Part shown: positions 1-32,970 of the stretch, piece after piece
Position numbering within the stretch: position 1 is the stretch's first letter
Layout: every line of letters starts with the position of its first letter
Assembly (NCBI GenBank): GCA_029210915.1
Contig: JARGGJ010000017.1
Span: forward strand, 1-32,970
Reading direction: 5' to 3'
Length of the DNA: 32,970 nucleotides
DNA from: Patescibacteria group bacterium
Lineage (GTDB): Bacteria > Patescibacteriota > Patescibacteriia > 2-12-FULL-60-25
Notes under the pieces: generated by a model
Database searches by the model: none
Seen by the model: the letters and a program-made list of their open reading frames with translations, nothing else
Told to the model about the DNA's origin: nothing
Made by a program: the position numbers and the translations under genes

Positions 1-13
1 GTGATTGGCATAG

Positions 14-60
14 ATCGGTATCTTACCTGAGTTCCTGAGGAATCTCGGGTTGTTACCGAT
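14..60. repeat. Nested inverted repeat at the left edge
   Basis: Three nested arms pair: ATCGGTA (14-20) with TACCGAT (53-59), CCTGAG with CTCGGG (one G-U pair), and TTCC-TGA-GGAA at the tip. It would fold as a long hairpin in RNA or single-stranded DNA. No T-run follows, so it is not a simple terminator. Its parent gene, if any, lies outside the window. Confidence 0.5.
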
Positions 61-270
61 GTGTCTCATCAAGTGCATAATCCACCCTCCAAAACTCTTG
101 CCAAAAAACTCTATATATTGTATAACTATCACCACAATCGAACATCGAATCTCGAACTTCGAACTACGATATAAAATGAATATCGAGCTAAGCTCGATCC
201 CAAAATTGGTGATTGTTCTATTGGTTATTGCCACCCGTCATTAATATAAATATATATAATTATGGGTGGT
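61..270. other. Gene-free AT-rich segment before tRNA-His
   Basis: I see no convincing gene here. Short open frames have no ribosome binding site and no recognisable product. The segment holds a run of short direct repeats around 138-170 (CGAACATCGAATCTCGAACTT and variants), resembling the TTCG-rich repeats near 25930-25970. The stretch just before the tRNA is almost pure A/T (240-262) and could hold its promoter, but no clear -35/-10 pair stands out. Confidence 0.5.
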
Positions 271-295
271 CCACCATAGCCTTCGGCGAAGGTGG
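271..295. repeat. Small hairpin repeat, GAAGC/GCGAAG family, copy 1
   Basis: CCACC (271-275) pairs with GGTGG (291-295), and CCTTCG pairs with CGAAGG inside. The plan (short GC arm, GCTT/GCGAAG-type centre, complementary arm) recurs at 431-475, 4258-4284 and 17094-17118, so it is likely a dispersed miniature palindrome. Confidence 0.5.
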
Positions 296-312
296 AGTTA
301 TTACAAGTTCAT

Positions 313-388
313 GGTGGCCATGGTGTAATGGTTAACACAGAGGATTGTGGTTCCTCTGATACGGGTTCGATTCCCGTTGGCCACCCCA
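313..388 (+). tRNA. tRNA-His (GTG anticodon), CCA encoded
   Basis: A full cloverleaf can be drawn. The acceptor stem 314-320 (GTGGCCA) pairs with 378-384 (TGGCCAC). The anticodon stem 340-344 pairs with 352-356, and loop 345-351 carries anticodon GTG at 347-349. The T-arm has GGTTCGATTCC. The extra G-1 typical of histidine tRNA is at 313, opposite C73 at 385, and CCA is encoded at 386-388. The identity elements (GTG anticodon, G-1:C73) agree with histidine. Confidence 0.95.
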
Positions 389-475
389 CTCCCCGTCGCT
401 CGACTAGCGTCGAGCTATGGGGAGTGCCCCCCCCCCCGAAGCTCCGAAGCGAGATAGCGAAGGAGCGAAGGGGGG
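389..475. repeat. Two stacked dyads with an 11-nt poly-C tract
   Basis: Directly after the tRNA a dyad pairs CTCCCC (start near 389) with GGGGAG (419-424) and GCTCGAC with GTCGAGC inside. A second dyad pairs the C-run at 427-437 with GGGGGG at 470-475 and GCTCC with GGAGC inside, following the GAAGC/GCGAAG repeat plan. The homopolymer of 11 C is a likely slippage site. No protein reading is convincing. Confidence 0.55.
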
Positions 476-490
476 CCGAACCTAAAAAAA

Positions 491-515
491 CCTCCGATAA
501 CATCGGCGGTTTTTT
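491..515 (+). terminator. Rho-independent terminator after tRNA-His
   Basis: CCTCCGAT (491-498) pairs with ATCGGCGG (502-509) with one mismatch and is followed by six T (510-515). It would end the tRNA-His transcript. Confidence 0.75.
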
Positions 516-574
516 GATAGAAAAACCGGTTATCCCCTTGACCAAACTCTCAAAATATAGAACGTAGTATATAT

Positions 575-814
575 ATGCATTTCGTTTACATCCTTCAAAG
601 CGAGCAATACAAATTTTACTATCATGGTTCAACATCGGATATAAACCGACGACTTCAGCAACACCATCGTGGTGAATGCGTTACAACCTCACGTGGCGGT
701 CCGTGGAAACTTATTTGGTATGCAGGCTTTTCATCAAAGAAGCTTGCCGAAGATTTCGAACGATATCTTAAGTCAGGGTCTGGATTCGCGTTTAGTAGGA
801 AAAGATTGATTTAA
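575..814 (+). CDS. GIY-YIG domain protein (UPF0213-like, single-domain nuclease)
   Basis: A 79-residue protein consisting only of a GIY-YIG fold. It begins with FVYILQS (the 'GIY' strand, here VYI), followed by FYYHGSTSDINRRLQQH (the 'YIG' strand, here YHG, with the Arg on the following helix), and ends with the usual LKSGSG region. Standalone proteins of this type are common in bacteria; a nuclease role is inferred from the fold and the cellular target is unknown. The YIG isoleucine is replaced by His, which is unusual. No Shine-Dalgarno site precedes the ATG. A strong terminator follows at once, so it is probably monocistronic. Confidence 0.85.
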   Translation: MHFVYILQSEQYKFYYHGSTSDINRRLQQHHRGECVTTSRGGPWKLIWYAGFSSKKLAEDFERYLKSGSGFAFSRKRLI

Positions 815-820
815 CTGTAT

Positions 821-844
821 CCCTCGAAAAATCGAGGGTTTTTT
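821..844 (+). terminator. Terminator of the GIY-YIG gene
   Basis: A perfect stem CCCTCGA (821-827) / TCGAGGG (832-838) with a four-A loop and a T-run at 839-844, 7 bp after the stop codon. Confidence 0.9.
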
Positions 845-955
845 CTTATTATCGAAATACTAAATTCATTATGTGACCTAACAACATTCCTAACAATCCC
901 AAACAATTTGACTATACAAACCAAAAAAGGTAACTATATACCAGGAGGTCAAACA

Positions 956-1699
956 ATGAACTTTAGACAGATAAATTTCGTAAAATTATTTACTCAAAAA
1001 CTAAGAACCTCACGAGGTGAACGAAGAAACAACTATCGCGAAACATGCGAAAGAGGTGAGGAGGGTTGGTTAAAACAACTTCGCCGGGATGCCCCATGGC
1101 ACAGCCCGGCAATCTTATTTCAACTCGAAGGATCTAATCAATTAGATTTATGGACAAATCCAAATTTAGCGATTCCGGCTTCAGCGGACTCTGTCCATTG
1201 GGAACTATTTTCTAATTTGAAAGATTTCCTTAATAACCATAATTTAGACGCTTCTTTCACGAATATTGCACTTAGCCGTGGCTATTATTCAACAGAGATT
1301 TATAATTACAGGTGGGGCATGAGGATTTTGGCTATCGAAAATTTGGGTAACTCATGTTATCAAGCTGATAAAATACGCGACGAAGTCCAACAACAAAGCG
1401 ACTTCGCCGTAATGCTCTACGAACTGGCATATCGATATAAACTTTCTACCATCTGTGGGCCAACTCAAGCCGAACCCTATTTTCATGGCCATCTATTCAT
1501 ACTCAAAGAAGCTGATGTAAAAATCATCACCTTGCCCAGTTATCACGAAACCCGACAAGAACGCTACCTGGCACAAATAGCTGCGCGCCAAAAGCTCACT
1601 ATTACTGAATGGCTAAAATTCCACCTCATAGCCCAAAGACTCCATTCAGCAAACATGCGATGCAACTACGAAGACTTAATACGTCAGATAAGAGAATAA
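956..1699 (+). CDS. Hypothetical protein, ~247 aa
   Basis: I do not recognise this family. The ATG at 956 is preferred over an in-frame TTG at 908 because a strong Shine-Dalgarno AGGAGG (943-948) sits 7-8 bases before it; this is one of the clearest ribosome binding sites in the window. The protein is soluble, with no signal peptide or membrane segment, and has a basic N-terminus (LFTQKLRTSRGERRNN) and scattered aromatic residues such as SRGYYSTEIYNYRWG and QAEPYFHGHLF. Possible metal or catalytic residues are the HGH and C residues in the second half, but no known motif is evident. It is closed by a terminator and lies alone between the GIY-YIG gene and the convergent peroxiredoxin gene. Confidence 0.7.
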   Translation: MNFRQINFVKLFTQKLRTSRGERRNNYRETCERGEEGWLKQLRRDAPWHSPAILFQLEGSNQLDLWTNPNLAIPASADSVHWELFSNLKDFLNNHNLDASFTNIALSRGYYSTEIYNYRWGMRILAIENLGNSCYQADKIRDEVQQQSDFAVMLYELAYRYKLSTICGPTQAEPYFHGHLFILKEADVKIITLPSYHETRQERYLAQIAARQKLTITEWLKFHLIAQRLHSANMRCNYEDLIRQIRE

Positions 1700-1714
1700 A
1701 CTGCTTGCGCACTG

Positions 1715-1739
1715 AACCCCAGTCTATTCCGGGGTTTTT
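1715..1739 (+). terminator. Terminator after the hypothetical gene
   Basis: AACCCC (1715-1720) pairs with GGGGTT (1731-1736), followed by a short T-run. It sits 15 bp after the stop codon at 1699. Confidence 0.75.
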
Positions 1740-1819
1740 AAATAAAAAAAATTTGCCACTATAAGCAACACCATATACCCAACACCCACTACGCACCTCT
1801 GGCGAGATACCACCAACTC

Positions 1820-1847
1820 AAAATCCCTCGATCAATCGAGGGATTTT
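1820..1847 (-). terminator. Bidirectional terminator, end of peroxiredoxin transcript
   Basis: A perfect 13-bp stem AAAATCCCTCGAT (1820-1832) / ATCGAGGGATTTT (1835-1847) with a two-base loop. It has A-runs on one side and T-runs on the other, so it works from both strands. It sits 19 bp beyond the end of the minus-strand peroxiredoxin gene. Confidence 0.8.
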
Positions 1848-1866
1848 GCTTAAAATTCAGTTTTCC

Positions 1867-2418
1867 TTACTCTCCTTTCTTACCAAGATACTCAATCATC
1901 GCCCCCGCTCCACTCACTTCAAACGGATCATCCGGGCAATCATCAGAAAATCCATCTTCGATAAACATCTTTTTGATAACACCGTCTTCAACATACATGC
2001 TATAGCGCCAAGATCTGTAACCAAAACCCAGATCATGCTTTCTAACCAACATTCCCATCTTTCGCGTAAACTCCGCGTTACCATCGGGCAACATACGAAC
2101 ATTTTTTAAACCTAACTTTAACGACCATTGATACATTACATATGCATCATTAACACTTAAGCAAACTACTTCATCAATACCCAAATTCTTTAGCTCATTA
2201 TAAGCCTCCTCATAACCCGGCGCATGAGTTGATGAACAAGTTGGAGTAAAAGCACCTGGCAGGCTAAAAACAACTACTTTTTTACCTGCAAAAATTTCTT
2301 TAGTTGTAACATCTTGCCAGCGAAAAGGATTTTCACCGCCAATAGTTTCATCGCGTACGCGAGTTTTAAATATTACATCAGGAACACGAGATTCCTTATT
2401 TAATGGATGATTTGTCAT
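1867..2418 (-). CDS. Peroxiredoxin, Prx5/redoxin type
   Basis: A thiol peroxidase of 183 aa that reduces hydrogen peroxide and organic peroxides in the cytoplasm. The Prx5 active site is intact: P54-GAFTPT-C61 (PxxxTxxC with Cys61 as peroxidatic cysteine) and the distal active-site arginine in SWRYS (Arg138). The APGYEEAYNEL helix and the YQWSLKLGL region are typical of the Prx5 subfamily. Other cysteines are at 86 and 161; which of them (if any) resolves the disulfide cannot be told from sequence. No glutaredoxin domain is fused. It sits next to the thioredoxin-CcdA fusion (46-bp gap, same strand), which suggests a shared role in thiol redox balance. The reductant partner is not visible. Confidence 0.93.
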   Translation of the reverse strand: MTNHPLNKESRVPDVIFKTRVRDETIGGENPFRWQDVTTKEIFAGKKVVVFSLPGAFTPTCSSTHAPGYEEAYNELKNLGIDEVVCLSVNDAYVMYQWSLKLGLKNVRMLPDGNAEFTRKMGMLVRKHDLGFGYRSWRYSMYVEDGVIKKMFIEDGFSDDCPDDPFEVSGAGAMIEYLGKKGE

Positions 2419-2463
2419 AGTAATTACAGTTAAACAATATAATGCTATTAGATCAAGTATTTG

Positions 2464-3627
2464 CTACACCATTCCCAACGCTAATGCCGTAAACATACCT
2501 ATTCCAAGTAATAAAATGATGATTCCCGCTATTAAATGCAAAGTCTTTAATCTCTTTTTCCTCCATTCCTCCGCTTGCTCCACAGACGTAAACCCCCAAT
2601 AAATAAACGCCGTAATAATAAGCATCGGCAAAACAAAGATAAAGTTATAAAGCAACAAATATACAAATGCCAAATTACGCGTAGTCGTTTTTGACAATAA
2701 TCCTAGAATGACGATATATGGGCCGGATGTGCATGGCAGTAAAAATAAGCTCACAACAAAACCAATTAAAAATGCTCCGGGAACCGAGGTTACACCTTTT
2801 ATGATTGCTTGTAACTTTGGCCTCCAACTCATCGGCACTTCCATCACAAACCATTTGCCATACCAAAGGTAATCTTTAAGATTAAATAATCCGAGTATAA
2901 TCGCTAAAAACGCAACAACAATATAGATAACATGAGTCGCACCCGATACTTGTATTGCCGAATATAAACCGATCCCCATCATCAAATATGAAAGATAAAT
3001 TGATAAAGTAAACGCCAACCCCGCAAATAATGCTTTTCTACGATTTTTCCCGGCCAAAACTGTGGTCAATAAAATAATTAAAACCGCAAAAGCACAAGGA
3101 TTGATTGCATCAACAGCCGCAGCGGATAAAATTGCGGGTATGGTAATTTTTTGCATCAACACTGCTTTTTGCGACACAGGCGCCGGGTCGCTTTCTCCCA
3201 CTATATGCAGCACCTCTTGTAAATCCGGATCTTCAACTTTCAACTTACTCTCCGGCGAACCGCACCCCGATTCCAAACATCTAACGACTTCGTTCTCTAA
3301 AGATGTTCCAATCGAATTACTAAATCCAACAATAACTTTATCATCTATAAACGATGTTGGAACTCCCTCAATCTGCTTACCGTACGCGCTCGACAATTCC
3401 TCGAACAAATCCAAATTCTCTGTATTAAAATATGTTTCGTACTTTTTAACAATCAACTCCGGATATTTCGCTTCCAAGCCCTCTAAAAATCCTTCCATTG
3501 CCCCGCAATGCGGGCATCCCTGCCCATAAAAAAAGTAAAGCTCTGTTGGCGCTTTATCCTCTGCATTAGTAACCGATGTAAATAAAAAAGTAAAAAATAT
3601 TACTATCAAAAATATTAAATATCTCAT
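2464..3627 (-). CDS. Thioredoxin-like / CcdA (DsbD-like) membrane fusion protein
   Basis: A 387-aa membrane redox protein. Residues 1-22 form a signal peptide or anchor. Residues ~27-120 form a thioredoxin-like domain with active site CPHC (Cys38, Cys41) and a cis-proline (GVP, Pro90). Residues ~160-387 are a CcdA/DsbD-type transmembrane domain of about six helices with the paired membrane cysteines in INPC (Cys178) and LPC (Cys299). In this family the membrane domain passes electrons from cytoplasmic thioredoxin to extracytoplasmic thiols; here the acceptor domain is fused at the N-terminus. There are extra Cys residues at 117 and 122 in the linker. It is followed after 2 bp upstream by the DUF134 gene on the same strand, so they are probably co-transcribed. 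Confidence 0.9.
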   Translation of the reverse strand: MRYLIFLIVIFFTFLFTSVTNAEDKAPTELYFFYGQGCPHCGAMEGFLEGLEAKYPELIVKKYETYFNTENLDLFEELSSAYGKQIEGVPTSFIDDKVIVGFSNSIGTSLENEVVRCLESGCGSPESKLKVEDPDLQEVLHIVGESDPAPVSQKAVLMQKITIPAILSAAAVDAINPCAFAVLIILLTTVLAGKNRRKALFAGLAFTLSIYLSYLMMGIGLYSAIQVSGATHVIYIVVAFLAIILGLFNLKDYLWYGKWFVMEVPMSWRPKLQAIIKGVTSVPGAFLIGFVVSLFLLPCTSGPYIVILGLLSKTTTRNLAFVYLLLYNFIFVLPMLIITAFIYWGFTSVEQAEEWRKKRLKTLHLIAGIIILLLGIGMFTALALGMV

Positions 3628-3629
3628 AT

Positions 3630-3905
3630 TTATTTTATAATTTTAATCGCTTTACCCTCTATTAGTGCTTGCGATATCTTTTTATACGCCGAACTCAAAA
3701 TCCTCTGAAAAGTACTTTGCGAAGTTTTCATTTTCTTTGCACAATCAACCTGATCCAACTCTTCTACATTCTTTAAGCGCAAAGCCTCCACCTCTTCATG
3801 AGACAGTTCCACGATTTCAAGCAACCGCATGGGAACGCCCTGAGGCTTAAAAAAAGTAACATGCGGATCAAATCGTATCCTTCTTCCCAATCTTGGTCTT
3901 GGCAT
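3630..3905 (-). CDS. UPF0251/DUF134 family DNA-binding protein
   Basis: A 91-aa protein matching the whole DUF134 (UPF0251) family. It has the conserved start MPRPRLGRRIRF, the FKPQGVP segment, the acidic region VELSHEEVEALRLKN, and a C-terminal helix-turn-helix SQSTFQRILSSAYKKI resembling sigma region 4. Members are predicted transcription regulators; the ligand and target are not known. It is the first gene of a probable three-gene unit with the CcdA fusion, and the DUF5320-like gene lies just upstream. DUF134 and Gly-rich DUF5320 proteins are often neighbours in other genomes. Confidence 0.88.
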   Translation of the reverse strand: MPRPRLGRRIRFDPHVTFFKPQGVPMRLLEIVELSHEEVEALRLKNVEELDQVDCAKKMKTSQSTFQRILSSAYKKISQALIEGKAIKIIK

Positions 3906-3970
3906 AATATTTAAATCTTACATCAAAATAAGAACAAAGTCTTTAAAAAACCTTGTCCTTATTGTGCGGG

Positions 3971-4174
3971 TTATTGATTTTGAGTATTACCTCTACCCAC
4001 ACCAAGCCCGCGGCCACGGCCTCGACCGGCACCAACGCCGGCGCTCCGGCCTAAACCAAGCCCTCGCCCGGTTTTTGGATTTTCTCGAGGTTTCTCCGCC
4101 GTACTGCACTTACCCATTCCTCGGCCGGTTTTAGAGCCTTCGCCTCTTGGGCCCGTTCCATCAAAATTAGGCAT
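3971..4174 (-). CDS. DUF5320-like Gly/Arg-rich small protein
   Basis: A 67-aa protein starting MPNFDGTGPRGEGSKTGRGM, which matches the N-terminal signature of DUF5320 (M-P-x-x-D-G-T-G-P-x-G-x-G). The rest is Gly/Arg repeats (GRGLGLGR, GAGRGRGRG) and so is probably disordered. One Cys lies in GMGKC. I start at the ATG at 4174 because the signature begins there; an upstream in-frame start would add 11 hydrophobic residues of no family support. No function is established. Its position beside the DUF134 gene supports the call. Confidence 0.75.
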   Translation of the reverse strand: MPNFDGTGPRGEGSKTGRGMGKCSTAEKPRENPKTGRGLGLGRSAGVGAGRGRGRGLGVGRGNTQNQ

Positions 4175-4448
4175 AAAAATTGTAAATAACCAATAACCAA
4201 ATAACAATTACCAATCCAAATCACCTGACGTAACTCTTGCTATTTGCTATTCTTGACCCAAGAAGCTCGAAGAGCGAAGTGGGTTGCTATTTAAAGTTAA
4301 ATTTGAATTAATTGACCTTTATTATGAATATATACCCATAACAACAATATGTCAAGTTCTCCTAATTTAGCAAAAATAATACAAAAAACGCACACACGAA
4401 TTATCCGTAAATACGGCATCCATGTATGCGCTTAAGATAAGATTAAGT
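4175..4448. other. Gene-free spacer with CAAATAGC/TTATTT repeats
   Basis: No gene is visible. It contains AT-rich repeats of the kind seen at 18562-18628 (TTGCTATTTGCTATT) and one GAAGC/GCGAAG palindrome (4258-4284). No clear promoter for the minus-strand genes could be assigned. Confidence 0.5.
4258..4284. repeat. Small hairpin repeat, GAAGC/GCGAAG family, copy 3
   Basis: Arms CCCA and TGGG enclose GCTC-GAA-GAGC, with AGAA/GAAG purine bulges between them. The pattern CCC..GAAGC..GCGAAG..GGG is the same as at 17094-17118 and, with other arms, at 271-295 and 431-475. Confidence 0.55.
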
Positions 4449-4808
4449 TTACCTGACCACGAGCTCATCCTCGGGAACTGCGTAGATCTCTGGCGTTTCG
4501 AACTTGGCGACCAAGTCATCACCGCGAGCTGCGGTAAAATAATACCAAGTCTGAGAACTTAGAGTGGAGTCATAGCCTTGTGGTGGTCGCACTTCGATGT
4601 TGTGGAATCCCGGGTACAAACGCTCTTTGTATGGCGTTTTACCAACTTGCTTGCCATCGATGTATACCAGCGCACCATCGATCTTGGAACCGTCGAATGT
4701 GGCAGTCACCTCTGTGTACCCATAATAATGCCACACCGCGTACCAAACCACACAGCCCACTGCCAAACCCGCAAGGAACTGGACCAGACTCTTAAAAAAT
4801 GACTTCAT
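4449..4808 (-). CDS. PEGA-domain membrane-anchored protein
   Basis: A 119-aa protein with one N-terminal membrane helix (FLAGLAVGCVVWYAVW, residues ~12-27) and a PEGA domain outside. The domain shows VTATFDGSKIDGALVYIDG, KQVGKTPYKERLYPGFHNIEV, the alternating pattern that gives the family its name. PEGA domains are found in surface or envelope proteins; the exact role here is unknown. The start is supported by AGGAG 11-12 bases upstream and by a strong consensus promoter at 4862-4890. It is transcribed divergently from the methyltransferase. Confidence 0.85.
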   Translation of the reverse strand: MKSFFKSLVQFLAGLAVGCVVWYAVWHYYGYTEVTATFDGSKIDGALVYIDGKQVGKTPYKERLYPGFHNIEVRPPQGYDSTLSSQTWYYFTAARGDDLVAKFETPEIYAVPEDELVVR

Positions 4809-4861
4809 GTTCCGCTTCTCCTGTTGGAAAGAACCTCAAAACTTTTACGAGTTGATGTGAA

Positions 4862-4890
4862 ATAATAGCACAAATTAGCCATTTTGTCAA
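4862..4890 (-). promoter_or_regulatory. Promoter of the PEGA gene (TTGACA-17-TATTAT)
   Basis: On the minus strand TTGACA (4890-4885) is 17 bp from TATTAT (4867-4862), a near-consensus housekeeping sigma promoter. The start of transcription would fall near 4855, leaving a leader of about 45 nt that contains the Shine-Dalgarno site. Confidence 0.8.
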
Positions 4891-4911
4891 CCCTCTCACA
4901 TCGCACATCAA

Positions 4912-4941
4912 TTGAGCCTCTCCCCCACAGCATGCTACAAT
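4912..4941 (+). promoter_or_regulatory. Promoter for a leaderless methyltransferase mRNA
   Basis: TTGAGC (4912-4917), an 18-bp spacer and TACAAT (4936-4941) are followed after six bases by the ATG at 4948. Transcription would start at or next to the start codon. There is no ribosome binding site, in keeping with leaderless translation. Confidence 0.6.
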
Positions 4942-4947
4942 CTCCCC

Positions 4948-5763
4948 ATGAGCAAAACCATTCCCAAGCATCTAATAGATCACTACAAACTCGAAAAACA
5001 TCTCGCTACCCAACTCCGCTCCGCATCTCGCTCCGAGCGTCTTATTTTATATCGCAAACTCTACGATGAGCTCTACACAAAAGTCCCATCCCTAAAAACC
5101 AACCCCCGCACAGTAAACGAGGCTTATCTCAAAGCAACAGTCCGAACCCTCCGCCCGTTTTTACAAAAAGATACAACCTACTTAGAAGTCGGCGCCGGTA
5201 ATCTGGCCACGATCCGTGGAATTTCTGCTTTGGTTAAAAAAACTATCGCAATAGATGTATCCAAAGAATTCGCGACTGCTCTCGGACCAATCCCTAAGAA
5301 TTGCGAGCTCATCATCTCCAATGGCATCTCCATACCCGCTCCAAAAAACTCCGTCGACATCGCTTACAGTACCCAGCTCATGGAACATCTCCATCCTGAT
5401 GATGCGGAAGAGCAACTTAGAAACGTCTTCGTAACTCTAAAAAAAGGCGGAAGATATGTTCTCGAGACACCTCACCGCTTCAATGGCCCACACGACATCT
5501 CAAAATACTTCGATGATGAAGCAACAGGTTTTCATCTTCATGAATATACCAACCGCGAGCTCCGCGATCTTTTCCGAACTACCGGCTTCCGCAAAATCTA
5601 CAACCTAATCGGCGCCAAAGGCTACCACCTCCCCTGCCCAACATCTGCCTTAATTGCTCTCGAGTCACTCCTCAACATCCTCCCCAAAAGTCTACGACGA
5701 GCTTTGTGTAAATTTTTGCCGATTAAGATTTTACTTGGAATTAAAATTATAGGCGTGAAATAG
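4948..5763 (+). CDS. Class I SAM-dependent methyltransferase
   Basis: A 271-aa protein with a Rossmann-type methyltransferase core. Motif I is YLEVGAGNLATI, an acidic residue ends strand 2 (TIAIDVSKEF), motif IV is SVDIAYSTQLMEHLHPDD, and a post-motif segment is LKKGGRYVLETPHR. This is the methyltransferase_11/25 type that acts on small molecules or lipids; the substrate cannot be read from sequence. The helical C-terminus (SALIALESLLNILPKSLRRALCKFLP) could touch the membrane. I start at 4948 rather than an in-frame TTG at 4912 because the promoter occupies that stretch. Confidence 0.85.
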   Translation: MSKTIPKHLIDHYKLEKHLATQLRSASRSERLILYRKLYDELYTKVPSLKTNPRTVNEAYLKATVRTLRPFLQKDTTYLEVGAGNLATIRGISALVKKTIAIDVSKEFATALGPIPKNCELIISNGISIPAPKNSVDIAYSTQLMEHLHPDDAEEQLRNVFVTLKKGGRYVLETPHRFNGPHDISKYFDDEATGFHLHEYTNRELRDLFRTTGFRKIYNLIGAKGYHLPCPTSALIALESLLNILPKSLRRALCKFLPIKILLGIKIIGVK

Positions 5764-5854
5764 ATAATTACCTCCTATCCAACTCTACCTGGAGATATAA
5801 TAAAATCGACGCCACTACAATCTGATTTTTCAAAATATATAAATCTATTTTATA

Positions 5855-5886
5855 GTATATAGTAAACACTATACTATATACTTTTT
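5855..5886 (+). terminator. AT-rich terminator after the methyltransferase
   Basis: GTATATAGT (5855-5863) pairs with ACTATATAC (5873-5881), followed by TTTTT. The stem is AT-only but perfect. Confidence 0.55.
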
Positions 5887-6192
5887 AAGTATCTTAAATA
5901 ATCTTCACTACATAATAAAACATAATCAAACTGTAAATTATCAATAAGCAATCTGGATCCTTAATCCTTAATCCTTAAACTTTATTATTTATTTTTTGCA
6001 ATTTATTATTAGTTATTCAGTTCCGCTTTCAGCGTAAGCGCGGGCAAACACCCCACTACGTCATTCGACTACGAAGGGCGCCGCAAGGTATTGCCCCTAC
6101 CCAATCATTATTCAAAGTCCGTAATTCGTGATTCGATATTATGCACCATGCATCATGCATTATTCATTATCCGCATCCCTCCGCTCGCTTTA
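5887..6192. other. Gene-free segment rich in dispersed repeats
   Basis: No gene is visible. It holds CCTTAATC tandem units (5958-5978), an AT-rich TTATTATT stretch, one copy of the AGTTCCGCTTTCAGCG element (near 6018-6050; second copy near 8635-8672), short ATGCATCATGCATTAT-type repeats (6140-6165; compare 24100-24122) and the start of a CCGCTCGC-TTATT repeat that runs into the end of recQ. Confidence 0.6.
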
Positions 6193-6219
6193 TTATTTAT
6201 CATTTGTTATTTGTGATTT
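6181..6219 (+). repeat. CCGCTCGC-TTATT repeat overlapping the recQ 3' end
   Basis: CCGCTCGCTTTATTATTTAT followed by TTGTTATTTGTGATTT matches the copies at 8571-8619 and 8711-8753. The recQ stop codon and final seven codons lie inside it, on the opposite strand. Confidence 0.7.
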
Positions 6220-8019
6220 AATAATAAGTCTCGCCAATCTCAACTCATCATAACCAAAATCATCCCCCAGTTTTTCCTTTACCGGGCTGAGTAAATAACC
6301 ACCTGAAGTTTTAAAAGCTTCTACAATCGCTATAAGCCTGTCTTCATTAAAGGTTAAATGCGAAGCATCCACGTTTACACCGCTATCCAATGCTTTTTCC
6401 AAATGTTCCAAAACACTTAACGGTTTTAAACCTCTTAAATTGGCAACTTCATCTAACGATTTTTTCTTATTAAACAAATCCACGCTCATCATCACGGTCG
6501 AACTAACAGCCGTCTTAAAAATCGTTCGCGATTCCACAAACTGGGGCATATTTTCCTGCAGATCCTTATCTTCGCAATAAGCTTTGATATAGGTCAAAAA
6601 CTCTTCGCCATACTGTGCCAACTTTTCTTTTCCCACACCAAATATCTGCCCCATACTCTCCTCGCTTTGCGGATAATACAGCGCCATCTGTTGCAAGCTC
6701 TTATCGCCAAAAATAACATACGGCGGAACTCCCCTGCCTTCTGCAATCTCTCTGCGCAATCCTCTCAAAATCTCGAAAAGCTCTTCATCAAAACTTTCAA
6801 CTTCCGCACCTGCCGAAAAAGTTTTCTCGGCAACAACCGGCACACAAACATCACAACCTCCGCAATTGTTTTTGCTATATTCTTCACCAAAATACTCTAA
6901 AAGATAACTTCTACGGCAATTCTTAAGCTCTCCATACTCCACAACATCTTGTAATTGTTTTCTAGCCCTGGTTTGCTCAAGCGCGCTATCCATCATACGA
7001 ATAAAATATTCGTGCTTAAACATGTCTCCTTTAGAAAAAAACAAAATGCACTTACTGGGCAAGCCATCTCTCCCGGCACGCCCGGTTTCCTGATAATATC
7101 CTTCAACCGATTTTGGCATATCCACGTGCGCCACAAGCCTTACATCCGGCTTATCGATTCCCATCCCGAAAGCGATAGTGGCGCAAATCACACTTACTTT
7201 ATCTTTAATAAAAGCTTCTTGAACTCTGGATCGCCTATCCGCCTCCATACCCGCATGATAAAACGCGGCATTAATCCCATTAGCCTTTAAATCTGCTGCC
7301 ATCTTCTCTGTTCGCTTACGTGATAAACAATAAATAATAGCCGATTGATTCGGATCATTTTGTAAAAATCTAACAAGCTTTTGCAAAACCTGTTTTTTTG
7401 GCATTACCCTGTAACTCAAATTTGGCCTGTCAAAACTGGATTGAAAAACTTTTGCATCCCGCAATTTTAATTGATCCAAAATATCTTCCTTTACCCGCTT
7501 ATTTGCCGTCGCAGTTAATGCCAATACCGGCGCGCACGGAAAAAGCTCGCGCACAGCCCTCAAATTGCGGTAATCCGGCCTAAAATCATGCCCCCACTCA
7601 CTTATACAGTGCGCCTCATCCACCGCAAACAAGCTCACTTTTAAGCTCACTAAAAACTCCTGTACCCTTGGAATCGCCAACCTCTCGGGTGCCAAATACA
7701 ACAGCTTAATCTCCCCGCTCTGCGCCGCACGCTCAACTTTGGCAATCTCCGCATAATCCAAACTACTATTGATGTATGCCGCCGGTATCCCGTTCGCCCT
7801 AAGCGCATCTACCTGATCTTTCATGAGTGCAATAAGCGGTGAAACCACAATCGTAATCCCCGCCATCTCCAAAGCCGGCAACTGATAGCAAAGCGATTTC
7901 CCCCCGCCCGTAGGCATCAAAACCAAACCCTCACGCCCCGACATAACATGATCGATCACTTCTTTCTGAAGTGGCTTGAACTCGTCGTAGCCGAAGTACT
8001 TTTTCAACTTATCTAACAT
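6193..8019 (-). CDS. recQ: ATP-dependent DNA helicase RecQ
   Basis: A 608-aa superfamily 2 helicase that unwinds DNA 3'-5' in recombination and repair. Visible motifs: Walker A MPTGGGKS (35-42), DEAH box (134-137) with the RecQ-specific aromatic-rich loop after it (ISEWGHDFRPDY), motif VI QETGRAGRDG (310-319) and a zinc site of four cysteines (368, 386, 389, 392). An HRDC domain spans ~408-485 and a helix-turn-helix HTH_40-like domain ~505-595. The winged-helix RQC domain normally between zinc site and HRDC is missing: only ~15 residues separate them. The last seven codons (SQITNDK) are read from a dispersed AT-rich repeat. No Shine-Dalgarno site is seen before the ATG. Confidence 0.95.
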   Translation of the reverse strand: MLDKLKKYFGYDEFKPLQKEVIDHVMSGREGLVLMPTGGGKSLCYQLPALEMAGITIVVSPLIALMKDQVDALRANGIPAAYINSSLDYAEIAKVERAAQSGEIKLLYLAPERLAIPRVQEFLVSLKVSLFAVDEAHCISEWGHDFRPDYRNLRAVRELFPCAPVLALTATANKRVKEDILDQLKLRDAKVFQSSFDRPNLSYRVMPKKQVLQKLVRFLQNDPNQSAIIYCLSRKRTEKMAADLKANGINAAFYHAGMEADRRSRVQEAFIKDKVSVICATIAFGMGIDKPDVRLVAHVDMPKSVEGYYQETGRAGRDGLPSKCILFFSKGDMFKHEYFIRMMDSALEQTRARKQLQDVVEYGELKNCRRSYLLEYFGEEYSKNNCGGCDVCVPVVAEKTFSAGAEVESFDEELFEILRGLRREIAEGRGVPPYVIFGDKSLQQMALYYPQSEESMGQIFGVGKEKLAQYGEEFLTYIKAYCEDKDLQENMPQFVESRTIFKTAVSSTVMMSVDLFNKKKSLDEVANLRGLKPLSVLEHLEKALDSGVNVDASHLTFNEDRLIAIVEAFKTSGGYLLSPVKEKLGDDFGYDELRLARLIIKSQITNDK

Positions 8020-8030
8020 AATTATATTTA

Positions 8031-8114
8031 ATTAATAAATAACAAATAATAAATAACAAAGCGAGCGGATCTTATTTAAATAACAAATTATGAATAATAA
8101 ATAACAAAGCGAGT
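8031..8114 (-). repeat. Two inverted copies of the CCGCTCGC-TTATT repeat
   Basis: Copy one is 8031-8070 (AATAAATAACAAAGCGAGCGG) and copy two 8078-8114 (ending AAGCGAGTAG). Both are in the opposite orientation to the copies at 8571-8619 and 8711-8753, so together they frame the four-helix-bundle gene at 8156-8539. Confidence 0.7.
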
Positions 8115-8155
8115 AGATGGGATTATATAATATTTAATATCAACATATTGCTTTA

Positions 8156-8539
8156 TTATTTGTTATTTGTGATTTGTAATTTATTTGAGTCATTAGTTTT
8201 ACATGTTTTTAACGTTTTTGTAAGTATCTTAACAATTTCAACACAATCTTCTCTTAATAATTCAGCTTCTTCCAAAGATAACAGTTCCGAATCTCTTATC
8301 AACCTTATCCAATAATCAGTTTCTCTGGTCTCTTTCAAGGCAATGTGAACTTTATGTATAAAATCCGCTCTTGATTGCGCACCGGCAGCCTCTTCCAAAT
8401 TGGCACCGATCGAGGTTCCACTCCTTAACATCTGTTTCGACAATACAAACTCTCTTTTTTTATCAATTAAATAGTAATTAATCTTAACAACTTTCAAAGC
8501 AAAAGCATAGCTCTTCTCCACCGCAATATTTTCCTTCAT
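8156..8539 (-). CDS. Four-helix-bundle protein (S23/IVP-like), copy A
   Basis: A 127-aa protein of the 23S rRNA intervening-sequence (IVP)/TIGR02436 four-helix-bundle family. The hallmark is the second helix: LSKQMLRSGTSIGANLEEAAGAQSRADF, followed by HKVHIALKETRETDYWIRLI. Family members form small oligomers; relatives occur in 23S rRNA intervening sequences and as the Avd accessory protein of diversity-generating retroelements. The cellular role of standalone copies is not established. The C-terminal residues KLQITNNK come from the same AT-rich repeat that ends recQ. Inverted copies of that repeat stand on both sides of the gene. No Shine-Dalgarno site is evident. Confidence 0.88.
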   Translation of the reverse strand: MKENIAVEKSYAFALKVVKINYYLIDKKREFVLSKQMLRSGTSIGANLEEAAGAQSRADFIHKVHIALKETRETDYWIRLIRDSELLSLEEAELLREDCVEIVKILTKTLKTCKTNDSNKLQITNNK

Positions 8540-8570
8540 ATGACTTCTTTTTAAATTAATAAAATAAATT

Positions 8571-8619
8571 GATACCGCTCGCTTTATTATTTGCTATTTA
8601 TTATTTGGTATTTGTAATT
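8571..8619 (+). repeat. CCGCTCGC-TTATT repeat, upstream of copy A gene
   Basis: It starts GATACCGCTCGCTTTATTAT and continues with TTTGCTATTTATTATTTGG. It is a direct repeat of 8711-8753 and an inverted repeat of 8031-8070. Confidence 0.7.
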
Positions 8620-8634
8620 TGTAGTTTAATATTT

Positions 8635-8672
8635 AGTTCCGCTTTCAGCGATAGCACGGGCGAATACGAGAT
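8635..8672. repeat. TTCCGCTTTCAGCG element
   Basis: AGTTCCGCTTTCAGCG followed by TAGCACGGGCGAA; the second copy at about 6018-6050 differs at a few bases. It lies between two CCGCTCGC-TTATT repeats and is followed by a small dyad CGAATACGAGATTCG. Confidence 0.5.
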
Positions 8673-8710
8673 TCGCGCCCTACGATTTTTTTGTAATTTG
8701 TAAATTAATT

Positions 8711-8753
8711 GATACCGCTCGCTTTATTATTTGTTATTTATTATTTGTAATTT
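8711..8753 (+). repeat. CCGCTCGC-TTATT repeat, further copy
   Basis: GATACCGCTCGCTTTATTAT then TTGTTATTTATTATTTGTAA. Nearly identical over about 40 bases to 8571-8619. Confidence 0.7.
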
Positions 8754-8811
8754 AATCATGTAATACCCGTGCCATAGCCAGTAATGTATGTCAAGAGGGT
8801 AAGTTGTGCAA

Positions 8812-8842
8812 AATAAAAAAACAACCCCATTTCGAGGCTGTT
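8812..8842 (-). terminator. Terminator of the pilus operon
   Basis: On the minus strand AACAGCC (8842-8836) pairs with GGGTTGTT, followed by a run of T (8819-8812). It lies 19 bp after the last pilin gene. Confidence 0.8.
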
Positions 8843-8860
8843 TTATCTAACTCTTAAAAA

Positions 8861-9331
8861 CTATTGAGTTACTGTAATATCATCTACCCCTTCCATTTCA
8901 GTTTGAGGCGCTGCTATTGTTATACGATTTGTCGTTGTGTTCATTTCAATTGTATAACCAGTATTATAATCTGAACAACTATCGAAATAGTATGTATTTT
9001 GATCAATTGGATCAAAAGGCATTGCCGCTAAATTATTTGGTACCAAGCAAGAACAAAGATCGTAACCATCAGGCGTTGATGTTGAATGAATAGGTGTGGT
9101 CGAAGTAGGAATTGCATCGTCACATGTCCATGTACCTCTATTTTCTGCCATATTTTGTTGAATTGCATTCGACAAAACTGATACGTGACTCCAGCGCTCG
9201 GAATTGCGAGCTTGTTGGAATTGACGTGCGGGATTTAAAGCTATAATAACGGCACCTGCTAACACTGCTATCAAAGCGATAACAATGAGCAACTCGATTA
9301 ATGTAAAACCACTTTTGAATGTGTGTTTCAT
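8861..9331 (-). CDS. Type IV prepilin (GspG/PilA-like)
   Basis: A 156-aa class III signal peptide protein. The prepilin peptidase site is KSG|FTLIE (cleavage after Gly8; Glu13 is the conserved fifth residue), followed by a long hydrophobic helix LLIVIALIAVLAGAVIIALNPARQFQQARNSER; the NPARQFQQARNSERWS segment is typical of GspG-type pilins. Four cysteines (TCDD, CSC, SCSD) could form disulfides in the globular head. It is the last gene of the operon and has its own leader of ~85 bp, in which an AGGAGGG sits ~40 bases before the ATG, too far to serve it. It is probably the major or most expressed pilin. Confidence 0.88.
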   Translation of the reverse strand: MKHTFKSGFTLIELLIVIALIAVLAGAVIIALNPARQFQQARNSERWSHVSVLSNAIQQNMAENRGTWTCDDAIPTSTTPIHSTSTPDGYDLCSCLVPNNLAAMPFDPIDQNTYYFDSCSDYNTGYTIEMNTTTNRITIAAPQTEMEGVDDITVTQ

Positions 9332-9416
9332 AAATAAAACTTTTTAATGAAAGAACGGTATTAATTTACGTCCCTCCTAAATTAATTACTAGCTACGAGA
9401 GTATATCATACTTCCA

Positions 9417-9824
9417 CTAAAAAGTGGCTACTTCTTCCCAGGAGTTTATCAACACAGGCGCTCTGCCACTTAACAAGATGCGATACCTTGCGATTTGTTT
9501 ATTTACCTCTGAATAAGTTTCTATTGTCCAAATATTTGCGTTAAACAATATTGGCCTTATTGTACATTCCATATCGGCAACAGCCAAAACTTCATTACCG
9601 CTATAAGTTTCATCTCTACCCAACCTATCTATTGCCTGCTCCGCGCAAGCAGTGGCGGCCGCCGAGGCTAAAGCTTTATTTTCTATGGCCAATGTTGATT
9701 GCGTTTCTCTTGCGATAGCTGTTATTCCGATGGTAACTGCAGTTAAAGTTAAAAATCCCAAAATTAATATGGAGGTTATCATAACCTGCCCTGGCGCCTT
9801 ATGTGCAAATAAACCTATTTTCAT
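9417..9824 (-). CDS. PilX-like pilus assembly protein
   Basis: A 135-aa protein with a short N-terminus and one hydrophobic helix (APGQVMITSILILGFLTLTAVTIGITA, residues 10-36), then a mostly alpha/beta head (AIARETQSTLAIENKALASAAATACAEQAIDRL). This layout matches PilX-type minor pilins (the PGQV.I start), which lack the Glu5 of true prepilins. It lies 2 bp after the PilW-like gene in the same operon. The exact role is inferred from context. Confidence 0.7.
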   Translation of the reverse strand: MKIGLFAHKAPGQVMITSILILGFLTLTAVTIGITAIARETQSTLAIENKALASAAATACAEQAIDRLGRDETYSGNEVLAVADMECTIRPILFNANIWTIETYSEVNKQIARYRILLSGRAPVLINSWEEVATF

Positions 9825-9826
9825 AT

Positions 9827-10321
9827 TTACTTTCTAATTACAGCTGTTGTTGTAACCGTTAAATCCGGGTAAGAGCTGTCTGCTCCGCGCAATTTGCCAT
9901 AAACCACCATGCGCACCATTGGCGCGGTAGAACTTACTCTAAAAATTTGAAAATCTTGAATATCAACCTCTTCGGATGTTAAAGGCATGGGTTGCCCAAC
10001 CCCTTGTTGTACATAAATAACTCCATCTTGAACGTTAATAACTGTAGGGCTTAGGGCGGATTCTTTCATGCTTAAAACAATCTCTTCGGAATTTGTACCG
10101 ACTAAAGGCGATGTAATATCCTCCGCTTGATTAACCATTGTTGTTATTCTGCTCATCGTAAAACGATAATTTTCTTCGAGGATTATTGATGCCCTTACTT
10201 TACTCCTTACGGTTAAAGTAACCGAAGCAAGCATAATAACTCCCAACATAACCAGGCCAACCATGGCTGTGTAAATTAAAACTTCTATAAGTGTGAAACC
10301 GGATTTTACCGAACTGCGCAT
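9827..10321 (-). CDS. Minor prepilin, PilW/PulJ-like
   Basis: A 164-aa pseudopilin with cleavage site KSG|FTLIE (Gly8, Glu13) and helix VLIYTAMVGLVMLGVIMLASVTL. The head shows NYRFTMSRITTMVNQAEDI and a beta-rich C-terminus, like PilW/GspJ minor pilins that prime pilus assembly. It lies 2 bp from each neighbour, so translation is probably coupled. Confidence 0.82.
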   Translation of the reverse strand: MRSSVKSGFTLIEVLIYTAMVGLVMLGVIMLASVTLTVRSKVRASIILEENYRFTMSRITTMVNQAEDITSPLVGTNSEEIVLSMKESALSPTVINVQDGVIYVQQGVGQPMPLTSEEVDIQDFQIFRVSSTAPMVRMVVYGKLRGADSSYPDLTVTTTAVIRK

Positions 10322-10323
10322 AA

Positions 10324-11751
10324 TTATTGTGAAGTTATTATCCTCAAAGCATCGTTGGATCTAATAGACATATAGATTGTGTTATTTTCCAGATCCATAT
10401 CAACCGCCAATTGCGGAAAATTCAAACCGGTCCAGTACATAAGATTAGCGGGATCCGAAGCTCTGTATACCTGAAATTCTTGTGAGCTGTAAGAAGTGGC
10501 AATAAACATTAAACCATCGGCCGCGTATGCTGAATATACATCATTACTAAATTCCATAGATCCCAACAATTGCGGATTATTCTTATCTGTAACATTATAA
10601 ATCACAATTTCCGGAGAATTTGCTGTACCATCCGCTTTTCTCGAAACATATAAACGATTGTCTTGATAGTTTACAAAAACACTCAAAGCATCATTGGTAT
10701 TTGGTAGATTTAAAGATGCTGTAACCGTTGGATTGGCAGGATTTGATATATCTAATATTACAACTTCATTATCATCTTGGCTTGTTGCTAAGTATAATGT
10801 ATCACCATTAATAAAAATATTATTTACATCAGCGCCAATTTCCAAATTATTTAATACACTTGGTGTTGAAGGATTGGAAACATTAATCGTATATAGTTCC
10901 GATCCGGCGTCGTTGGCCGTGCCAATAAACACAGTTGTACCGGTAGCGGCTATTGCCAAAGCTTGTGATGTGTTACCTATTAATCTGTAAGAACTTATCA
11001 GGTATGGATTATTCGGATCGCTAATATTGGCAATCTGTAGTTGATTGGATGCATCTTGATTGGCTAAAAAAACAAAATCACCCGCAACATCAACACCATT
11101 TAAACCCGGCGATGTATCAATTTGACCAACAATAACAGGGCTAATTCCATTTGATACATCAACTACAAAAAAATCGGGTTTGGCGGCAGAAGAAGCTTGA
11201 GCCGACATATACAATATACCATTTCTCACTACCAAACCGGTTGGCGTATTACCGGGGCCCAAATCAACAGAACCCAAAGTTGTAGGATAGCCCCAATCGC
11301 CCTCCAGTAGAGGCTCAACTATTTCTCTCCAATTCGATAAATTTGTCGCAAGCATAATAGATCGTAAAGCCGTAGTCCCCGGCCATGTAACCCACGATAT
11401 TACACTGCGTTCATTCTCGCTAATGTCATCAATTAAAATTTTCCTTGTAAACTTTCCAACGCCCTCTTCTGTTCCGGCAAAATTCCACTCTCCGCTGTAA
11501 ACAAGCCCATGAGTGCCGGTTGCTAAATACTCCCAACCCATATCTCGGATGGATCTGGATGCCTCCAAACCCTCTTGCGCCAAATAAATCGCTTCCAAAG
11601 CATTTTGCCCTCTTGTCATATAGGCCAATTGATTATTTAGATAAACCGACAAAGAGGAAGCAAAAATTGCCAGCAAAGCAACAGCCAAAATAACCTCGAT
11701 CAATGATTGTCCAATCAATTTTTTTAATTGGTATTTTTTATTCTTTTTCAT
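10324..11751 (-). CDS. Prepilin fused to a beta-propeller of LVIVD-type repeats
   Basis: A 475-aa protein. Residues 1-~40 are a class III prepilin leader and helix (KKLIG|QSLIEVILAVALLAIFASSL; Gly14, Glu19), PilV/GspI-like. Residues ~40-165 are a pilin head. Residues ~165-475 are about seven repeats of the kind VDVSNGISPVIVGQIDTS, ANISDPNNPYLISSYRL, INVSNPSTPSVLNNLE, LDISNPANPTVTASLN, YNVTDKNNPQLLGSM, i.e. D-[IV]-S-[ND]-P-x-x-P motifs of LVIVD propellers. In analogy with PilY1, a propeller at the pilus tip would suit adhesion or ligand sensing; this is inference. Fused propellers are unusual for a PilV-type pilin. Confidence 0.85.
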   Translation of the reverse strand: MKKNKKYQLKKLIGQSLIEVILAVALLAIFASSLSVYLNNQLAYMTRGQNALEAIYLAQEGLEASRSIRDMGWEYLATGTHGLVYSGEWNFAGTEEGVGKFTRKILIDDISENERSVISWVTWPGTTALRSIMLATNLSNWREIVEPLLEGDWGYPTTLGSVDLGPGNTPTGLVVRNGILYMSAQASSAAKPDFFVVDVSNGISPVIVGQIDTSPGLNGVDVAGDFVFLANQDASNQLQIANISDPNNPYLISSYRLIGNTSQALAIAATGTTVFIGTANDAGSELYTINVSNPSTPSVLNNLEIGADVNNIFINGDTLYLATSQDDNEVVILDISNPANPTVTASLNLPNTNDALSVFVNYQDNRLYVSRKADGTANSPEIVIYNVTDKNNPQLLGSMEFSNDVYSAYAADGLMFIATSYSSQEFQVYRASDPANLMYWTGLNFPQLAVDMDLENNTIYMSIRSNDALRIITSQ

Positions 11752-11752
11752 A

Positions 11753-12190
11753 TTATTTAATTTCTATGGTTCCAATACTGCTAATCGTGACCGATTTATG
11801 ACGCATGCCATCAGTTAATAATAAATCTACTGCTGTTACCGGAACTCCATAAGGCCGTGTAAAGGCAACTTCATCAGCCCCTGTTAAGGTTACTTGATTG
11901 CTAAAATTTGTTACTAAATCAAATTGCGGATCCCTGCTTACGTAATCATCTCCTTTATATCTAACTATTTCGTTAGAGAAAAATGCCACTCCCCATGCCG
12001 AGTCATAAGTACCCGCTATTGTATCCGATTGCGCAGCGTAAATCTCGCCTCTCGTAGCATCAAGTACTCTGTCAAATTCACTGCTTCTAATAGAAGTGTT
12101 ACTAATTGCCGCGGTTAAACCAACCAAAGCCCCCATCAAACCTAACACAATTAGCAATTCTACCAGAGTCATTCCTTTAAATTTTTTCAT
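11753..12190 (-). CDS. Minor prepilin, GspH/FimT-like
   Basis: A 145-aa pseudopilin with leader MKKFKG|MTLVE (cleavage after Gly6, Glu11) and helix LLIVLGLMGALVGLTAAISNTSI. The head has the FDRVLDATRGEIYAAQSDTIAG helix and a beta-sheet with WGVAFFSN, common to GspH/FimT. It is 3 bp after pilC and 1 bp before the propeller pilin. Confidence 0.82.
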   Translation of the reverse strand: MKKFKGMTLVELLIVLGLMGALVGLTAAISNTSIRSSEFDRVLDATRGEIYAAQSDTIAGTYDSAWGVAFFSNEIVRYKGDDYVSRDPQFDLVTNFSNQVTLTGADEVAFTRPYGVPVTAVDLLLTDGMRHKSVTISSIGTIEIK

Positions 12191-12193
12191 AAT

Positions 12194-13294
12194 TTACATA
12201 TGAATACCCTGAGTAATCTGATATATGGGAGTGATTATGGAAAGTGCCACAAACCCCACCAACAAACCAACAAGCATTAAAGTAACCGGCTCGATTAAAG
12301 TGGAAAAATTTTGTGTAATACCATCAACCTCTTTTTCCGTAAATTCCGCCATGGATATAAGACTTTCGGAAAGTTTACCGGTTCTTTCGCCAACACCAAC
12401 CATACTTGCGGCGATTCTGGAAAACAACAAAGGATGCCTTTGCAATTCCTCCCCTATTGTTTCACCTCTATCAACCGCAACGGTAATTATTTCCAACTCT
12501 TTTCTATAAACAGGATTATCGATAGAATTTGCCGTAACCTTTAATGCCGGCACAATCGCGACACCGCTCGATAGCAGCGTTCCCAAGATTCGTGAAAATT
12601 GCGCGGTCTCCATCTCTCTAAAAAGTGTATTTAAAACCGGTATATATAAAATAAACTTATAAAATGTATAACTGACAACGTTAATACGCATCATTAAAGA
12701 AAACGCCACCACAACAAACACAATACCCACCACAACAAACGGCCAATAAGAGGTCATAAACGCACTTATTGCCAGCAAAGCTCGTGTGGTAGGAGGTAAT
12801 TGTACATTTAGTGTGGTAAATAATGGCAAAATCTTGGGCAACATGAAAAAAGCTAAATAAATAGCTATACCAATTGAACCCATAAATACAATAACCGGAT
12901 ATAACAATGCGGATCTTACTTTGCTTTTAACCTCTTGTGATTTTTCCAATTGAATCGACATGTAACGCAACGTATCCGATAAAGTCCCCGATGTCTCACC
13001 AACACTTATTGAGTTAACAAAGAAAGAATCAAATATTTTAGGAAATTTGGCAAAACAAGTATGAAGCGGTAGTCCATCGGCCAAATCCGCTATCGCGACA
13101 CTGATTATATATTTCAAAGTTGATTGATCTATTTGCTCTTTTAAGATATTCAATGCCTCATGCAAAGGTATCCCCGCATCCAACATGCTCGCCAAATGTT
13201 TTGCAAAAACAATTTTATCCTTTGCCGAAAGACTCAGCATAAAAGGCTTTGGTGTATTTGGCGTATTCGGTTTTTTGGAAATTGTTTTCTTCAT
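12194..13294 (-). CDS. pilC: Type IV pilus inner membrane platform protein PilC
   Basis: A 366-aa GspF/PilC family protein that anchors the pilus motor in the cytoplasmic membrane. It has two GspF domains: FAKHLASMLDAGIPLHEALNILKEQ (first) and FSRILGTLLSSGVAIVPALKVTANS (second). Transmembrane segments lie at ~135-155 (LLYPVIVFMGSIGIAIYLAFF), ~175-200 and at the C-terminus (LMLVGLLVGFVALSIITPIYQ). It is slightly shorter than the usual ~400 aa because the N-terminal tail is short. It starts 1 bp after pilB on the same strand. Confidence 0.95.
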   Translation of the reverse strand: MKKTISKKPNTPNTPKPFMLSLSAKDKIVFAKHLASMLDAGIPLHEALNILKEQIDQSTLKYIISVAIADLADGLPLHTCFAKFPKIFDSFFVNSISVGETSGTLSDTLRYMSIQLEKSQEVKSKVRSALLYPVIVFMGSIGIAIYLAFFMLPKILPLFTTLNVQLPPTTRALLAISAFMTSYWPFVVVGIVFVVVAFSLMMRINVVSYTFYKFILYIPVLNTLFREMETAQFSRILGTLLSSGVAIVPALKVTANSIDNPVYRKELEIITVAVDRGETIGEELQRHPLLFSRIAASMVGVGERTGKLSESLISMAEFTEKEVDGITQNFSTLIEPVTLMLVGLLVGFVALSIITPIYQITQGIHM

Positions 13295-13295
13295 A

Positions 13296-14591
13296 TTAAT
13301 CTCGAATAACCCTAAGCATTTCTTCTAAAGAAGTAATACCATTTACAGCCTTTACAAAAGCATCCTCTAGCATTGTTGTCATTCCGCTCTCTTGCGCGGC
13401 CTTTTGTATCTCATCCGCACTGGCCCTGCGCATTATTAACCGCTTTACAGCTTCATTGATTTCTAAAACCTCGTATATTCCAACCCGTTTCGCGTAACCC
13501 GTATGATTACAAGCCTCACAACCCTCTGCACGCCAAGCTTTATCGAGTGTAACCAGCAATTTCTCGGGTATAACTCCCACCAGGGCTTCACGTTCATCTT
13601 TTGTTGGAGAATATTGCGTTCTGCATTTTTCACAAAGCCTGCGAACCAACCTTTGGCCTATTGCGATATTTACGGTTGAGGCAATTAAAAACGGTTCAAT
13701 TCCCATGTCCAACAAACGTGGCAAGGTGGTTGCGGCGTCATTGGTATGAATGGTGGAAAGCAATAAGTGGCCCGTCATGGCCGCATTAACAGCAATCCCC
13801 GATGTCTCGTTATCGCGAATTTCACCAACCATAATAATATTAGGGTCTTGGCGCACAATAGACCTTAAACCGGCGGCAAAAGTTAAATTGGTTTGTGTGT
13901 TTACCTGTATTTGAGTTATCCCCTGCACCGAATACTCGATTGGATCTTCGATGGTAACAATGGAAACTTCTCGTTTATTTAAAATTTGCAATATGGAATA
14001 CAAAGTTGTGGTTTTACCCGAACCGGTTGGCCCCGTAGCCAAAATCATTCCATGAGGCCGATTAATATAATGATTAATAATCTGCAAATCACGGTCCGCA
14101 AAACCCAAATCATCCAAACTAATCAAACGCGCCTCCCCAACCAACAAACGCATCACAACATCTTCTCCACTGTAAGTTGGTACAATCGAAACACGCAAAT
14201 CAATACTAATGCCATTTTCCACAATTTTAAAACGCCCATCTTGAGCCATTGAATGCTCATCTGTCCTTAAACCCGAAAGAACTTTTATGCGTGTAATAAT
14301 AAGAGGTTGATCATCTTTTGGTAAATTCAAAATATCATAAACAATTCCATCTATTCGATACCTAATAATCAATGATTCACTGGTTGGATCAATATGAATA
14401 TCCGAAGCTTTTGCCTCCCAAGCCTTAACAATAATCAAATTAACCAGCTGAGTTATGGATGTAACCCCATCAAACTCCTCAATTCCGGGCACTAATTTCA
14501 TTTCTTTGGTCCGATTTATGCTTTCCAGTAAAATATCCTCCAATTGTTGATTGGAGTTATCAGATTTTTTAGCTTGAACCTTATCTGTCAT
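13296..14591 (-). CDS. pilB: Type IV pilus assembly ATPase PilB
   Basis: A 431-aa GspE/PilB hexameric ATPase that drives pilus extension. It has Walker A GPTGSGKTT (residues ~187-195 from the ATG at 14591), Asp box VTIEDPIEY, Walker B IIMVGEIRD, His box STIHTND, and the zinc-binding pair CEKC...CEAC of the extension ATPases. The N-terminal MshEN/T2SSE_N domain of full-length PilB (~560 aa) is absent. I prefer ATG 14591: an in-frame GTG at 14609 overlaps the -10 box TATAGT. First gene of the pilus operon. No pilT, pilD or pilMNO genes are in the window. Confidence 0.93.
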   Translation of the reverse strand: MTDKVQAKKSDNSNQQLEDILLESINRTKEMKLVPGIEEFDGVTSITQLVNLIIVKAWEAKASDIHIDPTSESLIIRYRIDGIVYDILNLPKDDQPLIITRIKVLSGLRTDEHSMAQDGRFKIVENGISIDLRVSIVPTYSGEDVVMRLLVGEARLISLDDLGFADRDLQIINHYINRPHGMILATGPTGSGKTTTLYSILQILNKREVSIVTIEDPIEYSVQGITQIQVNTQTNLTFAAGLRSIVRQDPNIIMVGEIRDNETSGIAVNAAMTGHLLLSTIHTNDAATTLPRLLDMGIEPFLIASTVNIAIGQRLVRRLCEKCRTQYSPTKDEREALVGVIPEKLLVTLDKAWRAEGCEACNHTGYAKRVGIYEVLEINEAVKRLIMRRASADEIQKAAQESGMTTMLEDAFVKAVNGITSLEEMLRVIRD

Positions 14592-14607
14592 AAATATTTG
14601 CTGTGGC

Positions 14608-14637
14608 ACTATAGCATTTTTGCGGACTTTGCGCCAA
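14608..14637 (-). promoter_or_regulatory. Promoter of the pilus operon (TTGGCG-18-TATAGT)
   Basis: On the minus strand TTGGCG (14637-14632), spacer 18, TATAGT (14613-14608). The predicted start of transcription is near 14601, about 10 bases before the pilB ATG, so the mRNA leader is very short. Confidence 0.6.
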
Positions 14638-14727
14638 AAACAGAACTTTATTAATTAATTAATAAATAATAAATAATAAAGCGAGCGGTATGATTTATTT
14701 TAATTATTTATTAATTAATAATTTATT

Positions 14728-14830
14728 AAAAACCTCAGATATTATCCGAGGTTTTTAATTTCAATTTTTTATTTATTTTTATCCTTAGCATCGTCGAAGT
14801 GTTTCATACCTTCATTCCTTCATTTTTATA
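14728..14830. repeat. Direct repeat 1 with terminator-like hairpin, left of the NUDIX cassette
   Basis: A stretch starting AAAAACCTCAGATATTATCC and continuing through TTTTTAATTTCAATTTT, ATCCTTAGCAT and CATTCCTTCATTTTT is repeated at 16951-17050 with small differences. The hairpin at its head (CCTCAGATATTATCCGAGG) with A- and T-runs looks like a bidirectional terminator, but here it sits in a divergent promoter region where no gene ends, which suggests duplication or insertion. Confidence 0.7.
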
Positions 14831-14904
14831 TTTTTCTTTCATTATTCTTTACAAACTTTTAGCTATATAAACACTATTTTTAAACATAATACTCTAATCC
14901 GGTA

Positions 14905-14933
14905 TTGACATTTAATCAAATACACTGTAAGAA
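14905..14933 (+). promoter_or_regulatory. Promoter of the NUDIX/radical SAM/CYTH unit
   Basis: TTGACA (14905-14910), spacer 17, then TAAGAA (14928-14933) preceded by TG. The -10 is weak but the -35 is perfect. Confidence 0.5.
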
Positions 14934-14959
14934 ACACCTATTGATTGGGAGATGTAATA

Positions 14960-15364
14960 ATGACTAAAAAGATCGAAGTTGCGGTGGGGGTTTTTTCTCT
15001 AGATGATCAAAATCGAATTTGTCTGGTTAGAACCAAGAAATTTCCAGATTTTCTAACAATACCCGGTGGTCACCTGGAATTCGGTGAAACGTTAATCGAT
15101 TGCGCTAAACGCGAATTCAAAGAAGAGACGGGTGGAAAAGTTCACAATCTGCGTTTTGCATTTATCAGCGAATCCATAAAGCCCGATAAGCACTTTATCT
15201 ATCACAGCTATATTGGATATACCAAAGCACCTGAACAAAAACCAATCGATCCAAACGAAGTACTCGAAGTAGTCTGGTTGCCGCTAAAAAAAGCTGTTAC
15301 TAGCCCCTTGGTATTACCAAGGCATCGTGAAGAAATAAAACTCCTTTTTCCTACCGCCTATTAA
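14960..15364 (+). CDS. NUDIX hydrolase
   Basis: A 134-aa hydrolase of nucleoside diphosphates linked to another group. The NUDIX box is complete: GGHLEFGETLIDCAKREFKE followed by ETGG (G-x5-E-x7-REUxEExGU), with catalytic glutamates in REFKEE. The GVFSLDD...ICLVRTKK start is usual for ADP-ribose/GDP-mannose/8-oxo-dGTP type enzymes; the substrate cannot be chosen. The ATG at 14960 is preferred: GGGAG (14947-14951) is its likely ribosome site. The gene ends within the stem of a terminator (15353-15378), so the next genes probably have their own promoter. Confidence 0.92.
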   Translation: MTKKIEVAVGVFSLDDQNRICLVRTKKFPDFLTIPGGHLEFGETLIDCAKREFKEETGGKVHNLRFAFISESIKPDKHFIYHSYIGYTKAPEQKPIDPNEVLEVVWLPLKKAVTSPLVLPRHREEIKLLFPTAY

Positions 15365-15378
15365 TAAGGCGGTTTTTT
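15353..15378 (+). terminator. Terminator overlapping the NUDIX stop codon
   Basis: ACCGCCT (15353-15359) pairs with AGGCGGT (15367-15373), followed by T to 15378. The stop codon is in the loop. Confidence 0.85.
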
Positions 15379-15399
15379 GTATATAATATTTATAAATTT

Positions 15400-16398
15400 A
15401 TGCAATCACCATTTGGAGAATCACCTTTTATACTAAGCCGTGAGCAAGCGCTTCGTATTAAAGTCACCGATAAATGCCCCTGGCGATGTTCATTTTGCCA
15501 CAGCGAAGGCAGCCGGGATAATGCTGATATGTCTTGGGGTCCTGAATTGCAACAAGTTATTCTTGCTTTAAAAAAAGCTTTACCAAAGATTAAAGAAATC
15601 CATTATACCGGAGGAGAGCCCACAAAAAATCCCGAACTCGCCACAATCACCGCGGGTTTGGTAGCAATGGGATTGGAAGTTAAAACAACCACTAACGGCC
15701 AATTCAACGCCGAAGAATTGGAAAGGCTTTCCGAAGCTGGATTAGAAAGTTATAACTTTTCCGTTCATTCAGTTGAAGCGGAAGATTTTCTCGCCACTCA
15801 AGAAGGGCGCGGGGTATCCAGAACAAGCGGAAAAAAACGTCTGCCATCATTAACATGGGCACATAATCAGGTACAACAAGAACTTGCCAGTATTTTACGC
15901 GCGAAAGAACTTGGCGCTGAAGTTAAAATCAATACAGTCATAAGCACCATCGCCGATATGCCGCGCGTTAAAAAAGTCATCGACTGGTCTCGAAGTCATC
16001 ATATTCCTCTCCGGCTTTTAAATGATCTGGGAAACGGAATGGAATCAATTCTCGCTATTCGAGATATTCTAAAAAGCTTAGGTGCGGAAGAAATTTTACG
16101 CAAAGCTAACGTTGGTTCATCATCTTGTTCCACCGTATATCGCCTGCCCGATGGATACGAAATTGCTTTTAAGCAAATGCGCGATCTAAAACTGGCAAGT
16201 ATGTGCCGTGGTTGTCCTCGCGATCAAGATGGTAGCTGTGAAGAACAGTTTTACGGCATCCGTTTAGAGCAACGAGCCGATAAACAATATCAAGTACGTC
16301 TTTGTTTGCAAGAAGAAAATGATAAAACCACAATGAGTGTAGAAAATTTTTTAGTATCTGATGCCTTAAAAGAAATTCAATCGTTAATAAATGATTAA
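15400..16398 (+). CDS. Radical SAM protein, MoaA-like
   Basis: A 332-aa radical SAM enzyme. The [4Fe-4S] motif is CPWRCSFC (Cys26, Cys30, Cys33), followed by the SAM-binding GGEP (70-73), and a TTTNGQF strand. A C-terminal cysteine set (Cys268, Cys271, Cys279, Cys301; MCRGCPRDQDGSC...RLC) suggests a second cluster, as in MoaA and SPASM proteins. The sequence does not match MoaA well enough to assign cyclic pyranopterin synthesis: the spacing of the C-terminal cysteines differs and no other molybdopterin gene is nearby. A TATAAT at 15382-15387, 12 bases before the ATG, may give it its own promoter and a near-leaderless transcript. It overlaps the CYTH gene. Confidence 0.88.
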   Translation: MQSPFGESPFILSREQALRIKVTDKCPWRCSFCHSEGSRDNADMSWGPELQQVILALKKALPKIKEIHYTGGEPTKNPELATITAGLVAMGLEVKTTTNGQFNAEELERLSEAGLESYNFSVHSVEAEDFLATQEGRGVSRTSGKKRLPSLTWAHNQVQQELASILRAKELGAEVKINTVISTIADMPRVKKVIDWSRSHHIPLRLLNDLGNGMESILAIRDILKSLGAEEILRKANVGSSSCSTVYRLPDGYEIAFKQMRDLKLASMCRGCPRDQDGSCEEQFYGIRLEQRADKQYQVRLCLQEENDKTTMSVENFLVSDALKEIQSLIND

Positions 16399-16945
16399 TA
16401 TGGAAATAGAACTTCGAGCACGCATAGAAAACAAAGAGGTTTTCCAAGAAAACCTTAATTCATTATCTGATTTAAAAATAATTTCCATGGGAGAGCGCCA
16501 AATTGATACATATCTAAAGCATGCCTCTGATATAGAAAGAATCCTCGTTCTTAGAATCCGTCGTAAAGATAACGGCGCCATCCTATCGTTCAAAACCAAA
16601 TCACAAGGAAAGGATGTCGCTTGGCATGATATAGATCTGCCACTAAGTGAACCCGATTTAATGGAAGATATTCTTACAAACAGCGGTTATATATACGTAG
16701 TAGAAATAGATAAAGTTAGAGATGCTTATAAGTTTCAAAATTATGAAATAAATTACGATCAGATTAGAGATCTTGGTTCTTTTGTTGAAGTAGCTGTAGA
16801 AATTCCCGAATCCGAATCAGATAACAAGGATGTTTATCTTAAAAAACTTGAAGAGCTCTTGGCAAAACTTGGTTGCGAGAAACAACAAATCATAGAACTC
16901 GGTTACGTTAAATTGATGGAACAAGAAAATCAGAGCCGGCCATAA
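16391..16945 (+). CDS. CYTH-domain phosphatase/cyclase (CyaB/ThTPase-like)
   Basis: A 184-aa CYTH fold protein, whose family binds triphosphates in a beta-tunnel (class IV adenylate cyclase, thiamine triphosphatase, tripolyphosphatase). Visible: the N-terminal signature MEIELRARI, in which the usual ExExK ends in Arg; QIDTYL; RILVLRIRRKDNGAILSFKTKS; VEIDKVRDAYKF; and FVEVAVEIPE. The reaction cannot be assigned; Arg in place of Lys in ExExK is a point of doubt for catalysis. Start 16391 overlaps the radical SAM stop by 8 bp; the ATG at 16400, nearer the signature, is equally possible. It is the last gene before the direct repeat with a terminator. Confidence 0.85.
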   Translation: MINMEIELRARIENKEVFQENLNSLSDLKIISMGERQIDTYLKHASDIERILVLRIRRKDNGAILSFKTKSQGKDVAWHDIDLPLSEPDLMEDILTNSGYIYVVEIDKVRDAYKFQNYEINYDQIRDLGSFVEVAVEIPESESDNKDVYLKKLEELLAKLGCEKQQIIELGYVKLMEQENQSRP

Positions 16946-16950
16946 TACAA

Positions 16951-17050
16951 AAAACCTCGGAAATTCCCCGAGGTTTTTAATTTCAATTTTGTTAATCTAT
17001 TTTTTATCCTTAGCATGGTGCGAAGTATTTCATTCCTTCATTTTTTCAAT
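16951..17050. repeat. Direct repeat 2 with bidirectional terminator
   Basis: AAAACCTCGG-AAATT-CCCCGAGGTTTTT is a perfect terminator stem with A- and T-runs that serves the CYTH gene (plus) and trigger factor gene (minus). The following ~75 bases (TTTCAATTTT, ATCCTTAGCAT, GTGCGAAGTATTTCATTCC) repeat those at 14757-14830. Confidence 0.75.
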
Positions 17051-17093
17051 ACTTCATTCCTTAATTTATTTTTGTTTAGCTATCCGCTACGTG

Positions 17094-17118
17094 TCCCTCG
17101 AAGCTTTAGCGAAGTGGG
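17094..17118. repeat. Small hairpin repeat, GAAGC/GCGAAG family, copy 4
   Basis: CCCTCGAAGCTTTAGCGAAG followed by TGGG. The arms CCC/GGG enclose GCT/AGC. Same plan as 4258-4284. Confidence 0.55.
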
Positions 17119-17128
17119 ATCAGCTAAT

Positions 17129-18511
17129 CTAGTGATTACAATCCGGCCCATGCACATGCCCGCCGTGCTTTGCCGCATGTTCCGCTTCTTCTTTGGCAAA
17201 CTTTTCTAACCAAGTTTTGTATTCTTTGATACCTTTCTCTTTTAAAAACTCTAGAGTTTTACGATTACGCATCATTGCCTGCACATACTCGCGATATTCC
17301 GGGGAAGTAATGCGATCCTTAACTTCTTGATCCTGATCTTTAGCTTGCTCCAAAACTTTATCAATTTCCATATCCAACTCTTCATCGGAAACAGTAAGAT
17401 CATTCTCTTTAGCTATATGCTTAACATAAACAGCCGTCTTCACACGCTTCTCTGCCGTTGGCAACATATCAATCTTAAACTCATCGGCTGATTTCTTGAT
17501 GCTCGTGAGATAATCCTCCATCTTACCTCCGCGCTGTTCGATATCGTGTCTCATTTCCTCAAACATTCTGCGAGTTTCTTCTTTAAGCAAGATTTCCGGA
17601 ACTTCTGTAAACGAGCTCTTTTCTACCAAGGTTTCCAACAGTTCAATTTCCGCAACTTCGAGTGCTCTACGCTCATTTTCAGACTTCATGTTTTGGCGTA
17701 AAACATCTTTCAAAGCCTCTACGGTTTCAATTCCCAAGCTCTTAGTAAACTCATCATTTACCTCGGGTAATTGAATCTCGTAAACTTCTTTAACATCAAC
17801 TTCAAAATCAATATCCTTCCCTGCATACAACTTCTCAAAATGATCGGCCGGAAATGGAAGTGTAAAAGTTTTCTTATCGCCTTTGTTTACTCCCAGCAAT
17901 TGCTCCGCGAGTTTGGGAATATAATGATTCTCATTCAAATAAATTTTATAATCCTTTGCTTGCCCGCCCTCGAGCAATACGCCATCTTTCTTCATTTCCA
18001 TATCAACTAAAACCATTCCCTCTTTTTGAGACGGTTTAATGCTGGCTACTTCCTTACGGCGCATAGCGCGCAATTCCTCGATAGCCTTCTCAACCTCTTC
18101 ATCCTTTACATCCTTTACATCCATTTTTACAAAAGGCTCTGCAACCTCATGCGCTTTGCGGATAGTAGGCATGATAGCTACGGTGCAAGTAAATTTAACA
18201 TCCTGCCCGGGAGTTAATTGATCTACAGCAATCTCCGGCGAACCGATTGTTTCATAGCCTTTATCTAAAACGGTTTTAACAAACCACGTGCGAACAATAC
18301 GCTCTAAGGCCAATTGCCATAGTTGCATCTCTCCGCCAAGAACTTTAATAATTTCTTCTTTAGGAGCTTTACCCGGGCGAAATCCCGGTATAGTTTTTTC
18401 CTTACCAACCTCCTCAACAACCACATCGAGATAAGGCTTAACTTCTTCCGGCGTAACAGTGAATTTTAGTTCAACTTTTGAGCCGGGTAATTCATTTATT
18501 GTTGGTTCCAT
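17129..18511 (-). CDS. tig: Trigger factor (ribosome-associated chaperone)
   Basis: A 460-aa chaperone that binds nascent chains at the ribosome exit. The N-terminal domain has the ribosome-binding signature GFRPGKAP (43-50). An FKBP-type prolyl isomerase domain spans ~153-245 (EGMVLVDMEMKKDG ... KLAEQLLGVNKGDKKTFTLPFP). The C-terminal helical domain follows (VNDEFTKSLGIETVEALKDVLRQNM ... EKRVKTAVYVKHIAKENDLTV). The extreme C-terminus is His-rich (HAAKHGGHVHGPDCNH), a likely metal-binding tail seen in some trigger factors. The promoter at 18521-18548 places transcription start 2-3 bases before the ATG, so the mRNA is practically leaderless. Confidence 0.95.
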   Translation of the reverse strand: MEPTINELPGSKVELKFTVTPEEVKPYLDVVVEEVGKEKTIPGFRPGKAPKEEIIKVLGGEMQLWQLALERIVRTWFVKTVLDKGYETIGSPEIAVDQLTPGQDVKFTCTVAIMPTIRKAHEVAEPFVKMDVKDVKDEEVEKAIEELRAMRRKEVASIKPSQKEGMVLVDMEMKKDGVLLEGGQAKDYKIYLNENHYIPKLAEQLLGVNKGDKKTFTLPFPADHFEKLYAGKDIDFEVDVKEVYEIQLPEVNDEFTKSLGIETVEALKDVLRQNMKSENERRALEVAEIELLETLVEKSSFTEVPEILLKEETRRMFEEMRHDIEQRGGKMEDYLTSIKKSADEFKIDMLPTAEKRVKTAVYVKHIAKENDLTVSDEELDMEIDKVLEQAKDQDQEVKDRITSPEYREYVQAMMRNRKTLEFLKEKGIKEYKTWLEKFAKEEAEHAAKHGGHVHGPDCNH

Positions 18512-18520
18512 AATTTGTGG

Positions 18521-18548
18521 ACTATAGCAAAATGACGCATTTTGTCAA
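18521..18548 (-). promoter_or_regulatory. Promoter of tig (TTGACA-16-TATAGT), near-leaderless
   Basis: On the minus strand TTGACA (18548-18543), spacer 16, TATAGT (18526-18521). The start codon at 18511 is only nine bases past the -10 box. Confidence 0.75.
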
Positions 18549-18561
18549 CTCATATTTATTG

Positions 18562-18628
18562 CAAATAGCAAATAACAAATAGCAAGAGTTTCTTATGTTT
18601 ACTCTTGCTATTTGCCATTTGCTATTTG
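18562..18628 (-). repeat. 28-bp perfect-in-RNA hairpin between M23 gene and tig
   Basis: Arms 18562-18589 and 18601-18628 are complementary over 28 positions; the only two differences are G-U pairs when read as minus-strand RNA. The loop is 11 nt. No T-run follows, so it may be an RNA processing or stability element at the 3' end of the LysM-M23 mRNA, or a weak terminator. The arm is itself a repeat of CAAATAGCAAATRRCAAATA units, like sequence near 4245. Confidence 0.75.
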
Positions 18629-18631
18629 ATT

Positions 18632-20059
18632 TTACCGTATATATAGAAGCGGATTCACCTTAGAGCCATTCACAATCACCTCATAGTGAATATGCGAACC
18701 TGTCGAGCGCCCGGTTGAGCCCATCATGGCAATAACCTGCCCGCGTTTCACCGCATCGCCGGCTTTAACGAATAATTTAGAAGCGTGCGCGTAACGAGTC
18801 TTCATTCCGTTTGGATGCCTAATCAAAACCTGCAAACCGTAACCACCCGAATTCCATCCTGATATTTCAACCACACCATCTTCTGACGCGTATAATGGAG
18901 ATGTGTAATCGCCATCAATATCCAAACCTGTATGACGCCATCCATAATATTGTGTAATTACATGCCCGCTGGTTGGCCACAATAATTTTGTTGTAATCAC
19001 CTGTTCCGTTACATCCGCCGGTTTATTTACATTCACATTGGATGCCGATGGCGCGCTGTATTGCGTTACGCCCGGTTCGCGTAATTGATCACGGCTTACC
19101 GCTATAACACGCTCTTGTACAATTTTTGGAGGTTCACCGCCAGGTATAATAAGCTCTTTGCCAACCGGCACAATCTCATCGGCAAGTTGGTTGGCTGTCA
19201 TTATCTCTTCCAAGTCTCCATTATATTTTGAAGCTATGGCGCCCAAAGTATCGCCGGATTTAACAGCAACCAATACGCCCGATACCGGTAAAATCTTAAG
19301 CTGATCACCGGGCCTTATATATTGTCTTTCCGATAAATTGTTGGCAAACAAAATTGTACCAACATCAATATCATGATCTCTGGCAATTGTTCCCAAGCTA
19401 TCACCCGCTTTTACCGTATACGTCTCTACACCGGATCTTACTCGCTTAACAACATTATTTTTAGCTTCTTCTTCTTGATCGATTGGACGCAAAACCAAAG
19501 TACCCGGCATTTGTTGATTGCTTAATAACGAATCATCTTCATCATTGGAATAATCAAAATCAATATGCGGAATAGCTTCTATGGTTCCCATGGCCAAACG
19601 CTGAGAATCCGGAGTTGTTTCATCAAAACGAATTTCTTCTTTAACGATTTCCGTTTCGCCGTTAGTCATCATTGTATAAAGCAAACTCTGTTGACCGGCG
19701 TCATGAGCCAAAGCTTGTTGCGTTTGTAAGTTTGTATAAACGGTACCGGTTGCCGCAAGAATGAGTGAAAAATGAAATAGATATTTATTTGTTACTAAAA
19801 ACAAAGCAAAACCACGTGCCGGCAAAGCTAAACGATTTATTTTTAATCTGCTCATTACAAACAATGTATAAATTGGCAAAATAAAAAAACGCAAAACGAT
19901 GCGCCCAATGGGCCTTAAAGCTTCAAAAATTATTTTTACAAAAAAATACTCAAGCGCCTTTTTTGTGGCACGAATAATTCGAAAAAAATGTATACCGATT
20001 GCGATCCAAAATGGTGATGGTGTTTTACTAGAAATAGAAACCCCCAAATTAACGCACAA
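18632..20059 (-). CDS. LysM-containing M23 family peptidoglycan endopeptidase
   Basis: A 475-aa envelope protein. The N-terminus (1-115) is basic and hydrophobic with two likely membrane-associated stretches (FFVKIIFEALRPIGRIVLRFFILPIYTLFV and YLFHFSLILAATGTVYT). Two LysM domains follow (YTVKAGDSLGTIARDHDIDV at ~213 and VAVKSGDTLGAIASKYNGDL at ~261), which bind glycan. The C-terminal M23 domain has the zinc ligands HTGLDID (HxxxD) and HIHYE (HxH), so it is expected to be active and to cut peptide cross-links. The start used here is a TTG at 20059; there is no ATG before the membrane region, so the true start is uncertain. Confidence 0.9.
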   Translation of the reverse strand: MCVNLGVSISSKTPSPFWIAIGIHFFRIIRATKKALEYFFVKIIFEALRPIGRIVLRFFILPIYTLFVMSRLKINRLALPARGFALFLVTNKYLFHFSLILAATGTVYTNLQTQQALAHDAGQQSLLYTMMTNGETEIVKEEIRFDETTPDSQRLAMGTIEAIPHIDFDYSNDEDDSLLSNQQMPGTLVLRPIDQEEEAKNNVVKRVRSGVETYTVKAGDSLGTIARDHDIDVGTILFANNLSERQYIRPGDQLKILPVSGVLVAVKSGDTLGAIASKYNGDLEEIMTANQLADEIVPVGKELIIPGGEPPKIVQERVIAVSRDQLREPGVTQYSAPSASNVNVNKPADVTEQVITTKLLWPTSGHVITQYYGWRHTGLDIDGDYTSPLYASEDGVVEISGWNSGGYGLQVLIRHPNGMKTRYAHASKLFVKAGDAVKRGQVIAMMGSTGRSTGSHIHYEVIVNGSKVNPLLYIR

Positions 20060-20244
20060 TCTAGCTAAAAACGAGATACTTCCGCGGGCAAATAGCCAAA
20101 AAATGTGTTAACTAAGCGAATAAAAATAAGTTCGACTTTTAATTATTGCCAAGCAAAACTACCAGTCACTACCAATGTTGTCAATGAAGTTGTCCACGTT
20201 TATGTTAAACCACTAACAAAATTACAGAAATTTAGCTTATCTTA

Positions 20245-20776
20245 GCAAAGAATCAAGCGCGCAATGATAAGTAATTTTAAGCTGTTACAGCCACAATCTG
20301 TGGCTCTTCGACAGTTTCTTTTTTAGATTCGTAATTTTTATTTTTTGGGTGCTCGATAGTATAAATGAGAGCAGATAACATCTTTTGGATGATAGTATTT
20401 GCTTCCACTAATTTCTCCGCCTCATCCTTAAACTCAGAAAACAAATCCGCGATTAGCAGTAAATAAGTTTCGCACTCAAACGAACTGTTTCTTGCATAAT
20501 TCAAGTGCTTAACAAAATCCGCCTTAGCCCATTTACGCTGACCCTGCGCAATCTGCACCGGCATCGAAAATGCACCTCGGGTTAACTGTGATGTAAGTGC
20601 ATACCTCTCCTCCTGAGGCAATTGCCTGGTTAATGCATGCACTCCCTTGGCAAAATCGTACGATTGCTGCCAAACCACTAAATCCCGAAAACTCATTTTC
20701 TTAAAATCTTTTTTAGATGATGTTGTACTTGTTGTAGACATATATATAATAATAATTTGCGCGCTTGATTCTTTGC
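20245..20776. repeat. 20-bp perfect inverted repeat framing four-helix gene B
   Basis: GCAAAGAATCAAGCGCGCAA at 20245-20264 is the exact reverse complement of TTGCGCGCTTGATTCTTTGC at 20757-20776. Both lie just outside the four-helix-bundle gene (20277-20741): 12 bp after its stop and 15 bp before its start. Right of it stands a small palindrome GCAACGCGATGCGTTGC (20777-20793), then the repeat of element C begins. Confidence 0.85.
20277..20741 (-). CDS. Four-helix-bundle protein (S23/IVP-like), copy B
   Basis: A 154-aa four-helix-bundle protein. Core: SFRDLVVWQQSYDFAKGVHAL (helix 1), ERYALTSQLTRGAFSMPVQIAQGQRKWAKADF (helix 2), HLNYARNSSFECETYLLLIADL (helix 3), ANTIIQKMLSALIYTI (helix 4). The FRDLxVWQ start and L-x-R-A-x-x-S-x-x-x-x-I-A-x-G pattern are family marks. 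I take the ATG at 20741 (MSTTSTTSSKKD); an upstream GTG would have to read through the inverted repeat arm. The C-terminal tail is longer than the family's. No neighbouring rRNA or retroelement is present. The role of the protein is unknown. Confidence 0.85.
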   Translation of the reverse strand: MSTTSTTSSKKDFKKMSFRDLVVWQQSYDFAKGVHALTRQLPQEERYALTSQLTRGAFSMPVQIAQGQRKWAKADFVKHLNYARNSSFECETYLLLIADLFSEFKDEAEKLVEANTIIQKMLSALIYTIEHPKNKNYESKKETVEEPQIVAVTA

Positions 20777-20794
20777 GCAACGCGATGCGTTGCA

Positions 20795-21293
20795 CGTTTA
20801 TAACGTTTATAACGTTTATAACGAGTTAAGGTGGTTTGAATGGTGATTTAATGTTAGTAATTATTTTTGAAATCATCTTAATTATATGGTCCGCATCATC
20901 ATATAAAATTTCATATAGTGATTCATTGATATAATTTAATCGCAAAGCTAACAATAACATCGATCTAACTTCACTACATGAGGCCTTTGCAATAAATAGA
21001 AACCTAACAAAATCTTTGTTCGATCCTCTCTCGAATCCCTCTGAGATATTATTCGGTACGGAGACAGCAGCTCTTTCAATTTGATCTTTAAATGAATAAT
21101 CTTTACAGAAATAAAACGTATTATAAATATTTACGACTAAATCCGTTGATTTTTGCCAAGCCCTTATATCCTCCACTCTATTAAACTTCATACATTTTAC
21201 TTTTTACACTACATTAACTCGTTATAAACAATCTAATTTCTCATTTATATCAACATCATTAACTCGTTATGAACGTTATGAACGTTATGAACG
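20795..21293. repeat. 35-bp inverted repeat of 9-bp units framing four-helix gene C
   Basis: Left arm 20795-20829 is three CGTTTATAA units plus CGAGTTAA. Right arm 21259-21293, read in reverse complement, is three CGTTCATAA units plus CGAGTTAA. The arms match at 32 of 35 positions and the three differences fall at the same place in each unit. A shorter copy, TTAACTCGTTATAAAC, is at 21214-21229. The stop codon of the gene (20826-20828) lies in the left arm. Confidence 0.88.
20826..21191 (-). CDS. Four-helix-bundle protein (S23/IVP-like), copy C
   Basis: A 121-aa four-helix-bundle protein. Core: VEDIRAWQKSTDLVVNIYNTF, FKDQIERAAVSVPNNISEGFERGSNKDF (the highly conserved second helix with RAAVSVPNNISEGFERGS), RFLFIAKASCSEVRSMLLLALRL. 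It fits the IVP/TIGR02436 family closely and is clearly related to copy D (shared F-x-x-F-L-F-I-x-K-x-S-C-x-E-V-R-S-M), less so to A and B. Function unknown. It lies inside a matched pair of inverted repeats. Confidence 0.9.
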   Translation of the reverse strand: MKFNRVEDIRAWQKSTDLVVNIYNTFYFCKDYSFKDQIERAAVSVPNNISEGFERGSNKDFVRFLFIAKASCSEVRSMLLLALRLNYINESLYEILYDDADHIIKMISKIITNIKSPFKPP

Positions 21294-21322
21294 ACACAAA
21301 CTCCAGGGTTACGATCATTCAG

Positions 21323-22846
21323 TTAGTATCCTTCGGAGGAGTCTTGTTGCCGATACTGAAGTGACTCCGCAACATGATTAGCTTCGATTGATTCGGATGA
21401 TGCTAAATCCGCGATTGTGATTGCCACGCGGAGTACGCGAAAGTACGATCTGGCGGAAAGGTGAAACTTATCCGTGGCCTGCCTCATCAACTTTTTCGCT
21501 TCATCACTTTGCTTAAAACTTTTTCGCACTTGCTCGCTGGATAACTCGGCATTTGTTGTCACTCCGGTTGTGCCTTGCCTGGAAACCTGCCTATCACGAG
21601 CCGCCTGCACACGAGCTCTGATAATTTTTGATGATTCTCCGGACGAAATCTGCATCAAATGTTCTGTCGGCACACGCGGTACAGACACTTTTAGATCGAT
21701 CCGATCCATCAGCGGCCCACTCACTCTCTTTGCGTAGCGGATAACCTGCTGAGGCGCGCACGAGCATGCCCGTTCCGGGTCGCCGAAATATCCGCACGGG
21801 CAAGGATTCATCGCCGCTATCAAAGTAAACCGCGCCGGGTAAGTTACAGTTCCCTGCGCTCGCGATACGGATACCATCCCATCCTCTAACGGCTGACGTA
21901 GATTCTCCAAAACCTGCCGAGAAAACTCGGGAAACTCATCCAAAAACAAAACTCCCCGATGCGCCAAAGAGATTTCTCCCGGTTTCGGAATAGTTCCGCC
22001 TCCCACAAGCGCCGCTCCGCTGGCCGTATGATGCGGAGTTCTAAACGGACGCAACTTACAAATTCCATCTCTCGGCAAAACTCCGGCAACCGAATGTATC
22101 CGCGTAACCTCCAGTGCTTCATCGCGAGTTAAGCGAGGCATAATCCCCGGGAAAGCTCTCGCGAGCATAGTCTTCCCCGATCCGGGCGGCCCGGTTAGCA
22201 AAACATTATGCCCGCCCGCCGCCGCGATCTCGAGCGCGCGCTTTGTTTGCTCTTGCCCGCGTACACTCGCAAAATCCAACGCCATCGCATCCTCGAGTAC
22301 ACCCTCAAACTCAATCGTTTCATGCGCTTCTATCAACTTCTCACCTCTAAGATGATCTACAACGTCTCTCAGAGTCTTAGCCGGGTATACTGTCACCCCA
22401 TGCACCAACGCAGCTTCTTTAGCATTCTCATCCGGTAAAATTATAGCCTTCGACTCATGCTCCACCGCATACATCGCCGATGACAAAGCACCATGAACAG
22501 GTCTAAGATCTCCATTCAAAGCAAGCTCGCCAACAAGTACCGGCCAATTATCTTTTGGCTCCAGCAAATCATTATTTCGCGACATTAAAGCTATCGCGAT
22601 CGGCAAATCATACCCCGACCCACCCTTCCGCAAATCCGCCGGTGCCAGATTAACCGTAACTCTTGGCCTCCCAATTGCATTTCCGATACTTTTAAGCGCA
22701 CTCCTCACCCTCTCCCTCGCCTCCTGCACCGCCGCATCAGGCAATCCAACAACATAAAAAGCCGGTTTCCCAAAACCCATGTCCGCCTCAACCCCAACAC
22801 CGAGTGCGTCGAGGCCTATTATTGCTGTGGTGGGGATGACTTTCAT
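21323..22846 (-). CDS. comM: ComM/YifB family Mg-chelatase-like AAA+ ATPase
   Basis: A 507-aa ComM family protein, a hexameric helicase that promotes branch migration when transformed DNA is integrated. The N-terminal ChlI domain (1-~165) includes ALGVGVEADMGFGKPAFYVVGLPDAAV and LRKGGSGYDLPIAIA. The AAA+ core has Walker A GPPGSGKT (219-226) and Walker B LFLDE (Asp303, Glu304), and four cysteines follow (NPCPCG...CSC; 349, 351, 361, 363), probably a zinc site. The C-terminal Mg_chelatase_C (ARSYFRVLRVAITIADL) is present. A role in DNA uptake fits the pilus genes in the window, but no other competence gene is seen. Confidence 0.94.
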   Translation of the reverse strand: MKVIPTTAIIGLDALGVGVEADMGFGKPAFYVVGLPDAAVQEARERVRSALKSIGNAIGRPRVTVNLAPADLRKGGSGYDLPIAIALMSRNNDLLEPKDNWPVLVGELALNGDLRPVHGALSSAMYAVEHESKAIILPDENAKEAALVHGVTVYPAKTLRDVVDHLRGEKLIEAHETIEFEGVLEDAMALDFASVRGQEQTKRALEIAAAGGHNVLLTGPPGSGKTMLARAFPGIMPRLTRDEALEVTRIHSVAGVLPRDGICKLRPFRTPHHTASGAALVGGGTIPKPGEISLAHRGVLFLDEFPEFSRQVLENLRQPLEDGMVSVSRAQGTVTYPARFTLIAAMNPCPCGYFGDPERACSCAPQQVIRYAKRVSGPLMDRIDLKVSVPRVPTEHLMQISSGESSKIIRARVQAARDRQVSRQGTTGVTTNAELSSEQVRKSFKQSDEAKKLMRQATDKFHLSARSYFRVLRVAITIADLASSESIEANHVAESLQYRQQDSSEGY

Positions 22847-22852
22847 ATATAT

Positions 22853-23244
22853 AGTTCATCAAGATAAAAGTTCATCAAGAGTTGCGAATGAATTTAATTA
22901 GTCCTGAAGTAATTTTTGATAATAGAATTGACTGATTATACACTTCGTCAAACTGCGCTTGGTTTATGAACCCTAAATCCATAGCAGCGTACATCATCGA
23001 TCTCACCTCACCGCAAGAGCCTTTTGAAATAAACAAAAATTGAGCAAACTCCTTATTACTTCTGCGCTCATAACCCTCTGCAATATTATTCATAGTAGAT
23101 AAAGTCGCCCTAAATAATTGACGTTTAAAATCAAAGTCTCTTAAATCACTAAAATATTTGAATATTAAACTCACTAATATTCGTGATTCTTGCCATGCTT
23201 TGATATCTTCAAATCTTTGAAACTGCATAACTCTTGATGAACTT
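22853..23244. repeat. Inverted repeat framing four-helix gene D
   Basis: AAGTTCATCAAGAGTT at 22868-22883 is the exact reverse complement of AACTCTTGATGAACTT at 23229-23244 (16 bp). A second, tandem copy of AGTTCATCAAGA lies at 22853-22864. The gene's stop codon (22875-22877) is within the left arm and its ATG abuts the right arm. Confidence 0.85.
22875..23228 (-). CDS. Four-helix-bundle protein (S23/IVP-like), copy D
   Basis: A 117-aa four-helix-bundle protein. Core: FEDIKAWQESRILVSLIFKYF, FKRQLFRATLSTMNNIAEGYERRSNKEF, QFLFISKGSCGEVRSMMYAAMDL. It is a close relative of copy C. It is located between comM (28 bp away) and lspA and may be read from the lspA side, but a minus-strand terminator at 23251-23273 stands between them. 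Function unknown. Confidence 0.9.
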   Translation of the reverse strand: MQFQRFEDIKAWQESRILVSLIFKYFSDLRDFDFKRQLFRATLSTMNNIAEGYERRSNKEFAQFLFISKGSCGEVRSMMYAAMDLGFINQAQFDEVYNQSILLSKITSGLIKFIRNS

Positions 23245-23250
23245 ATTACT

Positions 23251-23273
23251 AAAAAAGAAGCCTCCTTGGCTTC
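23251..23273 (-). terminator. Minus-strand terminator downstream of lspA
   Basis: On the minus strand GAAGCC-AAGGA-GGCTTC (23273-23257) is followed by TTTTTT (23256-23251). Confidence 0.85.
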
Positions 23274-23476
23274 GCCTTACACCCTATCTATAGGGTAGCA
23301 ATTATTTTGAAGATCGCAAGTCATCTGACAATCCACAAAGAAAATCACAAATTTTTTAATAATAACTATCTTGATCAATGTCAACAAATTTCAACAATCC
23401 ACACACTACTTTTCAAAATAACAGCCATCAGCTCTCGCCCGCCTTGGCGGTATCCAAAAAAACCCACCCCCCAAAT
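23274..23476. other. Gene-free spacer with a CCCTATC/TATAGGG dyad
   Basis: No gene is visible. There is a small dyad CCCTATCTATAGGG (23281-23294) and a C-rich patch (23465-23473). Confidence 0.4.
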
Positions 23477-23551
23477 AGTTCATCATGATTAAAGTAACAA
23501 GTTCATCAAGAGCTACTTAAGTTACTCTTGATGAACTTTAGTCTTGATGAA
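23477..23551. repeat. Cluster of GTTCATCAAGA repeats at the lspA 3' end
   Basis: Copies stand at 23478 (GTTCATCATGATT, diverged), 23499-23512 (AAGTTCATCAAGAG), 23525-23538 (inverted) and 23541-23552 (inverted). The 23499/23525 pair forms a 14-bp hairpin. The last codons of lspA (VHQD-stop) are encoded by the innermost copy. The same repeat frames four-helix gene D ~250 bp away. Confidence 0.8.
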
Positions 23552-24026
23552 CGTTAATCTTGTCATAATAATAATGCGAAGCAACATATCCAATGATCCC
23601 CAGTGTAATCGCAACATCCGCTATATTGATTATCGACGTATTAAATAAAAGTATCCAGTCAAACACATATCCATTCATTATCCTATCAATAAAATTTCCC
23701 AATGCTCCCCCGGACACGTATGAAAGAGCTAAAAATTCAAAAAATCTATTTTGCTTATACGAGGTTTTCATCCCATAAAACAAAACAATCAATGCCACAA
23801 TCGTCAGTCCTATTATAATTGGATACGGAATCGGCGCATTACCAATCAATCCATAATTTTCATGTTTGGTTATCGCCAATACTCCGGGAATAAAATCTAC
23901 TGTCGCTATCCAATCCAACCTTACCGCGTATTTCAAGACAAGATCTAAAATTATCGTATCAAAAACAGCCGCCGCAGCAAACAAAATCATCTTCTTCGGC
24001 GCGTAAGAACTTTCGTTGATATTCAT
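23538..24026 (-). CDS. lspA: Lipoprotein signal peptidase (signal peptidase II)
   Basis: A 162-aa polytopic membrane aspartyl protease that cuts lipoprotein signal peptides. Four transmembrane helices are visible (~12-30, 67-86, 95-111, 129-151). The family motifs are D-LVL-K (28-32), HENYGLIGN, SGGALGNFIDR (catalytic Asp114) and NIADVAI (catalytic Asp137). The N-terminus is somewhat divergent. The C-terminal codons overlap the GTTCATCAAGA repeat. It ends the local minus-strand run; TraR/DksA lies 98 bp upstream with its own terminator. Confidence 0.92.
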   Translation of the reverse strand: MNINESSYAPKKMILFAAAAVFDTIILDLVLKYAVRLDWIATVDFIPGVLAITKHENYGLIGNAPIPYPIIIGLTIVALIVLFYGMKTSYKQNRFFEFLALSYVSGGALGNFIDRIMNGYVFDWILLFNTSIINIADVAITLGIIGYVASHYYYDKINVHQD

Positions 24027-24069
24027 GCTACTAACTATAAACTACAAAGTAAAAACTGCAAAGAGCAAT

Positions 24070-24093
24070 AAAAAAACCGAGCTTTCACCCGAT
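24070..24093 (-). terminator. Probable terminator of the TraR/DksA gene
   Basis: On the minus strand ATCGGG-TGAAAG-CTCGGT (with two G-U pairs) is followed by a T-run. The stem is short. ATGCATTATGCATTATGCAT-type repeats lie between it and the gene. Confidence 0.5.
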
Positions 24094-24124
24094 CCTTTAT
24101 CATGCATTATGCATTATGCATTGT

Positions 24125-24496
24125 TTAAAGTTCCTGCGTCAACACCTTCTTACAAGCAATACAACTCGAAGATGCCGGGCGTGCCTCTAAACGTTTCTCA
24201 TCAATTTCTTTACCGCAATATTTACAAATGCCGTACTTGCCCTGCTCTATGAGATCTAACGCTTTACCAACATCCTTAAGCTCGGCTTGCATGCGGGCTT
24301 CAATCGAAACTATATCGGCATATTCTGTTATTTCCGCCGCATTATCCTCGTCGGAATTGGATCCGCTCTCGGGATATGTTGCGTCTGTCTTATCGGGGTC
24401 CTTGGATCCCAATTCAGCGAGCTCTTGCTCGATTCTTTCTTTTTCCTCTATGAGGCGGCCTTTAAAATGGTCTAATTTCTCGCTGTCCATATACAT
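24125..24496 (-). CDS. TraR/DksA-type zinc finger protein
   Basis: A 123-aa protein with an N-terminal coiled coil (SEKLDHFKGRLIEEKERIEQELAEL) and a C-terminal four-cysteine zinc finger CKYCGKEIDEKRLEARPASS followed by SCIAC. DksA/TraR proteins enter the RNA polymerase secondary channel and tune initiation. The tip residues of the coiled coil (DxxDxA in DksA) are not clear here, although an NSDEDNAAEITEYAD segment, like that of general stress YteA/TraR proteins, is present. I start at the ATG at 24496 because the strong promoter lies just upstream; another ATG is at 24490. Confidence 0.9.
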   Translation of the reverse strand: MYMDSEKLDHFKGRLIEEKERIEQELAELGSKDPDKTDATYPESGSNSDEDNAAEITEYADIVSIEARMQAELKDVGKALDLIEQGKYGICKYCGKEIDEKRLEARPASSSCIACKKVLTQEL

Positions 24497-24522
24497 TTTT
24501 GATAGCAAATTAATGTTAAGAA

Positions 24523-24551
24523 AGTATAACCTAGCTATGTAAAAAGGGCAA
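24523..24551 (-). promoter_or_regulatory. Promoter of the TraR/DksA gene (TTGCCC-17-TATACT)
   Basis: On the minus strand TTGCCC (24551-24546), spacer 17, TATACT (24528-24523). Transcription would start near 24516, about 20 bases before the ATG. Confidence 0.65.
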
Positions 24552-24620
24552 GACTCTCATTCAATATCGATAAACCCCTACTTCAAATTAAGCCGGTGTA
24601 CAATTTTGATAAACCATAAC

Positions 24621-24642
24621 AAAAAACCCGCAAATAGACGGG
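24621..24642 (-). terminator. Terminator of the small membrane protein gene
   Basis: On the minus strand CCCG (24642-24639) pairs with CGGG (24630-24627) and TTTTTT follows (24626-24621). It lies 12 bp beyond the stop codon. Confidence 0.7.
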
Positions 24643-24654
24643 CGAGAAGCAACA

Positions 24655-24984
24655 TCAGACAAGAAAGGTTTGGTACATCATCATACCAATGATAAAAAAA
24701 GTGCCGATACCTAAAAATTTCATAATCTCTTTCGTTGGTGCAAGCATCTGATATACAAAACCCACAAAAATAGTACTTATCACGATACAAACAAAGTACA
24801 CAACAAACCCATCAAACATTTGCATCGCCAGATGATTATAAAAAATAAAGTTAGCGATCGCTAAAAAACAACCCAAAACATCATCCCATCTAACTGTAAG
24901 ATATAAAGAACGCCTAGCCTTGGGCCGCACACTATGCGACCAAGTCATCCTGCCCGGAAGCAACGACGTACGATCTTCCTGCAT
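24655..24984 (-). CDS. Small membrane protein, unknown function
   Basis: A 109-aa protein with a basic cytoplasmic N-terminus (RMTWSHSVRPKARRS) and three hydrophobic helices (LGCFLAIANFIFYNHLA, FVVYFVCIVISTIFVGFVYQML, FLGIGTFFIIGMMMYQTFLV). The start at 24984 is set by a good Shine-Dalgarno AAGGAGGG six bases before it. I do not recognise the family. It has its own terminator. Confidence 0.75.
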   Translation of the reverse strand: MQEDRTSLLPGRMTWSHSVRPKARRSLYLTVRWDDVLGCFLAIANFIFYNHLAMQMFDGFVVYFVCIVISTIFVGFVYQMLAPTKEIMKFLGIGTFFIIGMMMYQTFLV

Positions 24985-25034
24985 CTTTCCCTCCTTATAA
25001 CTTAAGTTAATATGATTAATCATTTTGGTCAAAC

Positions 25035-25062
25035 AAAAACCCCCGCTTAGCGAGGATTTTTT
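25035..25062 (-). terminator. Terminator between small membrane protein and acidic protein genes
   Basis: CCCCGC-TTA-GCGAGG (25041-25055, one mismatch) has an A-run to its left and a T-run to its right, so it could work on both strands. It is the likely end of the acidic-protein transcript. Confidence 0.65.
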
Positions 25063-25118
25063 ACTTTAGTTACTCTGTACTAAATAAGAAAACTTTTATT
25101 TTATAATCTTTGCTTTCT

Positions 25119-25700
25119 TTAGCTGTGTCCTAAATACAGGCCCATCAAACCATCAATTTCTTTTGGACCGGACCAACCTTCGTACAATTTTCCATTCTCA
25201 TCTACATCCGGACAAAATGCCGCTTTATACAATTTTCCATCTTTAAAACCTAGAAAAAACTCATGCGAAGCATTACGTCCTACTTTATATAAGGTGATAC
25301 CATCTTGAACCTCAGGATCTTCAATTTGCCCACGTCCATAATCCAGTGCACACCTAAGTATATAAGCCAAAACCTCATCACCTTCAGCCAACTCACGTGT
25401 ATATACATCTCGGGCTTCTGAAATTTCTATATCTTCTTCTGCTAACTCAATAATTTCTGCAACGCGTGGGTCATCTTCTGCTAAAATCTCATCTCTTAAT
25501 TCATCATAAACTCTATTTCTACCACCATCCAAAATCAAATACTCTTCATCCCACTTACTAAATATCCTTCCCGATATCACCGTGGCCATATTGTCCTTAA
25601 ATTTGGAGCTATGTCCCAAGCAATTAAATTCTTTCGCGTGCAAAGGCACTTCTTTCTTTTGTTCAGTTTCCACAACTGCTGACATTTTTTCTATACTCAT
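25119..25700 (-). CDS. Hypothetical acidic protein, 193 aa
   Basis: A soluble, acidic protein that I do not recognise. There is an acidic helical middle (DELRDEILAEDDPRVAEIIELAEEDIEISEARDVYTRELAEGDE) and a C-terminal part with glycine-rich turns (VGRNASHEFFLGFKDGKLYKAAFCPDVDENGKLYEGWSGPKE). There is no signal peptide, membrane helix or zinc site. It is bounded upstream by an unusual array of 9-bp repeats (25713-25816) that must hold its promoter, and downstream by a terminator. Confidence 0.7.
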   Translation of the reverse strand: MSIEKMSAVVETEQKKEVPLHAKEFNCLGHSSKFKDNMATVISGRIFSKWDEEYLILDGGRNRVYDELRDEILAEDDPRVAEIIELAEEDIEISEARDVYTRELAEGDEVLAYILRCALDYGRGQIEDPEVQDGITLYKVGRNASHEFFLGFKDGKLYKAAFCPDVDENGKLYEGWSGPKEIDGLMGLYLGHS

Positions 25701-25712
25701 ATTTGTTTTAGT

Positions 25713-25816
25713 TTATAAAGTTGAAAGTTTTTAAAGTTTTTAAAGTCGATCCACCTAACAACAACTTTACAAACTTTACAAACTTTACAAACTTTATGAA
25801 CTTTATGAACTTTATT
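25713..25816. repeat. Opposed arrays of 9-bp repeats upstream of the acidic-protein gene
   Basis: Six tandem 9-mers run from 25763 to 25816: AACTTTACA three times, AACTTTATG twice, AACTTTATT once. To the left (25713-25747) related units stand in the opposite orientation (TTTAAAGTT/TTTAAAGTC). AACTTTATG differs at one base from AACGTTATG, the unit of the right arm of element C (21259-21293). AT-rich sequence follows to 25840. Confidence 0.8.
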
Positions 25817-25984
25817 ATTTATAATTTATAATTTGTTACGAAGTAACGGTTGACCCTACCATCAATCTACCTTTTTGTCAAGAGTAGCTGGACAGATTCA
25901 TTTGAATTTTTATGAAGTTTTAGTGAAAAATCGTAGTTCGTGGTTCGAAATTCGTTGTTCGATTGCTAATTTGTAGTACGGGGC

Positions 25985-26013
25985 TTGACAAAACTTTAGA
26001 ATCATGATAGGTT
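25985..26013 (+). promoter_or_regulatory. Probable promoter of the structured RNA
   Basis: A perfect -35 TTGACA (25985-25990), spacer 17, then TAGGTT (26008-26013) as a weak -10. Transcription would start near 26020, at the first hairpin. Confidence 0.5.
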
Positions 26014-26015
26014 AA

Positions 26016-27178
26016 TACGTCGAGTTGAAAAACTCACGAACCTTAAAAAAAAGTACAGTACCGCACGCTACCAATTCATGTTTTATGTTACATGCTACAT
26101 GGAAAGGTTACGCGCGGTGCAGGCCTTTTCGCAGAGGCCAGAGTACAATCGACATTCCCACACCAAACGATGCGTTTGTAACGCCCCGGGGAATGATGGC
26201 CGGAATCGTCCGGTAAGGTAGAAGTTGCGCAGTAACGATGTGCGGGGTGTTAACTTTTTCAAGGAGGTGACCCCAAAACAACCGATACAGCAACTTCTAC
26301 CACTGCGACACCTAGCTCGAGACAATTCTGTCTCGAGCTTCCACACAAACTATCGAATCTCTCGATAGTTTGTGTGGGGTACTAACTCAACATCGACCCA
26401 ATTATTTTAAGTGTCACTTGAGATAATCGAGTCGTGCAGGTAGCACAGCGCGTCTGCCATAGCACCATGCAGAGAGCCATCCGGCCCGTACTGTCCATGG
26501 TTTCCTTATGAACCAAAAATAAGGATGGTCGATCCCACCGCAATATATCGACAAGTCGCGTCTCAAGGTAAGTACGGCATGACCCGTTCGCTATCTTGTA
26601 AACGCACATCGCGCACACTCCGACCCAAGGAAATTCTCCCTTGGGTTTCCACACAACATATCGAGTCTCTCGATATGTTGTGCGGGGTACAGGCCGTTGC
26701 AGCGGCCAGAGTACAACAGCGCAAGATCCTTGCGCTCGGACCTAACATTCCTGAAGTTCGTTGTTAACACCCGCTTTATGCGGCTAAAAAACAATAGCTT
26801 TCCAGCGGATGGAACGGTCATGGCAAGGTCTAGCTCTCCGTGGAGCAAAACCTCGCAAGCTTGGCTCGTAAAACACACTAAGCCAAGCACTGCACGCAAC
26901 CACCGTGTCTTTGCAACTTGCAATTGCATGTGGGTTGGGTAGGCGGAGCAGCCGCCATTACCAGGTATGTGACGACGTCTAGGTGGCCATAGATGCGGTA
27001 CTGGTTACCAATTCTAAATCCTGGGCGTTGGCATGTATCAAAAGCTTGAATCGTTCTCACCTTTGGCCGGGGCGCATCAGTGAAATGCGTAAAACGATTC
27101 CATTCAGCCTCTGTAGGTAACCCGCCTACATGCACTGCAACCCTAACTCATTACGCTCGGGACCCTTGTCTCGAGCTT
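26016..27178 (+). ncRNA. Candidate large structured non-coding RNA (~1.16 kb), family unknown
   Basis: This segment is visibly more GC-rich than its surroundings and is packed with perfect stems: GAGTT-GAAA-AACTC (26022-26035), CATTCCC/GGGAATG (26153-26159/26189-26195), an 11-bp stem 26218-26228/26290-26300, 26314-26339, 26341-26377, 26623-26646, 26649-26685, 26692-26707, 26719-26735, 26859-26866/26881-26888, 26942-26956, 27048-27055/27093-27100, 27113-27129 and 27155-27176. Two neighbouring hairpins occur twice, at 26314-26377 and 26623-26685; stem sequences differ but stay paired, while the loop AATTCT and the joiner TTCCACACAA are kept. GGCC-hairpin + CAGAGTACAA also recurs (26122-26149, 26692-26715). 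Short overlapping open frames on both strands carry no protein features. It does not show the conserved cores of RNase P RNA, tmRNA, SRP RNA or a group II intron domain V. The exact ends and direction are inferred from the promoter. Confidence 0.7.
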
Positions 27179-27276
27179 CTTCAATAGCTCACGACACTTA
27201 ATTATTACATTTACATGCTGCCTGATACATGTTACAAGTTGCATGTTAACGCTACATGATTTATTGAGGAGGAACG

Positions 27277-27543
27277 ATGTCAAAAAAATTCGCAGATTGT
27301 ATCGTTGATGTAATCCTTGAAGATGGTGTTGAGATAGAACGTGCTGCAAAAAGTGATGACGTCTATGAGCAAATCGAAGCTATCGAAAAACTCATAGATG
27401 CGCTGGAGGATTATCGGGAAGCTCTTTATGCAATAAGCGAAGGCAGGTGCAAAACCTGCGACGCCGATGACTGTCCGTTTCGCAACGATCAAGACGCCGG
27501 TGCTGTAGATTGCGAAACCCAAGAAAAAGTTTTATTAAACTAG
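27277..27543 (+). CDS. Small Cys-containing acidic protein, unknown
   Basis: An 88-aa protein with a strong ribosome site GGAGG (27268-27272) and a terminator, so it is very likely expressed. An N-terminal acidic helical half (VILEDGVEIERAAKSDDVYEQIEAIEKLIDALEDYREAL) is followed by a short Cys cluster RCKTCDADDCPFRND...VDC, which could bind zinc. I do not recognise a family. It is the first gene after the structured RNA and may share its transcript, as no clear terminator separates them. Confidence 0.75.
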   Translation: MSKKFADCIVDVILEDGVEIERAAKSDDVYEQIEAIEKLIDALEDYREALYAISEGRCKTCDADDCPFRNDQDAGAVDCETQEKVLLN

Positions 27544-27576
27544 GTAATTCTTACAATACTTACCTGCAAACCCTTA

Positions 27577-27599
27577 CAAAGCCCCACGGGGCTTTTAAC
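27577..27599 (+). terminator. Terminator after the small Cys protein
   Basis: AAAGCCCC-AC-GGGGCTTTT, a perfect 8-bp stem with a T-run, 34 bp after the stop codon. Confidence 0.85.
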
Positions 27600-27778
27600 A
27601 TATATAATTAGAACCAGGATTTGCCAGGATTTATAAAACAAGTATTTACAGGATTATTACTAATTGGATTTATTCAACACCGTAAGTCTCCGTATACTTG
27701 GCACTCGTAGTTTGGCATTTGGTATTGATATTAAAGGTTAAGTTCATTCATGAGTAATAAATAAATATATTGAAATTC
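27600..27778. other. Gene-free spacer
   Basis: No gene seen. It contains repeated GCCAGGATTT-type words (27615-27635) and AT-rich DNA leading to a strong promoter. Confidence 0.4.
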
Positions 27779-27807
27779 TTGACATTTGGTTATTTTAAAG
27801 CTATAAC
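27779..27807 (+). promoter_or_regulatory. Strong consensus promoter (TTGACA-17-TATAAC)
   Basis: TTGACA (27779-27784), 17-bp spacer, TATAAC (27802-27807). One of the best promoters in the window, yet no recognised gene begins within the next 260 bases. Confidence 0.75.
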
Positions 27808-27813
27808 TAACCC

Positions 27814-28295
27814 AGAACCTTAGAAGATCCGGCAGGCAGAAACAATTGTCTGTTTCACATCTTTATTTCACATAACCCGAATTCGGTTTGATGATTATGG
27901 AAAAGGATACAAGATAAAGGATAAAACTTCTTCCAAGTTAATCCTACACTCTTACTCCTTAATCTTTAATCTTTGATCCTTAATCGAGCGTACATGTGAG
28001 TTGAAGATGAGAATCGTCTCTAACAATAGGAGCATTACAATGGGGTAAAGACGATCAAAAAACAACAAATGCGCAGTAACCGAAGTAACATTTGGTTGGT
28101 TTGTCGCGAAATCTGTATCGATGGTCACGTGCATTACACGGATCTTTTGACATACAGATTGGTGAAGGGCAAAAAATTGCAGACTGAAATCTACCGCTTT
28201 CCCGAGACCAAAGCTTGCAACTGCCAAAAACCTCCATTGCTGTCTTTTTTAAGCAGAGTAACATCCGTACTAGCCGCTTCTTTGTAATTCACTCA
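27814..28295 (+). ncRNA. Transcribed region of unclear content (possible small RNA or leader)
   Basis: A promoter (27779-27807) and a terminator (28296-28318) define a ~500-nt transcript. Inside are a palindrome CCGAATTCGG (about 27878-27888), GAAACA/TGTTTC (27838-27855), GAGA-ATCG-TCTC (28010-28021) and repeated CTTTAATC/CCTTAATC words (27954-27985). The single sizeable plus-strand frame is 28069-28287. It could be a small RNA, a leader, or an mRNA for that short protein. Confidence 0.35.
28069..28287 (+). CDS. Possible small protein, 72 aa, doubtful
   Basis: The open frame starts MRSNRSNIWLVCREICIDGH and has four Cys (VCREIC, ACNC). No ribosome binding site precedes the ATG. Its stop lies only ~10 bp before a good terminator, which is the main argument for it. 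No recognised domain. An overlapping frame on the other strand has no better support. Confidence 0.3.
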   Translation: MRSNRSNIWLVCREICIDGHVHYTDLLTYRLVKGKKLQTEIYRFPETKACNCQKPPLLSFLSRVTSVLAASL

Positions 28296-28318
28296 AACAC
28301 CGTTATCGGTGTTGTTTT
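28296..28318 (+). terminator. Terminator (AACACCG/CGGTGTT)
   Basis: AACACCG-TTAT-CGGTGTT (28296-28313), then GTTTT. Confidence 0.8.
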
Positions 28319-28378
28319 ATTTGCATAATATAACTTATTTTGTTAACTTATCGCCGGTACTTTTCAAGGAGCTAACAA

Positions 28379-28684
28379 ATGCCGAGTCATTCATCAGAAT
28401 TTCAAAGAAAATTTATTGATGAAATTTTATTCTTCGGAGCTGCTATCGAAAAAGCCTTAAACGAAAATAACTATATCGCGCTCGTTTACATCATTAACGA
28501 CTTTCTCGAATCTCTCCGCAACATCAGAGCTGTCATAAAAACCTCTATTCAAGATGAAAACGATGGCTACGATCCCGAAATAATTTGCACGGAAGAAACA
28601 GAGCTCACCGAAGATGAATTCGATACATCCGCACTGGGTCAATTCCCCAGCCTCTACACAAAACCCGACCACGGCCCCAGTTAA
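28379..28684 (+). CDS. Small helical acidic protein, unknown
   Basis: A 101-aa protein with ribosome site AAGGAG (28366-28371) eight bases before the ATG and its own terminator. It is mainly helical in the first 60 residues (FQRKFIDEILFFGAAIEKALNENNYIALVYIINDFLESLRNIRAVI), then has an acidic tail (TEETELTEDEFDT). I do not recognise it. Together with the 27277-27543 protein it gives a pair of small acidic proteins downstream of the structured RNA. Confidence 0.75.
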   Translation: MPSHSSEFQRKFIDEILFFGAAIEKALNENNYIALVYIINDFLESLRNIRAVIKTSIQDENDGYDPEIICTEETELTEDEFDTSALGQFPSLYTKPDHGPS

Positions 28685-28713
28685 AAACCTTTAGCAAACC
28701 CTCCTCATACAAC

Positions 28714-28742
28714 AAACCGCCGATACTTATCGACGGTTTTTT
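28714..28742 (+). terminator. Terminator after the small helical protein
   Basis: AACCGCCGAT-ACTT-ATCGACGGTT with one mismatch, followed by TTTT. Confidence 0.85.
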
Positions 28743-29013
28743 AATTCTGTATTTAATTTAGTTAGCACACGCTGGTTATCTGTGTAATATATTGAATAAC
28801 GTTTGCGTATATACCATCGTTTTAATGTGGGATATGCGCTGTTGTGCGCCGTGCCCGTTTTTCCGTCACTATTATACTCTGGTATTAAAAAGAATTCGAT
28901 TTTGTTTTTTTGGGAAGTATTTATCGGAATTATTAAAGTCGGTATGCAGATGTTTCAGCAGATGCTTTTTGTTAGCGTGTAAATTGTTATATTTATAATG
29001 CGAAATCGGGCAT
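28743..29013. other. Gene-free left border of the accessory region
   Basis: No gene is convincing; a Cys-rich 68-aa frame at 28792-28998 has no ribosome site or motif. The segment holds GAATAACGTTTG (28793-28804), which resembles the left ends of the dyads at 30120 and 32773, and the left arm of an inverted repeat around the kinase gene. Confidence 0.5.
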
Positions 29014-30113
29014 TCAAGAAGTAGTCAACTCAATTATTTTTTCTTTAGCACTGGTAACCGCGTCGACATTTCTCTGGTCTGCAGAATAAAAAGTTAAATT
29101 GTACAAAAATGCGATAATCGTAAAAACTTGTTCAATCTCAATTATCTCTTTTTCAGAAAATTTTGTTTCTCCATATCCTTTTAAAAATGATTTTCTTATT
29201 TTTGAAACAACTCCTTTCCTCTGATTTATTTCGCTAAAATTATCAGCACTTAAAACAACAGGGACCAAATCTTCGAACCAAACTCCTTTTCTAGCATAAT
29301 CCCAATCGATCATAAACAAATCATTTTGCACAGATAGTATCTGGTTTGAGGGACCGCAATCACCGTGAACTAATACGGGGGTAAAACGACTTTCATATTT
29401 TAATAGTATTTTTTTTATTTTCTCTTTTATTTTATCTGACAATTCTGATGATAAATTTCCTGCATTAACACACTCTACAGCCAAGGAATCAACTTTTGAA
29501 ATTGTGTCTTCAAAATAATTGCTGCGTCCGTTGTCTATCTCATTTATTTCTCCGTATTTATTTACTGGAATTGTATGAATCTTTTTCACTAATTTTCCTA
29601 ATTTATGGAAATAATCTGGTAGACTAATATTCTTCTCATTAATTGCTCGTATTCCATCTTTTCCACTCACATATTCCGTGAGCATAAAACCATATGGAAA
29701 AAACTCGTCTGTCACAGAATAACCCATTATCTTAGGACGTTTAATTTGATTCTTTTCTAGTTGTTTATTGATCCACAACAACTTAGCAATATCGACGACA
29801 TCTTTTTTACCAAAAATTCGTGCTAAAACCAAATCCTTTTCTGTTTCAATTTTAAAAGAGTAATTCATGACGCCTTGCGTAATTCTTTGAACATTTTTTA
29901 CTTTTGTCCCAAGAACCTTCTTAATAACCAATGGTAATTTTTTATCAATGTCTTTTGAGTATTTAAAAATAGATTTTTTTGTTTGTTTCATAAAAATTGT
30001 TGGAAAATCAAGTTGATTTTTAGCGTTTTTGATGCTTTAAAATAATAGTGCATGGGCAATAAAACAAAATCGAATTCTTTTCAGTTCAACGGAACAACCA
30101 AGCGGAAAACGGG
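28854..30113. repeat. Inverted repeat framing the APH-like kinase gene
   Basis: A 21-bp perfect inverted repeat joins 28888-28908 (core GAATTCGATTTTG) with 30061-30081. Outside it CCCGTTTTTCCG (28854-28865) matches the complement of CGGAAAACGGG (30103-30113) with one indel. A further outer similarity (AACGTTT..TATACC..CGTTTT, from 28798; complement near 30110-30129) is weaker. Confidence 0.75.
29014..29991 (-). CDS. Aminoglycoside phosphotransferase-fold small-molecule kinase
   Basis: A 325-aa protein of the APH/choline kinase/HipA-like kinase fold. The N-lobe begins ITQGVMNYSFKIET. The catalytic loop is VLVHGDCGPSNQIL (Asp211, Asn216) and the metal-binding segment MIDWDYA (Asp229, Asp231). 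The hinge MLTEYVSG is visible. Members phosphorylate aminoglycosides, homoserine, choline, macrolides or other alcohols; the substrate is not evident. Lys-rich and AT-rich composition differs from the housekeeping genes to the left, which fits acquisition by transfer. It has no gene partner and stands inside an inverted repeat. Confidence 0.88.
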   Translation of the reverse strand: MKQTKKSIFKYSKDIDKKLPLVIKKVLGTKVKNVQRITQGVMNYSFKIETEKDLVLARIFGKKDVVDIAKLLWINKQLEKNQIKRPKIMGYSVTDEFFPYGFMLTEYVSGKDGIRAINEKNISLPDYFHKLGKLVKKIHTIPVNKYGEINEIDNGRSNYFEDTISKVDSLAVECVNAGNLSSELSDKIKEKIKKILLKYESRFTPVLVHGDCGPSNQILSVQNDLFMIDWDYARKGVWFEDLVPVVLSADNFSEINQRKGVVSKIRKSFLKGYGETKFSEKEIIEIEQVFTIIAFLYNLTFYSADQRNVDAVTSAKEKIIELTTS

Positions 30114-30119
30114 TATAGC

Positions 30120-30528
30120 GTATAACGTTTCGGGCTATGCGATGTTTTAGAATTTTTAAAAATATCCAACTATGTTGCAATTAAGTTTGATTTTTACTAT
30201 TTTTATATTCCTCTATTATTTCTTCTAACTCACCTTTTTCAAAAATTTGCTTAATAACGTCCATTCTTCCCATTGTATAGCTAAGAAGCACGCAAAAAAA
30301 TGCAGCTAACAACCAATGCCAAAAAGTACTGGGATCACCATCAATACTTACAAATATTATGGACCATATTATAACTACGATAATTACATTGATGCCTTTT
30401 TTTAAATCAACTAAATTTTTTCTCATACAATATTTTTAAAAATTCTAAAACTTGGGTGAGCTACCCATGTTGCTTTAGCTACCTAAATACTAGCAAAACC
30501 GTCGCGAACCGCATAGCCCGAGTTAGCT
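30120..30528. repeat. attC-like dyad 1 enclosing a small gene
   Basis: In order: GTATAAC (30120-30126), spacer GTTTC, GGGCTATGCG (30132-30141), a 22-bp arm (30144-30165), the gene 30181-30426, the exact complementary arm (30430-30451), a 58-bp insert with its own hairpin (GGGTGAGCTACCC), CGCATAGCCC (30510-30519), spacer GA, GTTAGCT (30522-30528). The outer boxes with TAAC on the left and GTTA on the right, unequal spacers and a one-sided insert recall integron attC sites. The length and the enclosed gene do not. Confidence 0.65.
30181..30426 (-). CDS. Small two-helix membrane protein
   Basis: An 81-aa protein with two hydrophobic segments (INVIIVVIIWSIIFVSI and FWHWLLAAFFCVLLSYTMG) and a charged C-terminal helix (VIKQIFEKGELEEIIEEYKNSKN). 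Not recognised. The whole gene lies inside the loop of a long inverted repeat: its start codon is 4 bp from the inner arm and its stop 16 bp from the other. Confidence 0.65.
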   Translation of the reverse strand: MRKNLVDLKKGINVIIVVIIWSIIFVSIDGDPSTFWHWLLAAFFCVLLSYTMGRMDVIKQIFEKGELEEIIEEYKNSKNQT

Positions 30529-30642
30529 GAAGTATTCCTTTTCTTTTTTTCTGTGATTTTACTACGAAAATTTTCAAATTTCTTTTTTATTTTGGATTTT
30601 GGACAGAGGGGTTAGGGGTGAATGCCCAAAATCCAAAACTCC

Positions 30643-31221
30643 TTATTCTGTAGTAGAAAAAAGTTCGGTGAAACTGGCTCTTACTTCAACCTCAGTGGGA
30701 ATATTAAATATTAGTTCAAAATCAGGGTCTTTAAATTTATGTGCATGTTTCCCAAACTGCTTTACAAATTCACTTTTGCAATAGTCTCTGAAATTTTTCA
30801 GATCTGCAAAATCCGTTGGATTTTGGGGATTTTTACCAGCTAGTCTAAGCAATAAATGTTCTGTGTTATATTCCATAAATTGCACGAAGTGGCCATCCTG
30901 CTTAATCAGTGCTTCTATTGCGGAAGAGTTATCAATGTCTTTATCAAGAAGATAAAATAACTTTTGACCGGCATATTTTTTCTTAATCAAAGAATGTTTC
31001 GATTTGAAGTGTTTCAAATCGCTTGTCCCATTTAATTTACCCTGAGATACTATTTGTTCACCGTCTTCGTTGATAATTTCAACTTTGTTACTAAATTGAA
31101 TACTAGATTTTTCAAAAGTTTCCTTAAATTTAAACTTGGTTAGATAGGCAAACAGGCTAGACTCTGCGTGGCCTTCGTATAGAACTAGATAATATACTTG
31201 AAAACTTTTTTTACCATCCAT
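30643..31221 (-). CDS. RloB-like/TOPRIM-type protein (putative nuclease of an ATPase pair)
   Basis: A 192-aa protein with features of RloB/AbiLii/TOPRIM-like partners. YYLVLYEGHAESSLFAYL has the glutamate of the VEGxxE motif (Glu16, Glu20), LFYLLDKDIDNSSA has the DxD (Asp93, Asp95, Asp97), and FMEYNTEHLLLRLAG resembles the C-terminal [CF]-x-E-x-W-x-L-L-H segment of RloB. In known systems with an AAA15-type ATPase (RloAB, AbiL, PARIS) such a partner acts as nuclease or effector; here this is inferred. It starts 4 bp after the ATPase gene, so translation is probably coupled. The last codon lies ~50 bp from the inverted-repeat end. Confidence 0.75.
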   Translation of the reverse strand: MDGKKSFQVYYLVLYEGHAESSLFAYLTKFKFKETFEKSSIQFSNKVEIINEDGEQIVSQGKLNGTSDLKHFKSKHSLIKKKYAGQKLFYLLDKDIDNSSAIEALIKQDGHFVQFMEYNTEHLLLRLAGKNPQNPTDFADLKNFRDYCKSEFVKQFGKHAHKFKDPDFELIFNIPTEVEVRASFTELFSTTE

Positions 31222-31225
31222 AGTT

Positions 31226-32491
31226 TTAAAGTAAATTATTTATGATTCTGTTAAAGTCAATAGTATCAGGTATCCCACCTAAAGAGCCAAGGCGATATAC
31301 TCTTTTTACGTTATCCCTTTCTCTGATATCATAATCAGACACCTTACTTACATTAATTCCGTTGTCTTTCTTTTCTAGAATATGAGCTTGATTGTTCTGT
31401 AATAAATCAAAAGTTTCATGATTATGAGATGAAAAGAATATTTGTGCATTGTGCTGGTTAATTTCCTTATCTTTAAAGAGATTTAATATCGCAATTTCCA
31501 TATCTGGATGATAGAATTTACTTGTTTCGTCATAAACCACAATGCCTCCATTCTTTATGATTTTTAAAATATCACTAATATAAGCTACAAGCTCGCGAGT
31601 ACCTGCCGAAAGTTCCATAATTCCAAGATTCTTATAAAAGTTGATATATTTTGCTTCATAGGAAAAGGAACTATTGTCAGTACCTTTTTTAATGATGAGG
31701 CTTTCAAACGACGGTTCAAAATACTTTACCACAGAATTTACGGCTCCAAGTTTTTCATCCTGAGTTGTTTTTGTATCGTTAAGATAACTAATAGCAAAGG
31801 CAATCAATCCGTTAATGTTATTTTGACCCATCTGAACAGATCTTTTGTCTGTTATAAAACAAACTTTATTATTTATTTCCTTAAGTTCAGAAATGCCTAT
31901 TCCTGTTTTAAGATTACTAAATACTGCTATATCGGAAGACTCATCTAAAAGAACCGAAAGGAAAGAAGACTTCTTTGGAGCTACGATATTACCTGCGACA
32001 ACTTCAGTAATTTTGTTCACAATATGTTCTCCAAATGAGACCTTGTGATCATTCCTGCTAAATATCTTTTTACTATTTTTATAAAGAATCTCCTCAGAAA
32101 TTTCTTTGCCTTCGTTTACGATTGAAACAAGATAATGATATTTATTGTCATCATCACCAAAGATAAAATCCATCTCCAACACTGTGGGCTTGTCTTTTAC
32201 GTCAGTGCTATAGTTAGGAGACGTAATGACAGTTTCTTCCTTAATCCCATTGGGATTAATCACATAGTCTTGCTGCTTAATGAGCATAATTCTAATAACA
32301 GTATCAATTACATTTAATACTGTGCTTTTGCCTGAAGCGTTGGAGCCATAAAATCCAGAAATCAATGATATTCTTTCTTTTTTCTTTTTCACATATCCAA
32401 TCTTCTCTTTCTCTCCACCTTCAGTGAAGTCTACTTCAATAGGATCTTTGATTCCGTAAAAGTTACTAGCTTTAATACGTGTTATAAGCAT
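31226..32491 (-). CDS. AAA15-family ATPase (RloA/COG1106-like)
   Basis: A 421-aa ATPase of the SMC-like AAA15/AAA21 type found in anti-phage systems. Walker A GSNASGKST (49-57) follows the typical N-terminal SNFYGIKDPIEVDF. The ABC-type signature is ELSAGTREL, Walker B GGIVVYDETS, and the switch region FFSSHNHETFD. There is no fused TOPRIM (OLD) domain; the nuclease-like part is the separate next gene. It is driven by a near-consensus promoter at 32533-32560. This arrangement resembles RloAB, AbiL and PARIS; which it is cannot be told without a search. Confidence 0.88.
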   Translation of the reverse strand: MLITRIKASNFYGIKDPIEVDFTEGGEKEKIGYVKKKKERISLISGFYGSNASGKSTVLNVIDTVIRIMLIKQQDYVINPNGIKEETVITSPNYSTDVKDKPTVLEMDFIFGDDDNKYHYLVSIVNEGKEISEEILYKNSKKIFSRNDHKVSFGEHIVNKITEVVAGNIVAPKKSSFLSVLLDESSDIAVFSNLKTGIGISELKEINNKVCFITDKRSVQMGQNNINGLIAFAISYLNDTKTTQDEKLGAVNSVVKYFEPSFESLIIKKGTDNSSFSYEAKYINFYKNLGIMELSAGTRELVAYISDILKIIKNGGIVVYDETSKFYHPDMEIAILNLFKDKEINQHNAQIFFSSHNHETFDLLQNNQAHILEKKDNGINVSKVSDYDIRERDNVKRVYRLGSLGGIPDTIDFNRIINNLL

Positions 32492-32532
32492 ATTTTTTAA
32501 TAAATGACATTAATTTGTCTTAATATGCTATT

Positions 32533-32560
32533 ATTATACTCTTTATGAAGATAATGTCAA
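32533..32560 (-). promoter_or_regulatory. Consensus promoter of the ATPase/RloB-like operon
   Basis: On the minus strand TTGACA (32560-32555), spacer 16, TATAAT (32538-32533); both boxes are perfect. The start lies ~35 bases before the ATG. A partly symmetric element GACATTAATTTGTC (32506-32519) sits in the leader and could be an operator. Confidence 0.8.
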
Positions 32561-32772
32561 GTTTTTTGCCAAATAATTGTCATTTTTGATGATAACATGT
32601 TTTTGTATATAAGTTGAGTAGCAGGTTTAAACATGTTTTCCCCTTATAAAATTACAGTTTTCGTAGCGTAGCGGAGAAAACACCTTTTTACCCCTCCTTT
32701 AATAAAAAAGAAATTTGAAAATTTTTACTGGACGACCTAGCCATGAACCAAGAAAAAGAAAAGGAATTTTTC

Positions 32773-32885
32773 AGCTAACGTTTCAGTATATCTGATGTTT
32801 GCCAAAATTCCTTTAAAAATCAATGAGTTTTTGGCAAATATGGGTCGAGCGAGGGCACGAGCGAGCCAGATATACTGTGTTATAC
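32773..32885. repeat. attC-like dyad 2
   Basis: AGCTAAC (32773-32779), spacer GTTTC, AGTATATCTG (32785-32794), TTTGCCAAAA (32798-32807), loop, TTTTGGCAAA (32829-32838), a one-sided insert of 28 bp, CAGATATACT (32867-32876), spacer GT, GTTATAC (32879-32885). The order is the same as in dyad 1. AGCTAAC is the exact complement of the GTTAGCT that ends dyad 1, and GTTATAC of the GTATAAC that starts it. No gene lies inside. Confidence 0.7.
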
Positions 32886-32970
32886 GCCCCGAGCGGAGTT
32901 TACGGAGCGAGAGTGCAACGGGGTCGAGCGATAGCGAGAAGTTCAAAAAATATTTTTCCATAAAATTCAT
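32886..32970. other. Right edge, GAGCGGAG-rich sequence
   Basis: Short purine-rich words (GCGAGAG, GGTCGAGCGATAGCGAGAAG) like the GCGAAG repeats elsewhere, and similar to GAGCGAG words at 32844-32866. A frame that crosses this edge on the minus strand is a reading of the dyad, not a supported gene. Confidence 0.4.

Follow-up and report, generated by a model that had tools for sequence, protein, structure and literature searches.

To our knowledge, no function has been assigned to the S23/IVP protein family for decades, and the source of heptameric repeats has not been known hitherto. These repeats, which include the cyanobacterial STRRs, have long been used for cyanobacterial strain typing. 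In the intervening sequences (IVSs) of 23S rRNA, for example in Coxiella burnetii, an S23 ORF lies in the loop of a stem formed by complementary flanks; these sequences have been called selfish and are patchily distributed (PMC4990558). Gene-associated dispersed repeats have been defined for the REP-RAYT systems (PMC2817692). Heptameric repeats have been described in Xanthomonas (GGGAATC) and Nostoc (GGGGA(C/T)T) (PMC4692102) and in Beggiatoaceae (TAACTGA; PMC4679880), and STRRs are applied in the fingerprinting of cyanobacteria (PMC5088731). Neither PMC4692102 nor PMC4679880 connected heptameric repeats to S23 genes, and PMC4692102 reported no general association with mobile elements.

S23 genes between inverted repeats

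The window (the whole stretch of 32,970 nt that was analysed) carries four S23/IVP genes, designated copies A to D, as well as gene-less hairpins:

8028..8068, copy A gene-downstream arm, word CAAATAA/TAAATAA, inverted repeat (IR) score 26 with 8715-8755
8156..8539, minus strand, copy A S23/IVP gene, 127 aa, PF05635 E 5.9e-27
8715..8755, copy A gene-upstream arm, pairs with 8028-8068 (IR score 26)
14648..14732, gene-less hairpin of the AATAATAAATAATAAA type
18562..18628, heptad hairpin without a gene, CAAATAGCAAATAACAAATAGCAAGAGT, flanked by the genes for the M23 peptidase and trigger factor
20245..20264, copy B gene-downstream arm, 20/20 complementary to 20757-20776
20277..20741, minus strand, copy B S23/IVP gene, PF05635 E 2.5e-25
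20757..20776, copy B gene-upstream arm, 20/20 with 20245-20264, inner GCGCGCA core
20795..20829, copy C gene-downstream arm, 9-nt word AACGTTTAT, pairs with 21259-21293
20826..21191, minus strand, copy C S23/IVP gene, 121 aa, PF05635 E 3.9e-35
21259..21293, copy C gene-upstream arm, additional partial copy at 21214-21233
22868..22883, copy D gene-downstream arm, word AAGTTCATCAAGAG, 16/16 complementary to 23229-23244
22875..23228, minus strand, copy D S23/IVP four-helix-bundle gene, 117 aa, PF05635 E 6.2e-27
23229..23244, copy D gene-upstream arm, 16/16 with 22868-22883
23477..23562, gene-less hairpin with copy D's word, directly after lspA, IR pairs I4 and I9

All four genes match both PF05635 (E 4e-35 to 2.5e-25) and TIGR02436, and PF05635 is the sole Pfam/NCBIfam domain encoded by the window elements. 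An Rfam search of the window found no rRNA, its only match being one tRNA. An initial annotation of this DNA had placed S23-like genes between inverted arms outside rRNA, which was borne out, and its arm coordinates for copies B (20/20), C and D (16/16) were correct. It had also put the genes exactly between the arms; they are framed, but only approximately, because in copies C and D the final codons already lie within an arm. Genes neighbouring the window S23 genes are lspA, yifB and the M23 peptidase gene. Translation of copy B likely starts at the ATG at 20741 rather than at the GTG at 20795, and its arms are not heptads. The pairing of the copy C arms can be extended to a 42-nt arm at 86%, and 12-mers of its downstream arm recur elsewhere in the genome.

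The frequency of framing IRs was determined for 143 S23 loci from Patescibacteria, Bacteroidota and other phyla, using shuffles and same-locus control windows as nulls. These replace a null of mismatched flanks, which is inflated because families are shared across loci. Framing IRs were found at 120 of the 143 loci (84%), compared to 1.5% of control windows of the same geometry at the same loci, and a clear IR was absent at 23. The excess over other genes that the initial annotation presumed is also seen in 578 kb of the window genome (a draft assembly of 49 contigs), where the flank-IR cutoff was reached by 13 of 15 PF05635 genes and by 27 of 557 other ORFs (Fisher p 1e-14). On plasmids, mostly cyanobacterial, 12 of 12 S23 loci were framed by IRs. 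The framing of S23 genes by IRs is not due to chance. S23 genes are carried by 86 of 145 Patescibacteria genomes. Within the genus their copy number ranges from 0 to 15, and a phage collection gave no S23 match.

Filled and empty sites

Empty sites, anticipated by the initial annotation, were found in relatives and on plasmids. Copies C and D are both missing from the corresponding gaps of four sister genomes (G001, G003, G006 and G008); the copy D gap holds a frameshifted ortholog in G002 and a different S23 gene in G005. On cyanobacterial plasmids with flanks 85-99% identical, the gene and its arms form a clean insertion. Filled and empty sites can be compared between Trichormus/Scytonema and Nostoc linckia, with flanks 97-99% identical, and between two gaps in one Nostoc operon. 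In Nostoc N6 a 182-bp gene-less copy sits inside an S23 gene, and a single element family was found at unrelated sites. The mobility of the elements is well supported.

No consistent target-site duplication was found at these sites: a possible 4-bp GTAA duplication is confined to the Trichormus site, and elsewhere duplications are ambiguous because the element ends are themselves repeats. The RecQ orthologs of relatives have no adjoining S23 gene, and the site of copy A was not scored as empty because the upstream synteny is not shared.

Copy B adjoins yifB in 7 of 9 genomes of the genus, with orthologs 56-84% identical; in their arms the inner GCGCGCA core is kept and the outer parts change in step. 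This copy is vertically inherited, an old member that has become fixed beside yifB. The original proposal of a self-contained element independent of rRNA is supported; movement is not what copy B suggests, being a conserved YifB neighbour in seven genomes.

The empty gaps also bear on the origin of the arms. An element might insert in the loop of a pre-existing hairpin, the arms then being those of the target, just as 23S IVSs occupy helices that formerly had a tetraloop (PMC4990558); gene-less hairpins with identical words in the same genome would suit such a route. However, no heptad hairpin was found in the empty gaps read, whether those of the window copies (YifB flanks, four sister genomes) or those at the Trichormus/N. 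linckia site, in the RNR operon and at the two positions in the Nostoc operon. Insertion into pre-existing hairpins is rejected for this reason and, as the arms also track the protein clade across phyla (see below), we regard it as very improbable. The arms therefore arrive together with the gene.

Arm words and gene-less hairpins

The arms, of ~25-40 nt each, consist of iterated words, mostly heptads. Their identity at lag 7 is 0.53 vs 0.315 (z ~30), with harmonics at 14 and 21, and heptad arms were read by eye at the cyanobacterial plasmid S23 loci. The arm word tracks the protein clade, across phyla too (Mantel r 0.57 vs a permutation maximum of 0.17): the AAAGT word occurs with related proteins at loci in Patescibacteria, Bacteroidota, KSB1, Neomarinimicrobiota and Bacillota.

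Gene-less hairpins have the same arm words and polarity as the arms at S23 genes (polarity 25:0). Per 100 kb, 1.0-9.2 of them were found in five S23-bearing genomes, compared to 0, 0, 0 and 2 in the four S23-free genomes, a small set of which some have a higher GC content; the hairpin scan gave a few weak AT-rich matches in the S23-free genome G131. Hairpin density depends on S23 genes. In the window genome, 47 of 55 gene-less hairpins match resident arms, compared to a mean of 12.9 and a maximum of 26 for random foreign panels, and several hairpin words (AAAGT, GTCTTAACG) are carried by no resident S23 gene. The gap in G002 that matches the hairpin at 23477..23562 carries a different sequence. 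The initial annotation had described each repeat as different and private, and hence not as the ends of one element. Copy by copy the repeats do differ, but the words of A, C and D occur elsewhere in the genome, and the claim of private ends fails, since the arm words also occur in gene-less hairpins dispersed through the genome and at related S23 genes of other phyla.

Several bacteria are rich in heptameric repeats, for which polymerase slippage has been discussed (PMC4679880), so the heptads might merely have arisen by slippage in AT-rich intergenic DNA and lie beside S23 genes by accident. Slippage, however, yields neither inverted arms flanking a gene nor clean insertions, and it is contradicted by the existence of filled as well as empty sites, by the low frequency in same-locus controls (only 1.5%) and by the S23-free relatives without heptad hairpins. 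We consider an origin of this kind extremely improbable.

A stronger competitor is that the S23 gene is a passenger, the hairpins being mobilised by an arm-reading enzyme of the host or of another element, and that S23 only regulates, protects or stabilises the unit. This would agree with the orphan hairpin words of the window genome, with an S23 protein without a recognised catalytic motif (no nuclease motif was recognised) and with a similar iterated-word layout around an unrelated nuclease gene, PF13366. It is harder to reconcile with the co-variation of arm word and S23 protein and with the lack of hairpins where S23 is absent. A common candidate enzyme is also missing: a RAYT/Y1 transposase (PF01797) and a reverse transcriptase (PF00078), both considered as acting in trans, are absent in the window genome, and the PF13366 nuclease, considered as a general helper, is absent in G005, G006 and G008 despite their 6-7 S23 genes. 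A passenger role is, in our opinion, unlikely. GIY-YIG genes were also considered as the same phenomenon and rejected; 11 of 26 are framed by IRs, but of another, non-heptad type.

Proposed elements and their relation to known systems

S23 genes are co-directional with both neighbours in 84 cases and opposite to both in 2; the cyanobacterial copies L247 and L249 are antisense to both neighbours, so the genes need not share a strand with those around them. The predicted RNAs of copies B, C and D close through the arms (z -4.6, -1.8 and -1.2, respectively), the predicted fold being clearly more stable than shuffles for B only. This bias and the predicted stems agree with a putative IVS-like role in RNA, in which RNase III would cut out the stem without ligation, as it does with 23S IVSs. 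They would also be expected if the arms were RNA stems under selection because they help to process or stabilise the S23 mRNA (an operon insulator), with mobility rare and incidental, as would the concerted change of the two copy B arms despite vertical inheritance in seven genomes. Gene conversion between the arms could, however, also keep them matched, and neither the spread of gene-less hairpins nor the variable copy number within the genus (0-15) favours this explanation, which we find doubtful.

We conclude that these are self-contained elements of ~0.45 kb with MITE-like derivatives and a REP/RAYT-like organisation, but with an S23/Avd-fold protein and without a known transposase. Each is ~450 bp long and holds a single S23/IVP gene (PF05635) framed by a pair of inverted arms. 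Gene and arms insert as a unit, usually between co-directional operon genes, and the arms spread alone too, as gene-less hairpins. The S23 protein, which is under purifying selection (median pN/pS 0.25), may be the driver of mobility: as a helical-bundle ring resembling Avd of diversity-generating retroelements (DGRs), it could recognise the word of its own arms when this is folded as single-stranded DNA or as RNA, protect it and aid host replication/repair enzymes in copying it to new sites. Pairing of the arms in transcripts might separate the S23 gene from the message of the host, much as happens with 23S rRNA IVSs.

The observations are probably best explained jointly by copies A, C and D belonging to a widespread class of mobile elements, of which B is a fixed member, with S23-assisted copying. 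More tentative, with slightly less than an even chance of being right, is the broader proposal of a new class of prokaryotic transposable elements, without a known transposase and spread over many phyla, in which an S23/Avd-fold ring reads heptads and mobilises gene and hairpins, and which includes the heptameric repeats and the S23 genes of rRNA IVSs. If this is true, the heptameric repeats of Xanthomonas and cyanobacteria and those S23 genes are parts of one system, and the elements may account for the seven-letter repeats dispersed in many bacterial genomes. Such a link allows the S23 family and the heptameric repeats to be tested as components of a single mobile element. It also predicts where heptameric repeats occur and provides a candidate for how DNA may move when no classical transposase is present.

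The AF2 model of the copy C protein (pLDDT 96.5) has 2GSC as its best PDB match (Z 19.6), and also matches 2RLD (Z 17.5). Its modelled helical-bundle fold resembles Avd of the DGR RNP (4DWL, 8UB7; Z 14.8 over 106 residues, rmsd 1.7), a likeness of fold only, at 8-9% sequence identity; in contrast to DGRs, no reverse transcriptase (PF00078) occurs in the window genome and no retroelement layout was seen.

With 23S rRNA IVSs the elements share the PF05635 protein and a stem of complementary arms, here predicted, whose loop holds the ORF, but those of the window lie between protein genes rather than inside rRNA, and element arms consist of iterated heptads that are also dispersed as copies without a gene. 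As in REP-RAYT systems, a gene lies between two inverted copies of a genome-dispersed repeat, repeat and protein co-vary, and repeat abundance tracks gene presence. The protein, however, is an S23 helical bundle (PF05635) and not an HUH/Y1 tyrosine transposase, there are many word families per genome, and the arms are heptad arrays whereas REP is a single short palindrome. A coding element with inverted ends, empty sites and non-coding derivatives inserting elsewhere is likewise typical of MITEs and their parent insertion sequences, but S23 elements have no recognisable transposase, no consistent target-site duplication was found for them, and their ends are word arrays differing between copies.

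A search of plasmids with the XCC0516 sequence gave no Xanthomonas match. The published heptameric repeats resemble the arms in their 7-nt units, intergenic location and frequent inverted pairs (70 in Xcc). Xcc itself encodes a member of the S23 family, XCC0516 (2GSC), and cyanobacterial S23 genes are heptad-framed, a likeness in unit length and layout.

Inverted repeats framing S23 genes

The whole genome (a 1.46-Mb draft) carries 15 genes of the S23 family (PF05635/TIGR02436), four of which, copies A to D, lie in the window. The arms that the initial annotation had described for copies B, C and D were found as inverted repeats at those positions, and an inverted repeat search located arms for copy A:

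8028-8068/8715-8755, arms of copy A
20245-20264/20757-20776, arms of copy B
20795-20829/21259-21293, arms of copy C
22868-22883/23229-23244, arms of copy D

None of the four genes is located inside rRNA (0/4), in agreement with the original description. The proposed excess of flanking repeats over other genes was also borne out: the cutoff was exceeded by 13/15 PF05635 genes, compared to 27/557 other ORFs (578 kb of the genome), and by 37 of the 40 PF05635 genes across the genus. Among 143 S23 loci from many phyla, 84% were framed, compared to 1.5% of geometry-matched control windows from the same loci and ∼0.6% of shuffled flanks. All 12 plasmid loci (mostly cyanobacterial, plus Riemerella and Azospirillum) exceeded the cutoff, as a raw count. 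The framing of S23 genes by inverted repeats is not due to chance.

Framed genes of other families were also observed. Iterated-word inverted repeats of their own (ACCTTGATT type, period 8-10) frame PF13366 PD-(D/E)XK nuclease genes in 7/8 tested loci, possibly a sister system with a real nuclease. Long non-heptad palindromes, e.g. GTCATCCTGAACTTGTTTCAGGATCTC, frame 11/26 GIY-YIG genes of the genus; the GIY-YIG gene at window positions 575-814 adjoins a tRNA and has no framing repeat. The surveyed loci (L) and sites in the window's genome (G000) are:

L342, L343, L344, L345, L347, L348, L349, framed PF13366 genes
G000 C11:48048-48177, C9:11543-11701, C22:10395-10509, C2:35238-35380, gene-less copies of the PF13366 repeat type
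L222, L229, L230, L232, L234, L240, GIY-YIG genes between palindromes
L030, 17209-17667, minus strand, PemK/MazF-like gene between inverted arms CTTGAGAATCTATGAATCTAAGC (region L030:17053-17743)
L037:4180-5531 (G000 C2:24180-25531), repeated GTTTCACGTGAAAC palindromes resembling parS

Arm words and gene-less hairpins

In the autocorrelation of the arms, the highest value falls at a lag of 7 (0.53 against 0.315; z about 30), and harmonics follow at 14 and 21. Examples of the iterated words are GAAATAC/GAAATTC, TAGTACC/TTGTACC, GTACATG/GTCCTGG, AGTCAGG/AGTCAGA and GGGAGTA, while the AAAGT family is a mixture of periods 7, 8 and 9. Word similarity tracks protein similarity (Mantel r 0.57, permutation maximum 0.17), and word sharing between loci climbs steeply above 60% amino-acid identity. 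The AAAGT word is common to related proteins from Patescibacteria, Bacteroidota, KSB1, Neomarinimicrobiota and one Bacillota MAG, and prevails 54:1 when the 5' arm is read on the coding strand.

The same words also occur as hairpins without a gene. Resident S23 arms match 47 of the 55 gene-less hairpins of the window's genome, compared to a mean of 12.9 and a maximum of 26 for random equal-number panels of foreign arms, and hairpin polarity equals arm polarity in 25:0 cases assignable to a single best arm. Hairpin density per 100 kb was 0, 0, 0 and 2.0 (the last being weak AT-rich hits) in four S23-free genomes vs 9.2, 8.0, 5.5, 8.0 and 1.0 in five S23-bearing ones, a comparison of few genomes with unequal GC.

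Copy B is different from the other copies. Its arms are non-heptad and retain an inner GCGCGCA core, while their outer parts vary in step in the five orthologs with both arms aligned (G000 and the congeneric G002, where an upstream TTG start was picked, fall outside this set; for G000 the arms are taken from the inverted repeats listed above); this could reflect stem selection or gene conversion. Copy B adjoins yifB in 7/7 genomes possessing that gene. The only two genomes of the genus without S23 genes, G004 and G007, also lack YifB/ComM, and because copy B is linked to yifB, both absences may represent one loss. Between lspA and yifB, positions 23240-23340 of the window hold a conserved block, TGTGGATTGT followed by a terminator-like stem, which recurs in genus relatives and is a possible leader or regulatory RNA.

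Empty sites and orientation

The suggestion that these are self-contained elements gained support from empty sites in relatives. Along the DksA-LspA-YifB-M23-TF gene order, copies C and D are both absent from four genomes of the genus (G001, G003, G006, G008). In G002 the ortholog of copy D is frameshifted and a GIY-YIG gene occupies the gap of C; in G005 different S23 genes fill each gap. DNA comparisons show an element in Trichormus plasmid C and in Scytonema that is missing from Nostoc linckia (flanks 97.5-98.9% identical) and Tolypothrix, and the Nostoc edaphicum RNR operon carries one missing from Calothrix NIES-4105 (85-86%). One Nostoc plasmid operon has two gaps that hold elements in different plasmids, and same-family elements were found at unrelated sites. 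An S23 gene of Nostoc N6 is split by a gene-less copy of 182 bp bearing the same word; two relatives have this gene intact. The elements showed no consistent target duplication.

S23 genes are co-directional with both neighbours in 14/15 cases in the window's genome and in 84/103 loci outside the genus (opposite to both in 2/103); two cyanobacterial copies are antisense. In minimum free energy RNA folds of B, C and D the arms are predicted to form the closing stem, clearly beyond shuffles only for B. In plasmids of Anabaena sp. 90 and Pseudanabaena galeata (L244, L251), S23 elements occupy the cas6-cas4 interval of CRISPR operons.

The S23 protein and known systems

Purifying selection acts on the protein (median pN/pS 0.25), in which Q37, R40, S44, N48, E51, G52 and E74 are near-invariant (numbered as in copy C). 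When copy C was modelled with AF2 (pLDDT 96.5), the model matched 2GSC (Z 19.6), described as a homopentameric ring (PMC4990558), and 2RLD (Z 17.5), followed by Avd and the DGR RNP (Z 14.8, 106 residues, rmsd 1.7); unrelated helical bundles score Z 13.0, below Avd.

The best supported reading is a mobile unit of ∼450 bp (median outer span 455), with the arms as mobile ends and the S23 protein as the sole encoded factor. The protein would recognise its own arm word in single-stranded nucleic acid, either DNA or RNA, and would allow enzymes of the host to copy the folded element or insert it, and the stem may separate the S23 gene from the rest of the host transcript. A five-subunit ring that reads the heptads is a speculation.

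Heptamer repeats have been published for Xanthomonas and Nostoc (PMC4692102) and for Beggiatoaceae (PMC4679880), with no connection to S23 made in either; no such link was found in the open-licence literature, and earlier reports elsewhere are possible. The 23S intervening sequences share the protein and layout (PMC4990558), but the elements described here lie outside rRNA. They would work like REP-RAYT systems, but without the transposase that defines the latter (PMC2817692).

Follow-up and report, generated by a model that had tools for sequence, protein, structure and literature searches.

We report that the plus-strand region 26015-27180 of the window (the whole 32,970-nucleotide stretch of DNA that was analysed) probably encodes a large structured non-coding RNA, about 1.16 kb long, which is itself probably a stand-alone scaffold. 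The window corresponds to contig C8 in a genome of 1.46 Mb that is 98% complete, and its sole Rfam match is a tRNA-His at 314-388. The earlier note had placed an RNA of about this length here, with a start and an end that proved about right, and had described it as dense in stems; folding energy and a homologue in a second species both support this description. More specifically, the full-length region on the plus strand has an MFE z of -11.1 relative to shuffled sequence, falling to -5.5 once the copies of two repeated hairpins, H1 and H2, are taken out. At 200-nt resolution, z reaches -4.9 (26001), -10.0 (26201) and -8.3 (26601) against a background mean of -1.0 (sd 1.5, n=38), and is about -2 at 26401, 26801 and 27001; by this measure the insert (-2.4) and the 3' domain (-2.1) are only weakly special. 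The G+C content is about 0.50 in the RNA region versus 0.3-0.4 in its surroundings.

Among 96 genomes searched by blastn, one convincing relative was found in the same genus: Candidatus Uhrbacteria bacterium Bin_582 (G008, a MAG), contig WJLP01000080, which places the host of the window among the Patescibacteria (CPR). This homologue of about 780 nt (locus L033, reverse complement, about 7572-8400) is syntenic, since the same neighbours (traR, lspA, comM and a small membrane protein gene) are found in both genomes. Similarity begins at 25969, directly before a TTGACA, and stops at the terminal hairpin, the outer flanks being without alignment; the block 25969-26028 is 82% identical (E 5e-10) to the block directly upstream of the homologue. 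With domain 3 left out, the aligned blocks are 60-85% identical, compared with 73-78% at the DNA level for neighbouring genes. The parts of the RNA and its promoter-like block are as follows.

25985-26013 (+): promoter-like block, TTGACA, 17-nt spacer and TAGGTT (a weak -10, with TG one base before), conserved upstream of the homologue.
26018-26038 (+): 5' hairpin CGTCGAGTT...AACTCACG, with GAGUU/AACUC becoming GGGUU/AACCC in the relative; RNAalifold z -5.2.
26041-26112 (+): insertion with the genome-dispersed palindrome CATGTTACATGCTACATG, missing in the relative.
26113-26307 (+): module 1, from CGCGGUG to CACUGCG, comprising the head hairpin, two more hairpins and the covarying long helix GGUAGAAGUUGC/GCAACUUCUACC.
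26117-26146 (+): head hairpin copy 1, made of 4 bp, an A/AGA internal loop and a hairpin.
26261-26270 (+): AAGGAGGUGA hairpin loop, complementary to the 16S rRNA 3' tail and overlapping the longest conserved block, 26263-26283.
26314-26377 (+): first copy of H1 and H2, seen by internal repeat and covariation.
26378-26685 (+): extra module, missing in the relative, with head copy 2 (26434-26465), H1' (26623-26646) and H2' (26649-26685).
26686-26893 (+): module 2, with head copy 3 (26687-26714), a 22-bp irregular helix, UUAACACC-hairpin-AAAAAAC, the helix GCUUGGCU/AGCCAAGC and CACUGC.
26894-27153 (+): domain 3, structured in each species (z -2.1 in the window, -2.6 in the relative).
27154-27178 (+): 3' terminal hairpin followed by the short T-rich stretch CTTCTTC, a possible transcript end.

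The promoter-like block is missing from the list of a consensus scan because its -10 is poor. The terminal hairpin is conserved in the relative (22 of 26 aligned bases, z -7.4); the alignment of domain 3 between the two species, at 43% identity, is not reliable. Palindromic repeats of the CATGTTACATGCTACATG type, which are scattered through genomes of the genus and the class, lie at 26073-26101, within the RNA close to its 5' end, and at 27208-27240; query positions 98-122, the palindrome part, match many sites in related genomes.

The earlier note had called for covariation in homologues, and this was found: across the two best-aligned blocks, 12 of 87 consensus pairs are altered on both sides without a single broken pair; the structure behind this count comes from the same two-sequence alignment. 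Module 1 contributes 48 of these pairs, 9 altered on both sides and none broken, which was equalled in 1 of 500 shuffles (slid controls, 0-1). For module 2 (39 pairs, 3 altered on both sides, 5 changed to G.U, none broken) the count was equalled in 62 of 500 shuffles and is weak by itself, as are the three compensated pairs among the eight of its last helix. RNAalifold energies are 5-15 sd below those of column-shuffled alignments in all segments tested. Because consensus structures predicted from the same pair of sequences are favoured by construction, and column-level covariation rests on that one pair (two species) plus internal copies, the internal copies of H1/H2 and of the head hairpin are the more independent evidence.

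As the earlier note had observed, two hairpins occur twice, 308 bp apart, within a 59-nt repeat (26324-26382 and 26632-26690, 81% identical). The H1 stem AGCTCGAGAC/GTCTCGAGCT (26314-26339) is the counterpart of ACCCAAGG/CCTTGGGT (26623-26646), with the loop AATTCT and the flank TTCCACACAA identical in both window copies, and H2 CCACACAAACTATCGA (26341-26377) is the counterpart of CCACACAACATATCGA (26649-26685). Over three copies, two from the window and one from the relative, 6 of 26 pairs are altered on both sides with pairing kept, a count equalled in 3 of 500 shuffles (slid controls, 0-2). The proposal that the stems change in a compensatory way thus stands for these six pairs and fails for one pair per hairpin, which is lost (A.C) in the second window copy. 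The relative's H2 has four mismatches; with some pairs lost in one copy or another, the stems are kept as helices, not perfectly. The repeat itself is real, but what had been described as a duplication of two hairpins turns out to be an entire additional module, missing from the relative. This follows from the head hairpin, which occurs three times in the window (26117-26146, 26434-26465, 26687-26714) and twice in the relative, where a single H1H2 is soon followed by the next head. Over these five copies in two species, 100% of the cells are paired and 3 of 9 pairs are altered on both sides (equalled in 10 of 500 shuffles), copy 2 pairing with different stem letters. Modules have been gained or lost: two plus the 3' domain in the relative, three plus the 3' domain in the window RNA.

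Three features speak for the plus strand: the promoter-like block, changes to G.U on one side of a pair, and an excess of unpaired A over unpaired U on that strand. Five pairs of one long helix of module 2, in a structure predicted on the plus strand, change one-sidedly to G.U, which fits that strand. A strand-neutral count over all helices is a near tie, 14 G.U to 15 A.C, so the choice of strand depends chiefly on the promoter-like block and this one helix. The same balance of G.U and A.C departures speaks for hairpins that work at the DNA level, as a recombination, replication or packaging site or as the relic of a mobile element, and the dispersed palindrome inserted inside the region, together with the variability of the region upstream of traR in the genus, points the same way. 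We nevertheless regard this reading as very improbable: it has to contend with conserved unpaired blocks, long-range closing helices, the conserved promoter-like block, the G.U-rich helix of module 2, and a single copy per genome at the same position in both genomes.

That the region holds no credible protein, as the earlier note had it, is borne out by the comparison of the two species. No frame is preserved, several gaps (among them 1, 4 and 19) are not multiples of three, mismatches are spread evenly over codon positions, and peptide matches are short and scattered over many frames, whereas a neighbouring gene, taken as positive control, is 83% identical over 417 aa in one frame. A short ORF starting from a GTG inside GGAGGTG was rejected, its codons differing non-synonymously where the stem covaries. 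Spurious ORFs of up to 112 aa are all that would favour a protein-coding or pseudogene segment with incidental folding, a reading that we find barely credible in light of this comparison.

A search of Rfam, which the earlier note had suggested, gave no relevant match to either copy at gathering or permissive thresholds (E<=10 for the window copy, E<=5 for the relative); group I/II introns, RNase P, tmRNA, SRP and 6S had no match at E<=10 in the RNA region. Covariance models of both modules, run on genomes of the class (381), the phylum (380) and the family (40), sets that overlap and contain about 730 distinct Patescibacteria genomes, match convincingly only in the window genome and in the relative. 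Further model matches in G175, G093, G286, G421, G460 and G727 were taken as chance, three of the loci concerned (L045, L049, L050) looking coding and the remaining matches scoring only 14-15 bits. Also taken as chance were five matches, besides the relative, in an exact 18-mer scan of genome contigs, all without surrounding similarity, and pattern matches in viral contigs (64 stretches plus one; one repeat-rich contig had four matches). Phage and plasmid records gave no BLAST match to the RNA. Taken together, no third copy was found in the roughly 730 Patescibacteria genomes, in phages, in plasmids or in pattern scans of other collections. Where other members of the genus carry the traR locus, the genes upstream of it are different, and the RNA was not found there; as several of these genomes are 95-100% complete, its absence from them is probably real. 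In the open-access literature, with most subscription journals outside its scope, we found no report of a large RNA in Patescibacteria or Uhrbacteria.

The resemblance to OLE, ROOL and GOLLD noted earlier holds for size and style and does not extend to membership, no Rfam covariance model being matched. GOLLD is similar in size class (many exceed 800 nt), in its many domains and in having a variable part beside a conserved part; it has been reported to bind ribosomes in pull-downs (PMC12286853), and the Uhrbacteria RNA has a loop that complements the 16S tail. Unlike GOLLD, whose Rfam model covers the universally conserved 3' region, it has no Rfam match, lies beside neither tRNA genes nor recognisable phage genes, is found only in Uhrbacteria and has repeated head modules. 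ROOL is likewise large, ornate and without an obvious protein partner, but is a feature of phage and prophage genomes, where it often neighbours tRNA islands (PMC12286853); such a context is absent at the window, where a PHROGs scan of ten neighbouring proteins revealed no clear phage structural gene, viral and phage collections gave no match to the RNA, and the ROOL model in Rfam is not matched. The raiA motif RNA (ModT) is also a conserved structured bacterial ncRNA; it is conserved in >2,500 species from other phyla, which include Bacillota (PMC11706538), and differs in that the Uhrbacteria RNA has no Rfam match.

OLE, a large ornate RNA of cellular genomes, is comparable also in that a small membrane protein gene lies near the Uhrbacteria RNA (24655-25032, minus strand, in the window; 2792-3115, plus strand, in L033). 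OLE is about 600 nt long and found in Gram-positive extremophiles (PMC9723947), while the RNA described here is 0.8-1.2 kb and belongs to a reduced-genome CPR lineage. Since several proteins bind to OLE RNA, which is located at the membrane (PMC12286853, PMC12265935), the stand-alone RNA could, as a special case, belong to a membrane-associated RNA-protein particle with an OLE-like function and this small protein as partner. The protein is convincing only in the two RNA-bearing genomes among 57 relatives; because both it and the RNA lie in one clade-specific segment, however, this co-occurrence is nearly uninformative. In each genome its gene runs opposite to the RNA, with an unrelated gene between the two, no match to OLE exists in Rfam, and we give such a particle a small chance. 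The protein is 40% identical between the species and evolves faster than the neighbouring traR (83%).

Downstream of the RNA, a small ORF (27277-27543, plus strand, in the window; 154-438, minus strand, in L033) with a Shine-Dalgarno follows the terminal hairpin by 45-97 nt in both genomes. The RNA could accordingly be a giant structured 5' leader acting in cis on this ORF within one shared transcript, and the lack of a strong terminator between hairpin and ORF in either genome would allow it. We consider a leader unlikely: a length of 0.8-1.2 kb would be exceptional, a T-rich stretch follows the terminal hairpin in both species, and the two downstream proteins share only an EGxCxTCD motif (pairwise E 0.002), being otherwise unrelated, with no homologue of the window protein in relatives. 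A faint similarity links the 27277-27543 product to the C-terminal part of CueR, at an NCBIfam E of 0.0044 that falls well short of the cutoff.

Several other features of the window were observed. A nine-base tandem array AACTTTACA/AACTTTATG, in six copies (25763-25816), lies between the RNA and the upstream gene. At the contig end, 30643-32491 (minus strand) is probably an AbiL/RloAB-type defence pair, with an AAA ATPase matching AbiLi (PADLOC 1.4e-50) and then a 192-aa protein that is RloB-like by eye and without a family match. Four small proteins at scattered positions (8156-8539, 20277-20795, 20826-21191, 22875-23228) look by eye to be of the four-helix-bundle (23S intervening-sequence) type.

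Among the functional readings we rank the stand-alone non-coding RNA scaffold first; the clues to a possible function are the loop that complements the 16S tail and the co-occurring small membrane protein. Transcription would start from the TTGACA-type promoter directly upstream of 26015, proceed on the plus strand and end at the terminal hairpin (27178), and the RNA would fold as a series of multi-helix modules. Module 1 would be opened by the head hairpin and closed by the GCGGUG/CACUGC helix, with related motifs again in module 2. The folded RNA may then act in trans as a scaffold, alone or with protein. Via the 16S tail, the AAGGAGGUGA loop might anchor the RNA to the 30S subunit, a possibility we regard as doubtful: GGAGGTGACCCCAAAACAACC is identical in both species and the 16S tail GGATCACCTCCTTTCT was read from the same genome as the window RNA, but with two sequences known the complementarity could be coincidence. 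It is rather a long shot that this lineage-specific RNA of variable homologous modules forms a particle, perhaps multimeric, that is docked on the 30S and serves as a ribosome-associated factor.

The RNA is long and non-coding, with a covarying multi-domain structure conserved between species (two species), as in the general kind of large structured bacterial ncRNA, and its sequence is best read as a new ncRNA family of the large ornate type. To our knowledge, few classes of such RNAs have been named and their functions are still poorly understood. It would be striking for an organism with a small genome to retain a structured RNA of 1.2 kb. The gain or loss of a module between the two species shows a way in which RNAs of this kind can become larger, through internal duplication accompanied by compensated divergence.
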